Of a stretch of DNA of 64,000 nt, positions 1-64,000 are shown one piece after another. Below the pieces are notes generated by a model, which saw nothing but the letters and a program-made list of their open reading frames with translations, ran no database searches and was not told the DNA's origin. The translations under genes and the position numbers were made by a program. The stretch is from the NCBI GenBank assembly GCA_008330645.1, contig VLTN01000012.1, positions 372,001-436,000 of the forward strand. Reading direction: 5' to 3'. Each line of letters opens with the position of its first letter. Within the stretch, counting starts at the first letter, position 1. Source of the stretch: Cafeteria roenbergensis. Taxonomy: Eukaryota > Sar > Bigyra > Bicosoecida > Cafeteriaceae.

Positions 1-3000
1 ATCTACCCGCCCGACGCCAGCTCCCCCTTCGTCCTCGCGGCAACGTCGGGCCTCCACGCCCCCCAGGACGTCGTGGTCGGCGCGCCCCCGCTCAGCATCT
101 ACCACGGCGACACCGCGTCCGCCATCGCCGCGCATGCCAAGGCCACCGGCGGGAAGCTCGACCCGCCGCCCCCCCAGCTCCTCTCCCCCCAGCTCTACCC
201 CGCGCGCTCCCCTGACCACACCGGCTCGGACCGCCTCTTCGGCGCGGCGCCTCCCACCTCCTCGGCCCTGCTGCCGCACACCGCTGGCACCTACGGCTCC
301 CACGCCGACGGCCATGCGCTCTACGGCGTGCCCAGCGACGGCCACTCCTCCTCGCACACGTACGAGAGCCAGGGCGGGATCACCGGCCACTCGTACCACA
401 ACTCCGCCAGCGGCGGCTACCCCTACAACACCGTCGGCCGTCACGCGTCGTACACCGACCTCGTCACCGCCACCACGGGCAAGCGCCCCACCCCGGCAGA
501 GGCGTCCAAGTACGCCCCGGAGGAGGACCGCCTCGCCACCTCGTACGGCATGGAGCCGCATCACAGCGGCTACCCCGCGGGCTCGAGCGTGGACCCCCGC
601 GCCAACGGCGGCGTGGGTCTGGGCGGCGGCCACCCGGCGCGCGTGGACGCTGCGCCCTCGCGCCATGACGAAGCTGACGCCGAGGGGGCCTCAGACGACG
701 ACGGGTACACCGAAGAGGACTCTTCCTCGGAAGGCAGCCTCTCCGACTCCGCCCACGACGGGTCCCTGGCAGGCGGCACCAGCGGCAGCGGGCAGGACCT
801 CGGCCAGACCCTGCAGGTCCTCTCCAACGCCGTGGCGGCCCTGGCCCAGTCCCAGTCCAGCATGTGGTCGCACGTGCGCGCGAGCGACATGGAGAGCACT
901 GTGGCCCGCGCCGCGGCGCAGGGGGTGCAGGCAGGCCTCGCGGGCGGGCGCGGTGGCGGCAGCAGCACCCTTGGCAGCGGGGTGCCGCGCGGGGCAGGGC
1001 ACCTTGGCGACGAGGTGGGTCTGGACTGGGCAGGGCATTCCAAGGGCGAGGACGAGGGCGAGGGCGAGGACGGGGACGATGACGGCGAGGAATACGGCCA
1101 GGACGAGGAGGGCTTCGGCACGCGGGGGGGCGATGTGGGCAGCACACCGCGGGACGGCGCGCCGCGGACCAGCTGGCGCCTTCGCAGGTCGCAGTCCGAG
1201 GGCGAGCAGGAGGGGGAGCAGCAGGGCGGGCGCTCCCACGGGGGACACGTCACGCGCTACCGCGACACGGCCAGCGTGGACGAGGACGCGCAGCGATTCC
1301 GCTCCAAGGCGGGGTCCGCTTGGAGCTCGCACCCCGCGCACGGCTCCATGTACCGCGCCCACGCTGGTCCCGCCGGGCACTTCGTCGACCACACCCATGC
1401 CCCCTTCGGCCACTCGGGCATGCATCGCCACAGCGGCTACCGCCACCCCGCTGTCGGGCACTTCCATCCGCACGGGCCCCACGGAGGGCCAGGGGCAGCC
1501 TTCGACGGCGCCCATGCCCTGGGCATGCACCACTTCCCGCACGGCTCAGTCCCGGCGCACCAGCGCCACGTGGGCGCCACCGGCCACCACGCGGCCCTGT
1601 CCTGGCTCTCTCCCGCTGCCAGGGAGCACGCAGCCCGGACTGCCTCGGCGGCGGGCCGCTCGGGGGTGCACAACGGGCAGCCCCTCATGCCGCACGCCAC
1701 CAGCGGCATCCCTCGCCTGGGGCCCAACGCTGGCATGCCCGTGAGCTCGGTGCACCACTCGCACGCCCTCCCAGGGCACGGCGTCTCTGCGGGCACGGCA
1801 GGCTTCCACCCAGGCGTGGCGAACACCCTGCCACACTCGGTGGGAGGCGGCGACGCCGAGTCAGCCGCTGCGCTGCATGCGGCCGCGCCTCAGCCATTGT
1901 CGGACCCACAGGACTCGCTGGTGCTGGACGCGCACGTGGACGAGCTCCCGGACGAGACGAAGCGCGCGATGCTCAAGGCCCACAATGACGCCCGCAACGC
2001 TCGCTTCGCGCAAGCCAAGGCGCACGCCGGGGCCGCCTCCAAGACGCACGCCGGGGCAGCTGCGGGGGTGAGCAGCCGCCACGCAGCCCTGCGCCGCGCC
2101 GGATCCACGCTGGCAAACCCCCTGTTCGACGACCCCCACACTGCTGCGACGATCGCCGCCTCGGAGGACAGCCCCTTTGGCATGCGCGGCACGGACGTCG
2201 AGCCCGCCGGCCATCGCCCTTCCTCTGCCGAGTCGGGTCTTCGCTCCATCCGCGCGCGCATCTCTGGTCGCCTGGAGGGCGACGACGACGGCTCGCACCT
2301 CAACGACGCCCTGAAGGCCCGCGTTGCTCGGTTCCTGGCCAAGCGGAAGGGCTCTTCCCTCGGCGAGCCGGTGGCCGACCAGCTCAAGGCAGCCCACCGA
2401 GCCGATGACCCCGTCTTGCGCGCGCTGCGTCACCAGGCCAAGGCCCACGTGCAGGCCCCGCCTGACCTCTTCCTGCAGACGGGCGCTGGGTCCGGGGCCG
2501 GGGCAGGTCACGTGGCGGCTGCGTCCGCTGCGCCCGCGCCCACCAAGGCCCAGGCATCTGCCAAGGCGCTTGCACAGGCTTCAAGCCCCGCCAAGCCGCT
2601 CGCCGCTGCGTCGTCTCTCCCCGCTGCCCCGTCCCAGAGGGCGCCCAAGCCGTCCCCTGCCGCCCTCCCTGCCGCCCAAGCGGCAGCCTCTCCGGCCGCG
2701 GCGGTCCCCTCCCGGAACAAGGCTGCGGCCATCGCCGCTGAGGCTCGCGGGCGCACCGCCGCCGCGGTGCACTCCGCCGCCTCTGCCGCGACGCCCATGC
2801 CCCGCTTCCGCGGCCTGGCCAAGGCCGCCGAAAGGCTCACGCACGCCGCAGCGGCGCACGTCTCCCGCCACACCCGCCCGTCGGGCCTCCGGTCCACCAC
2901 CAGCCAGGCGGACATCCAGGCGGCAAGGAGCCGCTTGGGGACGGCCTCGGAGCAGCCAGGCGACGTGGCCATCATCCAGCAGGCTGAGACGGACCTCATG

Positions 3001-3729
3001 CTCGGACTGTCCGTGCAGCGCCAGGGCAGCCCCACCGAGCCCAAGGGTCCCGTCAAGGGCCAGCCCAAGGAGCCGGTGCCATCCCAGCCGCCGCAGCTGC
3101 GCACTCTCGACCGGCTCGGGCTCAAGGCCATGACCGACACCGGGCGCCTCTCCGCGCACCTGCTGTTCAACGCCAACCCAGCCACGCCGGCGAAGGACTC
3201 GCGTCGGGAAGACTACGCCAAGATGGTGTTCGCGGGGGTGGAAGACCCGCCCGGGAGCGCGGGCCGCTCCCCGGACCTGACCCGGCACCTCGCGCACGGG
3301 GCGCTGGAGCTCTTCAGCGGGGACGTCGAGGGCGAGGTGCCGCTTGCTGTGCCGCCGCCGGCGCCTATTCGCATGGAGGCGGCGGAGGCCGTGATGGCCA
3401 ACGCGGTGGACAAGTCAGGTGTCAAGCGAGTGTCCGATCCGCTGCCAGTCGAAGGCTTCCCCCTGCCGCGCCTCGAGGACAGCCCTTACAGTCCCGACGT
3501 GACCAAGGCCGAGTTCAAGCTCTTTTCGGAGCGCTACGGCTTGGCCCAGGGTGGCTTGGACAACCCCATCGAGCAGCTGCTCGGCCCGGGAGCCGCCAAC
3601 GCGAGGCAGTTTTACAGCCAGCGCGACATCAATGGCGGGCCATTTTCGCCGGTGCAGGGCCAGGCCTTCGTGCAGCTTCGCGGGTCCGCGCGCTCGAAGC
3701 AGGCTCCACGCCAGGAGGCGGCGGAGTAG
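1..3729 (+). CDS. 3' part of a giant disordered His/Ala-rich protein (5' end outside window)
   Basis: The reading frame is open from base 1 to a TAG at 3727-3729, so the gene starts upstream of the window; the visible part is about 1242 residues. I do not recognise a domain. Visible regions in order are a Tyr/His/Ser-rich stretch, an acidic Asp/Glu/Gly stretch encoded around 1040-1120, a strongly His/Gly-rich stretch encoded around 1320-1850, an Ala/Pro/Lys-rich linker around 2500-2850, and a more ordered-looking C-terminal 250 residues (from about 2980) that mix hydrophobic and charged residues. It looks like a scaffold or cytoskeleton-associated protein, but no function can be assigned. It is tail-to-tail with the HORMA gene. 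The coding call rests on frame length in a direction where competing frames are Arg/Pro-rich shadows. Confidence 0.7.
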   Translation: MYPPDASSPFVLAATSGLHAPQDVVVGAPPLSIYHGDTASAIAAHAKATGGKLDPPPPQLLSPQLYPARSPDHTGSDRLFGAAPPTSSALLPHTAGTYGSHADGHALYGVPSDGHSSSHTYESQGGITGHSYHNSASGGYPYNTVGRHASYTDLVTATTGKRPTPAEASKYAPEEDRLATSYGMEPHHSGYPAGSSVDPRANGGVGLGGGHPARVDAAPSRHDEADAEGASDDDGYTEEDSSSEGSLSDSAHDGSLAGGTSGSGQDLGQTLQVLSNAVAALAQSQSSMWSHVRASDMESTVARAAAQGVQAGLAGGRGGGSSTLGSGVPRGAGHLGDEVGLDWAGHSKGEDEGEGEDGDDDGEEYGQDEEGFGTRGGDVGSTPRDGAPRTSWRLRRSQSEGEQEGEQQGGRSHGGHVTRYRDTASVDEDAQRFRSKAGSAWSSHPAHGSMYRAHAGPAGHFVDHTHAPFGHSGMHRHSGYRHPAVGHFHPHGPHGGPGAAFDGAHALGMHHFPHGSVPAHQRHVGATGHHAALSWLSPAAREHAARTASAAGRSGVHNGQPLMPHATSGIPRLGPNAGMPVSSVHHSHALPGHGVSAGTAGFHPGVANTLPHSVGGGDAESAAALHAAAPQPLSDPQDSLVLDAHVDELPDETKRAMLKAHNDARNARFAQAKAHAGAASKTHAGAAAGVSSRHAALRRAGSTLANPLFDDPHTAATIAASEDSPFGMRGTDVEPAGHRPSSAESGLRSIRARISGRLEGDDDGSHLNDALKARVARFLAKRKGSSLGEPVADQLKAAHRADDPVLRALRHQAKAHVQAPPDLFLQTGAGSGAGAGHVAAASAAPAPTKAQASAKALAQASSPAKPLAAASSLPAAPSQRAPKPSPAALPAAQAAASPAAAVPSRNKAAAIAAEARGRTAAAVHSAASAATPMPRFRGLAKAAERLTHAAAAHVSRHTRPSGLRSTTSQADIQAARSRLGTASEQPGDVAIIQQAETDLMLGLSVQRQGSPTEPKGPVKGQPKEPVPSQPPQLRTLDRLGLKAMTDTGRLSAHLLFNANPATPAKDSRREDYAKMVFAGVEDPPGSAGRSPDLTRHLAHGALELFSGDVEGEVPLAVPPPAPIRMEAAEAVMANAVDKSGVKRVSDPLPVEGFPLPRLEDSPYSPDVTKAEFKLFSERYGLAQGGLDNPIEQLLGPGAANARQFYSQRDINGGPFSPVQGQAFVQLRGSARSKQAPRQEAAE

Positions 3730-4024
3730 AGGGCTGGCATGTTTGCGCGCCGCGGGAGTGCGTCGTTGCGCGCCCAAGCGTGGGACTCGCTTGGACACGG
3801 GAGGGGCAGCCGGGGGGGGTGCTGAGAGCATTCCCTCTGGCTCGGCGGGGACGGTCGCCTGCACATTGGGATCTTTGCGTGCTGGCATGTGCGCCAAGGG
3901 AATTTGTATGCGTTCACGCAGTTGGCTCGTCACCAGTCCCCATCACGCACGCAAGGCACAAGCCACAACCGTTCACCCACTGGCATGACGATTTGCGTGG
4001 CATGAAGTCGTTCGGGCCGCTGCG
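3730..4024. other. Intergenic, convergent gene ends
   Basis: This is the short spacer between the stop codons of the disordered protein gene (+) and the HORMA gene (-). I see no further gene or repeat. Confidence 0.5.
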
Positions 4025-6297
4025 TCAGTCGAGGGCTCGCTGGCGAGCGCGCGCTGCAGCAGCCCCAAGCACGCTGCGGGCCCGCGCCCCGCCACGGTGC
4101 CGCAGCTCTACAGACCCCACAGACGCCTGGCTTGGCGCCACCGCCGACCTTCCGCGTCGAGCCTTGCGCCCACGTGCCGCTGGGCTCCGAGCAGAGCTCG
4201 CGGAGTAGTCTTCGTCGTCGTTGGAGTCGTCGTCGCAGCCCTCGTCGGTTGCGCCGGCTTCGTCGTCCGAAGAGTCTGCCCTGGCGCTGGCACCGCGCCT
4301 GGGAGAGCAGTCGTCGCTGCCGCTGCTCTCAGACGCGCTTCTGCGCTGCCGGCATCGCGGCCTGGCTCCGTGGGAGTCGCTGTCGGAGCCATCGGCGCTC
4401 TCGTACTCGTCGTCGCTGCCAGAGTCGGATGCCTGCCGGCTTGGCGCAGATCCTCGCCGGCCTCGCTTGGCTGCGCGCTTTGCGCCTGCGTCCGAGGCGC
4501 CACTGTGACGGGCACGAGACTCGCCCTCGGCCGCAGGTCCTGGGGCCAAGAGCAGCTTCAGGGACCGCTTGCTTGCCTCGCCCTGCATACGCTTCTCCTG
4601 CAGCCACTGCGAGGCTTCCTGCGCTGCCAGCCGAAGCTTGTGGGAGTCGTGCACCTCTCGGCCCTGGTTCCCGCGCGTTGACGAGGCGAGCAGGTCCCTG
4701 TCAACCAGCTTCCGGATGAGCGCTCTGGAGACGTCCCGCTCCTTCCTGCCAAGGCCAATCTGCTTGGCCAGTGCCGTCTGGGTCAAAAAGTCGCCCCGCT
4801 TCTCCCATGCAACCAGCGTCGCCAGGCTGAACAGCATCCGTGGCATGTCACCGTCGTCCTTGGCCTTCGGCGAGCCAGAGCTGGCGGCAGCGGCAGCCTT
4901 CCCGTCAATGGCCGTCGGGAGGTCGAGAGCCATGACGCGAAACTGCGCGGCGTTTCCGGCGCGCTTGCCTGAGCGCCGCAGCACGTTCCGTGCCACCAGC
5001 GTCTCGAGAACGCGGCTCAGCATGAGCGGCGGAATCTCGTTGCCGAACTCCTGCCGAAGGGTCGCGAGCGACGCGGTCCTGGTTGCCAGCACGTGCGCCT
5101 TGACGCGGTCCACCCAAAGCTGGAACTTCGCCTCGCGCGCCGCTGCTGGGTCGGCTGCGGCCTCTGGGGCAGCGGCGGCGGGGCGCCTCGACGAAGCAGT
5201 CTCGCCTGTGTCTCCACGTGACGCTGCGCTGCTGGGATCAGCGGCCGCGACGCCGCACCCGCGTGCCGACGTCTCCGGAACTGGCGTCTCGGCTGCGCTC
5301 GTTTCGGCAGGCGCTGCGGTCACGTAGTCCCTCCTGAACGCAACGGACATGGCCATCTTGTGGAAGCTGGTCTCCGCGGAGCCTGCAAGCAGCTTGACGG
5401 GGCTCTCGCCTGTGAATCGCTCAGGCATGATGTCGCGCGCGTCTGAGAAGTGCTTTGGGGCCCACTTGTCATCGTGCGGCACGAGGTCGTCGTAGTAGTA
5501 GAGCCGCATCGACAGAAGCAAGTCTGCCTCAGGCAGCTGCGGCAGGGTGTTGACCAGGGAGATGAGCGTGCGCACGAGCGCAATCGCCTGCCGCGAAGCC
5601 CCTGCGCGCGTGAACTTGGAGCCGCTGCGCGCTTCGACGCTGAGGTGGACCTGGCTGTCCTCCGAGTACGTGACCCGAATGATGTACGACTCAAGCAGGG
5701 ACGCGCCTTCCGGGCCGGCGGAGTCAGACGTATCTGAGGACGCCGGGGTGCTCTCCGGCAGCTGCCACAGGCTCAGGACGACGGCTCGCAAGAACCCTGC
5801 GGTCCGCGCAGCAACGCAGCGCGCGCGGAGCGGGCAGTTGCACTTGACGAGGGGTGCAAGCGCGGGTGAGACACGAACGCCTGGCACGGGGACAGGACTC
5901 ACCTCCCTCCAACGCAACAAACACGCCGTCTTCGAGCCAGTCGGCGATGGGTGTGCCGGGACGCGGGAGGTGTGTCGTGACGCCGCCAAAGGCGGTCTCG
6001 TCAAAGTCAGCGGGCGGCAAGACGCCGCGAAGCCAGAGCAGCTCCCCCACGGTGGCGCGGCACAAGTTCCGGACCATCTTTGTGCTTGATGCTTGCGTGA
6101 TGTCCGTGGACGTGGCCGTCTTGGCCTCGGTCGCGGGCTTCGTGGCCTGGGCGAGCGCGGCCTGCGAGCGCGGGCAGTTGCCAGTTGCCAGAAATGCGAG
6201 CAGCGCACTTGCCGTCTCGCCGGGTTTTCACCCGCCGTGCGGAGCCCCCTGCGCTCGCAGCTCGCTGAATCGATTGCACGCGCTGGTTCCTCACCAT
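4025..6297 (-). CDS. HOP1: Meiotic HORMA-domain protein (Hop1/ASY1/HORMAD type)
   Basis: Exons on the minus strand are 6297-6295 (the ATG alone), 6161-5903 and 5796-4025, giving 677 residues. The HORMA domain spans about residues 28-245. It begins MVRNLCRATVGELLWLRG, contains the IADWLEDGVFVAL helix, and has the RLYYYDDLVP strand typical of Hop1/ASY1. A Ser/Ala linker follows. Next are two winged-helix-like segments (about 308-378 and 405-490), as known from the chromatin-binding region of Hop1/ASY1, and then an acidic/Ser-rich tail. The family builds the meiotic chromosome axis and controls recombination and the pachytene checkpoint, so the gene suggests a sexual cycle. Introns are GTGAGG...CAG (phase 0) and GTGAGT...CAG (phase 1). 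The second splice joins VALEG to FLRAVV in perfect family register. The three-base first exon is an inference, and another upstream start is possible. The gene lies 155 bp downstream of the DUF218 gene on the same strand. Confidence 0.85.
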
Positions 6298-6452
6298 GCT
6301 GTTGGGCCGCTTGCCAGAGCTGCCAGGCGTATGTGCGTGGGCGGCGCCGCTGTGCGAGCAGCGCGGCAGAGCTGCAGTTCGTGCCGTCGGGCAATCGCAC
6401 GTCGCGCATTCGAATGGCAGCCTTGGGCTGCATGGCTCCCCTCCCCTTGGGA

Positions 6453-7408
6453 TCACAGCAAGCGTGTCTCGTGCGCCGGGGTGCCCAGGCTCGTGTCCAG
6501 CTGCGCGGAGGGAACCAGCTCGGCCACGCTGCGCGAGAGGTCGCCACCCCGGCGAGCTTCCAGGATTTCGCCCAGCAACGTGACGTTGTACTGGTGGCCA
6601 CCGATCGGGCTGCTGTAGTAGCTCCGCAAGATCGGGATCCAGTCCCGCTGAGGAGTGGGCGGAATGAGAGCAACCCAGTCCTCCGCGTACGCCGCCACCT
6701 GAGAGTTGGTGCTGTCGGCTTGCTCAAAGTCGTCCATAGCACGAGGCATGTGGTACAGCGAGGTGACCACCGCTTGGCAGAGGGAAGGCTTGTGGAAAGT
6801 GTACTGAGCCAGCCGCTGCCCGAGCATGGCGCCCGCTGCAAGTGCGTTCTCCGCAGTGCTCGCCGCGTCCTCCTCCACGATCACGGCTGACGGCGGCACG
6901 GACACCCCCGGCCCGACACCTTGCACCATGTTCTGCTTCAGCACGAATGCCTCAGACGCGTAGTTTCGGGCCGTTGCGTAGGATGCAAACGTGGAGTTGG
7001 GCGGAACAAGAATCGAGTTGTTCACAATCTCGTACCGAACACCTGCGAGACACGAGTTCAGTCGCTGCCCGCAGAATCGTTACGGTCAAGAGGACCGGCC
7101 TGGGTTGGCCCAGCCCGGCGAGCCTGGGCGATTGCGCTCCGATCTGGCCCGCGATTGCCGTAGGCGGCGACGGAGAAGCTCTCACCAATGAGGTAGCCTC
7201 CAGACGTCACGATGGGCGTCTTCCCGTCGAGATAGTTGTAAAGCATTGCTGCCCCCGAGGAGCGACAGTCGCCCGACAGCCCAGGCACGATGGCGCCGCT
7301 GGAGTTGGACACAAGTTGAGCTCCAAGCACAACCATCACATCCGCAGTCGGCAGGGAGCACGCCGCTGCGGCCGCCACGCCCAGGGCGCCCACGAGTAGC
7401 CTGACCAT
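6453..7408 (-). CDS. Secreted/ER DUF218 (YdcF-like) protein
   Basis: Two exons, 7408-7186 and 7042-6453, give 270 residues. The GTGAG donor and TCTCGCAG acceptor create GGYLIGVRYEIV across a phase-1 junction. Residues 1-18 form a hydrophobic signal-like segment ending near ACS. The DUF218 core is visible as ADVMVVLGAQ, a TPIVTSGG turn, and a region around NSTFASYATARNYASEAF that matches the family's conserved Ser/Thr..Asn helix. Bacterial relatives bind nucleotide-type ligands or act in envelope biology; eukaryotic members are poorly characterised, so no reaction is claimed. It is head-to-head with pelota (184 bp between start codons), which suggests a shared promoter region. Confidence 0.75.
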
Positions 7409-7592
7409 CGACGCTGCGAAGCTGGGGCGCGGGGAGACTGGCCGCCCAGCGACCAGCACGAGTGTGGAACCTCGCGGGGGAGTTCGCCTGCAGAGCCGCC
7501 CCCCAAATACAGGCCTTGGCCCCGCGCCCGCGCACGCCAGGCCCAGACCGGCTGGGACTCGTCCAGACCGCGTCAGTGCTGGCGGATCGAAG
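7409..7592. promoter_or_regulatory. Putative bidirectional promoter, DUF218/pelota
   Basis: These 184 bp separate two divergent start codons, so both 5' UTRs and core promoters must lie here. The sequence is GC-rich with no clear TATA element. The call is inferred from geometry only. Confidence 0.4.
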
Positions 7593-9760
7593 ATGCGGGT
7601 CACTAAGCGCGAGATTAGCGCCAAGGACGGCGAGGGGTCGGTGAAGATCACGGCTGAGGTGCCCGAGGACGTGTGGCACGTCTACAACATGCTGCAGGCC
7701 ACCGACGTGGTGACCGCCGGGACCACGAGGAAGGTGAGCTGCCCAACATGGCATTTGAGGCGGAGGAGGCCTCCCTCCTCCCCCGCGCGCGCCCCCTGGA
7801 GGTCGCGCGGCAAAGGGCCGTGCGACTGCTGAGACGGTGAGCAGCCAGGCGCCTCTCCGAGCCGAGCGTCGCCGGCTCCAGCCGCACGTCGCGCGGCCTG
7901 TGTGTAACTCGGGTACTCGCAGATTGCCAGGGACATCGGGGGCGGCCCAGGCGGGTCGGACCGCGTGCGGATCAACTTGAGCGTGGCGGTGGAAAACATC
8001 GTCTTCGACACGGACCTCGGCGAGCTGCGGGTCAGCGGGAAAGTCGTGAACGAGAACCCGCACGTCAAGAAGGGGTCCTACCATACCCTGGAGCTGGGGG
8101 CGGCCGGTGCCTCTCGGTCTGCCGCGCATATCTTCACGCTGTACAAGTCGTCTTGGGACGCGGAGTCCCTCCGCCGGCTGCGGGAGGCGAGCAAGCCTGG
8201 CGCAAACTCTGACATCATAGGCATTGCCATCTCCTCGACACAGGCCGTTGTGTGTCTCGTATCGGAGCACATGACCATTGTCCGGGCGAGCTTCGAGCCG
8301 CACATACCCCGCGCTCGCGGCGACGGCAGCGGCCAGAAGAAGGCCGTCGAGGCTCTCTACGGCACCATCTACGAGGCTCTGCTCTCCACGGCGGAGGGCA
8401 GATTCGCTGACCTGAAGCTGGTCATCGTTGCGGGCCCGGGGTTCATGAAGTCCGCATTCTTCGACTTCGCCATGGCCAAGGTGAGGCAGGCGCCCGTTGC
8501 AGCCAGGTCAGAGCCAGTGAAAACGGCGCGGCTTCGAGGGAGTGGGGGTCAGTGCCGTGGACGCCGCGAGGGCTCCGCGCGTGCGCCTGCCGCCGCTCCG
8601 GCGCCTACCCCCCGCCGCGACTCTCGCACCCCGTCCCCGCTTTGTCCGCCCCCGCAGGCTGCTCGAGACGGCAACAAGGACATCCTTTCTATCAAGGGCA
8701 AGTTTGCCGTGGTTGACGCCACGGGCGGGCACAAGCGCTCGCTCGAGGAGGCCATGCGCGATCCAGTGAGACAGCCCGCCGCGCTGGCTCCATAGTCCTC
8801 GCTTGGTCCGCTGTGCAACCAAGTCTCGACGATGGGCCTGCTGCCCGGCCGCAACCGTCTTGGCCAGCTCCTGCGCGGAGGCACCACCCCCTCCCAGACC
8901 CGATCGGCACATCGTGCTGGCCTCGTCCTGCTGCCAATTGTGCTGCAATCGCTGGCCTTCGTCCCCCTTGGCTGCGCAGGTCATTGCACCAATGCTGGAG
9001 GACACCAAAGCTGCCGGAGAGGTCAAGGCCCTGGCTGACTTCTGGAACATGATGCGGGAGGACTCTGACCGGGCAGTCTACGGGCCGCGCGTGAGCGCTT
9101 TGCTCGCTACTCCCGCTGCCGATCGCCCCCTCCCCTCGACCTGGTGCCCCTTCACGGGTGCACACAGCCCCTCGCAGCCAGAGGCGTGGTGCTGTGCGGC
9201 TCGCCGATGCGCGTCCTGCCGCTGGCCAACCCTGGCTCACCCCCTGCCGCCCCGCCATGCCCCTGCCTCCCTCCCTCTGCTCCCGTCCCTCGCAGCACGT
9301 GGCCTACACCGCCAACTGCGGCTCCGTGGGCAAGCTGCTCATTTGCGACGAGCTGCTGCGCTCGTCCGACCCTGCCGAGCGCCGGTTCTATGTGCGCATG
9401 ACGGAGGACGTGGAGGAGAACGGCGGCGAACTCCTCGTCTTCAGCTCCCTGCACGCCTCCGGACAGGCCCTCATGGAGATCGGCGGCGTTGCCGGCATGC
9501 TGCGGGCCCCGCTTCCTGACCTGGACATGCTCATCGACCAGGAGGCGGCTCGGAAGGCCCATGCCTCGAGCGGGGCGGGCGCCGCTGCGGCCGCAGCTTC
9601 GGGCGAGGCCGACACTGCCATGGCCGCTCTGGAGCGCGCGATCGACGGTTCGCTGCGCCTGCGTGACGGCGCTGAGAGCGTGACCACCGACAACTCTTCC
9701 AACGCGGACTGGGAAGTGGAGGGCGGCGACCCGCGCCTCACCGGCCTCGCCGAGGCATAG
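7593..9760 (+). CDS. PELO: Pelota/Dom34 ribosome rescue factor
   Basis: Five exons (7593-7733, 7923-8480, 8658-8765, 8980-9090, 9296-9760) join in phase 0 throughout and give 460 residues. Pelota is an eRF1-like protein lacking the GGQ hydrolysis motif; with its GTPase partner Hbs1 it splits stalled ribosomes in no-go and non-stop decay. Visible are the N-terminal Sm-like domain (MRVTKREISAKDGEG...EDVWHVYN), the conserved KKGSYHTLEL, the central-domain GPGF turn (about residues 218-221), the DTKAAGEVKAL signature (about 277-287) and a C-terminal domain with CDELLRS and FSSLHASGQAL. The last about 75 residues (Ala-rich, then acidic) extend beyond the usual 380-390 residues of the family. All four donors are GTGAG and all acceptors CAG. 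Residue continuity with animal pelota supports each junction. Confidence 0.93.
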
Positions 9761-10193
9761 GGTGGGCAAAGCCCCCCTTCGCGCACTGGATGTGTCCATG
9801 TATCCCTGTGTCAATGTGCCTGTGGGTGTGGGCGTGCATGTTGGCAGCGACCGGGCCCTCAACACCTCTCGCCCGCTCCCAGCCTCCTGAGTTCGTCGCA
9901 GGCCAGCTGGAGCCCCGTACTGCCAAAACACACGCAATAACGCAACTGCGCCCTCCATCACGCCCGCCCGGGCTTCCCTCAGCAGCAGCGCCCACGCAGA
10001 CACGGGCACGCGAGGGAGCGGGGGGGAAGGGGAGCGGGAACGCGAAGCAGGGACCGCGCATAGGCGGCCCCATGCGACTCCCCAAGCGCACACACAATGT
10101 ACGACATCCTGACGAACGCCCGGTCCGCCCTCGGGCCGGAACGAGCAGCCTCACAGCCCCGTCGGCCGGCAGAGCTGCGCAGCCGGACCGCGC
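9761..10193. other. Intergenic between convergent pelota and EFHB genes
   Basis: This segment between two stop codons has a short GT-rich stretch near 9790-9840 and otherwise nothing I can name. It presumably holds both 3' UTRs. Confidence 0.5.
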
Positions 10194-11731
10194 TCACTCG
10201 GCCTCCGCGGCGGCCGCGCCAGCCCCAGCGCGGCACCACTCGGGCTCCTCGCCCGTGTCCTCCACTACCTCCAGGTAGTCTGCAAGCGCGCGCTTGAACT
10301 CCTCCGCGCTGACGGACCCAGGCTCCGTGACGTCGTACCGCTCTGCCGCCCGCTGGTAGATTGCGGCAAACGCCCCCGCGCTCAGGTACGAGTACCCGAT
10401 GCTGTCGAAGAGCTCCCGGAGCTCCGCCACTTCGCGCTTCTTTGCAAAGTCGGAGTGGTCCACGCCGCGGGTCATGAACCTGGACGGGTTGACCAGCGAC
10501 TTGAGGGGAGCGTCCTGGCCAAAGTTCTGCGGCTCTGCGATTGAAAAGTTGCGCGGTGGCACGTCCGTGCGCAGGGAGGGGATTCCAAACACCCTGTCCG
10601 GGTCCGTGGTCGTGTTGCGGAAGCCAGGGCGGGTGGCCTTGCCCAGGTCGGCGTCGGGCATCATTTCCTCCTCCGTAAAGTCGCCTCGAAGGCACTCCGC
10701 CGCGCCCCACGTGTCCCCCGATGCGGGGGGCCTCCCGAAGCTGTCGGGGGGCGCTCGCTTGTAAGCCGCCAGCCCGAGGGCTCGCGGCTTGCCCACCTGG
10801 TCCGTGGAGAACATCCGCGCCGCAGCCACGCGGCGAGGGATGACCTTTGCCGCCGGGGCGAGCGCGTCGGTGTCCGGATCCAGACACTTCGACACCCCTC
10901 CAGCATCGGCATGCCTGGCAACGACACCGAACCTGTGGGACGACGGGTCGACCCGGGCCCGAGACCAGTCGACCATGCGCGTGCGCTGCTCGCCGGGGGC
11001 AAAGGCGCCGTGGCTCTTCTTGTAGACCTTCTCGGCCTCCTCGTACTCGGGGTGGTCCACGGGGCAGGTGAGCTCCTTCGTGGTGATGCCGCTGCGGCCC
11101 GAGGGCTTCCCGAACGCGAAGCCCGGGTCCGCCGTCTTGGCGGGCCGTGACTGGTACGAATAGGACTGGCCCAGGCGTTCCCTGGCCGCGGTGCGGTAAA
11201 CGGCCTCGGCCTTGGACTGCAGCAGGCACAACCAAGGGCAGTCGCGCGGCGCAAGCGCAGCGATTGCGGCGGCAGGCGTGCTCAGCACTCGAGCGCACGC
11301 GAGCACGAGGTAACCCCCTCCGACCACACCGTCCCGACCCATTGGCGAAGGACTTGCGCGGCGAGCAGTGCGGCGCCCGTGCTGCTGCTGCTGCTGCTGC
11401 TGGGACGCCCCGAGCGACGGAATGAGCTCACGGCCTCGTACTCCTGCAGCGGAGTCATGCTATTGTCCATGGCCTGCGCAGCCGGCACGTCCTTGGGCTT
11501 CACCTGGCCAAAGAACCGGGTGTCGTCGACCTTGTCGTCGCGCATGGGCCCAGCTGGCCGGACCCTGACGCCGGGCTCCGCCGGGACACGGAATCGGCGC
11601 AGGCGCTCCGGCGTCGACGGCCTTCCGCCAAAGTCCAGGGCCGCCGCAGCCGAATCGTCCGCGCCATAGTTCTTCACGCCTGCCGGGCGAACAGTGCCCT
11701 TCGCCCCTCGCGTCAACGCCGGGGCCGCCAT
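10194..11731 (-). CDS. EFHB: EF-hand domain family member B-like protein (EFHB/CFAP21)
   Basis: Two exons, 11731-11432 and 11216-10194, give 440 residues; the intron is GTGAGC...CTGCAG, phase 0. The protein carries the repeated short FG-containing elements of EFHB (for example FAFGKPSG, the DRVFGIPSLR segment, and PQNFGQDAP) and a degenerate C-terminal EF-hand pair around SIGYSYLSAGAFAAIYQ and SVSAEEFKRAL. EFHB is an axonemal microtubule inner protein of doublet microtubules in animals and algae, so the gene implies a motile flagellum. The protein is about half the length of vertebrate EFHB and lacks its long N-terminus. A (CTG)7 tract lies inside the intron. The C-terminus is Ala/Glu-rich. 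Alternative identity: another FAP protein with the same FG repeats. Confidence 0.65.
11382..11402. repeat. (CTG)7 microsatellite in EFHB intron
   Basis: Seven CTG units read as CAG in the EFHB pre-mRNA, about 30 nt downstream of the donor site. Confidence 0.9.
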
Positions 11732-11953
11732 GACGCAGACCCTCGCCGCCAGCCGTTGCGAGTGCGCTCAACAGCTCGGACCGGCTCTGCCGGCAAATTT
11801 TGTTCGGACTTGTGCGCGTGCTGCTGAGCGTCGTTCCGTGCGTGAACCGGGTGCAGAGGGGCGCGAGAGGCCGCGCGGCGCATGGACCGCAGGTGTTGCA
11901 AGGGGGCGTTGCATGAATTGCCCTCAAGGCGCGGCTGCAAGCGCTGCTGCCGG
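11732..11953. other. Intergenic upstream of EFHB
   Basis: Contains the EFHB 5' region and the 3' end of the next minus-strand gene. No element is recognised. Confidence 0.4.
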
Positions 11954-13434
11954 CTATGCCCGCTCAGTCCAAGGCGACGGCTCGCACGAGGCGCCGGCCG
12001 CCCCGGCGCAGTGCGAGGGTGTCCTCGTCCCGGAGGCTGTGTGACGCGTGGCAGAGGCGGGCGCAGTCGGCGCCAGCGTGGCGGCAACTGCGCGAGCCAG
12101 GGGTGACGGCTGGCTGGCCGACAGCACTGCCCTGCGCGCCTCCGCCCGTACGGCGCGGGCCGCCGCAGCAGCCATTGGGAAGGACGAGACGAGCTCTGCC
12201 ACGGCCGCCGCTGGGCCCCAGGCGAGGGGCAACAGCCCGCAGTCAAGGGCGGCGACGGCCGGCTCGCCAGCACAGTCGTGGGCGGCGAGGGCGCCGAGGC
12301 CCGCTGCGGAGAAGGAGGCCGAACACGCAAACGTGCCGGCGCACGCCCTTGCTAGGCGGCGGGCGGGCGGCGACGGCGGGAGGAGCCGGGCGGCGAGGAG
12401 GGCTTCGGCGACGCTTGCGGCGGCAGCGGCCATAGCAACCACATTGGCTGCGGCAGCTGCCTGCTCCGGCTGAGGGCAGCCCGAGGCTGCAGCGGCGTCG
12501 GAGGAAGGCCCCTCCATGCGCCATGATGCAGCCAGAGAGGGCAGGGCGAGGTCGCGCAGCTGCTGCGGCCAGTGGCTGGAAGGCGGCGCGGCAGCTAGCA
12601 CGTCCGCAGCCGCGGGGCTCGCGCCGTCGCCAGCCAGCGTCCCAGTGGCCTCAAGCAGGGCCTCGGCAAGCTGGACCACGGCGTCGGTAGCAGCCACGCC
12701 AGGGGCTGCTGACAGGGCGGCACGGAGCGCGCCCGCAGCCTCGGCCAGGGAAGCTGCGGAGCCCGAGCCTGCGGGTGGCGCGCGCAGCGCTGCGAGACCT
12801 GCCGCCGCAAGCTGGTCGGGGCTCGGGCGGGCAGGGGCGGCGCCGGGCAACGGGGCGTCGCTTGGAAGGCAGGCGGCCTCCCATGCGTGCTGAACGGAGA
12901 GAGCAGCTGCATGGGCCGGCGAGGTGATTGGAGCGACGTCAGCGCACGCCAGGATGCCCCAAGCGCTGGAGGAGGGCTTTGCGGCCGCGGGAACGGGAGC
13001 TGTTGGCTCGTGCGCGGCGCCGGGTTCAACGCCGGCGTCGGCCAGGTCTTGGCAGGCCTGCAGCCCGTGGTCGGCCCAGCTGCCGTGGCCGGGGGCATCT
13101 GGCGGCGGGAGGCGGAGCGAGGCCCGCAGGCAGGTGCCTGCCCAGTGGGAGGAGCAGGGGGGGTCGTCTGGATCTGCCCCGTCACCTGCGCGGCCAATGG
13201 CGGCGGCCACGCCAGCAAGCGCCTCAGCCAGCGGGTCTGGCTCCAGCTCTCTAGCCCCTGCGCCCACGCTCCGGCGCAGCCACTTGGTGGCCGCCCGCAC
13301 AGCGCCGAGCACGCCGCGCCGCTCGGCCCCATCGACAGAAGACTCATCGTGGGGGTCCTGCTCGCCGGCCGAGGCGGCAGTCAGAGTTGGGTCAGCGTCC
13401 GAAGGATGCGGGTATGACGGAGGCGGGGGGGGGA

Positions 13435-13482
<48 letters not shown>

Positions 13483-16156
13483 CTGTGTGGTGGGGCCCTT
13501 GCTGCTTTTGCCGCGGGCGGCCCACGCTCGCGGGGTCGGACGAGGGGGCCGAGGCGGAGCGCTGCCTCTGTGGCCTCGGCTGCGACGGTGGTCCGAGGTC
13601 GAGCGGAAGCGCTGGGGGCACGCTTGCCGGGGCCAGAGAAGAGGGCGCGCCGTCCCGCAGCAGGCCAGTCGCGGCTGAGTCCTTGCGAGAGCGGCGGCCG
13701 TGGCGCCGCGGTGGGGCGTCTGCCCCTGCCTTCGCACCCGGGAAGGACACGGAGACGGGCGGCTCGGGCGGAAGCTCCAGGGGCATGTGGTGCGGCTGCG
13801 GCGCAATGTCGACGCCCCACAGCGCGGCGTCGATGATGGGCGGCGGCGGTACGGCCAGGAACTCCCCCGCGTCGGGCTCGGATGCGGCCGCTGCCTTGGC
13901 CCGGGGCTTGGGGGAGCGAGGGCTTGGCTCGGAAGGAGCGTGCTGCGGTTTCGTGGCACCCGGCGCTTGCTGTCCCTTGGAGGGGTCGTTGGCTTGCCTC
14001 CGCTCCGCAACCCTTCGCCACTCGTGCCTGAGCTGCTGCGCCCTGGCTTTGCGGATGCGCTTCTTGGAGGGCACAAATGGCTCTGCCTCGGGCTCTGCTG
14101 CTGGCTTGGGAGTGGCGGCAGGCCGCTTCGCGGGCGGAGGGGTGGTTGTCGGAGCGGGAGCCGGCTCGCTGCTGACTGATGCGCGCGGCTGGCTCCCAGG
14201 AAGAGACGGCGTGGAGCGAGGCGGCGCCAGGTCTGTGCGCAGCTCCTCAAGCAGCGAGGCGGTCCGTGCTGAGGGCAGGCTGGCCTCGTTGAAGGCTTGC
14301 TGAGCTGGATGGTGGGCCGGCCTGGGCTTGGGGGCTGGTGGGGGCGTGGACGCCATGGCGGGAGCGGACTCGGCACTCTTTGCTACGGCCGGCTCGGCTG
14401 GAGCAGAGGCGGTTGGCGCAGCACCCGCCGCAGCTTGGGCCTCCGCAGCGGCCTTGGCCTCCGCCGCAGCTTGGGCCTCCGCAGCGGCCTTGGCCTCCGC
14501 CGCAGCTTGGGCCTCCGCAGCGGCCTTGGCCTCCGCCGCAGCTTGGGCCTCCGCAGCGGCCTTGGCCTCCGCCGCAGCGTGGGCCTCCGCAGCGGCCTTG
14601 GCCTCCGCCGCAGCGTGGGCCTCCGCAGCGGCCTTGGCCTCCGCCGCAGCTTGGGCCTCCGCAGCGGCCTTGGCCTCCGCCGCAGCTTGGGCCTCCGCAG
14701 CGGCCTTGGCCTCCGCCACGGCTGTTGCCTTGGCTGCAGGTGTCATCTCCTGGTCCGTGGGCCCAACCAAAGCGCGAGCAACGGCGCCTGCTCCGCCGAC
14801 GGCCTGAAGCGCCTCGTCCGCCAGGCGCACTGCGGTGCGAAGCGCCACGGCTTGCAGGCCTTCTGGCTCGGCCGGAGCTGTCGTGTGGGCCATCATCCCG
14901 AGGGACAAGCACACCTTCATGGCCTCTGGCGACACGTATCCGGCCTGCAGGAGCAGCGCTGCAGATTGCTGAGGCGACAGCGATGCGTCTCGCCATGTGG
15001 CGCCACACTCCCCGCGCCCGAGCAGCTCCGGCCTGGCACAGCGCGCTGCTGGGCCCGCAAAACCAGCAGTGGCGGCCTCGAGGACGAGCGTGTCGGCGAG
15101 CATGCGGAGAAAGGTCGGGCCGGGGGCCACCAGCAGCTGGGCTGCGCGGTCGGCAAGCTCTGCGCGGAGCGCCGCTGCAAGGGCGTCGGCCTCGAGTTTG
15201 AGGGCCTCGCCAGTGGAGGGATCATGCGCCGTGCCGCGAGCGCGAGCCAGGGCGGCAATCGCAAGCGGCGAAGCCGGGCTTGCGGCAGCTGAACAGAGCG
15301 CGCGCAAATGCAGCGCCGCAGCCCGCTCGTCCCCGGAAGTCGGGGGCACGGAATCCGCAATTGCACAAACATGGGCCGCAAGCGTAGTGAGCACGCTGGC
15401 GGCGGTCTCCGTCCCCCCCACCAGCCCATACGGCTCTCCCACGCGGCTGCCAGCAGCTGCCTGGCGTCCAACGGCCAGCGCGGTCGCACGTGCAGCTGAG
15501 ACCCAGCGGCCGAACCGGATGTCCCCGGATGCTGCTGCAAGCCAGAACCGCTCGGTGAGCATGAAGCTGGCATCTGGTCCCGAGGCCGTGGCAGCCTTGG
15601 AGCAGTGATGGGCGGGCGATGCAGCAGCCCCGCCTCGCGCAGCGGCGCGGCTCGCATCGCACAGCGCCGCCACCAACGCCGCGAACCCGGGAGCAACCGA
15701 CTCGCGCCATGCCGTGGCCTCATCATTGCCAGTGCGCCGAGATGCGCAGCCGGGAGCGGTCGTAGAGCAAGCAAGCCGGGCAAAAGTCTGTGGCTTTCGC
15801 CCTGCCGCCGAAATGGCCTTGACCGGCAGGCCTGCCAGCCCGGCCGCTCGTGATGTTGCGCCTGACGCCATACCGCTTGCGCGCAAGGCCGGCAGGTGGC
15901 ACTCCGCCGCCGCGCTGTGCGCTGGCATTGCCGAGGCTCGCGCTTGCGTGTGCCGGCAGAGCCCCAGCGACAGCTCGAGCAGCGCGTGCCCGCCAACCGA
16001 TGTTCCATGGCCAGCTGAGACGGAAGGCGAGGCCATCGCTTGCATGTCTCTTGCATTGTGTGCGAGGTCTGACTCGTGTGCCTCAGTGGGGACGGCTGCC
16101 CGCTTGCGAGGAGTGCGTGGTGAGCGCGTCGCCAAGGCCGCAGCCGGAAGCCACAT
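11954..16156 (-). CDS. Very large Ala-rich protein with poly-Q and 12-residue repeats, unrecognised
   Basis: A single open frame runs from ATG at 16156 to the stop at 11954 (about 1400 residues) with no obvious intron. The N-terminal 470 residues are Ala-rich but look folded, probably helical-repeat-like, with regular Leu and few Pro. An eight-fold 12-residue repeat (AEAKAAAEAQAA type) follows and should form a long charged helix. Next is a Pro/Ser/Arg-rich disordered part containing a run of about 15 Gln before VPPPPP. The C-terminal 400 residues are again Ala/Leu-rich and helical. I cannot name a family. Introns could be hidden, because stops are rare at this base composition. The neighbour downstream on the same strand is EFHB. 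Confidence 0.6.
13436..13480. repeat. (CTG)15 trinucleotide repeat encoding poly-Gln
   Basis: About fifteen CTG units on the plus strand read as CAG codons in the minus-strand gene, giving a pure poly-Gln tract. Pure repeats of this size are usually length-polymorphic. Confidence 0.9.
14430..14717 (-). repeat. Coding minisatellite, 36 bp x 8
   Basis: Eight tandem 36-bp units encode AEAKAAAEA[Q/H]AA. Units 3 and 4 (in protein order) have His instead of Gln through a single-base change. The unit is a multiple of three, so copy-number change preserves frame. The protein stretch should be a single long Ala/Glu/Lys helix. Confidence 0.9.
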
Positions 16157-16412
16157 TCCTTTGATACTGGACCACAACAAAGGCCACAGGCCTCGAACGC
16201 GATATCAGGAGCACCTCATCCGCGTATCGTGCACTCGGTTGCCGCCATCGAGGCGCGCAACGCCAGCCAGGCTGTTCGACAATGACGTCAGGTCAGCTGC
16301 TCGCGACCTCCGCAAGCGCGAGGCAGCACTGCCACGGCCCGCTGCGCGATGGGCCCGGGACCCCTGCAGCCCGACTAAGACACGTTCCACCGCACAATTG
16401 AGAAGCGAGCGG
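16157..16412. other. Intergenic, less GC-rich
   Basis: Separates two minus-strand genes. No feature is recognised. Confidence 0.4.
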
Positions 16413-19400
16413 TCAGACAGGGCCCTGGGCGAGGGGGCTTGAGCGTGCGGACACGGCCAGGGCGCGCGACGGGGCTCCCTGTGCTGGCGGGGCGCACTCG
16501 ACGCCGGCCGCCTCCAGCGCAGCCTGGAGCGACCGCGCCTGAGATGCGCCAGCCGACGCCTTCTCCACGATGCAGGCAGCTGGCACAAGCCTGCTGGCCT
16601 GCTCGAGCAGGGCCGACCGAGCGGGCTCGCCGGTGAGGCACACGATGTAGGGCCGCGGCTCGTCCGCAGGCCACAAGCGCAGCATCTCCGCGATGGCCGC
16701 TGGGCCAGTCATGGTGGGCATTTGGAGGTCCGTCAGCACGAGCCGAGGAAGCACCAGCGGCAGCGCCGCCGCGGATGGGTCGGCGAGAACCCCGCCGCCC
16801 AGGCGCCGCGGCACCCTCCGCTCTGTTGCGGCGGCTGCGGGCCCTTGGGGCGCGACTTTCCGCCGCGGGGGCCTGGTGTCGGAAGGCGACCGCGGGCGCG
16901 TGCCGTGGGCGACGAGCCCGATGCCAGTGGCCACGCTCATCCGTCCGTCGCTCAGCGGCGCGTGCCCGAGGCTCTTGGTGGACGCAACGCGCTGAAGCGA
17001 GCCCTTGGGGTGAAGTGGCTTCTTCTCGCCAGAGCCGGTGAGCTCCGCCACGCCGGACTGGGCCCGGGATGGGGAGCCGATGCTGCGCACACCGGCCCCG
17101 GCCTCCCGCTCGGCGAATGGCGCGCGGGCCCTCCCCAGCCCCCCGTAGGTTGCGGCAAGGCTCCCGTCAGACACGTTGGCGTCCGACTCGTGGGCGCCGG
17201 GAAGCTGATCCATTGCGTCGTCGTCCAGGGCGAGGATCGACTCGCTCTGCCCCGGGTGCTCCAGTGTGCCGGGCGAGCTGGCAGCCGCCGAGGAGAGCGA
17301 CGCCTCCTGCCCCCCGCCGGCCGCCTCGCCGCCCGCTGCGGTCGCAGGGGCCGCCAAACCCGCTGGCGGGGCGTCGGCGTCGGCAGGCGCCGCCCGGTCT
17401 GAGGAGAGAGGTCCCCCCACGTCCTCCTCCAGCGCCGACAGCCTTGTCGTCGTTCGCTTTGTCGGGACTGCCCGTGAGGGCTCAAGGAAAGACGAGTCCG
17501 GCTGTCCCAGCCTTCGCTTGGCTGGAGAGCCAGAACGCGCGCCCACGCTGCCGAAGCCCTGGCTCCAGCCCTGCGGCGAGGCCCGCATGCGGGCGGGAGA
17601 GTCAGTGGCGAGGGCTCTCCGTGGCCGCGACCCGGTGCTCGCAGACCCCGGGCCCACAACCTGGTTCATGGGGGAGGCGTGCGAGCTCACCCCTTGCGCG
17701 GCGAAGGCCCCCCCGCCAACGATCCCGATCGCCTCCTGGGCCGTGTCCACCACAAGGCCGCTCGGCTTGCCGCTGGCCGCCCACGCTGGCTGCGACTGCT
17801 GTCGTACGCTCGGGTCGCCGATGCTGGGCGAGATGCCGCCCACGGCCCCGACAGGGGGCATTTGCCGGGAGGACAGTTCCGGAGGCAGGGCTCCCCCAGC
17901 TCTGTGCCTCGCCAACCGCTCCATCACCTGCTTGACGCGATCCACGATGTCAATGCCGTCGTGCAGGCACACGATATCCGAGGTTGGAATCCCAAGCAGT
18001 TTTGCCAGGATGCGAGCGGACGATCGCTGCATCGACGGCACGTCATCGACGCACCACACCGACCCGGGCTTGAAATCGGGGTGTCGCGAGGCCACCGAGC
18101 TCGCCCCGGAAGCCTGCCGCTTCGCCAGGCGCCGCTGCTCTCGCTCTGTCCGCGACCGCACGCTCCGCGGAGGCCCTTCTGACGCTACGCTGTCACCGCC
18201 GTCCCGCTGCCGGTGTTGCTGCTGTCTCTGCGGCTTGTGCCTCCGCCGCTGCTGTTGATGCTGTTGCTGCTGCTGTGCGTGCGCCGAGGCGGCGTGGGCC
18301 GCAGGCCAGCGCCTGTGAGCGTCGTCTGGCCTGGCAGTTGGCTGGGCCCAAGTGTCGGCGTTGACCGACAACAAGTCGGGATGAGACCGCCCCGCGGTCG
18401 AAGCCACGTGCGTGCCGAAGGCCCGACTTGTCATCAGGGTGGCGGTTGAACCGGCCTCCATGGCGTGCAACCGCGCCGCCAACTGGGGCCTCGACCGGGC
18501 GAGCAGCTCAACCTCCAAGGTTCGCCCCGACTGCTTGCCCACAGCCAGCCAGCCGGCGGCCAGGAGCCTGGCAAAGCACGCCTCCACCCTAGCCTGCTCG
18601 ATGTCCTTGCGCGCTTCTGCGGTGCACTGGACAGAGAGGCCTACCCAAAACCCTGTCGAAGCGTCGAGCTCCAGATCGCCGGCAGCCCATCCCAGCACGA
18701 AGTCGCAGTCGCCGCTGCTCCCCGGCCTGCTGGCCCACCCAGGGCAGCAGTGGCGTGACCGCGCAGTGCCAGACCGGCCCCGGCTGCTTCGCCGCTCGAT
18801 CAGACTGCAAACCAGGCCGCCGCTGGCAAGCGCCCCGCCGTGGCCGGTCCGTAGCTGGACGATTGGGCCGTCGGGCAGCTGCAGCATCGCCGGTCGCACA
18901 CGCTGGATGCGCCGTGCCGGCTTCGTGCGCCTGCCAGCGACGCGCTCGTCTCGTGGGCTGGAACGGCGCGGAGACGCACGCTTGCCAGCAAGTTGCACTG
19001 TGCCCACCTGTCCGATCCACGCTGCGAAACTTAGAACAACGTCGTCCACCGCGTGCCACATGCCCAATGGCCCGCAGGGAGGGCTGAGAGTCGTCGGCGT
19101 CCCCCACGACCGTGCGGGTGCTGCGCGAAAGCCTGCGAGCGGCTCTTCTCGTGATGGTTCCGCTGTCATATGAGAAGCGACATCAGCACGCGGTGGCCCC
19201 TTGCCGCTTCCTGCCGCGCTGGGCGGCGTCCCGAGTTCGGTCATCCCAACAAGGCCTCTCAGTGCCGGGTTCAGCTGGGCAAGAGCCAGCGCGGCCTTGA
19301 CTTGCCCGGCGTTTGCGTCGCGCGAGGCGGCAGGGTCCGGGACGGCTTGCACCCAGGTCGCTCCCACCACGCCGTGGAGCTCCGCTGCCGCCTGAGCCAC

Positions 19401-20282
19401 GCAAAGCCAGGCCGAGTCGCTGTGTAGAGCGCTGGTTGAGGCCGGGACAGGGTCGCGGGACAAGTCTGCCTCCCCTGCCGAGGGCAGAAGCGACAAGATC
19501 ACCTGGGGCGTTTGAGACATGCCAAAGCTGAACTTGCCGGTTGCGTCCTGGGCAAGCGCCGACCCGCTCCGCGACGCCCCTGCCGGGCGCTCTCCTGCCT
19601 CGGGTGGGCCCTGGGAAGCTGGGCTGGAGACACGCGGCACTTCTGAGCTGCCCGCAGGGGCTCTGACAGCCGGAGTCGGCTTGGCAAGCGACGGCTTCTC
19701 GCGCGGCGCGAAAGCATCAGCTGGCTTGCCGGCACCACGCGTGCTCGAGTTGCTGGCTCTCGGCGAACCGGCCTTGGGCTCCGGGAGAGGAGGTTGTAGC
19801 TGATCGGTCGCCGTCTCGCGCTGCGCGAGCGCCTCCCGCAAGTTGGAGTAGGCGGCAGCCGCGGCTGCAGCGAGGTGTCTCTCGTCAAACGGCGAAAGCT
19901 CACGGGCCGCGAACAGCGCCCTTCCTCGTGGCTCGCGGGCCTGCTGGCCCACCTTGTACGCATTGCCGACAGGTGCGCGCGCAAGGAGCGCGAAAGTCAC
20001 CGCCGCAGCTCCAGCGGCGCAAGCTGACGCAGCAAGCGACATTGCAAGTGGCCACTGCCCGCCCTGGCAGCCGCACCCGGCGGCCAACGCCCAGATGCTC
20101 CCAGCAGCAGACACAAACACCAACGCAATCGTGGCGGCCGAGATCCCGGAGACGCAGCGCGGCTGGGATGCGCAGCGGCGGCCGCCGCCGAAGTCGACGT
20201 GGCTCCTCGCCCGCTGGCAAGGCGCACCAGAGGGGCGCTCGGGGCGGCCCGAGCGTGCGCCGCGCCGTGCAGCCAGGCCCAC
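16413..20282 (-). CDS. Degenerate membrane hybrid histidine kinase with split receiver domain (5' end unresolved)
   Basis: The open frame is 1289 codons, but its first in-frame ATG is at 20042, after the first hydrophobic segment, so an upstream exon is likely. Two transmembrane-like segments lie at about residues 46-68 and 78-103. A long Pro/Ser/Ala region follows. Around residues 530-550 the motif GDLELDASTGFWVGLSV resembles the end of a HATPase domain (GG.LEL.S..G..F...L), without clear N or G1 boxes. A receiver domain starts with SVWCVDDVP (acidic pair at about 746-747). It resumes only at LVLTDLQMPTMTG (phospho-acceptor Asp at about 1185), followed by VCLTGE (Thr about 1217) and VEKAS (Lys about 1241). 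About 390 disordered residues separate the two halves. The functions named are those of the families; phosphotransfer activity is unproven. Part of the insertion could be an unrecognised intron. Confidence 0.55.
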   Translation of the reverse strand: MGLAARRGARSGRPERPSGAPCQRARSHVDFGGGRRCASQPRCVSGISAATIALVFVSAAGSIWALAAGCGCQGGQWPLAMSLAASACAAGAAAVTFALLARAPVGNAYKVGQQAREPRGRALFAARELSPFDERHLAAAAAAAYSNLREALAQRETATDQLQPPLPEPKAGSPRASNSSTRGAGKPADAFAPREKPSLAKPTPAVRAPAGSSEVPRVSSPASQGPPEAGERPAGASRSGSALAQDATGKFSFGMSQTPQVILSLLPSAGEADLSRDPVPASTSALHSDSAWLCVAQAAAELHGVVGATWVQAVPDPAASRDANAGQVKAALALAQLNPALRGLVGMTELGTPPSAAGSGKGPPRADVASHMTAEPSREEPLAGFRAAPARSWGTPTTLSPPCGPLGMWHAVDDVVLSFAAWIGQVGTVQLAGKRASPRRSSPRDERVAGRRTKPARRIQRVRPAMLQLPDGPIVQLRTGHGGALASGGLVCSLIERRSSRGRSGTARSRHCCPGWASRPGSSGDCDFVLGWAAGDLELDASTGFWVGLSVQCTAEARKDIEQARVEACFARLLAAGWLAVGKQSGRTLEVELLARSRPQLAARLHAMEAGSTATLMTSRAFGTHVASTAGRSHPDLLSVNADTWAQPTARPDDAHRRWPAAHAASAHAQQQQQHQQQRRRHKPQRQQQHRQRDGGDSVASEGPPRSVRSRTEREQRRLAKRQASGASSVASRHPDFKPGSVWCVDDVPSMQRSSARILAKLLGIPTSDIVCLHDGIDIVDRVKQVMERLARHRAGGALPPELSSRQMPPVGAVGGISPSIGDPSVRQQSQPAWAASGKPSGLVVDTAQEAIGIVGGGAFAAQGVSSHASPMNQVVGPGSASTGSRPRRALATDSPARMRASPQGWSQGFGSVGARSGSPAKRRLGQPDSSFLEPSRAVPTKRTTTRLSALEEDVGGPLSSDRAAPADADAPPAGLAAPATAAGGEAAGGGQEASLSSAAASSPGTLEHPGQSESILALDDDAMDQLPGAHESDANVSDGSLAATYGGLGRARAPFAEREAGAGVRSIGSPSRAQSGVAELTGSGEKKPLHPKGSLQRVASTKSLGHAPLSDGRMSVATGIGLVAHGTRPRSPSDTRPPRRKVAPQGPAAAATERRVPRRLGGGVLADPSAAALPLVLPRLVLTDLQMPTMTGPAAIAEMLRLWPADEPRPYIVCLTGEPARSALLEQASRLVPAACIVEKASAGASQARSLQAALEAAGVECAPPAQGAPSRALAVSARSSPLAQGPV

Positions 20283-21102
20283 ACCGGGTTCGGGCTGCGG
20301 TGCGTCGCAGGGCGCGAGGTCGCCCCTGGAGCGACGTTCGCGAGTGGGGACGCGGCAGGCTGTCTGACAAGTTCGGAAGCTGGGTCGCTTCGCGAAAGTA
20401 GCGCCTGCAAGAGGAACGACGCCTCTGTTGCCAAAAACCGCCCAAACTTCGCCGGTCGCATCTCCGCCCGGAGCGGGGCGCAGAGGAGCCTGGCAGCCAG
20501 CCGCGGCCGCGGAAAGGCGCAGCTGCGCGTTTGCCGGCGAGCTGGCTGGGCGCTAGGCTGCCCCAAGTCTCCGCGCTGCTGTCGGTTTCTGCCCGTTCCA
20601 ATCGGACACTGCGTGACTTGCGGCAAGTCTCCCCTCCCTACTTTGACGCCAACGGCAAAGGCAGCTCTGGGCCTTCTCCCCAGCGCCGACGCCGATGCGT
20701 GCGAACGCTGGCGTGAGCAATGGGGGAGAGGGGCATCGTGTCGGGGCGGCTGTGCAGCGCTGCGGCGCCCTACTTCACCTAGGGCGCGCATGTGCCCAAA
20801 CCTGGCAGCTGCGGCGGGAAGCGGCAAGCAACTCTGGCCCTGGTCTGCTCCCCGACCACGCGCGGCAGCACACTCGCGCGTCGCTTGTCTTCTGGCAATG
20901 TGGGAGGGGGGCGCACGCTCGCAAGCTCCCAGCCGGAGTTGATTCAAGGGCGCAACAATCCCACGCATGCTGCAGCCAAGAGCGCGCCGCGGCACCCCCC
21001 CACACAGGCCGCGAGACGTGCACCAGGGGACCCATTGCTGCAGAAGGCCAAGGGGGGCAGAGAGGAGCGAGGCCTGGGGCTGCCGAGGCGCGAAGCACTG
21101 CC
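20283..21102. other. Upstream region of the hybrid-kinase-like gene; no clear gene
   Basis: About 820 bp between the kinase-like frame and the SLC26 stop codon. Probably it contains the missing first exon(s) of the kinase-like gene. A minus-strand ATG around 20460 opens a frame beginning MRPAKFGRFLATEASF, but I could not join it with confidence. Confidence 0.4.
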
Positions 21103-24072
21103 TCAGGCCGTGGCCTCTGCGGAGGAGGCGGCGGCGGCGGTCGCGATGGCGCCGCTGCGCTTGGAAGCGCCGGCCTCTGCCGAGCTTGCGCGCTCCTTCT
21201 CTGCCACGTCATCCATGTCGCGCAGGAACCCCTCCACCTTGGCCACGGCCTCTTCGATGTCCTGCTCCTGCAGCACCAGCTGGAGCAGCGGGTACTTCTC
21301 GCCGTGCGAAGGGCTGCCGACCGGCCCCTCGTCCTGCTCCCCGCCGAGGCTAGAGTCTGCGCGGGAGGACGCCCTGCGGGCCTGCTGCTCCGACGGCGGG
21401 ACGCTGGCAGCAGCCACCCTGTCCTCGAGCGACACGGACGCAGATGCCAGGCTGGAGTCCCCACCGGCGCCTGCGCGCGCTGGGGGCGCAGACTCTGCCT
21501 TTGCCTCCGCGGTGCCGGGCATGCCTGGCACGGTGCGGCAGCCCACGAAGAGGAGCTTGTGCGGCGCAACCATGCGGCAGGGGTACTCGCACCGCCAGAA
21601 GTTGCCGTCGACGTAACGCGCGCGGGCCTCGTCGCAGTCCTCGAAGTGGTCGTTGCGCTTGATCATGTCGCGGACGGGGCCGCGCATGCACGACAGGTAC
21701 AGGACGGGGATGCGGGGCGGGGACTCGAGCACGTGGTGGATGCGCTCGTTCAGGGCGTCGGGCTCGTCCGCCACGTCGGTATCGTGGCACGGCAGGTCCG
21801 ACGGCGCATACGGGTTGAAGGCGTCGACTGTGGCGCCAGCGGGAGTGCGGAGGGAGCGCACCTCGTCGACCATGGCCTTGGGGGCGCACTTCTCGAGACG
21901 CCGCTTGAGCTCCTTCAGGCGGTCCTCCTTGAGGGTCTTGGCCTGCTTGCGCAGCTCGGCCGGCAGGCCCTCGAGCATATGGATGGCGCTGGAGTCGAGG
22001 TTCGCGATGGCAGAGCAGTCGACGACGATGGCGCGCGGCACGCACTCGGCGTGCTTGGGAGAGCTGGCTCGAAGGATGAGGGACCGGAAGAAGGCGGCGT
22101 TGGCGAAGAAGATGGACGAGTCGAAGCGGAGCACGTGCACATCAGCCACGGGCTTGGCGACCCCGGGGAAGCGCTTGACGTTGCGCCACGTGCCCGAGCT
22201 CCCGGGCATGCGGCCGAGGACGGCAACGTGGGGGAGCGCGGCCTCCTTGATGACGCGGACCAGCGAAATTGCCGCGCCGACAGCGATGCCGAGCTCGATG
22301 CCAAGCACGATGGTTGCGATGAGCGACACAATGTACACCACGAAGTCGCCCTTGTCCACGGCCCAGAGCATGCGCGGAGTGGTGAACTCCACCAGCTTGA
22401 TCACGGCGAAGATGATCATGCTGCCGAGGGTCACGTCGGGGAGGTACTCGAAGAGCCCGGTGAGGAACACCACGACAATGATGAGAATGAGAGACGAGAT
22501 CATCCCCGCAAGCGGGGTCTTGGCTCCAGCATCTGCGTTGACCGAGGTTCGGCTGAAGCCGCCCGTGGTGGAGAAGGAGTTGAAGAAGGCGCCAACGAAG
22601 TTGCCGACGCCAAGGCCCACCAGCTCCTGGTTGGAATCGACCTCGTTGCCAAAGCGGAGCGCCATGGCCTTGGCCACACTGATGGACTCCATGAAACCGA
22701 CGATGCACATGATGAGGGCAGAGGCAAAGAGACGACCGGCGTCGCTGCCGAAGTTTTCGTCGAAGAGATTGCGGGGCGTGGGGATGCCGGAGTCGATCTT
22801 GCCGACGATGCCAACTCCCTCCTTGTCCAGGCCGGCGCCGGCAACGATCGCGATGTTGACCACCACCACAACGAGAGCGTTGGGGAACGCGTTGATGATC
22901 TGCATCGCCACCTTGTTGGCCTTGACGGACGGCACAGTACGCAGGTACGTGCGAATGTACTTGAGAAGGTAGAAGAGCGCCATGTTCTCAACGAAGAGGC
23001 CGAAGGTTAGGCCATGCACCTTACCGTCAGCGATGCCCATGACAACGTCGCCCCAGGTGTCGTACACGTACTCGTGGCGCTTGATCTTGAAGCCGAGGAC
23101 CTTGCTGAGCTGGCTTGAGCCGATGATGAGCGCAGCTGCGAAGGTGAAGCCCTTGAGGACCGGGTGGGACAGGAAGTTCACCAGGTAGCCGGCCTTGAAG
23201 AGTCCGAGAACCAGCGAGACGCAGCCGGTGAGGAAGGCGAGCTTCTGGCTCAGGTCGATGAAGCGCGCACACGATGGGTCCTCGGCACTCAGCCCGCCAG
23301 AACAAGTGGCGCCCTCGAACTCCGACACGGCGGCGTTGGAGAGCAGCGACATCATCGCAACGGGCCCGACGGCAAGCTGGGGCGAAGTTGAGAAGGGGGA
23401 GTACAGCAGCAGCGCGAAGATGGAGGAGTACAGGCCGTACATGGGCGGCAGGCCGGCGAGCGTCGAGTACGCCATGCCCTGGGGAATGAGCATCACTGCG
23501 GTCGCGGAACGGAGTGGGAAGGGGACGAGGTGCGCGAACTCGTAGAGCCAGCGCGGCCAGAGCGTCGCAGCGCGTTGGACGGGAGGGCCTGTCACAGGGC
23601 GCGGGGCTTCGGATGCAGGGGCGCTGGGTCAGAAGGCAAGTCGCAGGCTGTGTGGTGCAAGGAGAGCCAGCGCCGCCAAAGCCAAGCGGCATCTGCGCCT
23701 CCTCGGCGCGCAGCTGCTCGCTCGAGCCCGGCCCCGATCGCCCCCGTGCCGAGGGCGCTCGCCAGGTATTGCGTGCGCCAAGAGAGCGCGGGGCGGGGGG
23801 CGGGGGCGCGGCGCGCGGCGCGGGCCGGCTGGCCCGGAACCGCAGCTTGCCGGCAGTCAGCTGATGGGCAGAGCAGAAACAGCTGACAGGCAGCGGACCC
23901 GCGGTCGCGCGGGCTCACCAGCCACCACGATGCCGGCCGCGATATCGCCCGCGAGCTTGTCCGTGAAGTCGACCCGGTAGTTGGCCAAGACTCGGGCGAG
24001 CTCGATGCGGGGCAGGAAGTTCCATGCCGTCGCCAGCGGCGACGAGCGCCGCGACTTTGATTCGTCCGCCAT
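21103..24072 (-). CDS. SLC26/SulP anion transporter with STAS domain
   Basis: Two exons (24072-23919 and 23495-21103) join in phase 1 to restore AGIVVAVMLIPQGMAY, the hallmark SulP motif, and give 848 residues. The family exchanges sulfate, chloride, bicarbonate, oxalate or related anions across membranes. The membrane domain covers about residues 35-480 with conserved GLPPMYGLYSS, the PQLAVGPVAMMSLL signature, HPVLKGFT and the FVGAFFNSFSTTGGFSRT segment. A cytosolic STAS domain follows from about residue 495 (PVADVHVLRFDSSIFFANA... and AIVVDCSAIANLDSSAIHML), with a roughly 120-residue insertion after its central helix. The C-terminus is a Ser/Ala-rich tail with a short coiled coil. The substrate cannot be read from sequence. 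The intron (423 bp) is the longest I placed in the window. Confidence 0.92.
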
Positions 24073-24342
24073 GGCGAACCGCAAGCAGTGCTTAGAGGAG
24101 GAACAGGCTTGTCGAGGACACGGCCCGGGTCTCGCAGCTGAACTAGCAGGTTCCTCGGGAGGGCTGCAAGCAGGAGTGCTCTCCAAGGGGGGCGGCGGGC
24201 CAAGGGCAAGCGGTCGCGCCAGAGCAGAGCAGACAGAGGCGATTGACACACCAGCCGATTGCTGCCAAATTCGTTTTTCGCTGCGCGCTATCACCGCTCG
24301 CGCCAGCCAGAGCTTGCGCGCGCTTTCGCCCGGCAGCGACAC
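24073..24342. other. Intergenic between SLC26 start and ligase stop
   Basis: Holds the SLC26 5' region and the DNA ligase 3' UTR. Slightly AT-richer than the flanking exons. Confidence 0.4.
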
Positions 24343-25995
24343 TCAGAAGCAAAAGTCGTCATCCATCGCGCCCGCGCCGGCCCCGCCGCCCACCACCGGC
24401 TGCTTGCTGTAGAACTCGGCGATTTGCTCGGAGTTTGTGGCTTGCTCGGGTCCCTTGTCGTCGCGCACACGCTGGAAGCGCGGGAAGCGAAGGGCGATGC
24501 CCTTGGTGGCGTCAACGAGCCCAGCCGCAGCAACGTGCACGGGGGACACGGATAAATCGGCCGCGCGCACCTCCCAGACCGTGCACGGCTTGAACCACAC
24601 CTCTGGCCGAATGCGGGGGTCGTCGTTGCACCGCACCATGGGCGGCTTGCAGTCCAGAATCCGCTCCTCGGCGCGGAAGAACGTGGCCATCGCCTCTAGA
24701 TCCTCGTCACTGAACCCTGTGCCGATCTTGGTGATCGACTCGAACTCCTCGGTGTCCGGGTTGAAGCAGGCCAGAAGGAACGCCCCGAAGCGTCCTGTGC
24801 GCTTGCCCTTGCCGTGCCACGCTCCGATCGGAACGAGGTCGAAAGTGTCTGTGAGGCCATCCATGTAGTCCTTCTTCAGCTTGAGCCACTTGAACGACCG
24901 CCTGCTCGGCTCGTAAGACGCGTTCTCCACCAGCGTCTTCACCATGAGCCCCTCGCACTTCTCCGCCACGGCCCGCTCGAGCTCCTCTTGGATGCGCTCG
25001 AGCCCGTCGCTCCCCTCGCCCCCTGCGTCAATGCCCTCGGCAAAGGCAAACTTGTGCTCCACTGCCACGAACGACTCGCGAAGCAGCCGCCGGCGCTCCT
25101 GCAGGGACTCCCGAATCAGCGGCCGGCCATTCAGGTAGAGCAGGTCGAACGCCTGAAAGATCACCTGGACCTTGACAGAGGCCACGTCCACGTCCTGCGG
25201 ATGGCGCGCGGAAGACGCAACGGAGTGCCTTTGCGGGTACGCAGTCGGATACGGCGGGCAATTTGGCGGCGACGCTGTTTCTGCAGTCGGAGGGCGCGAG
25301 TTCTCACCTTGCGGGCCCGGGTGCTCAACCGCTGGAAAGGAAGGAGCTTCCCCGTGTCCCTGTCGTAGGCGACGACTTCGCCGTCCAGAATGTACGACAC
25401 CGTGCCCTCCTTGGCAGCCTCCGGAATTGCAGCCGCTAGGTCGGGATACTTGGCCGACGTCTCCTCCGAGTTGCGCGAAAAGACCCGCACGCCCTTGCCA
25501 CGCGGCAAGGCATGGACCTGCGCGCGCTCGCCGTCGTACTTGAACTCGCAGGTGAACACTGCGCTCTCAAATCGGTCCAGCACCTCGGCCACGCCCTTGG
25601 TCGGCTTGGCCAGCATCGGCGCCACGGGGATGCCGGGAGTCAGCGAGCAGCACGCGCGCGCGCGCGGCACGCCCCCCTCGAGCAGGCGCGGGATGATAGC
25701 GTCGTACGTCGGCAGCTCCGAGTACACCGCCTTGAGCATCACAACCGCACGTGCCAGCTCCGCCGACACAGCCTCGTCGCCGCGGTATCTGCCAGTGGGA
25801 CTCCGGGCGTCGAGGACCGCTGCGAAGGTTCCCGCCTCGCCGCCGTCCGTGGGGGCCACGACGTCAGGCATGGGCTCCGTCGTGCTCCGGGACACGGGCC
25901 CCGCCCAGTCGGAGCCGACAACGGCCTCGGCGGCGACTGCGGCCGCTTCGGCCACCACTGCACCGGCAGCGCAACCGCCCTCCTCTCCGTCATCG

Positions 25996-26036
<41 letters not shown>

Positions 26037-27925
26037 GTCGTCGTCGTCCCCGCTGGCAGCATTCTCGTCGTCGGACCCTTTTGCTGCCGCCGCTGGCCGC
26101 TTCGCCCTGGCCTTCTTCGGTTTGGCAGCTGCGACTGGGGCTTTGATGGCGGCGCGGGCCTCTTCCTCCCCCTCCACAGCAGCAAGCGCCCCTTCGGCAT
26201 GGAAGGGGGGTGTGATGGTCACCGCATGGGCCAGAGACACGACCACGGTGCTCTCTGCCATCCCGATTCGAAGCTTCCCTTGCAGTCCTCGCACGATGTA
26301 GCGTGCCTCGGGCGTGTCTGTGCCGGCCGCGGTGAGGAGGGTGCGGATCCGCGATACCTTGCGGTCCTGGGACTTGTTCCCGGACATTTCCGCAATGTCC
26401 TTGAACGCGCCTGTGAGCACTAGCGGGAAGGATGACAACAGCAGAGGCGACACGGGTGTGAAAGGGAAAGGAAGGAAAGAGAGGGGGGGGGGGGGGGGGA
26501 GCAGAGGCGGACTGCATGCTGGCCCGAGTGCCGATTGGGGTCACGCAGCCCGCCGGCCGGCCGCGGTGCCAGGCTGGAACGGAACCGCGGGAAAGATTAC
26601 AGGGCCGAGTCGGCCCAGAGGCAGCGGGCACGTGGTCTAACAGCACGAGTGTGCGCGGGGGGCGGCGGGAGAGGCACCGCCGGCCCTGGCTCACGGAAGA
26701 CGCCGCGAACAGTCAGGGGCTTGGGCTTCATGAGCGTGGACTGCTTTCCCCGCGAGGCCTCCGCGACGAGGCCCAGGTCCCCAGACTTCCTCGCCGCAGC
26801 CTTGACGTCGGCAGCCGTGCGACCGGTGGCGGCACTGACCGCCTTGATGAGAATGCTGTCCCCGATTCCCAGCTCGAGGTTGGCGTAGGCGGGCGCAAGC
26901 CGGTTGCAGCACAGGTACACAGTCCGGACCAGGTCCTCCGGCGTCAGCGCGATGATGGACCGGAGGAAGTCGCAAAGCACCTGTGAGCGGGGCAGGGCGG
27001 GCAGAGGGGGAGCAGGACGGGGGGCCAGGAGCGTGACTGCGGACCGGAGCGCAGGCCTGGCCATGGCGGGTCATGCAGCGCCAACGGTCGCCTGCCGTGC
27101 GCTGCTAAGACGCGGCGCGCTGCTGAGACGCGAGAAAGCGCGAGGGGGCGCAGCCGGGCCAGAACGCACCGCCAGCAGGGGCGCAAAACGGCTCGCGACG
27201 CTGCTCACCGTCTGCATCTCGAGCCGAGAGGAGATGCCCTCCACGCGGCGGAGCACCGCGCACAGCGCGCTGTACGGCACAGCCTCGCCCTTGCGCCACT
27301 GGTCCGCCACCGACAGGACGGGGTCGTACTGCCCTGCGCGAATGCTGGCCGCCCTTGCAATGTGCTCGGTGCCGGCATCCGGCTGCGCCGCAGCTGCGGC
27401 CGGAGCGTCCTTGGCGGGGGAGGCGACTGCAGCAGCAGACGAAGAATCATCTTTGGTTGCTGCCGCCGGCTTGGAGACACGGGTGAAGAAGGAGGCGACG
27501 GACCCAGAGCTCTTTGTCGCTGGCTTGGCTGCGAGCTTCTTGCGGGGCTGGAAGAACGCGGCGATGGCCGGCTTGGGCCGCTTCGCAGGCGCCGGCTGGG
27601 TCTCTGGGTCTTCGGCGGCCTTGTCGTCATCCTCGGCGGTCTCATCGTCAAAGGTAGCGGCGGCGGCCCCGGTCGTGGCGGAGCTCGACGACTGCGTTGC
27701 CGGCTGCGGGATGGCCTCCGGCTCGTCCTCGTCATCGCTATCGACCACTGCGCCACGCGAACACATGCGCAACTGGCCACTGGAGGACGTGGTCAGAGGG
27801 ACGCTCGGGGCGCCGCCTTCCTGCGGGGCAGCCCCGGCACCCAAGCGCCGAGACCGCAAATTTCAAACGAACGCTTGGGCTTGCGTCGCCTCACCATGCC
27901 TGGAGCGCTTCATGCGCGACGCCAT
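24343..27925 (-). CDS. LIG1: ATP-dependent DNA ligase I
   Basis: Secure exons are 27766-27209, 26980-26695, 26410-25308 and 25194-24343, giving 932 residues from the Met at 27766. A possible extra first exon starts at ATG 27925 (MASRMKRSRH) with a GTGAGG donor. The enzyme seals nicks in replication and repair. Residues about 65-76 form a PCNA-binding-like box (AIAAFFQPRKK). The DNA-binding domain starts at YDPVLSVADQW. The adenylation motif is EFKYDGERAQ (catalytic Lys about 572), followed by ILDGEVVAYD, EGLMVKTL, WLKLKKDY and an OB-fold with GLVDATKGIALRFPRF. An insertion of about 110 extra residues lies inside the DNA-binding domain after TPPFHAEGA. It includes a basic patch and a run of about 20 Asp. 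Introns are phase 0, 1 and 0, each with a GTGAG donor. Confidence 0.95.
25985..26050. repeat. Trinucleotide tract encoding poly-Asp in LIG1
   Basis: A (TCGTCA)-like run reads as alternating Asp codons on the minus strand and gives about 20 consecutive Asp within the ligase DNA-binding-domain insertion. Confidence 0.85.
26483..26499. repeat. Poly-G run (about 17) in LIG1 intron
   Basis: An uninterrupted G run lies inside the second placed ligase intron. On the transcribed strand it is a C tract located between the exons at 26695 and 26410, upstream of the acceptor. Confidence 0.85.
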
Positions 27926-28193
27926 AGTGGGGATGGCTGTGTGAGGCGGTCCCTTCCGCGCCGCAAGTGCCGCAGCCTCGCTTCGTGCGCGCGCCAGGGA
28001 GACGTTTACAATGCAATGCGCTCGGCGGCGTGAAAAACTGGCTCTGCCTTTGAATTCTGGGCGATGGCGTGCTGAAAGTTCAACCGCACCGAGTGTGGAG
28101 CAACAAGTATGGTGTCCAGTGCGCGTGTGGGGGGCGACGACAGAAAAAGCAAGCTGCCGAGCTAGCTCTCCGGAACTCCTGGCCGGCTGCCGC
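27926..28193. other. Intergenic, ligase promoter side
   Basis: Relatively AT-rich compared with neighbours (for example around 28000-28080). Holds the ligase 5' region and HID1 3' UTR. Confidence 0.4.
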
Positions 28194-31100
28194 TCACACC
28201 ATTCGCAACTTGAACAGGCGAATCGCGCGGTCGTCGAAGAGGTGCAGGTCGCTGACGCCGCGCAGGTAGATCACGCCCCACACGAAGGAGGACAGCCAAT
28301 GCCATGTGGCAGGGCCGTGGTCAGTGCGGCGCGCGTAAATGACGTGCGGGCGCGGGATGGTGCCCACGAGCGTGGTGCTGCGAAGCTCAGCGAGGAAGGC
28401 CTCGTCGTCCAATGTGACGCCCTGCTCGCTCGCCTTGGCGGCGTGCCGGCGAAGCAGCGCTGACATGTGCCGCGTGCCCGCGAGCAGCGTCCTCAGAAGC
28501 GGGATGGTCGCCATCTGCTCGTCCAGCCACTCCTTCGTCGGCCGCCACGACTCCCAGACAACGTCCTCGGGGCCGGCATCGTGCGACTGCGCGAGCTCTC
28601 CCGCAGTTGGGCCCGACTGTGTGGCGTCCTCCCGCCCGTCCGCTCGCCCGTCGACACTGGCTCCCGCGGAGGACGCTGGGGCCTGCGGGGCGGGCGCGGA
28701 TGGCGCGGCGACAACTTGTGCCGCGCTCGCTGCGCTGCCCGGCGCCCCTGCGCCAGCCGCCGCCTTGCTGTCCGCCCCAGCAGGGCTCCCTGCGTCAGCA
28801 GCGGTGCTGGCGCCCGCCTCTGCCGTGGTTGCTGCGGCGGAAGCGGCCACATCGGGGTCGATTCCAGCCGTGTCCGCGCGCCTGCCCTTGCCAACAAGCC
28901 TCGCGGCCCTGGAGTGCCCGTCCACAGCCGCCTCCAGCGAGAGCGACGCGAGCCACTCGAGGCGCGAGGAGGCCTGCACGAGCGCGTACATGGTCTCCTC
29001 GTTCCCCGTGTACTGGTACTGCATCATATTGGCGAGGGCGGTGATGAGGTGGGCGAGCAGCCCGAAGTTGTCCGGTCGCGCGAAGAGGAACCGGGGCGAG
29101 GCCAGGATGTCCAGCAGCGCCCCCAGCTTAACGGAGCCGTCCAGGGACAGCTTCTTCACGTACGGGGACACGTTGCTCAGCGTCTGCGAGGGACACGCAG
29201 CATGACAGTGGAACGGGGGGGGGGGCGGCCGCGCGGAGCCGGTTCGAGCCTGGAAAGGGCGACTCTGGGATTGCAACGGGCGAACTACGAGCAGCAGCGG
29301 CGGTGGCGGGAGCAGGGAGAGAGGCACAAGCCCCAGCGCAGGCACAGCCAGCACCAGCAAAGCCGCCGCACGCCGGGGGCAAGCCCGCCTCGCTCACCGC
29401 CAGGAAGTGGCCGTAGAGGGGTCTGAGCCGGCGCGTGGCGTTCACCACCAGCCGGTGCAGCGTCACCACCAGCAGGTCCGCGTGGGTCGCGGAGCCCGGC
29501 ACGACTGGAATCCCGCCCGGGAGGGCCGCTTCGACGGGCCGGTTGAGGTTCACGGCAAAGTCACGGTAGCTGGAGAGGAGGAAGAGGACGAAGGTGCAGA
29601 GGTGGAGGAACTGCGCGCGCGCCGCCGTGAGCCTGCCTGTCCAGAGGAAGTAGCAGATGGGGACGACGATCTGGTTGGCGTCGGCGTCCCGCACCAGGTG
29701 CTCGAGGAAGGCCGCGTTGTCGCAGAGCAGGTACCACAGCAGGGCCACGAGCTCCTGGTGGCACAGCACGGGGGAGGAGGTCGCCCCCGGGAAGTAGGCT
29801 GCGTCCGACTGCCACACGGCGTTGAGGAGCGCAGAGAGCCGCGTGGTCATGAGCGTGAGGTCCGCGGAGTGGCGCACGCACGCCAGCATCGCGCGCTGCA
29901 CGCCAACGCGGTCCGCTGTGGGGGCGCCCTCTGACGCCGCGGGGCTTGCGCCGCCGCTGGGACCGTCCTCCGCGTCTCCGGTTGGCGACGCTGGCTCTTC
30001 CGGCAGAGCCATGCGCGGCTCGGTGCGAGCTGCGTCCGCAGCGGCCTTGTCAGCGGCTGCGGCCTCGGCCGCCGCGGCCTTGGCCGCCTCGATGCCCGTC
30101 AGAAAGCCAACAGGGTCCGCGGGGGCGCTGAGCGGTCTGTGATGGATGTCTGATGGCGCGGTCTCGAGGTCGAGGCGGGGCATGCCGTGCGGGCTGTGGT
30201 GCATGAATAGCAGGAGGACGTGGAGCGACGAGTCCACGAGGCCCGGCATGCCGTCGGCGAGGATGGTGGACGCGTATGGGACGTAGGCGTTGAGGCCGAC
30301 GGGGTCGAACGCGAGCACGGTGTTGAGCAGGCTGAGGGTCAGGGTGGGCGCGAAGGGGCAGTGGCGCGAGGTAAGCTCGTCGGCAAACGCGTTTGAAGGC
30401 TGCGGGCAGGGAGGGAGGGAGGGAGGGAGGGGTTGAGGGGGGCGGGGTTGAGGGGGGCGTCGTTGCAACGGCGAGGTGGCAGCGGCAGCGGCAGCGGCAG
30501 CGGCAGCGGCAGCGGCAGCGGCAGCGGCAGCGGCAGCGGCAGCGGCAGCGGCAGCGGTCCCGAGCGGGTTCCGCCGCCTCCTGCGGCTCAGCGCCTGCGA
30601 GCTCACCGGGCAGTCGCCGTCTGTCGGGCGGAACAGGGGCTCGGACACGAGCGCCACCACGAGGCGGAGCAGCTCCACGCGGGCCTCCACCATGGCCGAG
30701 GAGGGGGCGGCGGCCTGCTTGGTGTAGCCCACCCCTCCTGCCCAGAGCAACGTGGGCCACACCGCGTTGCTCTCGTCAAGGAGGCTCGCTCCAGCGTCCG
30801 TCGCGCCGGCCGCAGCGCCCATGGCGGGGGCAGCGTCCCTCACAGCCGAGGCCCGTTCACGCAGCACCCGGCGCTTGTTCTGGTAGAACGCGTGAGACTT
30901 GGCGTCGATGCAGAGGCCGGGCGCGAACAGCAGCCGCATCACCGCGTGGCAGAGCCGCTGACCCGGGGAGCGCCAAGGCCCCTTGGTGGACGCGTCGGCC
31001 GGCGCGCCCGCTGCGGACGTGGCGGCAGAGCCAGTGGCAGCATCGCCCTTGCCAGAGCCAGCGCCGGCCCGGGCGGCGGCCACGCCACCAGTCTCGCCGG

Positions 31101-32470
31101 CGCCGGCTGCGCCGTCGCGGGAGGGGTCCTCCTCCCAGCGCAGCCGGGGGGGCGGCACGGTGACGTTGGCCTTTCGCTGTGCCCGCCGGAAGCCCGGTGG
31201 CAGGACGCCCCGGGCCACCTGCTGCAGAGCCTTGCCCACGGCCTCGGCTGGGTGGCCGGGAACCACCGACATCTCCTCCTCCGGCTCGTCGCCGTCGTCC
31301 TCGCCATCGTCGTCGCCATCGGCGCCATCTTCGCCGTCGCTGTCTCCGCCGCCGATGCCAGCAGCGGCGGCGGAGGCAGTGCCACCGTCGTCCTCGTCAC
31401 CGCCGTCCGCTTCTCCGGCTGGACCAGCCGGGGCATCCTTCCCAGCAGCGCCACCGCCTTCCGTGGCCGCAGCACCTTGGGCCTCGGTCGCTCCCGCCGA
31501 GGGTGGCGCGGCGGCAGAGCCCCGCCCCTTCCACCCGGCCTCCTCCCTGGCCCGCTCGAGCTCTGCCATGCGTTGTTCCAGCTCCTCCGCCGGAACTTCG
31601 TCCCGGTCATCAACGTCCGACGGCCCATACGGCTCTGCGCCAGCGGGATCAATCCCGACGCGCTCCGCCTCGGCAGCTGACTCCCACCCGAGGGGCCTCG
31701 CGCCTTCCCACAGGACGCGACGCGCGAAATCGTCCGTCTCCGGATCAGCTGACACAACTGCCGGCATCACGCGAGTGAGGATGCGAGCCTGCGCACACGC
31801 GCCACGCCAGCAGGGAGAGAGAGAGAGAGAGTGGTGCAGGACGGCGCGGCGGCAACGGCAGCCAGCAGCGCCACGCTGACTCCTCGGCGCGCGCGAGCAA
31901 GAACCGCCCTCACGGCGTTCATTGCCTTGGCGTACTTGGTCGCGTCAAGGCTCGACGCGGCGTCCTCAATCACGTCGATGGCCTGCGGTGCGCGGTGGAG
32001 GCGGGCGGCAAGAGAGCAGAGTTGCGGGATTGCAGCTTTGTCGGCCGCTGAGGCAGCCCGCCAAGTTCGAGCCGCTGGCTCACCTTGTTCAAGAGGTTGG
32101 CCAGGTTGCGAGGCTGGCGGTAGCGCATCTGGCGGACGTCTGCTGGGTGAATCGTCGAGCAAATGGTCTGCGAGCGAGCGGCAAACCAGCGCGGGGATGC
32201 CAGGCTATTTCGGCGAGCATTCCAAAGCAGCTGCGCTCGCCTCGCGCGGCGCTCCTGGCCCAGTGTGCGCCTTGTGCACCAATGGCCTGGGACCGCGGGA
32301 CGCTTTGCGCGTGGCGACGGGCGATCCCGGCCACTGCCCCGTGAACGCACCTCCATCGTGCAGGGCGCCTCCCAAAACACGCGCCATTCGCGGTCGTCCG
32401 CGGGCACGTGCTCCCTGTCGATGCGCCCGGCCGCCATGATGACATCAGTCGCCGACAGGCTGTTTCCCAT
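28194..32470 (-). CDS. HID1: HID1 family trafficking protein, predicted N-myristoylated
   Basis: Six exons on the minus strand (32470-32351, 32167-32084, 31982-31914, 31788-30607, 30399-29398, 29183-28194), all phase 0, give 1148 residues. HID1 is a peripheral Golgi/trans-Golgi protein needed for dense-core vesicle and acidification functions in animals. The start MGNSLSA fits N-myristoylation, as known for HID1. Conserved blocks are STIHPADVRQMRYRQP..NLANLL, ILTRVMPAVV, LSLLNTVLAFDPVG, CHQELVALLWYLL, a segment ending SSYRDFAVNLNRP, THADLLVVTLHRLV, NVSPYVKKLSL, NMMQYQYTGNEETMYALV and the C-terminal FVWGVIYLRGVSDLHLFDDR. It is about 360 residues longer than human HID1 because of Ala/Asp/Ser-rich insertions after the third exon and before the C-terminal block. 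Donors are GTGAG except the first (GTGCGT). A hexanucleotide repeat lies in the fourth intron. Confidence 0.93.
30478..30557. repeat. (GGCAGC)n hexanucleotide repeat in HID1 intron 4
   Basis: About 13 copies of GGCAGC, reading GCTGCC in the HID1 pre-mRNA, lie between donor 30606 and acceptor 30400. They would encode poly-Ala if retained. Confidence 0.9.
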
Positions 32471-32617
32471 AGCTCCAGGCTGCGCGCCTCGAGCCGCAGG
32501 CGGGACGGGGTGGCGCAGCGCGCTGGTAGTGGGCAGAGTTGAGCTGGCCTCATTGGACAGAGCAGAGGCGGCAAGCATCGCGGGCATGGCCGGCCCCACC
32601 GCTGGCGGCTGGTCCGA
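32471..32617. promoter_or_regulatory. Putative bidirectional promoter, HID1/coiled-coil gene
   Basis: Only 147 bp separate the two divergent start codons, so both promoters and leaders share this sequence. No TATA element is evident. Confidence 0.4.
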
Positions 32618-34003
32618 ATGGACCTGGACCGCGGCGCCCAGCGACGGGCCCTCGCCGTGACGAGCGGGTGGGACCCCGCGGTGCACGGCGGCTACGGCTG
32701 GGGCGGCGCTCCTGCCGCGTCGGCAGCAACTCGGCAGGTTCCCAACCTGCCGGTTCAGGATGTCCCCGAGCTGCCCCCCGGGGGCTATGCTGCCCCGCCG
32801 GGAGCGACCAGCGGCTTCGTGCGCTTCGTGAGTCCGAGGTAGCGTGCCTGGCGCTGCTTGGTGCGGGCAGCGGCTCGCCCGAGCAGGCTCAACTGACCGC
32901 AACAGCAATGCGGGCCTTGCCCGCGCCCGCGCTCTCCGCGAAGCCCTTCTTCTCCCCCCCCCCCACCTCCAGGCGGAGCAACCAGGCTTGTCGTAGCTGT
33001 GGACTGCGCTGCCTGGCCCTCACCTTGCGCCTGCTCCGCCGTGCGTCCCCGTCGCTGCTGCAGCGCAACCTCGCTCCGCGCACGCGCGCCGAGCGGCGCA
33101 GCCTGACGGACAAGGAAGCCCTGGAGAAGAGCCGCTTGCGGGAGGTGAGGCACCTGCACTTGCTTGCGCTCGGCGGTCTCATTCTTTGGCGATCCGCTCC
33201 TGGCCTCGGCAAGGCGTTTCGCGCCTTGGCAAGTCAGCTTTCCAGTCGGCGCCGCGCAGGGCAGGAGGGCAGCACTGCGCGCTCGCCCTCCTCGCCGGCA
33301 CGCCTCCTTGCCTCCCCTCGCCCCTCTCACCCCCCCCTCGCCCCTCTCACCCCTCCTCCCCCGCCCGCCCGCCGCTGCCACCACCGCCCGCCCGCCGCTG
33401 CCACCACCGCCCGCCCGCCGCTGCCACCACCGCGAGCAGAGGACCGGCGGCCACCAGCGGTACTCGGACCCCGGCCACCTCATCGCGGCCCCTGGCCCAG
33501 AGAGCGCCGCCTTCGTCGATGAGCAGCAGCGCTTTGTCACGGACGCGGCGGCGGCCGACAAGTCCCGCCGCGAGGAGGTCCACGCCCGCCGCGCGGCAGA
33601 GCTCCTCCGCCGCAGGGAGCGCGAGGCCAAGCGCGAGGACGATCGCTGGCGGGCCATGGCGGAGGACAAGGCTCGCGAGCAGGAGCGCGTTGAGAGGATG
33701 CGCCAGCTGGGCTCCAAGGCCCGCAGGAACAAGGGGTCCGAGCCCTACGACCTCGTCACGCAGGCCTACTCGGACGACCCGGCGGGCGCGAGGCTCAAGC
33801 ACCAGGACGATGTCATCCGGTACCGCGCCGCGATGCGCGCGCAGTTCTTGCAACAGAAGGCGAGGGGCGCCGACTTTGACCTGCTCACGGGGCAGGCGCG
33901 CTCCCTCATTGACCTGCCGGACGAGCCCAAGGCAGACGCCGCGGCTGCAGCGGCGGCCGCAGCGTCTGGCAGGGGCTCGGCTCGCCCTGGCGGCGGCCAC
34001 TGA
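32618..34003 (+). CDS. Coiled-coil protein, possible flagellar protein, unrecognised
   Basis: Three exons (32618-32827, 33064-33144, 33440-34003) joined in phase 0 give 284 residues. The N-terminal 70 residues are Gly/Pro/Ala-rich. Residues about 118-190 form a strongly charged Arg/Glu/Lys/Ala coiled coil. A conserved-looking block follows: NKGSEPYDLVTQAYSDDP, then LKHQDDVIRYRAAMRAQFL and ADFDLLTGQARSLIDLP. I know this type of block from uncharacterised proteins of flagellated protists but cannot attach a name, so an axonemal role is only a guess. Introns have GTGAGT and GTGAGG donors; the second contains a C-rich tandem repeat. It is divergent from HID1. Confidence 0.65.
33330..33430. repeat. 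C-rich tandem repeats in an intron
   Basis: Two copies of a CCCCTCGCCCCTCTCAC-type unit are followed by about three 23-bp units containing CCCGCCCGCCGCTGCCACCA, directly upstream of the acceptor at 33439. Confidence 0.75.
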
Positions 34004-34426
34004 GCTGCCCTGCGGCTTGCGTGCGCATTCTTTGCCGCGTTGTGTGCGTCGAATCGCTTGCTTTTTTGAGTTGCCAGGCGGCGCCAAGCTCCTGCGGGCC
34101 GGAATGCCGGTGCCATTGCACGCAGCAGCACCGGGGAGCGCAAGCGGGTTGCATCGCAATCACGTTGCAAGGGGTGCATCGGACGGAGCTCCAGGTCTGC
34201 CGCGCTTGCCCGCCCGCGCATGAGAGGGCAGCGCCGCCCGTAGGGGCGAGGCTTCGGCGCGTGCTCTCTGCGCGCAGCAGGCGCCGCGGCCGCTCGAGGC
34301 GGGCGCCGTCGTGCAGCGCTGGCAGAGCAGGCGGCCGCCCAATCAAGCTTGTCGTCGCCGCTGCCCCGCGCCCCGGACGCCTGCGCGCCCGGGCATCCAC
34401 CCCGCCAGCAGCCCGGCGCCTTCCCC
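34004..34426. other. Intergenic, 3' UTR and promoter region
   Basis: Begins with a slightly AT-rich part (34020-34080) that probably is the 3' UTR of the coiled-coil gene. No other feature is recognised. Confidence 0.4.
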
Positions 34427-37158
34427 ATGGCCATGGCCTCCACGCGGGGCGCTGGCCTCAGCCGCGTCATGGCACGCACGCACGTGCTCGCCGCGCCCGG
34501 CAGCGCCCGAAGGGGCGTGATTAGCGAGGCGCTTGTGAGGCTGGCCGGCCCGCCGTCCCGCGCCCGCCTTCCCACGCTCTGGGGCGCGCCACGCCGCTGC
34601 CCCAGCGAGGCCTGGCTCGTGTGGCTGGCTTGGCGCAGCGCGCCACGCGGCCCAGCCGCCCTGGCGCCCTGCGAGGCGCTGCTTGTGCAAGGCCGCAGCC
34701 TCGCCTGCAGCCACTGGCTTGCGCAGCGATGCCCCTCGACGCGCGCCACCGACGCTGCCCGCTTCCCGCCCCGCCGCCCGCAGGTTGCCGATTGGGTGCC
34801 CACCACCGGCTGCCTCGACGACGAGCTCGTCATCGAGGACGGCAAGGGCGCCCGCGTGTCCCCGCTGCACGACGTGCCCACGTTTGCGCGCTTCCGCGCC
34901 ATCCGCCACCGCTTCCCCACCATGTTCGCCGGCGGCCGGCGCCCCATGATCGTCAACGCTACCACCATCGGGCAGCGCAAGTGAGCACCGCCAGGCCCGC
35001 GCACCCAAGCCGACCACGCCAGCGTTTGCTCGTCCGACGCAGCTGCCGCTGCTGCGCAGCCGCCTTGGCTTCGGCCTTGACCGCCGCCGCCAACCCCCCC
35101 CCCCCTCCCCCACACACGCCACCACTACCAGCAGCAGCAGCAGCAGCAGCAGTGCCCCTGCTTTGGCCGCATCGCCCCCATCAAGGCAATCTGCGCTGCC
35201 GCTTGTCCCTGCCTCACCGTGTTTGTCCCCGCAGGAGCGATTCGCTGCTCCAGGTCGATGTGGAGAAGGAGGGCAACCCCATCCGCCGCACCCTGGCGCC
35301 CATGGGCAACCCCGACCGCCTGACCGTGCCGTGCGAGGCCGACTGCCTCGCCATCGGCCAGACCATGCAGCCCACGCTCTGGCAGTCCTCGGCTCGCGCC
35401 TTTGGCGAGGCAGAGCTGGACGCCTTCGCCACGATCAAGGGCTACGCAGGCGGCGCCTACGAGGCCGCGGCCGCCCTGGACGACGCTGCCGAGGCAGTGC
35501 GCGAGGCCTGGGAGAAGGACGAGGATGCCGTGTCCTCGGAGCCCGCCGCCTCCGCCGCGTACCCCGGCTACGCCCGCCAGTACGGCCACGAGGTGGCCCT
35601 GGACGCGGCCAAGATCGCGGAGGACTGGCCAGCCAGGGCGTCGGCGCACGACGAGGCGGTGCTCAAGGGGCTCGACCAGGCGACGGCCGACCGCCTCGCA
35701 GCGCGCCGCGCAGAGGCCGCGGCCGTGGCGGTGGCGCGCCAGCGGGTCCAGGGCGCCACGCGCGCCGTGGAGGAGGCCGCGGGCATGGGCGGCGCCTTCG
35801 AGGAGCGCGGCGAGGACATAATCGAGGCCGGCGCCTACGGCACCGCCGAGGCCTGGAGGTGGGGCGGAGGCCGCATGGGCTCTACCGGGGGGCCCCTCAC
35901 CATGCTGGACCTCGGCATGGCCGCCTCGGAGCCAGGCACCGTCCGCGAGCTGGCCGTGCTCGGGGCCGTCGCCGTCCTGCGCGCCACCCCGTGCCCCCTG
36001 CTCAACGGGGACGCCCCCGCGCCGCGCAACCCCCTTGAGAGCTGGCCCGCCGGCGCCGACACCTTCGCCGGCCGCGAGATGGGCCGCCCCGCCGACCAGC
36101 TGCCCACCCTCACCCTGGACTGGGTCATTCTCGGCGCCGGCCTCCCCGCCTTCGAGAACGGGTCCTCCTCCGCCGACCTCGACGCCAAGGCCGTCAAGCG
36201 CTCCGGCCTCGGCTCCCAGGCCACCGCCGACGAGCTCCTCAACGACGACAATGGCGCCGCCATTCGCGACGTCCTCCTGGCCGACCTCGAGTCCGGCGCC
36301 CATGACCTGGCCTCCCTCTACGACCCTCAGGAGGTGGTCGGCGGCTCCGCCGCGCCCTCCTGGGTCCCCCGCGACGCCGAGGCCGCCGCCGAGGCCGCCG
36401 CCGCCGCCGCTGAGCAGGCCGCCGAGGAGGGCTCCGCCTCCGCCGCGGAGGCCGCCGCCCACGCCGCCGCCACCGCCGCCACCCGCCGCACCGACCGCCT
36501 CCTCCTGCAGGCCCGCGTCGAGGCCCTCTCCCAGTGGCTCGAGTCTTGCACCCTGGGCCTCGACCACGTGCCCCCCTGCACGGTGGTCCGCGGCCCCAAC
36601 GGCCGCCCCCTCGTCTTCGGCGCCGCCGTCGCCCAGGCCCTCGTCTTCGCCCACCGCGCCGCCTGGTGGCGCCACGCCGTCGCCCGGCCCTTCTTCACCC
36701 AGGACGAGTCCCCCGCCACCGGCATGGACGCCATCCTCTCCCTGGCTCTGCCGGGGGCGAACACGCCCCCCCACCCGGCCGAGGGCGGCTGGCACCCCCG
36801 CACGCTCACCGAGCCCAGCCCCGTGGCCGCCGCCGCGGCCCTGGCCTCCCTCAGCGCCAACGAGAGCAGCAGGGACCTGTTCGGCTCTGCCTCGCAGCGC
36901 CTCAACGACCACTCGTTCCTCGGCTCCACGGACAAGGGCCTCTTCCCCAGGGACCCCGCCCTCGCCAAGGTCGGCCCCCTCGGCGCCGGCGGCGTCGCCC
37001 TTGACGACATGTGCATCGACCGCTTCGTCCCCGCCGGCTCCGAGCCCCTCGAGGCGTGGCAGGAGGAGGCCTTCACGGCCACGCTGCGCAAGCGCATGGA
37101 CAAGGCGCGCCTCATGGAGGAGCGCCCCGAGCCCACCATCGGCCACCACGACGAATAA
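34427..37158 (+). CDS. 742-residue acidic Ala-rich protein, unrecognised
   Basis: Three exons (34427-34534, 34784-34980, 35235-37158) have junctions in phase 0 and 2 and GTGAGG and GTGAGC donors. The 36-residue first exon (MAMASTRGAGLSRVMARTHV...) is Arg/Ala/Ser-rich without acidic residues until its end, so a mitochondrial targeting peptide is possible. Exon 2 encodes a compact, ordered-looking part with VADWVPTTGCLDDELVIEDG and FPTMFAGGRRPMIVNATTI. The large exon 3 alternates Ala/Glu helical stretches with segments such as EAWRWGGGRMGSTGGP and LDWVILGAGLPAFENG. I do not recognise a family. Third codon positions are almost all G or C, which opens a long antisense frame. An alternative upstream start cannot be excluded. 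Confidence 0.6.
35129..35152. repeat. (CAG)8 microsatellite in intron
   Basis: Eight CAG units, sense orientation, about 80 nt upstream of the acceptor of the second intron. Confidence 0.9.
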
Positions 37159-37684
37159 GCGCATGGCGCGGCCAGCCACTGAACCGACCCTTCGGTTACG
37201 CCCCCCCCCCCCCCCCCCCCCTCTCTCTCTTCCTCTCTCCCCTGGGCAGTCTGTCCGTCCGGACTGCCGCCCAGTCGCCGCGCGACCCCTTTGCTGAGCG
37301 TGTGCGGCCTGACTGCGTGCGTGTGTGCGCGCCCAAACCAAGCTCCTCACCCGCTCGCGCACACAGTGCCAGGCGCACCCGTGGTACCTGGCTGCATGTT
37401 TCGCCCGGCGGCGGGGGCCAGTGGTGGCGGACGGCGGCTTCGCCCTCAACGAGAATGCCGCTGGTGCGGCTCTGCTTCGCGGTTGCCGCCTTCATTCGCC
37501 GGCGGCGCGCAGCGCGCCCCCCGGGAAGCTTGGGCCCGGCGCGCACTCCCTGCGCCGCAGGAGCAGCCAGCACCCCATCGGCTGTCCCTGTGCAGTGCGG
37601 TGTCTCCTCGCGCAGTCTCAGCCTCAAGCGCTTGCGCTTGCCTTGTCCGGGCCTGTCTGGTCCTCCTGCGCGCGCGCGCTCACG
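37159..37684. other. Intergenic with poly-C/CT tract
   Basis: A run of about 21 C (37201-37221) and a CT-rich stretch lie just behind the 742-residue gene's stop codon. The rest is the ABT1 upstream region. Confidence 0.7.
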
Positions 37685-38574
37685 ATGGACGACACTGAGG
37701 CAGCCGCGGCCGTGCCGGCAGCGGCAGCTGCTTCTGCGCTCCCGTTTGCGGGCTCTGAGGAGAGCAAGCGCGGAGTCGTGTACATCGCACGGGTGCCCCC
37801 TTTCATGAAGCCCGCGAAAGTTCGGCACCTCTTGGAGGCCGTGGGCCCAACGGACCGCATCTACCTCGTGCCAGAGGGTGAGACGCAGCTGCTCCTCGCA
37901 ATCCTCCAGCAGGGCCAGCGTGGGCTGGTCTGCGGATCGCGTCGCAAGTGAAGAAGCCCCAGCGCTGGTGCCGCACGCGCCGACACTTGGCCCTGCCCTC
38001 CCCACCACCACGGCACCACCTGCTGCGGGATCCCCACCTTGTGTCCCACCGCCTTGCAGACGACGAGAAGCGCCGCCGCCGAGTGAAGGCGGGCGGCAAC
38101 AAGAAGGTGCGCTTCGTGGAGGGCTGGGTGGAGTTCCTCAGGCGGGCAGACGCCAAGCGCGCCGCTGAGATGCTCCACAACCGCCCCGTTATCAGCAGTG
38201 GCAGGGGCTTCCACGGGTCCGACCTGTGGTCGCTCAAGTACCTGAAACACTTTGGCTGGCACCACCTCCAGGAGAAGCTCCAGTACGAGCAGAAGCTGCG
38301 TGCGGCCCGCCTCCGCGCCGGCCTGGCCGCCGCCCGCCGGGACAACGAGGCGTACCTGAAGCGCGCCGAGGCGGCCGAGCGCATTGCGGGAGTCGAGCGC
38401 CGCAAGCGGAAGCGTGCCTCGGCGGAGGACGCCGGGACCAAGGGCGGGGCCGCTGCCGCAGCTGTGGAGGTGGAAATTAGGGCCAAGCGCGCCAAGGCCG
38501 CCCGCAACCTCAAGCAAACGGTTCCCCTGCGCCGCCCGATGGGCGAGGCCCCGCCAAGCAAGACCGATGAGTGA
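37685..38574 (+). CDS. ESF2: Pre-rRNA processing factor ESF2/ABT1
   Basis: Two exons (37685-37877 and 38060-38574), phase 1, give 235 residues. ESF2/ABT1 is an RRM-containing SSU-processome factor that acts in the nucleolus on 18S rRNA maturation and stimulates the helicase Dbp8. The family signature is plain: RGVVYIARVPPFMKPAKVRHLLE, then after the splice KRRRRVKAGGNKKVRFVEGW, VEFLRRADAKRAAEMLHN, and DLWSLKYLKHFGWHHLQEKL. A basic Arg/Lys/Ala-rich coiled-coil tail follows. Length matches yeast and human homologues (about 270-316) apart from a shorter N-terminus. The splice G|AC forms the Asp of PEDDEK. Confidence 0.93.
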
Positions 38575-38776
38575 CCCTAGTTGCGCCGCGCCCGACATGC
38601 CGCACGTGCGTAAAACAGAGTGTCGGGTCTGGTGCTACGGCAAGCGCATGCAGCTTTGGACGACTGCGCGGCATTCATACGCCGGTGCACCCGCGAAGCG
38701 CAGTCGGAAGCGCGAAAGTTTTTTTGCCGCAGAGTCGTTATTATACGGAAGAACAAAATTCAACACTCATGTCATC

Positions 38777-38848
38777 AGCGACTTGGCGCAGCCGGTAGCG
38801 CGCCTGGCTCATAACCAGGAAGTCGGTAGTTCGAGTCTATCAGTCGCT
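38777..38848 (+). tRNA. trnM-CAT: tRNA-Met (anticodon CAT), elongator type
   Basis: The 72 nt fold into a full cloverleaf. The acceptor stem pairs AGCGACT with AGTCGCT, the D arm is GCGC...GCGC, the anticodon arm CCTGG-CTCATAA-CCAGG carries CAT at 38810-38812, and the T arm is GGTAG-TTCGAGT-CTATC. The normal T-loop (TTCGAGT, not the initiator-type ATCGAAA) makes it elongator tRNA-Met. Internal promoter boxes are visible (A box TGGCGCAGCCGG, B box AGTTCGAGTCT), and a T5 terminator starts 9 nt downstream. No intron and no encoded CCA. The first pair is A:T, which is more usual in initiator tRNAs. Confidence 0.92.
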
Positions 38849-38856
38849 CTCTTCTA

Positions 38857-38870
38857 TTTTTGCTCTTTTT
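38857..38870 (+). terminator. RNA polymerase III terminator of tRNA-Met
   Basis: Two T5 runs (38857-38861 and 38866-38870) directly follow the tRNA. Confidence 0.75.
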
Positions 38871-39376
38871 GCTTCCGAGTGCTTCCCGTGCGATGGCCGT
38901 TTCCCCACGACGACGTGCTCCAGGCTGTGCTGAGACCACATCGGCGCGATTGCTCTGCGGTTCGGCGCAACCGTGCGACAAGGCGCTCCCGTATCCAGCG
39001 CGACTTGGTTCAGACTTCGACATGTATCCCGCGTTTCACCATGATACTCCCCTCCCCAGCGCCTCGTGGAGCTGGCTGTTTCTGATCTGAATCGGGAGTG
39101 CTGCCACACGCTCAACTGCAGGACTCAGTGGGTGCAGTCTTCGTCGTTCGGTTTCCCCCGCCCCGCCCCACCTCACCCACTCCCGCTCGCTCGGGCGATG
39201 TTGGTGCGCCTGCATTGGTGCACACGGGCTTTGAAGCGCTACGTTGTGCCCGCCGGGCAGTCATGCTGGGCCTGTGTCATCGTTGCGACAAGGTATCTTT
39301 ACGCGGAATCACGACGCGGAATCGATGGTGCGACGTCCGCACAAAAGCAGAAAGCCGCACTCCTCAACCCGCTCCG

Positions 39377-39739
39377 ATGGCTAGTACAGCTAGTGCTGGA
39401 AAAAAAGAAGACGACTACTTTAACGTGGATGTCCGGGAAGGCAGCAACGAGTCATTCCAGGTGTCGCTTCCCAAATTCAAATGTACGGCCGCCTTTCTTG
39501 CGCGCGAGATCATGACGGGCAGAGAGAAGGTTGATGAGAAGGCCGAAAAGCTCGATGGCAACTCCCTCAAGATCGACATGTGGTTGAATCTCGGCGGCGA
39601 TGCTAAAGCCAAGCCAGTTCGTTCGGAGGTACACTTGTCCGACTTCCACCAAAGCCAGCTCCCCGCAAAGGTCGTCATGAAGACTAAGGACAGAGCCGAA
39701 GCCCGATTCTTCTCGTTGACCGACGCGAGCGCTCCCTGA
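39377..39739 (+). CDS. Small 120-residue protein, unrecognised, in lower-GC island
   Basis: An intronless frame runs from ATG 39377 to the TGA at 39737-39739. The sequence looks like a real compact protein: Lys/Asp/Glu-rich with evenly spaced hydrophobics (YFNVDVREGSNESFQVSLP, then FKCTAAFLAREIMTGREKVD, IDMWLNLGG, VVMKTKDRAEARFFSL). Codon use is much less GC3-biased than in all neighbours (AAA, ATT, GAT, CTT occur freely). I do not recognise the family. Low GC3 could mean recent acquisition or different expression. The frame is open upstream of the ATG, so a longer N-terminus is possible. Confidence 0.5.
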   Translation: MASTASAGKKEDDYFNVDVREGSNESFQVSLPKFKCTAAFLAREIMTGREKVDEKAEKLDGNSLKIDMWLNLGGDAKAKPVRSEVHLSDFHQSQLPAKVVMKTKDRAEARFFSLTDASAP

Positions 39740-40041
39740 AGTGCTGCGTGCAGTCAGCACCCCGACGGAGCTTCGCAAAGCCTCGCGCAGCTCCGCCGAG
39801 CGATGCCGCCTGGCGGCTTGTGCACGGCCAACCACTGGCTCGCTGCAGCCTGGCCGCCTCCCGCGCGCGCCTGCCGCCTACGACGGCTTGTTGCGTGTCC
39901 AACAAAAGTCCTTGCCAGCGTCGCAATGAGCGACGCCACCGAGCCGCACGCACCGACCAACATGCGCTGACATCGCATTGGAACACGCGACGGCGCGCGC
40001 GGGGGTCGCGGTCGCACTCACACAAGGCAAGCCCGCGCGCA
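39740..40041. other. Intergenic between orphan gene and mevalonate kinase stop
   Basis: Converging 3' regions; nothing recognised. Confidence 0.4.
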
Positions 40042-42528
40042 CTACTCTTCCACCCTCGCCCCCCCGCCTGCGCCCCCGACGCGCGTCCGGAACCAACTGA
40101 AGCCGCGCCTTGCCGAGGTGGCCTCGAAGGAGTCCACGTCGCTGCCGTCGTGGCCTGTCGGCGGCACGAGCGCGAACGCACAGCCTCCTCCTCCTGCCCC
40201 CGTGAGCTTCGCGCTGAGGCCATGGTCCCGCGCGTCCGACACCACGGCGTCCAGGGCGGGGTGCCCCACGCCGATGGCGCACAACAGGTTATGGTTCGCG
40301 GACGCCAGGCGGCCGAGGCCAAAGTCCCGGCTGCCCCCGCCCTGGCTGCCCGCCTCCAGGGACTCGACGGCCGCCTTTGCGATGCCATCCATGGCCGTGA
40401 GGATGGGCCCCACAACGTCCGGCTGGGCATCCTTGAGCGTCCTGACGCCAGCCACCAGGGCCTTGGTGTTCTTCGGGGCGTGCGTGTTGATGATGACGAC
40501 GTCCAGCTCGGGCGGCAGAGCCTCCCCCCTGGCCGCCGCTTCAGGGCCGCCGAGGACGACTGGCTTCATCTCGGCAGGGAACTTGCGGAAGCGCAGCAGC
40601 CCGCCGAACGTGGCCACGGTGTTGTCAAGGCCGGATGGCGTGCCGTGGAACAGCGTCTCAGCGGCCAGGGCCCAGGCGTTGACAGCGTGCAGCGAGACGG
40701 TGCAGCCGCTGCCGGGAAGCCAGGGACCGGGCACGGGCGGGAGGGCGGCCGGCCCGCACTCCTCAGCCGCGGACCCGCTGTCGCTGTCGCCGCAGGGGGC
40801 GGCGGCGGTGGCGGCGGCGCCAGAACGCGCTCGCAGGGCCGCCAGCTGGCCGGGAGAGGCACCCCTACGCACGCACTCGAGGTGCGCCCGCGCGGTGAGG
40901 AGGGCGCCTGCCGCGGCCACGGCGAGGGCGGCAGAGGACCCGAGCCCAGACCCCACGGGCAGCGTGGAGCGGGTGAGCTCCAGCTCCACGTCCAGCGGCT
41001 GGAAGCAGGGCGCAGCGGGTCCGGCGGTGCGACCGGCGCTGCCGGGTGCCGGCGCAGCGGCAGCGGCGCCGAGAGTGCGCGATGCTGCGCCGGTGGGTTG
41101 GGGTCCCCCCTCCACGTCGGCGTCGGGGTCGGCATCGACGTCGTCCTCCTCGTCAAAGTCCTCGTCGTCCTGCGCCGTCCCGGGGACAGTCTTGGCGGCG
41201 GCAGCCACGGCAGGGTCGGCAGAGGGCAGGCCCACGACGTCCCCCAGTGCCGTCACGACGAGGAAGGCGAGCGGGACCACTGCCTGGCGCACCAGGGGGG
41301 GCAGCGAGGAGGAGGCGGCGGCGGCGGCGTCGGCGGCGCGGTCCGCTTCTGCGCGGGCGGCGGCCGCCTTGTCGGTCTGGGAGGCGGCGTCGGCGGCGGC
41401 GGCTGCCGCCCCGCGCAGGAAGGAAGAGGAGGACTGGGACGCCAGGCGGCGGAGGCGCTTGCCGGCCGGGGGCCCGTCGAAGCGGCAGGCTGAGGCGACG
41501 CTCTCTCCGACGCTCTCACAGGCGAAGGGGGCGGGAGGCGCTTGCCAGGCAGGCGAAGTGTGAGCGTCTGCGGCCGCTGTGCTGCCGCTCCGCGGTCGGG
41601 GGCGGCCGTGGGAGGCTGCTGTCACTGCTGCGCGCGATGCGGCGTTGGCCGCCCAGGCGCCGGCCGCGGCGGCGCTCGCGAGGACGAAGCCGCGGACGGA
41701 GGCCGGCAGCGCGGGCGCGAGCAGGAGCGAGGAACCTGCGAGCGCGAGGCCAGCGCCAGCCACGGCAGCAGCGCTGTGAAGGCGCTCCTCGCCCCGTGGC
41801 AGCTGCGCAAACGTGGGCTTGGCCGTCGCGGCGGGCGTGCCGGCTGCGGTAGCCAGGGCCTGCCCGCGGTGCACCGCCGCCAGCAGCGCCCTGAGCGGCA
41901 TGGAGTGCAGGTGGCGGCCGCCCGTGGAGGCGCTGGCGAGCGAGGAGGGGCTCTCCAGGCCGGGGGCCGGGCCGCTGGAGGGGCGGCCCGAGTCCAGTAC
42001 GGGCAGGCCGATCACAAGGGCCGGCCGCCTCGGGTCCGCGGCAGGCCTCAGTGTCTGCAAAGGCGCGAAGGAGCGCGTCGAACCACGCAAGCACGAGAAG
42101 CGCGCCTGGCTGCTGCTGCTGCTGCTGCTGCTGCTGCACTCTGCGGCGCCTCCCCAGTTCAGGACCACGCGCGCGAGCCCCAGCGCTGCGGGAGCCCGTG
42201 GCGCGTGCCAACTGCGCGTGCGTGCTGCGCCTGGCTCCCCAGACGGCGCCCGCGAGAGCCGGCGCCAGTGCCAGCGGCGGTTCGCGGTCCAGAGGTTCGC
42301 CAATCGCAACCCGTGTGCAGCGGCCCCGCAGGCCGCCCCCGACTGCCGCGCAGCGACCAGCACCAGCAGACTCACGACCCTGACGTAGATTCGCAAGTCG
42401 GACACAGCCCCCGCGACAGCCTGGGCGCCGTACACGACCGAGTGCTCGCCAAAGAGGATGAGTTTGCCGGGAGCGGAGGCCTCGACGGACACCAGGGCCG
42501 CGCGCGCGGCGCCACCTGCCTCTTCCAT
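40042..42528 (-). CDS. MVK: Mevalonate kinase with large insertion
   Basis: Two exons (42528-42376 and 42054-40042), phase 0, give 721 residues; typical MVK has about 390. MVK phosphorylates mevalonate in isoprenoid and sterol synthesis. GHMP motif 1 is ASAPGKLILFGEHSVVYG (residues about 17-34), motif 2 LPVGSGLGSSAA (about 416-427) and motif 3 KLTGAGGGGCAF (about 667-678). FHGTPSGLDNTVATFGGLLRF and INTHAPKNTKALVAGVR are characteristic of MVK rather than other GHMP kinases. About 300 extra residues separate motif 1 from motif 2. They contain a hydrophobic Ala/Leu stretch and an acidic run (DDEDFDEEDDVDADPDAD). A cryptic GTGAGA donor near 41520 means part may be an unrecognised intron. A (CTG)9 tract lies in the placed intron. 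It is divergent from the Faf1-like gene. Confidence 0.9.
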   Translation of the reverse strand: MEEAGGAARAALVSVEASAPGKLILFGEHSVVYGAQAVAGAVSDLRIYVRVVSLLVLVAARQSGAACGAAAHGLRLANLWTANRRWHWRRLSRAPSGEPGAARTRSWHAPRAPAALGLARVVLNWGGAAECSSSSSSSSSQARFSCLRGSTRSFAPLQTLRPAADPRRPALVIGLPVLDSGRPSSGPAPGLESPSSLASASTGGRHLHSMPLRALLAAVHRGQALATAAGTPAATAKPTFAQLPRGEERLHSAAAVAGAGLALAGSSLLLAPALPASVRGFVLASAAAAGAWAANAASRAAVTAASHGRPRPRSGSTAAADAHTSPAWQAPPAPFACESVGESVASACRFDGPPAGKRLRRLASQSSSSFLRGAAAAAADAASQTDKAAAARAEADRAADAAAAASSSLPPLVRQAVVPLAFLVVTALGDVVGLPSADPAVAAAAKTVPGTAQDDEDFDEEDDVDADPDADVEGGPQPTGAASRTLGAAAAAPAPGSAGRTAGPAAPCFQPLDVELELTRSTLPVGSGLGSSAALAVAAAGALLTARAHLECVRRGASPGQLAALRARSGAAATAAAPCGDSDSGSAAEECGPAALPPVPGPWLPGSGCTVSLHAVNAWALAAETLFHGTPSGLDNTVATFGGLLRFRKFPAEMKPVVLGGPEAAARGEALPPELDVVIINTHAPKNTKALVAGVRTLKDAQPDVVGPILTAMDGIAKAAVESLEAGSQGGGSRDFGLGRLASANHNLLCAIGVGHPALDAVVSDARDHGLSAKLTGAGGGGCAFALVPPTGHDGSDVDSFEATSARRGFSWFRTRVGGAGGGARVEE
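42110..42136. repeat. (CTG)9 microsatellite in MVK intron
   Basis: Nine CTG units, read as CAG in the MVK pre-mRNA, about 55 nt upstream of the acceptor. Confidence 0.9.
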
Positions 42529-42881
42529 TCTGCTCGCGACCGGGCGCGCGGCGCCCTCGGCCGGGTCGGTGCCAGGGCCGCCAGGGCGCCCGCCCGCGCT
42601 GCGCACCTTGCACTTGGCGCTGCCGGCAGAGCCGCGTCACTCGCGGCGCGCCCGCCTCTGCCGCGGGGAAGGGTCGGCGAGGGGCGGCACACTACGCCCT
42701 CCTCAGCGCTGAGGGGAGCCAGGTGCGGCCGGTCGCCAGATTCGGCTGATGCACTGAAACAGTTGTCCCCACCTTACACGCAAGCTTCACGCTTCGTGCT
42801 CGGGCGGCGGCAGCGCAGCTCGGCAAGCCGGCGGTTCGCCGTTGACCGAACCGGAAGTGCTCTCGGGCCTTCCTGCCAGCC
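42529..42881. promoter_or_regulatory. Shared upstream region of MVK and Faf1-like gene
   Basis: This 353-bp divergent spacer holds both promoters. No specific site is identified. Confidence 0.35.
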
Positions 42882-43732
42882 ATGGCATCAGCAGGCTCTA
42901 GCAGCCGCAAGAAGAAGGTCGAGGAGGTGACCTTCGTGGACCCCAGCGTGGCTGCCGCCGAGAAGGCGGCGGCCAAGCGGCGCAAGCGCCCCCGCGAGGG
43001 AGCGAGCTCGGTGAGAACCCTGCTTGACCTCGCCCACTGATCCTGCCACCCGATCGGGAATGATGACACCATGAAATCTTATTCTACACATTTGGACACC
43101 GCCACTCACAACGTTTAAGCGGTGTATGAAATGAAACTTTCGTTGAAGATACTGACCTGATCCGCGGGGCGCCCGCGCTCGCGGTGCGGCAAGGCGCGAA
43201 GCCAACCTTTGCTCCCTTTGCTGGCTCGCCCCTTTCCCCTCCACCCCCCCCCCTGCAGGAGTTGTCCGCCAAGGCCAGCCGCCTCGCCGAGCAGTCCGAA
43301 GAGCGCATTCGGCGCAAGGACTTTGTCAAGGCCCGCCAGGAGGTGCTCGACATGGGCGCCTCGGCGTTCGAAGGCCGCGACAAGCGGGTCTGGGAGGCCA
43401 AGCGCCTGGCCTCGCTGGGCGCCAAAGTGGAAGCCCCCAACCACAAGATGCCCCTCAAGATGCTCCTTGGCCTGCGGTCCAAGCAGCGGCACCTGGAGAA
43501 GCGGCGCCAGGAGAAGGAGCGCGAGTCGGGAGTTGTGCACGGCAAGTCCACCGCCAAGCTCATCCACGGCGCCCGCCGCACCAAGGCAGACGACCTCGTC
43601 GCGCGCCGGCGCAAGGAGGCACGCCTTGGCGGCGTAACCTCGCTGGACGGCGAAGGCATGCGCGGCGCAGTGATGCGCGTCAAGGGCGTGAAGCGCGAGG
43701 GCGCCCGCCCCCGCAACGGACGCCGCCCCTGA
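42882..43732 (+). CDS. DUF4602 protein, C1orf131/Faf1-like SSU-processome factor
   Basis: Two exons (42882-43010 and 43259-43732), phase 0, give 200 residues. The core matches the DUF4602 family: KDFVKARQEVLDMGASAFEG, DKRVWEAKRLASLGAKV, then MPLKMLLGLRSKQRHLEKRR and EKERESGVV. Human C1orf131 and yeast Faf1 are components of the small-subunit processome, so a nucleolar role in 18S rRNA maturation is likely. The N-terminus and C-terminus are basic (KRRKRPREG; KGVKREGARPRNGRRP). With ESF2 and RPAC1 it makes three rRNA-biogenesis genes within 9.5 kb. The acceptor is preceded by a C9 tract. Confidence 0.8.
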
Positions 43733-43960
43733 GCGCCGGTCTGTGTGGGTCTGTGTGTTTGGCGAAGCAGCCTGACCTGTGCAGATCAACACCGTGTCGT
43801 TCATGCTGTGCTGTATCGCGCGCTTCGCGTGTGCCCGAAGCCATCATGCAGAATCCTCGCCTCACTCACGGAATTCTGAAGCAAGTTTCGTTGAAGCGGG
43901 AACGCACGTGCAGCGACGGAACCTTTGCAACGGGACACGCAAGCGGCAGCCGCGCGCACA
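43733..43960. other. Convergent 3' spacer
   Basis: Between the stop codons of the Faf1-like gene and MORN5. No feature is recognised. Confidence 0.4.
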
Positions 43961-44778
43961 CTAGCTGGAGACCGCCGCGGGCCGCGGCGTGCCCTCCCCC
44001 GGCGCGCGCGGCGAGACCTCGGCCTTGGCACTCGGCTCCTTCATCTGCGCGCTGTCCCCCGCCCCGCTCGACACCGCGTGGCGGCACGAGCTCAGCACCC
44101 ACTCCTTCTCCTTGGCGTCCGGGCGCCGCACCACCTTGCCCGTGTCGTTCTGCTTCACCGTCTCGTCGCTCGGGTCGTAGTGCAAGCCGCCCGCCATGTC
44201 GTAGCAGCCCTCCGGCACGTCCGCCGTGCCGCCGTCCCCGAGCCAGCCCTGCCCGGCGGGCTCGATGTGGCCGCGCTGCCGCTCGCTGTGGAACCTCCTG
44301 TCCGACGGGACGAGGTAGCCCCAGCCCTTGGTCGTTCCGGACGCGCCGCCGTCTGCGCCCTCGGCGGGCGCTGCTTGCTCCACCCCCTCGTCCGGGTCAT
44401 AGGCGAGCCCGTCCTTGAAGGAGTACGCACCCGTGATCTCCGTGCCATTGTCCCAAACCGCCTCGTACTTGCTCCCGTCCGGGAAATGCATGGTCCCGCT
44501 GCCGTGGAATTGCCCGTTGCGGAACCCGCCCCGGTACACCACCCCGTCGGGGAACGTGAACTCCCCCTCCCCCTCGAACCGACCCTCAGAGAGCCCCCCG
44601 GTGTACTGCGCGTCGGCGGAGCACAAAGGGCGAGAGAAAGGCAGGGGCGGTCGGGTGGCGCAACCACTCGGCCAGCCGCCGCGGCGGCAACCACCAAGGC
44701 GCGCGCGCGCGCCCCGGCGCGTTCCAGTGCGCCCATGCCTACCTTAGACCCCGTGTGGTGGCCCAGCTGGTCGGCCAT
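43961..44778 (-). CDS. MORN5: MORN repeat-containing protein 5
   Basis: Two exons (44778-44743, only 12 codons, and 44605-43961), phase 0, give 226 residues. Residues about 13-60 hold two MORN repeats (YTGGLSEGRFEGEGEFTFPDG; YRGGFRNGQFHGSGTMHFPDG), followed by the MORN5-specific SKYEAVWDNGTEITGAYSF, DRRFHSERQRG and PEGCYDMAGGLHYDP. MORN5 is a conserved small protein linked to sperm and flagella, so with EFHB it points to a flagellated cell. The C-terminus has about 50 extra disordered residues. The intron donor is GTAGGC, the only placed donor beginning GTA. The join of TGSK to YTGG mirrors the human N-terminus. Confidence 0.88.
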
Positions 44779-45296
44779 TGCTGTTCTTGCCGCCGCAGTG
44801 CCGGCATCCTGCTGCGAGCAGCCGCCGCGCGCTCTGCCGCACAGCAACCGCGCGCGCGGCCCGCGCTCTCTGCGTGGACGTGAGCACGAGCTTCAACTGG
44901 TCTTTCCAACGAATTAGTGTGGCCCAGACTGAGCTGAGCGGGTTCGGTATGGTCAAGCGCTGGCCGTGTGTGCGTGTGCGACGCGACGATGCCGCGTCGG
45001 GGCGCGCCGCCTTGCTTGCGGCGCCAAGCGCCAGCCAGATCCGCGCACGATTGCGAGCACGGCCGGGCGAACATGGCAGCGGAACGAGACAGAAAACACA
45101 CGCAGTCGTGCCGCGCAGGGCAGAAGCAGAGCCTCATCAAGCGGCGCGCGGGGCGGCAGCCCGGTCGAGGGCGCAGCAGACAGCCGAGGAGCGGCTGCCG
45201 GTGGGATGCGGGCGGGAGGCGGCGCCGAAGCGGGCCGCTGGGAGCCCGCCCCTGTCCCCCGTCCGGAGTGTGGCGCCGAGCGGTGGGCGTGGGCGC
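44779..45296. other. Upstream region of MORN5 and 3' end of RPAC1
   Basis: About 520 bp without a supported gene. Confidence 0.4.
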
Positions 45297-47130
45297 TCAC
45301 TCGTCGGCGTCGGCCTTACCCTTCCTCCTGCCACCCTTGCGCTTCTTGGGCTGCTTCGCGGAGCTGGAGGAGGAGGAGGACGACGACGAGGAGCCAGCGG
45401 CGGCGGCGTCAGCATCATCGGCGCCTGTGCCCGCCGCGATGGCGCCTCCGTCGTCGTCAATGTCGGCGTCATCGCCAGCGCCCACGGCAAAGACGCCGCC
45501 AGCCGAGGCCGCTGCGGCGCCGATGCCCCCGGCTGCAACCTCAATTCCTGCCGGCACGCCCGATGCGGCTGCAACGGCTGCCTCGAGCGCCTCCTTGGCG
45601 TTCCGGGCCTTCTCAGCGAAGATCTGCGGACCGCAAGACGGGGCAAGACGGGGCAAGGGGGGCACGGGGCACGGGGTGGGAGGATTGACGGACCGAAGCA
45701 CCGAAGCGCGAGGCGCTGCAGCGATGCCGTGTGCCGTGTGCCGCGTGCTGTGGGCTGGCGCGGTCGCCGGCGCGGCCGTCGCTGGCACGCGCGCGCCGGC
45801 CAGAACGAGTCGCGCGGTCTCACCTCGAGCGCCATCTCGACGAGGGTGGCGGCGGGGAGGGCGCCGGTGGACTCCACCCTGAAGAGGAAGTGGTCGTTCA
45901 CCTTCCGCAGGCGCACGCGCTGCGCCCAGCCGGCGGGGCGGAGGCACTCGCGGCACATGGTGCAGGCGCGGGGCTGGGCCACAACGGCCCTGGGGCCCGT
46001 CGAGGAGCCGACGTCCTCGATGTCGAACACGCCCATGGGGCAGGTGGCGACGAGGCTGCGGGCGTCGTCGCCGACGAAGCCCTCCCCAGGGAGCTCCACC
46101 TCGGGGGCGAGGCGGTAGCTGGCGGTGGCCACGGGGCTGAACTTGGCGTGGTCGGCGCCGGTTCCCTTGACGGCATGGGCCTCGAGGCAGATGGTCTGGC
46201 CCGGCAGCAGCTTGGCGAGCACGATGTCGCCCTCCACCGGCTCTACCGGGCGATCGGCGAAGCGCTCTTCCTGGCCGCCCTGCGGGCCCCAGGTGATGTC
46301 GCGGCTGTAGACGTGGGTGAGGCGGTCGCCCGCTCCGCCGTCGCGCTTGGAGGGGGGGGCCTCCACGCCGGTCACGTCGAGACCGAAGACGAGGGTGTTG
46401 AGGTCGGTGGCGCCCGCTGCCTCGGAGGGCCAGTCGAACTCGCGCGGGTCGGCGCGAATAGGGATGAGGCCCAGGCTGCGCGGCGGCTCGGCGGAGTGAC
46501 GCAGTGGCAGTGGTGGCGGGGGATGGGTACGGGGCAGGCGAGAGGAGCGGCGCGGTGCGCAAGGCCCGCACGCTCCCGCTGGTACCATGCGCAGCAGGCG
46601 CGACACGCGGGCAGCGTAGTGCGCGCGGGGCAGCAGCGCGGCCAGGCGCTGGCGGCCCCGGAGCAGCCTCTTGCCGAGCGCTCGCGCGCGGCCTCACCGG
46701 TGGGAGAGCACCTCGTCCTGGATGATGGACGTGTTGTTGTGCATGAAAACGGTCTCGATGGCCATGCTGGGGACCTCGGAGATGAGGATGCGCCGGATGG
46801 CGTTGGCAATGGCAGCCGACACCCCCTTGAGCTCGAACTCGCACTCCTCGTCCGTCAGGGTCGTCACCTGGATGTCGAGCTTCTCGTCGAGCTGACCGAG
46901 GAAGTCACCATCGGGGGCTCCCGGCTCGTAGACCTGCGGCGCTCGTTGCGGGGCGGGCGCGAAGCGGAGGGGGGAGGCAACAGGTCGCGGCGAGAAGGGG
47001 CGCGGCGAAAGTCCAGCTCATGCGCTCCGGCGGGGCCGCAGGCGGCCTGGCCGCCGGCGGGACGCACCAACGAAGTCCCGGAACGCCCGATCTCGGTCTT
47101 CACCGGCTTCAGCAGGCCCGAGGCCGCCAT
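45297..47130 (-). CDS. POLR1C: RNA polymerase I/III subunit RPAC1 (AC40)
   Basis: Four exons (47130-47068, 46933-46698, 46475-45824, 45623-45297) in phases 0, 2, 0 give 425 residues; human has 346. RPAC1 is the alpha-like subunit that heterodimerises with AC19 in Pol I and Pol III assembly. Conserved parts are [31 protein letters not shown] and [19 protein letters not shown] (restored by the phase-2 splice), then the cysteine-containing [10 protein letters not shown] insertion, and [20 protein letters not shown] followed by [11 protein letters not shown]. The C-terminus carries an extra Ala/Asp/Ser-rich tail ending in a Lys/Arg cluster. The first donor is GTGCGT, the others GTGAG. The exon-1 boundary is less certain because the family's N-terminus varies. 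Confidence 0.92.
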
Positions 47131-47489
47131 GACAAGCCTCTCAAAGTGCGGGGCGGCAGCTCGGCGGCTCTGCCAGCCGCAATTCGGCGAGGGAGTCGCT
47201 TGAGCCTCGCGTGCAACTCGGCAGCGGACGCACGGCTTCTCCTCAGGGCGGCGCCCCGAGCACGCGCTCCCCGCCAGGCATTAGCGACGGCAAGTCAAGC
47301 TCGAGTGCAACGCAGCCGCCGCCGTGGCAAGACCCGGTTCGGGGTCGCAGTGAATTCGCTTGCACGCGCTGCACACACACGCCGGGGACGCACGCTCAAA
47401 GGACACGCAGCCGGGCGGGAAGCGCGAGCATGCCGCAAAAGAATCGCACCGGCGCTTCGTGACCGCCCCCAAGGCCGGGGCTAAGCGGC
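47131..47489. other. Intergenic upstream of RPAC1
   Basis: RPAC1 promoter side and the 3' end of the next minus-strand gene. Nothing specific is seen. Confidence 0.4.
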
Positions 47490-50400
47490 TCAGCGGGGCG
47501 ATGACACCGGCGAGCCGAACGACAGCGCGGGCCGCGGCTCGTCCGCCGGGGGCTGCACTGTGATCGGACCGACGCGCCCGGGGCCTTGCGCCCCGCCGCT
47601 CAGCCCCGCGCGGTGCGCCCCGGGGCGGTGCGCGGCCCGAGGTGTGGTTCCGCCAGCAATGGAGCGGGCCAGGAGCGCCGACCCGGTTTGCGTGCGGGGC
47701 CGGAGCTGCAGCGAGGCGCCGCGCGGCGATGCGACCTGCGCGCCCGCCTGCAGGACCGACAGCGGTGCCCTCCCGGGCCCAGCGGCGCGCGATGCCGTTG
47801 CGGCGCTCACTCGCTGGGCGCTCAGCCGAGCCGCCGCTGCGGCCGCCGCCGCAGGCGATGGGGCCTCCGCGCGGCCGCCCCCGCCGCCACTGCTCCCCAG
47901 CCGAGGAGCCGGCGATGCCTCGGGGCGGGAAGAAGCCCCCCGGGTCGGGGTCCGCGCCTGCGGGGAGCGCCCATCGACTGGCAGCGTGTCGCCGAGGATG
48001 GTGTCAGAGTCGTGGCTGCGCGACGACGCCGGCGCACCCGTGCGCCCCGGGCCGCTCAACAAGGGGGTTCCCGCCGGAGATCGACCCACTTCGTGGGTGG
48101 CCCGGCTGACGGAGCCGTCGTCGGCGTCGAACAGCCGACGGGCAGTTGCCGAGCTGCTGGCGCCGGCGCGCGGCTCCGTGCGCCCGCCAGTCACGTCAGC
48201 CGACCACCGCACCGCGTGGGGAGCTGGCTGGCGGCCACCAGCGCCAGCAGCTGAGGCGCCACGGGCGGGTTCCCTAGCGGGGTGGTGCCCTCGGGGCGAT
48301 GCCGAGAGCGGAGCGGACGCCTCGGCAGGCGGAGGCGGAGGCGGCCTAGACGGGTGGCTGGGCGGGGACGACGTGCCAGGGGGCGACGCTGCGGACTTTC
48401 CCGCCGTTGGAGCCTCGGGCTGGTGCTGGTGCTGCTGGTGCTGGTGCTGGTGCTGCTGGTGCTGGTGCTGGTGCTGGTGCTGCTGGCCGAGCGCGGCGTC
48501 AATGATGCCGCTGCTTCCAAGGCGGCCCGGCGTCGATCCGAGGCGGGGAGCGGAGCGAGACTCAGCCCCTCCGCTGTGCGAGGAAACCGGGCGCGGATCC
48601 TTCCAGTGGCTGAGGCCCGTGGCCTCGGCGCGGGAGGCGGCGGCCGCGGCCAGACGAGCCCTGGCCTGGGTGCGCTGAACCGCCGACGACTCCCGCGGCG
48701 CTGCAGTCGACCCGGGCGAAGCGGCAAGAGCAGCTGCGGCCGGGCCGCTCCGGAGGTCTGACTCCTGTCCCTCGTCGCGTTTTTGTTCTTGGGCCGGGCC
48801 GGCTCCCTCACAGCGGTCGGCTCGTTGCCGGGACGGCGAAGCCAGCCCTCTCGCCCTTCGCAGCGCGTTGGCCCGGCGCGTCGCCTCCAGCGCCCGCCGC
48901 TGGGCCAGGGCGTCGGGGCCCTGTTGGTCGCCGGGGAGGGCTCGCAGGGGCCCGTCCCAGAGCGCGTTGCTCGCGCTGCACTCCACGGGGCTGCGCGGAG
49001 GCAGGGACCCTCCGCTGCCGCCGGCAGTGGCAACTCCGGACCCAGCGCCCGAGGCAGCGGCAGTAGCATTAGCATCAGCATCAGCATCAGCGGCAGCATC
49101 AGCGGCGGCGGCAGCGGCCTCCACAGCGGCAGCGGGGACTCCGCCGCCTCCTCCCGCCCCGGCCCTTTGGGCGCTGCTCTCGAATCGCCTCGGGGACAGA
49201 GGCGATGGCGTTCCAACCGCGGAACGGGGGAGCGATTTTGCAGGAACGGCATGCCTCGCGCGCCCTCCGGGGCCCGGGCGAGGCACGCCGCGGCGGCGGT
49301 CGGCGGCCTCCGCAGCAGTCGGCGAGCTCTCGCCTGGGGCGCCAGGACCCTTGCTGGATTCCGCAGCCACTCGGGCCGCAAAGTTCTCCGCCACAAGCTG
49401 GCTCATGCGACGAACCACGGCCCGTTGCTGGGCTGGAGACAGCGGGGCGGCGCCGGCAGCAGCAGCGGCGGCGGAATCGGCGCCGGCCTCGTCCCCCCAG
49501 CCGCCCGCGGAGTCGCCACCGGCGGACGAGCGAGGGGACTGCCCGGACCCTCCGTGGAGCTGCCCGAACCCGCCATCGGCGCCCCGGGGCGAGGTTAGGT
49601 CAACGGCAGAGCCCCTGCGCTGCCACTCGGCGTCCCGGCCTGCCGAGGAGCGCTCCAGGAACCCCGGGAGGATGCCAGCTGCCTGCACCGCCGAGCGGCG
49701 CGCCGGCGACCCGACGCGCAGCGCGGCGCGCGTGTAGCTGCTGCGGGAGGTGGAGGCCAGCGCTGCGATGTGGTCCCGACCCGGAAACGGGAGGTGGGCG
49801 GCGCCGACGTCGCTGCCGGAGCGGAGGCCCCAGACCTCGAGCTGCCTGGAGGGCGACGGCGCGGCCAGGATGGCTGTGCCGCGAGACACGGGCCGGCCTC
49901 TCGCGTCAGCGCCGGCAGCAGCTGACGCGGAGGCGCCGAGACCGCCCCCCGCGGCGCTGCCCAGCACAGCGTCGTCGAGGCCGGCCAGGGAGAGGGTGGC
50001 GCGGGCCGCCTCCCGCGAGCGGGGGGAGGCCAGCGCGCCGAAGGATCGGGACGCGCTGGTCGTGGCAAGGCGAGCGGCCTGGTCAGCGGGCGGGGGTGGC
50101 ACCCAGGCGCGGGAAGCGCGATGGGCCGCCTTGGCGCGGTTGCGGGCCGCGGAGGAGCGCGTGGGAGAGTCAAAGCTCTTTTGGTCGCCCTGGTCGCTCA
50201 GGGAGTCGCTGTCGAGCAAGGATGCCGAAAGCGAGGGGCGGCCGGGCTTGCTGCTGCGGCCCGCGCGCGAGAGCGGGCGGGTGCCGCCAAGGGGCACGTC
50301 CTCCTCCTCAGCGCCCGAGAACGCGCGCGGGAACCGCCCAGGGGAGATCCAGTCGCTGCCGGGAGGGCTGTACTCGGCGGCGGCGCGGGCGCGGGCTGCG

Positions 50401-50603
50401 GGCGACACCGGAGCGGTTGGCTGGGAGCGACGGCGGCTGGTCGTGGCGGGGCTGCCGTTCAGGCCCTCCAGGGGCGCAGGGCGCCCCGTGATAGCGTCGG
50501 TCGAGGACATCCGGCGGGCGGGGAGCGCTTGGCCGGGCCCGCCCACCGCTGCCGGCCGCTGCTGAGGCGGCATGCCTCCGGCGCCGAATCGCGAGGACGA
50601 CAT
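47490..50603 (-). CDS. Large Ser/Arg/Ala-rich disordered protein, unrecognised
   Basis: A single frame from ATG 50603 (MSSSRFGAGGMPPQQ) to the stop at 47490 gives about 1037 residues. It is rich in Ser-Pro and Arg-Ser dipeptides throughout (many SPR, SSP, RRSQ, SPSR). A His/Gln repeat is encoded near 48418-48490, and an Ala/Asp run near 49060-49120. No folded domain is recognised. The pattern resembles cytoskeleton- or RNA-associated phospho-scaffolds, but that is only an impression. The start was chosen as the ATG after an in-frame stretch lacking support. It is divergent from the CCNDBP1-like gene. Confidence 0.5.
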   Translation of the reverse strand: MSSSRFGAGGMPPQQRPAAVGGPGQALPARRMSSTDAITGRPAPLEGLNGSPATTSRRRSQPTAPVSPAARARAAAEYSPPGSDWISPGRFPRAFSGAEEEDVPLGGTRPLSRAGRSSKPGRPSLSASLLDSDSLSDQGDQKSFDSPTRSSAARNRAKAAHRASRAWVPPPPADQAARLATTSASRSFGALASPRSREAARATLSLAGLDDAVLGSAAGGGLGASASAAAGADARGRPVSRGTAILAAPSPSRQLEVWGLRSGSDVGAAHLPFPGRDHIAALASTSRSSYTRAALRVGSPARRSAVQAAGILPGFLERSSAGRDAEWQRRGSAVDLTSPRGADGGFGQLHGGSGQSPRSSAGGDSAGGWGDEAGADSAAAAAAGAAPLSPAQQRAVVRRMSQLVAENFAARVAAESSKGPGAPGESSPTAAEAADRRRGVPRPGPGGRARHAVPAKSLPRSAVGTPSPLSPRRFESSAQRAGAGGGGGVPAAAVEAAAAAADAAADADADANATAAASGAGSGVATAGGSGGSLPPRSPVECSASNALWDGPLRALPGDQQGPDALAQRRALEATRRANALRRARGLASPSRQRADRCEGAGPAQEQKRDEGQESDLRSGPAAAALAASPGSTAAPRESSAVQRTQARARLAAAAASRAEATGLSHWKDPRPVSSHSGGAESRSAPRLGSTPGRLGSSGIIDAALGQQHQHQHQHQQHQHQHQQHQHQPEAPTAGKSAASPPGTSSPPSHPSRPPPPPPAEASAPLSASPRGHHPAREPARGASAAGAGGRQPAPHAVRWSADVTGGRTEPRAGASSSATARRLFDADDGSVSRATHEVGRSPAGTPLLSGPGRTGAPASSRSHDSDTILGDTLPVDGRSPQARTPTRGASSRPEASPAPRLGSSGGGGGRAEAPSPAAAAAAAARLSAQRVSAATASRAAGPGRAPLSVLQAGAQVASPRGASLQLRPRTQTGSALLARSIAGGTTPRAAHRPGAHRAGLSGGAQGPGRVGPITVQPPADEPRPALSFGSPVSSPR
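48418..48490 (-). repeat. Repeat encoding (QHQH)n His/Gln tract
   Basis: A GGTGCTGGTGCTGCT-type plus-strand repeat gives an alternating Gln/His tract of about 25 residues in the disordered protein. Confidence 0.85.
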
Positions 50604-51079
50604 TTTCGTCGCTATCGCTGGCCTGGTTTGGCGTGCGATTCCTGGGCGAGGGCGGCGAGGCAGGTCGCGCGAGCCTGGGGCGCCGCTCGCCCGCCAAGCA
50701 GCCGAGCAGGACGAGTGGGCGCCGGCGCCACCGGATCCCGCGCGCGCTGCTTGGCAGAAACCGAAGGCAGAGTTGGGGGCGGGCTTGCCGTATTCAATTT
50801 TGCGAACAATTGCAGGCAAAGGTCGTGGGCCGACGCTGCTGCGACGGCCCGGGACGATGCCAAATGGCCAGGGCTTGGCGGCAGTGCGGGGAGCCCAGTG
50901 GGGCCTCCCTCCCGCCCTCGCACACCTGGGCAGCGCGCAGGCCGCGGGGCGACGACCCTCCACAACGCCGGCGCCGGCAGCAGCAGAGTTGCCGAGCGGC
51001 AAACCGCGGCTCTGCCGCCAGCGCTTCGACGACTTGCCCGCAGCTGCGCGCACGCGGGCCCGGGCGTCCCTTGTGCAGC
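50604..51079. promoter_or_regulatory. Divergent upstream region
   Basis: 476 bp between two divergent start codons. Both promoters must lie here; no element is identified. Confidence 0.35.
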
Positions 51080-52132
51080 ATGGCCGCTGTGCCCGCGGGC
51101 GTGGTGCCCGCGTTTGTGCCAGTCGCGTTTGCTCGGGCGGACAAGCTGTTTCGGCTGGAGCGCCTGCAAACATGCTTCATCAGCCTTCACGAGGCGCTGG
51201 CGTGCCTCGCGGTCGACGTGGAGGAGAGCGAGCCGCGCCACGAAGACGAGCAGCTGCGGCCGTATGTGGTGGCTGCCGCGGCGTCGTTGGCGCACGAGGC
51301 CAACCGCGTGGCTTTGGCGCTGCCGGACATCTGCGCGCGCCACCCCACGCCCGAGGCGCTGGCCTTGCAGCGGCGTGTCATGGAGGAGACCAACGCCACG
51401 ATGCCGCGGTCCGCAGCGGCGGGGTCAGCGTCGGCGCGCAAGGCCGCGAAGAAGCCTCGCAAGCCCGGCAAGCCCAGCAAGCGCTCCAAGGCGGCGAGCA
51501 AGAGCAAGCTAACCGGCGTTGAGGCGGAGCTCGACGTGGTCCTTTCGGGGTTTGAAAAGGCCGCCACGGCGCTGGCGGCGGGCGTGCAGCAGTACGTGAG
51601 GGGCCACTCGGCCACGTTCGCGGAGGACGTCAGGCTCGCCGCTCGCCGGCTCATCGACAGCTGCGGCTGCGCGATGCTGGCCGCGGTGCCCGACTCTCTC
51701 CGCATCTACGGCCCCGGCGATGCTGGCGCGCCCCCTGCCGCGGCGGCCAGCGGCGCAGGCGGCGCTGCCTCCGCCGGAGCTGGCGCGGTCATCGGGCCGG
51801 CGCCCGCGAGCGAACCCGCCGCGACCCGCCGCCTCGTGCAGAGCGCAGCCATGGCCAGCAGGCACGCAGCGGCCTTCAACGACCTCCCGAAGCACGACTC
51901 TGCGGCCACAATGCGGCGTCTGATGCGGTTCGTGAACCTGTCGCGGGAGGGGATGGAGGAGCTGTGGGGGGGCACGGACGACCCGCCCGAGCGGCCGACG
52001 GCGGCAGCGCTGGCGGCGGCAGGTGACGTGTTCGCGGGAGAAGATCCCGGCGCTGAGGCCGGTGCCGACGAGGAAGGCGACGGCCCAACGCCGGAGTTTA
52101 CCGACCAGGACTTTGACAACTGGGACGAGGAA

Positions 52133-52164
<32 letters not shown>

Positions 52165-53512
52165 TGGAGACGAGGACGAGGCGGCGGGCGCACACAGAGA
52201 GGCTGGCGCCGCCCAAGCTGCGGGCGCGAGGCGGACGGGAGGGTGGCGCAAGGACCCGCTCTCGTGCGAGCGCTGGTGGCGCGCCCACCGCAGTTTCCGC
52301 AGAATGAAGAAGCTGATTCTGTGTCTGGACGCCGTCATCCTGCGCTCCTCCAAGACGCTTCGCACGGACCTCGCGCCGTGGCGCCCGGACCTGGCACCCA
52401 AGACGAAGAAGCTGTCGGCGGCGGCGGCGAGGCGCGCGCGTGCCCAGGCCAGCGGCGCAGGAGCAGTCATCCTCGGCGGCACGGGCACAGCAGCCGCTGC
52501 GGCCGCCGGCGGCTCTGGCTCTGCCGCGGCCAAGCCCGCAAAACCGCCCTCGAGCAAGCCTACCGCGGAGTGGTGGCTTCGCCGCATGCCCGACGTCGCG
52601 CAGCGCGAGCTGGAGCTGCGCTTCGCGTGGATGGATGGGCTGGCGGCCGCCCTGGACGGCGCTAGCGACGCGATGATCAACTTCGCCGACGCCATGACGG
52701 ACCCCCGCGACGCGAAGGCAATGCGTGACGGGGCAGTGGCCGTCGTGGCGGCCCTGGGGCACGTGGCAGAGGCAGCCCTGCCGGGGATGTCGCACCCGGG
52801 AGTGGCGGAGCTGCGAAACGCGGCGCTGGCAGAGCTTGGGCGCCCGCAGGCAGACGCGGAGCGCATGCCGTCGGAGCTCCTCGCTGCGGTGGACCGTCTC
52901 GGGAAGGCGAGGCAGGCTCTTGCCGCTGGTGACAGTGCTCTGTCGTCCGGCGAGCCGGCCAGCCAGCGCGAAGCGATGGCCGCCCTGCTTGTGCCGGCGG
53001 GCGCTGAGGCGGCGAGCCGGGCCGTGGCGCTGACGTCGTCGTCGGCGGGCATTCGAACAATGCAAAGCAGCACCAAGGTGGACCTGGACGAGCTTGCGGA
53101 GCGGGAAGAAGCCGAGGCCAAGTTCACAACCGAGGAGACGGTGCCCGAACCAGCGCGCAAGGTGGCCGCTGACGCCGCGGCGGCCGCTGGTCTCCCTTGC
53201 CCCTCGTTCGACCTGGCCAGCACAGAGGCCGATGCGGTCGGCAGCTGTGTTGCTTCTTGCCCTGCCCCTGAGGCGGAAGTCGAGGCCGAGCTGCCGGAGT
53301 TTCCGCTGGAGCAAGTGGCCCAGTTTGCGCTCCTGGCCGACGCAGCGTGCGCGGACCCCCTCACGGCCTGGAACCTCGCCGAGACGGCGTACCTCTCCAT
53401 GCTGTCGTGCGCCTCGCTGGTGCGCGAGCTGGCAGCCGCTGGGTTCGCGGACACGGGCGCGAACGGATCCGTGGACGACAACGGGTCGGCCGACGCAGCC
53501 ATGGACGAGTGA
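51080..53512 (+). CDS. Candidate CCNDBP1/GCIP-like helical protein
   Basis: A single exon from ATG 51080 (MAAVPAGVVPAF) to the TGA gives 810 residues. The order of helical blocks resembles cyclin-D1-binding protein 1 (GCIP). There is an N-terminal helical pair, the GVEAELDVVLSGFEKAATAL and EDVRLAARRLIDSC helices, LVQSAAMASRHAAAFNDLPK, an acidic loop (FTDQDFDNWDEEDEDEDEDED), then WWRAHRSFRRMKKLILCLDA and RFAWMDGLAAALDGASDAMI. Human CCNDBP1 has 360 residues and binds cyclin D1 and HLH proteins, so this would be a much enlarged relative with a Lys-rich insertion (KKPRKPGKPSKRSK) and a long C-terminal extension. The match is by architecture, not strict identity; it could be another helical-bundle family. 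Confidence 0.5.
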
Positions 53513-54074
53513 TCGGGGGGCACCGCTGCCTGCTGGTGCCCGGGCATTGCCGCATGTGCTGAGAGTGTTTGGCAGGGGCCAGGGCAGGCGGCAGCTCGCT
53601 ATGGCCCAGGGCGATGTGTGCATTACAGTCAGTCTTTGAACAGCGATAAGAAGGCACACTCAGTCGAGACGAAAGAGACGGTGGGCGGGCGGAAAGGCCT
53701 CGGCATCGCCGCGCGTTGCGCCCATGGGGCTCGGTTTGGGCGCGAACACAGCAACGCGAAAGATCAAGCAGAGGGCAAACCACGCCGGCAGCAACAAGCG
53801 CCACACCCGGGTTGAACGACGTCGATCGAGCAGCCGTCGGACCCAATGCGGGAGAGAGAGAAGAGCGGAGGATTCCGCGGGCCTCGGGTCAGAGAGAATT
53901 CAGCTGACCCGGAGCTGTGCGCAGCTCCTCCGCGAAGGGGTGGAGTCCGGCCCTCCCGAGCTCAGGTGCTCGTCGCTGGGGTGTTGCGATGTCGGACGGC
54001 GCGGCGCTGTGGCGGCCTGGCCGGCCCATGGGGAGACGCGCGCGTCGCGCAAAAAATGGCGCCTTCGGCGGCGC
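53513..54074. other. Intergenic, transition into accessory region
   Basis: 562 bp with visibly more A than upstream coding sequence (for example 53630-53800). No gene is supported. Confidence 0.45.
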
Positions 54075-54341
54075 TCATTCCGTCAGGTCCACGGTGGACG
54101 CCGACACGGCCGAAGCGCTGGAGCCCTTGCGCGACGGGCTGAAGGACGAGGTGCCGTAGTTGTCGAGAGGCGAGTCCATGAGCTCCTCGATGAGGGACAT
54201 GGAGGCGGGTGCGGGCGAAGCGGCGATGGCGTACGGGTCGTGCTTCTGGATGAAGGACCGAGCGGCCGCGGCCGCGATCACCGCGCGGGGCGCAGAGTGG
54301 ACGGCCGGCATTGCCGGGGCACGGGGGGACGTTGAGGCCAT
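54075..54341 (-). CDS. Small 88-residue protein ending in a VDLT motif
   Basis: ATG at 54341, stop at 54075. It is Ser/Ala/Pro-rich with an ordered-looking middle (ARSFIQKHDPYAIA; SLIEELMDSPLDNYGTSSF) and ends SASTVDLTE at the very C-terminus. VDLT plus an acid is a SUMO-interaction-like motif and echoes the DLTDD motif of the five paralogues further right. The rest does not align with them, so shared ancestry is uncertain. Same strand as the array. Confidence 0.45.
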   Translation of the reverse strand: MASTSPRAPAMPAVHSAPRAVIAAAAARSFIQKHDPYAIAASPAPASMSLIEELMDSPLDNYGTSSFSPSRKGSSASAVSASTVDLTE

Positions 54342-54860
54342 TGGTGCTCCTCTTGCGGGAACAGAAGTGCTTGTTCCAGGTGGCGTGCTGCTCTAGCCCG
54401 AGCGTCTGCCGCGTCGCGGGCGAATCAGCTGCGGTCACCTTCGAGTCACAGTCGCTCGCAGCGCACGAGCAAGGGAGACACCACAAAGTCGCCCGGCACA
54501 GCACGAAAACTGCCCCAGACCGAATGCCGTCTATCGCACAGCGTAGGCCGGGGCGCAGAAACGTGGCCTCTTCGCGGCAGAGGACGCCGGCACGGTCGGC
54601 GAGGCGGCGCGCTGGCGGAGTTGGTTGCAGCTGACGCAGGGTGGGGGTGGAGTTCTGACCAAAGCGACACCGGGCCAGGGCACACCCGTTCCGCGCGAGC
54701 CGGCGCCCGCCTGCGGCCCGCGCCAGTTTCGCACTTGCTGGCGATCGCTGCAGCCGTGGCAGCCGCGGGGGGGCGGCCGGCGCGGGCGGACCGAGGCCGC
54801 GTTGCGTTCCAGCGAGACGATGCGCTCGACGATGAGGCGCTGTCTGGCGTGTGCGACCGC

Positions 54861-55748
54861 ATGGCCTTGCTTGGCGGACACGCGTCTGGACCAGCCGCCG
54901 CCGCAGCCTTTGGCCTCGCGGCGCGGCCCTGGCTTGAGGCCCTAGCCGGCGGAGGCGTTGAGGTCAACCGCACCACTCGCCTGCGCCTGCGCGGCGGCGA
55001 GCTGCTGCTTGAGCCTTCAGGCCCTTGCCCCGGGGAGCATCCGTCTGTCTCGGGCCTTCCATTGCAGGAGACTGCCCCGGCAGGGGTCGGAGCTCCCGGT
55101 GCGTGGAGGAGCCTGACTGTGGCCGCCTCGGCTAGCGCGCTTCCCGGCTGCACGGACTTGCTGCTCGTCAGCCTCGCACAGGAGGGCAGCCTCGCAGGGG
55201 AGGACATGCCGGTGGCGTGCTTGTGCATCGAAGATGCCTCCGTGGCGTGCTTTGCAGCAGTCGCTGCGGTGGTGGGATCCGTGCGCTTCGCAGCAGCAGG
55301 CGCCGTCGCAACAAGCTCCGGCCGGGCTCCGACTGTCCAGCAAGCGCTCTCGGAGACTGGCAGTTCCCCCCGCGCGCGTGCCTCCGTGGCAGAAGGGCGG
55401 CCATGGCTGCAGATTGCGGGGCGGGCCATCCTTGGAGCCGTGTTGCAGCTGGCCGCAGCTGCCGCGGCAAGCAGCCCCAGCTTGGCAGCGTTCCTCCGCG
55501 GCTTTGTATCGGAGCACTTGCGGTTCGGAGGCGAGGGTGGGGGGCGGCGACCTGAGGGGCATGCCCCTAGGCTGGCACAGGGGGTGCCCGCGCCGCCGCG
55601 CGAACGGCCGCTCCGCTGGACCCGGGCGCACAAGGGCGCACCCAGCGCGCACGCTCGCGACAGCCATGCGCTCTGCAGCGCGGCGCGTCTGCTATTTGAT
55701 GCGACGGGCGTCGACTGCAAGGTCGTGTGTGGCCTGAGCGCTCGATGA
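54861..55748 (+). CDS. Ala/Leu-rich protein of about 295 residues, unrecognised (start uncertain)
   Basis: The frame is open from about 54621, the first in-frame ATG is at 54861 (MALLGGHASG) and the stop at 55746-55748. It contains ordered-looking stretches (LRLRGGELLLEPSG; ALPGCTDLLLVSLAQEG; PVACLCIEDASVACFAAVAA; GRAILGAVLQLAAAAAA). An overlapping antisense frame is also long but is low in hydrophobic order, so I prefer this strand. An upstream exon may be missing. This is the only plus-strand candidate in the accessory tract. Confidence 0.35.
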   Translation: MALLGGHASGPAAAAAFGLAARPWLEALAGGGVEVNRTTRLRLRGGELLLEPSGPCPGEHPSVSGLPLQETAPAGVGAPGAWRSLTVAASASALPGCTDLLLVSLAQEGSLAGEDMPVACLCIEDASVACFAAVAAVVGSVRFAAAGAVATSSGRAPTVQQALSETGSSPRARASVAEGRPWLQIAGRAILGAVLQLAAAAAASSPSLAAFLRGFVSEHLRFGGEGGGRRPEGHAPRLAQGVPAPPRERPLRWTRAHKGAPSAHARDSHALCSAARLLFDATGVDCKVVCGLSAR

Positions 55749-56189
55749 TGCAGCAGCTTCCTCCCGCAGCTTGATTCCCCGCGAAATGCACCCAGCCTTG
55801 GAAATGCAGCCATCGCGCGCAGGAGACATCGGGCTCCGAGGCAGCAATTGGGCGTGCGCTGCGTCCACAAGACTGCCCGCACCGCTGTGTCAGCGGGTGC
55901 CGCTGCGATCGCCCGCACCTGGGCGTAGTTTCACAAAATAGACAGCACCAGTCCGTCTCTGGAATCGCGTACACAAGTGCCCGTCGCTGAGTGCTATCGT
56001 GACAACCCGTGGCGGATGCCAGAAAAAGCAAACCGGCGAGCTGCCGTGAGACGCGACGCCTGCAGCCGGTTGACGTAGCAGCTCTCAGAGGCGCCAAGAA
56101 AAACGCGCTTGTGGCCCAGGCCGCGGGCACTGCGCCATCCCTGAGCGATGTGCTCGATTCCAAGCTTGCTGGGGGAGGCAGGGGCTGTG
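55749..56189. other. Spacer before the paralogue array
   Basis: About 440 bp with no supported gene, lower GC than the housekeeping regions. Confidence 0.4.
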
Positions 56190-56525
56190 TCATTGCCGCA
56201 AGGAGCATGTTGACAGTCCTCCAGATGGCGTCAACTCACAATCATCCGTGAGATCGCGGGCCTTGCACACGTTTTCGCTGGGCAGCCTGACCTTGGCCCA
56301 CGGCGCTCCGCCTACGAGCTCTTGAGGCGGTTTCGTGTGTACCGACCCGAATTTGCCAACGGAGGGCCTCATAATCCCTCCATGCACCGCAAAGCGTTTC
56401 GCTTGTCCTCCAAGCGCTCCAGGCTTGTCTGCCCTCGGAGTCAAGTCCAAAAGGTTCAGCTCGAACGCCCCAAGGGCCGGAGCAGGGGGCATGGCCAACC
56501 TTGGGGGCCTGCGAATCCCATCCAT
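56190..56525 (-). CDS. DLTD-family small paralogue, copy A
   Basis: ATG 56525 to stop 56190, 111 residues, intronless. It starts MDGIRRPPRLAMPP, followed by ALGAFELNLLD, and near the C-terminus has ARDLTDDCELTPSGGLST, ending CSLRQ. It lacks the hydrophobic residue directly before DLT that copies C, D and E have. The middle is Gly/Lys/Arg-containing and disordered. Closest to copies B and C by the M[DE]GI start and the GGLST ending. Confidence 0.6.
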   Translation of the reverse strand: MDGIRRPPRLAMPPAPALGAFELNLLDLTPRADKPGALGGQAKRFAVHGGIMRPSVGKFGSVHTKPPQELVGGAPWAKVRLPSENVCKARDLTDDCELTPSGGLSTCSLRQ

Positions 56526-56991
56526 TTGGGGTAGTCAGAAACCTCGCAATTTTCGGGAGGCCTTCCTGGCGTGGTCCGGCAGGCGCGGTGGAATAACGCG
56601 CAGAGCCTCGCGCTTGCTGGATGTGGCACCGACTGCCCAGCCGAGCCTGGCATGCTAACGCAGCGCAGCGCCACGACGCTTGGCAAGGCTTAGGCCGCTT
56701 TGAGCGCATCGCGCTTCGCGACAATTGGCGTGCGAGCCCACGTTTGCTGCCGCAGCTGTCCACTGCACTCCGAGCAGTCTTGGTAGCTGTGGAACACGCA
56801 AACCTGACTCGGCACACGCTCGCACATGCGCGCGCCAGTGCCGGCAGCTGCAGCTAACGGAGCCGTGCACCTCCAATCGTGCGGTGGCTGCAAGTAGCCC
56901 ACTGTCCGTGCGATCTTCGCGAGCTGCTTCGTGCAGCCAAGCGGCCGCGCATGCAGGCTGAAGTCTCGGCGAATCGCGGCCGTCGTGACAG
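56526..56991. other. Spacer between copies A and B
   Basis: No gene supported. Confidence 0.35.
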
Positions 56992-57495
56992 TCACGTGAT
57001 ACGGCAAACGGCGAAAAGCACGGGCTTCTTTTTTGGCAATACTGCCCGGAAGGCAATCCTTGCGACCAAGTGGCGCGGCTGAGCCGCAGTCTTGGGGGCT
57101 GGACGCGCGCAGCAAGCAAGCGTGCAGCTTCGGCCATCCGGGTCCGGGCGAGGGGTGTGCCATGCTTGCGACGAGCCCGTGGATAGCCCGCTCAAAGGAG
57201 TCGACTCGCCATCATCTGTGAGATCACAAATGCGCCGAGATCCGGCCGCGGGCAGCAGGCCCTCGGCCTGTGACACCGCAACCCAGCGCGAAAGCTGGCT
57301 CTTGTTGCGAAGGGCTTGGGAAGCGCCGTCAACCCGCTTCATACGCAGCCCAAGAGTTGCTGACCCACGTGACTCGGGACCGACGGCAGTCGGGGTGCTG
57401 GCGCAGTCTGCCCCTCCTCGCTGAGTCGTCTCGAACGTGCTGAGCGTTCGCGACGGTGGCATGACGAGTGCCGGGGGCCTGGATATGCCCTCCAT
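56992..57495 (-). CDS. DLTD-family small paralogue, copy B (extended C-terminus)
   Basis: ATG 57495 (MEGISRPPALVMPPSRTL, then STFETTQ) to stop 56992, 167 residues. The conserved ICDLTDDGESTPLSGLST is followed by about 60 residues without counterpart in the other copies. The position where A and C stop reads GSSQAW instead, so an ancestral stop was probably lost. The extension is Cys/Arg/Pro-rich and looks like read-through into flanking DNA. Confidence 0.55.
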   Translation of the reverse strand: MEGISRPPALVMPPSRTLSTFETTQRGGADCASTPTAVGPESRGSATLGLRMKRVDGASQALRNKSQLSRWVAVSQAEGLLPAAGSRRICDLTDDGESTPLSGLSTGSSQAWHTPRPDPDGRSCTLACCARPAPKTAAQPRHLVARIAFRAVLPKKKPVLFAVCRIT

Positions 57496-58669
57496 GGCTG
57501 GCGCCCGTGAGGTACAGTCGCAAAATCGGACGCCCGGCAAGTGGTGTCTCGGAGGGAGAAACGACGGGGCGGCTTGCCAAGCTGTCATTCAATCGCCTGT
57601 CGCACGGGTCTTGACGCGTGCCCTGTCAGCTGCCGCCACAAGCGTGCAGCGCCAGCAGCACTCGCGGACAAGTGGGCTCCCAGCAAGGTCGCATGTTGAG
57701 CCAATGCTCCTTGCCCAGTCGCGAGTGATGCAGACCAAGAGTAACTGGAGCCTTGACTTTCGGAATGAACATCGTTCGGCAGTGGGCGAAAGTTTGTCGT
57801 GGAGTCGGTTGGTTTTGGTGAACTGAGTAGCGAGCAAGCGTTCGCACCGCGTCGCAATGCACCCCTGAACCTGCTGTCCAGGGCCGCCGCTGGTCATGAA
57901 CGACGTGCGCACCCTTGCTAAAGCGCCAATCGAGCTATCCCAAGCGCGCCTTGTGCTGGCACAATGCCACGGCGACGTGGCACGTCTGCGCCTTGGGTAC
58001 GCCGCCGCGCCAATGGCAGGCTGCCGCGGTTTGGAGCGCGGGGCGGAGCCAGGGGGCGGAGATGGTCGCCTCTGGGCCGCAGCGTGCCGGCAGTTACGTG
58101 ACAAGCGCGGTGACACGCTCTTGGTGACGCCTGCAGGCCCCCACCAGGCGCCGTGCGAAGCTGAGTGCACCGCGAGCGTTTGGCGATCGCGTCTGGGCGG
58201 CTCCTGGCAGCGCGCTGAGCAAGCATGTGGTCTCCTGCGCATCCGATCACGAAACACAAGACGCATTTTTGCGGGTGCATCTATCATCACGCAACAAAGC
58301 ATTCGGTTGGCGTCTGAGCAGCGACGCCCACACTCGGAGCGCGGAGCGTCCAGCGCGACTGGCCTTCAACGAGGCAGCCCCCCGCCCCAGCAACCACTGA
58401 CGCTCGCCAGGCAAGGATGACTGAGCGAATCCCCTCAGAGGCGACTTCAGGCCGTGAGCAGGCCCTGGATGTGCAGGCGCTCTCCATACGTCGAGCGGCG
58501 CACGGCGCTTCCATCGTGATGGACTTGCGGGGGGACTTCGGGACGTGAGACGAAGTCCGCCTCGAGCCGGCGGAGACCTCGTCAGCATTCGTCCTTCTGT
58601 GTCCAAGTGTAGCCAGCTTGGGCCTTCGTTTCTTGGCACGAGGCTTCAGAGCGCCGCTGTTCGGCTGGG
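57496..58669. other. Largest spacer of the array (about 1.2 kb)
   Basis: I found no clear gene. It is large enough to contain a decayed copy, but the RPP and DLTD motifs are not detectable in any minus-strand frame. Confidence 0.4.
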
Positions 58670-59020
58670 TCATTCCTCTCGGTCCAGGACACTCGTGGAC
58701 AAGCCACCCAGGGGGGTCGCCTCGCCCTCATCCGTAAGATCAAGCGTCTGTCGCGAACTCCCCAGCGTGCTCAGCTCGCCTGGCGTCCGGGCCGCAGGCG
58801 TCGTGGCCGGGCCTACGCGTAAGGGCGGCGCTGGCCTTGCTCCGCGCCTCACAACCCACCCGCCCGATGCTGCGCCGCTGTCTTTCGAGCCGAACGATGT
58901 CGGCGTTCCTTGCAACGAGGCTGCGGCTGCTTCTGATGGCTGCTGCTGCCGGAGCTCGAACGTCCCAAAATCTCGCACCGGCGGCACAACCAGCGCCGGC
59001 GGCCTGCAGATGCCATCCAT
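58670..59020 (-). CDS. DLTD-family small paralogue, copy C
   Basis: ATG 59020 to stop 58670, 116 residues, intronless. N-motif: MDGICRPPALVVPPVRDFG, then TFEL. C-motif: TLDLTDEGEATPLGGLST, ending SVLDREE. Linker is Gln/Ser/Gly/Arg-rich. LDLTDE is a good SUMO-interaction-like sequence with downstream acids. Confidence 0.65.
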   Translation of the reverse strand: MDGICRPPALVVPPVRDFGTFELRQQQPSEAAAASLQGTPTSFGSKDSGAASGGWVVRRGARPAPPLRVGPATTPAARTPGELSTLGSSRQTLDLTDEGEATPLGGLSTSVLDREE

Positions 59021-59773
59021 TTATTGAGCTCAGGCGCCTCTTGGCCGGGCTTGCTGACGCGCAAGCGCGGTGTGATGCAGTGCGACGCGTTCCGGACGCA
59101 GAGCGCCGGCGCTTGTCGGTCTCGCGGGCCAAGCATCGAGAGGGGAGCGCAGTCAGTGGCCCGCGCATGGGCCCAGCAAGCTGCCTGCGCCCAGCAGGCA
59201 GCGCCAGATCTGCTCTGGGAAGGGCTGCCACGCAGTGTGCGGCGTAGGCTGTGTGGCAAGGCCTGCTGGCCGAAGGCGGGGGAGTCGGCGCGGCTGCAGG
59301 TTCCTTTGCTGGACAAATCACTCAGGCGTGCTCAGAATCATGTGCCAGGAAACGCGTGACCCTCAAACCAAAGTCTGATGGCTGCATGGTCAAGCACGGC
59401 CCGCACACAGCGGCGGCAAAGAAGCGCGAATAGGAGGCGGGGGAGTACCCCCCCCCCCCCCGCCGAGAAGTGCTGTGCCCAACGGGCGTCACCAGAGACC
59501 TCCACGCCGGGACCCCCACGCTGCAGATGCTCCACCAGACCTGCTCGCGAGCACCAAGCAGCGGGGCTCGTCCCCAGCGGTGGCGCCTCGAGTCCGGTGC
59601 CGCCCCAGTCGTGGAGGCGAGGGATTCGCCAGCCGTTGCGAGCAGCGCTCCAAGCGCTGCGAAGAATCTCGCGCCGTCGCGATGACATCGAAGCCCGCCA
59701 TTTGTGGCGCCGGAGGACTCCGGCGTGGGGCGGCGGCCGCCGAGGAGTCAGGACAGGTTGGCGAGTGCACGCG
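59021..59773. other. Spacer between copies C and D
   Basis: Contains a C14 run at 59448-59461. No gene supported. Confidence 0.4.
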
Positions 59774-60118
59774 CTAGCCAGTGTCGCCAGCTCGCTGGAA
59801 CGGCGACTCGGTTTGAGAGTCTGGGTCGTCGGTCAGGTCGACGGAGCGTGTGCCCGAGGAACCTGTGGACTTTACGGCCTGCTTCGAACTCACACGCAGG
59901 CCAGGCGAGGCCGCACTGGCGGGCCCCGACCGGAAGCCCACCACAGAAGCATTTGCTGGGAGAGAGCCTCCACTCGCCGGCGAGCGGGGAGCCAGGGCCT
60001 GCATGGCCGGCCTAGCGCGTTCGGGACTGGACCTTGGCGCAAGCTCGAAGTCCCCAAAGTCCTCTGGGGCCGGAATGGTCAGCGCCGGTGGTCTGGAGCT
60101 GCCGCACACTCGAGCCAT
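59774..60118 (-). CDS. DLTD-family small paralogue, copy D
   Basis: ATG 60118 to stop 59774, 114 residues. N-motif SSRPPALTIPAPEDFGDF, then ELAPR; middle SGPASAASPGLRVS; C-motif RSVDLTDDPDS. It pairs with copy E, and in the 14-residue segment PAPEDFGDFELAPR the two genes differ at 10 codons, all synonymously. Confidence 0.7.
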   Translation of the reverse strand: MARVCGSSRPPALTIPAPEDFGDFELAPRSSPERARPAMQALAPRSPASGGSLPANASVVGFRSGPASAASPGLRVSSKQAVKSTGSSGTRSVDLTDDPDSQTESPFQRAGDTG

Positions 60119-60935
60119 GGCGATCGTGAGCGCTCGGGGCACGGCCGGGGTTGCTGCGGGCCGCCGAGGCGAAAACAGATTGTGCGGTTGGAAGCAGCCA
60201 GAAGCTGCAACCTTGGGCGTTCGCGGGCTGCAGCCTGGCTCCGCTGCGGCCGGCGGTGCAGCTGTCGCTCCCACGAGGAGCAGGCGGGGACCCAACAGCA
60301 GCGGGTTCTACCCATTCAAGTCACGGGCGCCCGGCGGCTCCAGGGCGCGCAACCGCGAGCCTTTTGGCCAGCTACCGCTGCGGCGCTGAACCATCGCGAC
60401 GGCGTGCAAGCGGCGGCGGTCTGCATGTCTGCCCTGCGATGTGAAGCCGGCCCTCGCGAAATCTACTGCCCCGAGTGCGCCCATTTGCTTCGCGCAATCA
60501 CTGTCATACTTGCAAGCATCACGGCGGGCTCTGAAAACGCGAGGGCGTGCAAGCAGCAAGACCTGACAGCAGTAGCAAGCTCTGCGTTGGCCGCACACGG
60601 TCTTAGATTCTGACTAGAAACCGCGCAAAAAACTCACGGCAATGCACCCACAACAACAAGACGCACACAAACGATGGCGCGCTGCTCTTTGGCCGAGCGA
60701 GCGCGCCGCGGAACACACGGAGCTGGATCTGACAAGCATCGAGAAATTGAACCTCTGAGGGAGGGGCGCGAGCCTGCGCTCAAGCTGCCTTCCTCCTCAA
60801 ACGAAGCAGCAGGGGCTGCCAAGAACTTGATAGCGAAGAAAATATGAGCATGTAGGGCTGCCATTTCGGGGCCGCCTTTGCGGGAGCGGTAACGCCGCCA
60901 CAACTGCCGGGAGGCCAGCTCGACGGCAGCTGACT
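60119..60935. other. Spacer between copies D and E
   Basis: About 820 bp, A-rich around 60640-60850. No gene supported. Confidence 0.4.
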
Positions 60936-61364
60936 TCAACCACGAGGAATTTCTTTCAAATCCCTGGGGTGCCCGCCCAGTTCGCAGCAAGCCTTGTCAT
61001 CCTTCTCGGTAGCACGACACCACCGTGAGAGCGAGGCTAGCGGCGATTCCGGGTCGTCGGTCAGGTCCAGTGAGCGGCTGTTCCCCGAGCTGGCCGAAGG
61101 CACCGTTCGTGCAGTGCTCGCCAGGCTTGCGGCAACCTGGAGCCCCGGCGACGCCGCGCTTCCAGGCCCAGAGCGGCATCCAATCACGGCGACCTTGGCA
61201 GGTCGCACGCTGCTCGCGTCTGGGGAGCGAGGCGTGGAAGCCTTCGCAGCAGGGCACGCGTCCTGGCGAGGCGCTCGAGGAGCCAGCTCGAAATCGCCGA
61301 AGTCCTCCGGAGCAGGAATCACCAGCCCTGGCGGCCGGAGGGAGTCGGCAGCCCGAGGGAGCAT
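60936..61364 (-). CDS. DLTD-family small paralogue, copy E
   Basis: ATG 61364 (MLPRAADSLRPPGL) to stop 60936, 142 residues. N-motif LRPPGLVIPAPEDFGDFE; middle RSGPGSAASPGLQVA; C-motif RSLDLTDDPESPLASLS. About 30 further residues (RWCRATEKDDKACCEL...) follow, which may be read-through because copy D stops earlier. Confidence 0.7.
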   Translation of the reverse strand: MLPRAADSLRPPGLVIPAPEDFGDFELAPRAPRQDACPAAKASTPRSPDASSVRPAKVAVIGCRSGPGSAASPGLQVAASLASTARTVPSASSGNSRSLDLTDDPESPLASLSRWCRATEKDDKACCELGGHPRDLKEIPRG

Positions 61365-61686
61365 TGCGGCTTGCTGCGCCAATCGCGGGGTGGCTTGTGA
61401 TCAGACGATCCTTGTGGTGTGGGGTGAGCGCAGCGGCTTCGGCCGACTGCTCGAGCGCGGCAGAGCCTGGGCATCAAGACGGACGAGCTGTCCGCAGAGC
61501 CGCGGAGCTCGTGGGCTGCGGCCGGCCGGGCTTTGGCTGGCCTGTCGGGCCAACGCGCAGGCCAGCGGCGGCTCATCTCGTGGTTGCGTCTCAGAGCTCG
61601 AATGCCGAGGGAGTGAGCGAGTGAGTGAGTGAGAAAAGTCTGGTTCGGTGGCGTGGCAAGTGCGCATTCAAATCGATGCACGCGCC
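61365..61686. other. Spacer between array and DENN gene
   Basis: Holds a short GAGT repeat near 61611-61630. Otherwise nothing recognised. Confidence 0.4.
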
Positions 61687-64000
61687 TCACGGCACGCCGC
61701 CTGGGCCGGCAGCGGCCTCCGCGCTGGCGGGGCTGGACTCTGTGCGGTGCGCCTCGTTCCTTGCGTCGAGCATCATGCGGCGGTGCATGTCCTCGAGCGC
61801 GCGGGCGGCCGACGTGGACAGCCGCTGCTTTTCCAAGTAGGTAGCCCTCACGATGGCGAGCCGCCGACCGCCCTGCAGCCTGGCTCGGAGGCCCATGATC
61901 CACTCGCGCCGCGTGGCAGCCGTCACGAAGCACACCGTGAGCTTGCGGGTGCCAGGCCCGGACTCTGGGCGGTTGGCCAGCTCAAAGCCAGGAGTGCCCG
62001 GCGGCGGGGGGTCGCGCGTGACCTCGAGGGCAAAGTCCGTGGGGAAGGCTTGTCTCTGCGGGATGCTCAGCCGAGTCGACCCAGGGACAATGGTAAAGGT
62101 CCCAGCGGGGTCGCTATCCAGCGCGTCAAGCCTGGCGGTCACGTCGGCCAGTTTTGCCTTGACCGCAGGCTTGGCTTCGAAGGTCGCCGTCGACAGCTCG
62201 TCCTGCACGTCACTCAGCTCCTTTGTCAGCGCCGACCGCTTCTCCACGTCGTTGAACCATGCGATGACGTTCTGCTTCAGCACAAGCGCCCGCCAGTTGG
62301 GCTGCCTTGTCGCACCGAACAGGGATCCAAACAGTCGCGGGCGGAACATCCCCGTTTGCGCCGTCCCGGGGGTCGCCACGCAGGCCTGGGCTTGCAGCCG
62401 CTTGCCGCGCAGACGCTTCTGAGCAAAGGCAGCCTCCGTCATGCGTGCAAACGCCCACGCATCGAAAAAGTCCACGCCCAGCAGCTCCGCGCGGAGGGCT
62501 GCCCGCGACCCGGCGCCTTCGAGCGAGCGAGACGACAGCGACGGCGTCCGCAGCACGCTTGCTTCGACAGCCGCGCGACGCGCAGCCACGGCACGCGCTC
62601 CTGCGGCAGCAAGCAGCGCTCGCTCGGCCACGAAGCCGCGAAACGGCTTCTTGCAGGAGATGCTGGAAGCTGCCATGCGGTCGTCAACAGAGTCAGCCTC
62701 GGCCACGAACATTCGCGAGTCGAATGCTGACAGGAAGGCCTCGTCGCTGCCCGTCCCCACAGACGAAGAGATGTCGGTCGCGCCTGCTTGCCACCGGCTT
62801 GCGCTGACGCCCGCTCCAGCACGCCCCCCCGCGCCGGCGCCAGCAGGGGCAACCGCAGCGGGGCCCTCGCCCGCTCCAGACGCTGCGGACGAATCAGCGG
62901 CGGCCGGGTCGGCCGTGGCAGGCACGAAGCCGCCCGCGTCACCGACTGCCGCCCCTGTCTCGGCCGGGCGCTCCCTGGCGGCGTCCCTGTCGCTGTCGAT
63001 GTACATTCTGAAGGACTTGAACATGGACACGAACACCGACGCAACGGCGATGCGGAGGTGGCTTACGGCGAGCAGGCGCCGCTCAAGAGCGAACACCTGC
63101 GCAGAGCCTGAACCCGTCAAGGGCATGGCCATCGCCTGCCGGATGAGCTCGCGACGAAGCGCCGCAGGCTGGCTCGCTCGCTGCACAGGGCTTCCCACCA
63201 GGGTCACTGGCGGGCTGGCTTCCGGCGGAGGCCCGCCCGGCGGCGGCGCGACGTCAACGGCCTCGTGGAGCGACGCCCACGCGGTGTTTTGCTCCTCCAG
63301 GATCTCGGCGTTGGCCCCAGTTCCGTTGCCAGACTCGTCTTCCTCGTCGCCAAGGCCGGCCTCGTCAATCGCTCGCTGCCGGCGCCGCAGGGGCGCCTCT
63401 GCCCAGAAGGGACCCCCCTCCGGCTGAGGCAGCTCCCGCCGCGCGTCCGCCCCGGGGGACACCCATGTGCCAGGCACAGGCTCCCCGGGCAGCGCCCCAG
63501 CCTGCCCTGCGCCGGCCCGCGACGGCGTTCTGGCCCACACCGAAATGGGGTCTCCACAGCTCGAACGGGGCCCCTCGCCCTCAAGACCAGCCGCGAGCGG
63601 CGCCTCTGCCGCGGCCGCCGCAGCCCCTCCCGCCCCTTCGGCGCCGGCGATGGATTGCCGGCGAGCCCAGTCCCGCCGCCCTCTGCGAAGCGCCCGCTTG
63701 GCGGCCATCTCGCGCTGAAAGTCGCGCGCCTGGCGCCAGTCCGCCCACGGGGCTGCCGGCGCCTCCACCGTGATGGGCAGGCTCTGAGTCTCCTCGGCCC
63801 AGTCGCGACTGCGCTCGCTCGCGGGGCCCTCGCCTGCGAAGAGCGGAAGCCTGCCCCCGCGCTCCTTGATGCGGTCAATCACGTTGTCGTCAGTGTCCCC
63901 AACGATTGCGGCGTGCAGGCCGATTGTGAAGTTGGCCTCCCGAGGCAGGGAGAGGTCGTCGGGGTCGCTGGCCGTCGAGGTCTGGATCCTTCCTGTGGTA
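61687..64000 (-). CDS. DENN-domain protein with C-terminal PH domain (5' end outside window)
   Basis: The minus-strand frame is open from the window edge to the stop at 61687 (about 770 residues seen). Near the edge, TGRIQTSTASDPDD and LPREANFTIGLHAAIVGDT resemble the end of a cDENN domain. Later, FALERRLLAVSHLRIAVAS with FVSMFKSFRMYI, and LLGVDFFDAWAFARMTEAAF, fit a dDENN region broken by long Ala/Gly/Pro-rich insertions. A PH domain follows (NWRALVLKQNVIAWFNDVEK ... TFTIVPGSTRL ... LTVCFVTAATRREWIMGLR), then a helical tail. DENN proteins are exchange factors for Rab GTPases in membrane traffic; the PH domain suggests phosphoinositide binding. The target Rab is unknown. Confidence 0.75.
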   Translation of the reverse strand, partial: TTGRIQTSTASDPDDLSLPREANFTIGLHAAIVGDTDDNVIDRIKERGGRLPLFAGEGPASERSRDWAEETQSLPITVEAPAAPWADWRQARDFQREMAAKRALRRGRRDWARRQSIAGAEGAGGAAAAAAEAPLAAGLEGEGPRSSCGDPISVWARTPSRAGAGQAGALPGEPVPGTWVSPGADARRELPQPEGGPFWAEAPLRRRQRAIDEAGLGDEEDESGNGTGANAEILEEQNTAWASLHEAVDVAPPPGGPPPEASPPVTLVGSPVQRASQPAALRRELIRQAMAMPLTGSGSAQVFALERRLLAVSHLRIAVASVFVSMFKSFRMYIDSDRDAARERPAETGAAVGDAGGFVPATADPAAADSSAASGAGEGPAAVAPAGAGAGGRAGAGVSASRWQAGATDISSSVGTGSDEAFLSAFDSRMFVAEADSVDDRMAASSISCKKPFRGFVAERALLAAAGARAVAARRAAVEASVLRTPSLSSRSLEGAGSRAALRAELLGVDFFDAWAFARMTEAAFAQKRLRGKRLQAQACVATPGTAQTGMFRPRLFGSLFGATRQPNWRALVLKQNVIAWFNDVEKRSALTKELSDVQDELSTATFEAKPAVKAKLADVTARLDALDSDPAGTFTIVPGSTRLSIPQRQAFPTDFALEVTRDPPPPGTPGFELANRPESGPGTRKLTVCFVTAATRREWIMGLRARLQGGRRLAIVRATYLEKQRLSTSAARALEDMHRRMMLDARNEAHRTESSPASAEAAAGPGGVP

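Follow-up and report, generated by a model that had tools for sequence, protein, structure and literature searches.

Five small genes, here called copies A to E, lie in tandem on the minus strand between positions 56190 and 61364 of the window (the whole 64,000-nucleotide stretch of DNA analysed). We infer that they form a family of linear-motif tethers, each with an N-terminal docking end and a phosphorylatable DLTD end, and this reading is tentative, with a probability of about 0.35. Each protein would act as a two-ended tether, in which an N-terminal segment of about 18 residues would dock on one partner and the acidic C-terminal DLTD segment would dock on a second one once phosphorylated at a conserved proline-directed site. 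The DLTD end may read SUMO in copies C, D and E, for which SUMO would be the most likely C-terminal partner, and the corresponding end of copies A and B would be weakened or changed. The role of bridging adaptors suggested in the original prediction is possible. The features are as follows.

56190-56525, minus strand: copy A, 111 aa, with RPPRLAMP, LGAFE and C-terminal ARDLTDDCELTP.
56992-57495, minus strand: copy B, 167 aa when read from the ATG nearest the motif, with RPPALVMP, LSTFE and ICDLTDDGESTPLSGLST.
58670-59020, minus strand: copy C, 116 aa, with RPPALVVP, DFGTFEL and TLDLTDEGEATPLGGLST.
59774-60118, minus strand: copy D, 114 aa, with RPPALTIP, EDFGDFEL and SVDLTDDPDSQTESPF.
60936-61364, minus strand: copy E, 142 aa, with RPPGLVIP, EDFGDFEL and SLDLTDDPESP.
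56457-56513 (A), 57427-57483 (B), 58952-59008 (C), 60041-60097 (D) and 61284-61340 (E), minus strand: N-terminal motif.
56208-56264 (A), 57178-57234 (B), 58694-58750 (C), 59792-59848 (D) and 61020-61076 (E), minus strand: C-terminal DLTD motif.
61687-64000, minus strand: upstream neighbour on the same strand, the 3' portion of a frame of 2382 aa (C12:433687-440835), which matches DENN weakly and lies outside the A-E family.

All five frames were uninterrupted from ATG to stop; for copy B an alternative upstream ATG at 57588 gives 198 aa. The claim that five minus-strand frames have common motifs at both ends was borne out, as every copy has RPPxLx[IVM]P and [FL]xxFE towards its N-terminus and DLTD[DE] towards its C-terminus. 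[FL]xxFE begins with F in copies C, D and E and with L in the other two. The serine expected to end the C-terminal motif is present in B, D and E, with L at this place in copy A and an alanine in copy C. The description of the genes as intronless was upheld for copy E, whose relative P0003 is a single frame of equal length. In copy C, the linker contains one possible GT-AG intron, 105 nt long and in frame. The absence of introns would not be unusual, since the mean number of introns per gene in these strains is only 1.67-1.89 (PMC6972860).

Four relatives outside the window (P0003, P0004, P0006 and P0007) were detected, besides the window's own proteins, among 5.8 billion proteins in searches that were not exhaustive: two protein searches scored the 8000 candidates sharing most words, one of them missing P0003, and a third scored 69 candidates. 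All four keep both end motifs, as predicted for further homologues, so that these motifs are present in nine of nine sequences compared. Those related to copies B to E have kept the arrangement RPP, then [FL]xx[FY]E, a variable linker, DLTD[DE] and, last, [ST]P. P0003, the relative of copy E, differs from it at 3 of 142 residues and has UniRef and MMETSP entries for Cafeteria; its presence in the latter transcriptome set agrees with the transcription expected for the array, in this case for the relative of E. P0004 is the relative of copy B. An [ST]P site lies within 9 residues downstream of DLTD in all nine sequences. When the tails of the window copies were shuffled, [ST]P appeared in all five with a frequency of 0.0001 (20,000 shuffles), a value which overstates the significance because the copies share descent. 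The linker contains a single invariant proline, preceded by S or T in eight of the nine sequences and by K in copy A.

The original prediction allowed for more than five copies. Five were found, and a sixth was not detected when E and C served as protein queries against the genome, with three DNA patterns or in an 80-kb motif scan. The query with copy C also brought up four weak matches at other places in the genome (E between 0.2 and 3.4), which were taken as chance. The codon pattern for DFGxFEL matched three places in the whole genome, namely copies C, D and E (none with the reversed-pattern control). The DLTD[DE]x[DE] pattern matched nine places, five in the array and four outside (reversed-pattern control 2), and the RPPxL pattern had 15 matches, four in the array and 11 outside (control 10), with copy A absent because of different codons there. 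The outside RPPxL and DLTD matches were without the other motif in 80-100 residues of context. In the 80-kb scan, a motif score matrix built from seven sequences (A-E, P0006 and P0007) gave 43-61 bits for the copies, which is circular for the copies themselves, and the next best scores were 6.1 (N-terminal motif) and 7.3 (C-terminal motif). The statement that no described family has this build held in the libraries searched: no copy of the five matched Pfam at E up to 10, none of the nine sequences matched the bacterial and archaeal models of NCBIfam at this threshold, PHROGs searched to E 1 gave one chance-level match (E 0.12) in one of the nine, and a PDB sequence-profile search returned no relatives. 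None of the 15 pattern matches from a scan of viral contigs with copy D was confirmed, and no relative was found there. As far as these results go, the A-E proteins resemble many other lineage-restricted protein families.

Codon comparisons between copies revealed less change in both end motifs than in the intervening linker. For the D-E pair, pN and pS were 0.08 and 0.84 in the N-terminal motif, 0.34 and 0.81 in the linker and 0.27 and 0.51 in the C-terminal motif; the linker of this pair is thus itself constrained and its C-terminal motif only moderately held. For A-B, the respective values were 0.29 and 0.63, 0.58 and 0.72, and 0.22 and 0.74. Both motifs (stretches of 16-19 codons) showed an excess of pS over pN when read in the coding frame, an excess missing from the two shifted frames. 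Copy B and P0004 differ at 22 of 198 residues, with 1 of 22 in the N-terminal motif, 0 of 19 in the C-terminal motif and 9 of 66 in the linker. The 400-bp flanks of the copies have common matches of only 10-14 nt, so the duplications look old; the boundaries of B and D used here were 1-3 bases off, which hardly affects flanks of this length; the within-gene comparison used these boundaries too. The possibility that A-E are non-functional ORFs or decaying duplicates in GC-rich DNA has to be considered, as chance ORFs are frequent here (9 kb hold 56 that reach 80 aa or more). It is very improbable given the frame-specific excess of pS in the motifs, the transcriptome record of P0003 and the frames kept in relatives, and the non-coding or chance-ORF reading was rejected on the codon comparison and this record. 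The copies look like real genes, and their descent as one paralogous family is supported.

The original prediction also described the segments joining the motifs as disordered, and this was supported for copy D, the AlphaFold model of which (alignment of nine sequences) had a mean pLDDT of 59.0, a pTM of 0.15, no residue at 90 or above and no secondary structure. The only confident stretch comprised residues 11-20 (mean pLDDT 84), inside the N-terminal motif. In contrast, the charge-hydropathy rule placed all five copies slightly on the folded side. This result, together with the constraint on the D-E linkers and the similar linker lengths (69-74 residues in eight of nine sequences), would suit a single small new domain in which the two motifs fold together and the linker is a loop. 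Such a fold is nevertheless improbable, as the model of D shows no sign of it, although an alignment of nine sequences could miss a real fold, P0006 has both ends and lacks 32 linker residues, and there is no PDB relative by sequence.

The DLTD end had been assigned to a known class of SUMO-interacting motif (SIM), and this assignment found no support in that form. A SIM has a four-residue core, typically with three or more hydrophobic residues and above all V, L or I, in the definition taken from PMC12751080. Three V/I/L in the four residues ending in DL of DLTD were found in none of the five copies and in one of the nine sequences (P0006, ILDL), a count which would be relaxed by accepting A, C or T as hydrophobic; in copy A the core at this site is ARDL. 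Copy A has an additional LLDLTP downstream of its N-terminal motif, with a separate LLDLT at residues 25-29 that fits the SIM core. Acidic or phosphorylatable residues beside the core, which also belong to the SIM criteria, are present in all nine sequences as DLTD[DE] and the nearby [ST]P. Neither the T of DLTD nor the D after it varies; a SIM would not be expected to need this, and the constancy counts against the SIM reading. The genome encodes a SUMO-like protein (C99:32710-32916) with a QLGG end followed by a short ASA tail, and its PDB matches include a SUMO-2 double chain (E 1.9e-27) and SMT3 (E 1.1e-16). A MIZ-finger protein on C40 ends in EEEDVIDLT, a textbook SIM, so this genome does contain a DLT-class SIM. 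On these sequence comparisons, the SUMO reading of the DLTD end is only partly supported.

A different partner for the N-terminal end is conceivable, albeit unlikely: A-E may be MAPK substrates or decoys, with RPPxLx[IVM]P as a putative docking D-motif and [ST]P as the phosphorylated output, to which DLTD would belong instead of being a SUMO reader. The mapping would require the basic residue, P as the lower-pocket residue, two spacers, L-x-[IVM] and then P. The alternation of fixed and free positions in R-P-P-x-L-x-[IVM]-P fits the loose D-motif consensus of PMC4670726, in which a proline also comes after the final hydrophobic position. All nine sequences have RPxxLx[LIVMF] as well as [ST]P after DLTD, and the invariant linker proline with a preceding S/T in eight of them points in the same direction. 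All five copies matched the loose consensus applied as Basic(1,2)-x(0-5)-phi-x(1,2)-phi-x-phi, but so did 27-60% of their shuffled N-termini, and the match by itself therefore carries little weight. RPxxLx[LIVMF]P, the tight form, occurred in only 0.04-0.66% of shuffles but had been derived from these very sequences. The JIP1 class of D-motifs is [RK]P[^P][^P]L.[LIVMF], and the P at the second position in the copies breaks it, with no match among nine sequences; moreover, one basic residue is all that most copies have at this place. The resemblance of EDFGDFE to motifs that bind clathrin-adaptor ears, pointed out for D and E in the original prediction, holds for these two of five copies and not for A, B and C, and an ear-binding role would leave RPPxLx[IVM]P unexplained. 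Ligands of the gamma-ear and GGA-ear follow the consensus aromatic-G-[PDE]-aromatic/L/M. The corresponding [FW]G[DEP][FWLM] is matched by D, E and P0007 (FGDF) and not by A, B, C, P0004 and P0006, while P0003 has FGDY. If A-E were AP-1/GGA ear-binding accessory proteins, with EDFGDFE bound by the gamma-ear as in aftiphilin and gamma-synergin, their place would be in clathrin sorting on the Golgi and on endosomes; the relevant section of PMC3444471 traces the discovery of aftiphilin to a search for the gamma-ear-binding motif. A C20 adaptin in this genome has an ear match (PF02883) beside Adaptin_N matches, but at 25.7 bits this is below the Pfam cut-off of 27.6. This role is doubtful for the family, as C has FGTF, A has LGAF and B has LSTF, and the invariant RPPxLx[IVM]P and DLTD stay unexplained. 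Calcineurin LxVP, Keap1, beta-TrCP, FHA, Polo-box, PP4 and GYF-type motifs were also weighed and dropped due to a poor fit across copies.

The general two-ended tether remains the preferred reading. A more specific version is distinctly improbable, in which A-E would be lineage-specific SUMO-reading tethers, D and E joining SUMO-modified proteins to AP-1/GGA coats via EDFGDFE and A-C having switched to other partners, with the [ST]P behind DLTD as the gate of SUMO binding. If true, the array would represent a duplicated, diversifying toolkit linking SUMO signalling and membrane traffic in a bacterivorous flagellate. Should the partner of either end be found, the five diverged paralogues would offer a natural series of retention, weakening or change of a binding motif.

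Among known systems, the gamma-ear/GGA-ear motifs of aftiphilin, gamma-synergin and p56 are resembled by EDFGDFE in D and E, whereas A, B and C have none and the conserved element is longer, beginning with RPPxLx[IVM]P. The PIF or hydrophobic motif of AGC kinases is FxxF[ST/DE][FY], and copies C, D and E are alike in having FxxFE and then a hydrophobic residue, but their element lies at the N-terminus of small non-kinase proteins. MAPK D-motifs, as far as the above source describes them, have like the copies a basic residue, a spaced L-x-[IVM], a proline after it and [ST]P sites nearby, whereas the copies usually have one basic residue and a second P inside the spacer. RNF4 peptides contain EIVDLTCES in SIM2 and PVVVDLTHND in SIM3 in the part of PMC4083429 that lists them; these SIMs and the C40 MIZ tail have, as the copies do, a DLT core with adjoining acids or serines, and the genome of the copies has SUMO. 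Unlike them, the copies have A (copy A), I (B), T (C) or S (D and E) two positions before the D and R (A), C (B), L (C), V (D) or L (E) one position before it, and they have the invariant T and next D followed by an [ST]P site.

Five open frames, A–E, all on the minus strand, showed the same order in every copy: RPPxLx[IVM]P, then [FL]xxFE (together the N-motif), a linker of 69–74 residues and DLTD[DE] (the C-motif). The earlier description of five two-motif frames was correct. In the C-terminal pattern claimed with it, DLTD[DE] was present in all five copies, but the final serine was found only in B, D and E. The N-motif alternates fixed and free positions (R-P-P-x-L-x-[IVM]-P).

Copies in window coordinates, with the four-residue core at the DLTD site
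A, 56190–56525, minus strand: core ARDL, one V/I/L
B, 56992–57495, minus strand: core ICDL, two V/I/L
C, 58670–59020, minus strand: core TLDL, two V/I/L
D, 59774–60118, minus strand: core SVDL, two V/I/L
E, 60936–61364, minus strand: core SLDL, two V/I/L

Judged from their sequences, A–E are a real tandem family under selection. Between D and E, the N-motif differed at 11.8 of 14.2 synonymous and 3.2 of 39.8 non-synonymous sites; the differences per site (pS and pN, respectively) were 0.81 and 0.34 in the linker and 0.51 and 0.27 in the C-motif, where the contrast was weaker. For the pairs A–B, B–C and A–C, pN was 0.23–0.29 in the N-motif, 0.51–0.58 in the linker, whose alignment in A–C is uncertain owing to high divergence, and 0.18–0.22 in the C-motif, with pS of 0.51–0.78. 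When the ten pairs were pooled over these short stretches, the N-motif gave pS/pN of 0.62/0.30 in its own frame and 0.39/0.37 and 0.21/0.43 in the shifted ones, and the C-motif 0.84/0.40 versus 0.43/0.54 and 0.48/0.58. Because the flanks of the copies share matches of just 10–14 nt, the duplications appear to be old, with the motifs apparently kept ever since.

A profile searched against 5.8 billion proteins returned seven sequences: three from the window (C, B and D) and four relatives from outside it. P0003, a UniRef and MMETSP entry from Cafeteria, is a relative of E (3 of 142 residues differ), P0004 of B (22 of 198 differ), P0006 resembles C (identical at 69 of 84 aligned residues, 32 linker residues absent) and P0007 resembles D (identical at 69 of 114). 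A nine-row query again returned seven, gaining P0008, a fragment of A, and missing P0003, and P0003 as sole query returned P0003, P0007 and P0005. Aligned with P0004, B shows one change among the 22 residues of the N-motif and none among the 19 of the C-motif; the linker has 9 in 66, the part upstream 4 in 31 and the tail 8 in 60. The linkers of D, E, P0003 and P0007 carry a third conserved block, V[VI]GxRSGPxSAxSPGL. The family is so far known, from the sequences retrieved, in Cafeteria and unnamed sources only; no paper on such a family was among the open-licence papers listed by a search on Cafeteria, which says little on print as a whole.

Since MMETSP is a transcriptome collection, the listing of P0003 there points to E being transcribed in a related strain, where it is read as a single 142-residue frame. 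The copies had been called intronless, which is supported for E, its relative being a full-length transcriptome protein, but a simple pattern search revealed one possible in-frame GT-AG intron of 105 nt in the linker of C. Removal of this candidate would give the product GGWVTLDLTDEG. The 32 residues missing from P0006 lie nearly, not exactly, where it sits.

The genome searched comprised 36,303,456 bases in 167 contigs, the window corresponding to C12:372001–436000. Strain BVI of Cafeteria roenbergensis, a species named C. burkhardae in some later papers, is given as 36,327,047 bp in 170 contigs with 70.1% GC by Hackl et al. 2020 (PMC6972860); the GC content of the window is about 70%. Protein searches and DNA patterns detected no sixth copy among the best-scoring candidates with introns ignored, a scope that a strongly diverged copy could escape. 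The immediate upstream neighbour of E, likewise on the minus strand, is a 2382-aa single frame (C12:433687–440835, from window position 61687 to the window's end) whose DENN match is weak and under the cut-off (E 9.6e-4). The window also encodes a HORMA-domain protein (4028–6880, minus, E 1.3e-13), a Dymeclin/Hid1-family protein (29131–31944, minus, E 4.3e-39) and a tRNA-Met (38777–38849, plus).

An AlphaFold model of D from the nine-row alignment had a mean pLDDT of 59.0, a pTM of 0.15 and no secondary structure; none of the 114 residues reached 90, and 16 lay at 70–90. Its best block (residues 11–20, mean 84) lay within the N-motif; the block holding DLTD (91–100) reached 61. The model, with a shallow alignment behind it, supports a predicted disordered build. 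S, P, A and G made up 39–53% of A–E and F, W, Y, I, L and V 15–23%. By the charge-hydropathy rule, each of the five falls just on the folded side, which counts against disorder and speaks for a folded domain; this alternative is very improbable in view of the AlphaFold result on D.

The DLTD site had been labelled a SUMO-interaction motif (SIM). In section 13 of PMC12751080 the SIM core is described as four residues long, with three or more of them typically hydrophobic, V, L and I in particular; according to the same review, SIM affinity can be raised by phosphorylation beside the core. All five copies fell short of this rule, and P0006 (ILDL) alone among the nine sequences, A–E and the four relatives, had three V/I/L. 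The invariant D, L, T and D are also more than a SIM would be expected to need, and for these two reasons the SIM label was withheld from A–E. C, D and E may still bind SUMO weakly or once phosphorylated. The C-terminal site of A has no V/I/L ahead of DLTD, and just past its N-motif (residues 25–30) stands LLDLTP, a second, candidate DLT site whose sequence fits the SIM core. All nine sequences also carry a previously unnoticed [ST]P no more than nine residues after DLTD; shuffled 20-residue tails of the window copies, which are related and hence not independent, had it in five of five at a frequency of 0.0001.

Two finds in the genome speak for the C-terminal end as a reader of SUMO. A SUMO-like gene matching SUMO-2 and SMT3 in PDB was identified on contig C99. 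A MIZ-finger protein at C40:77313 ends in EEEDVIDLT-stop, a textbook SIM at the very last residues, and this predicted tail shows that the DLT class occurs in this genome. 'PIAS-like' is a tentative name for this protein, because its MIZ match (27.1 bits) was under the Pfam cut-off of 33.5 and the 739-residue piece gave no match to any further PIAS domain. Contig C1 carries a polyubiquitin-like array (296472–301374) of 14 ubiquitin-like units with identical scores in three long frames.

As for the clathrin-adaptor ear label, EDFGDFE of D and E agrees with the ear-binding consensus, and A, B and C disagree, so the label covers two of the five copies. A weak ear match adjoining Adaptin_N matches was noted on contig C20. 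The proposal that these proteins are bridging adaptors stays the best single guess, with fairly low confidence.

Among known systems, PMC4083429 gives EIVDLTCES within the RNF4 SIM2 peptide and PVVVDLTHND within the SIM3 peptide. None of the motifs compared explained the whole N-terminal segment in all five copies. The loose consensus of the MAPK docking motif, as worded in PMC4670726, fits the N-motif and also 27–60% of shuffled N-termini, for which reason this likeness is kept as a lead only.
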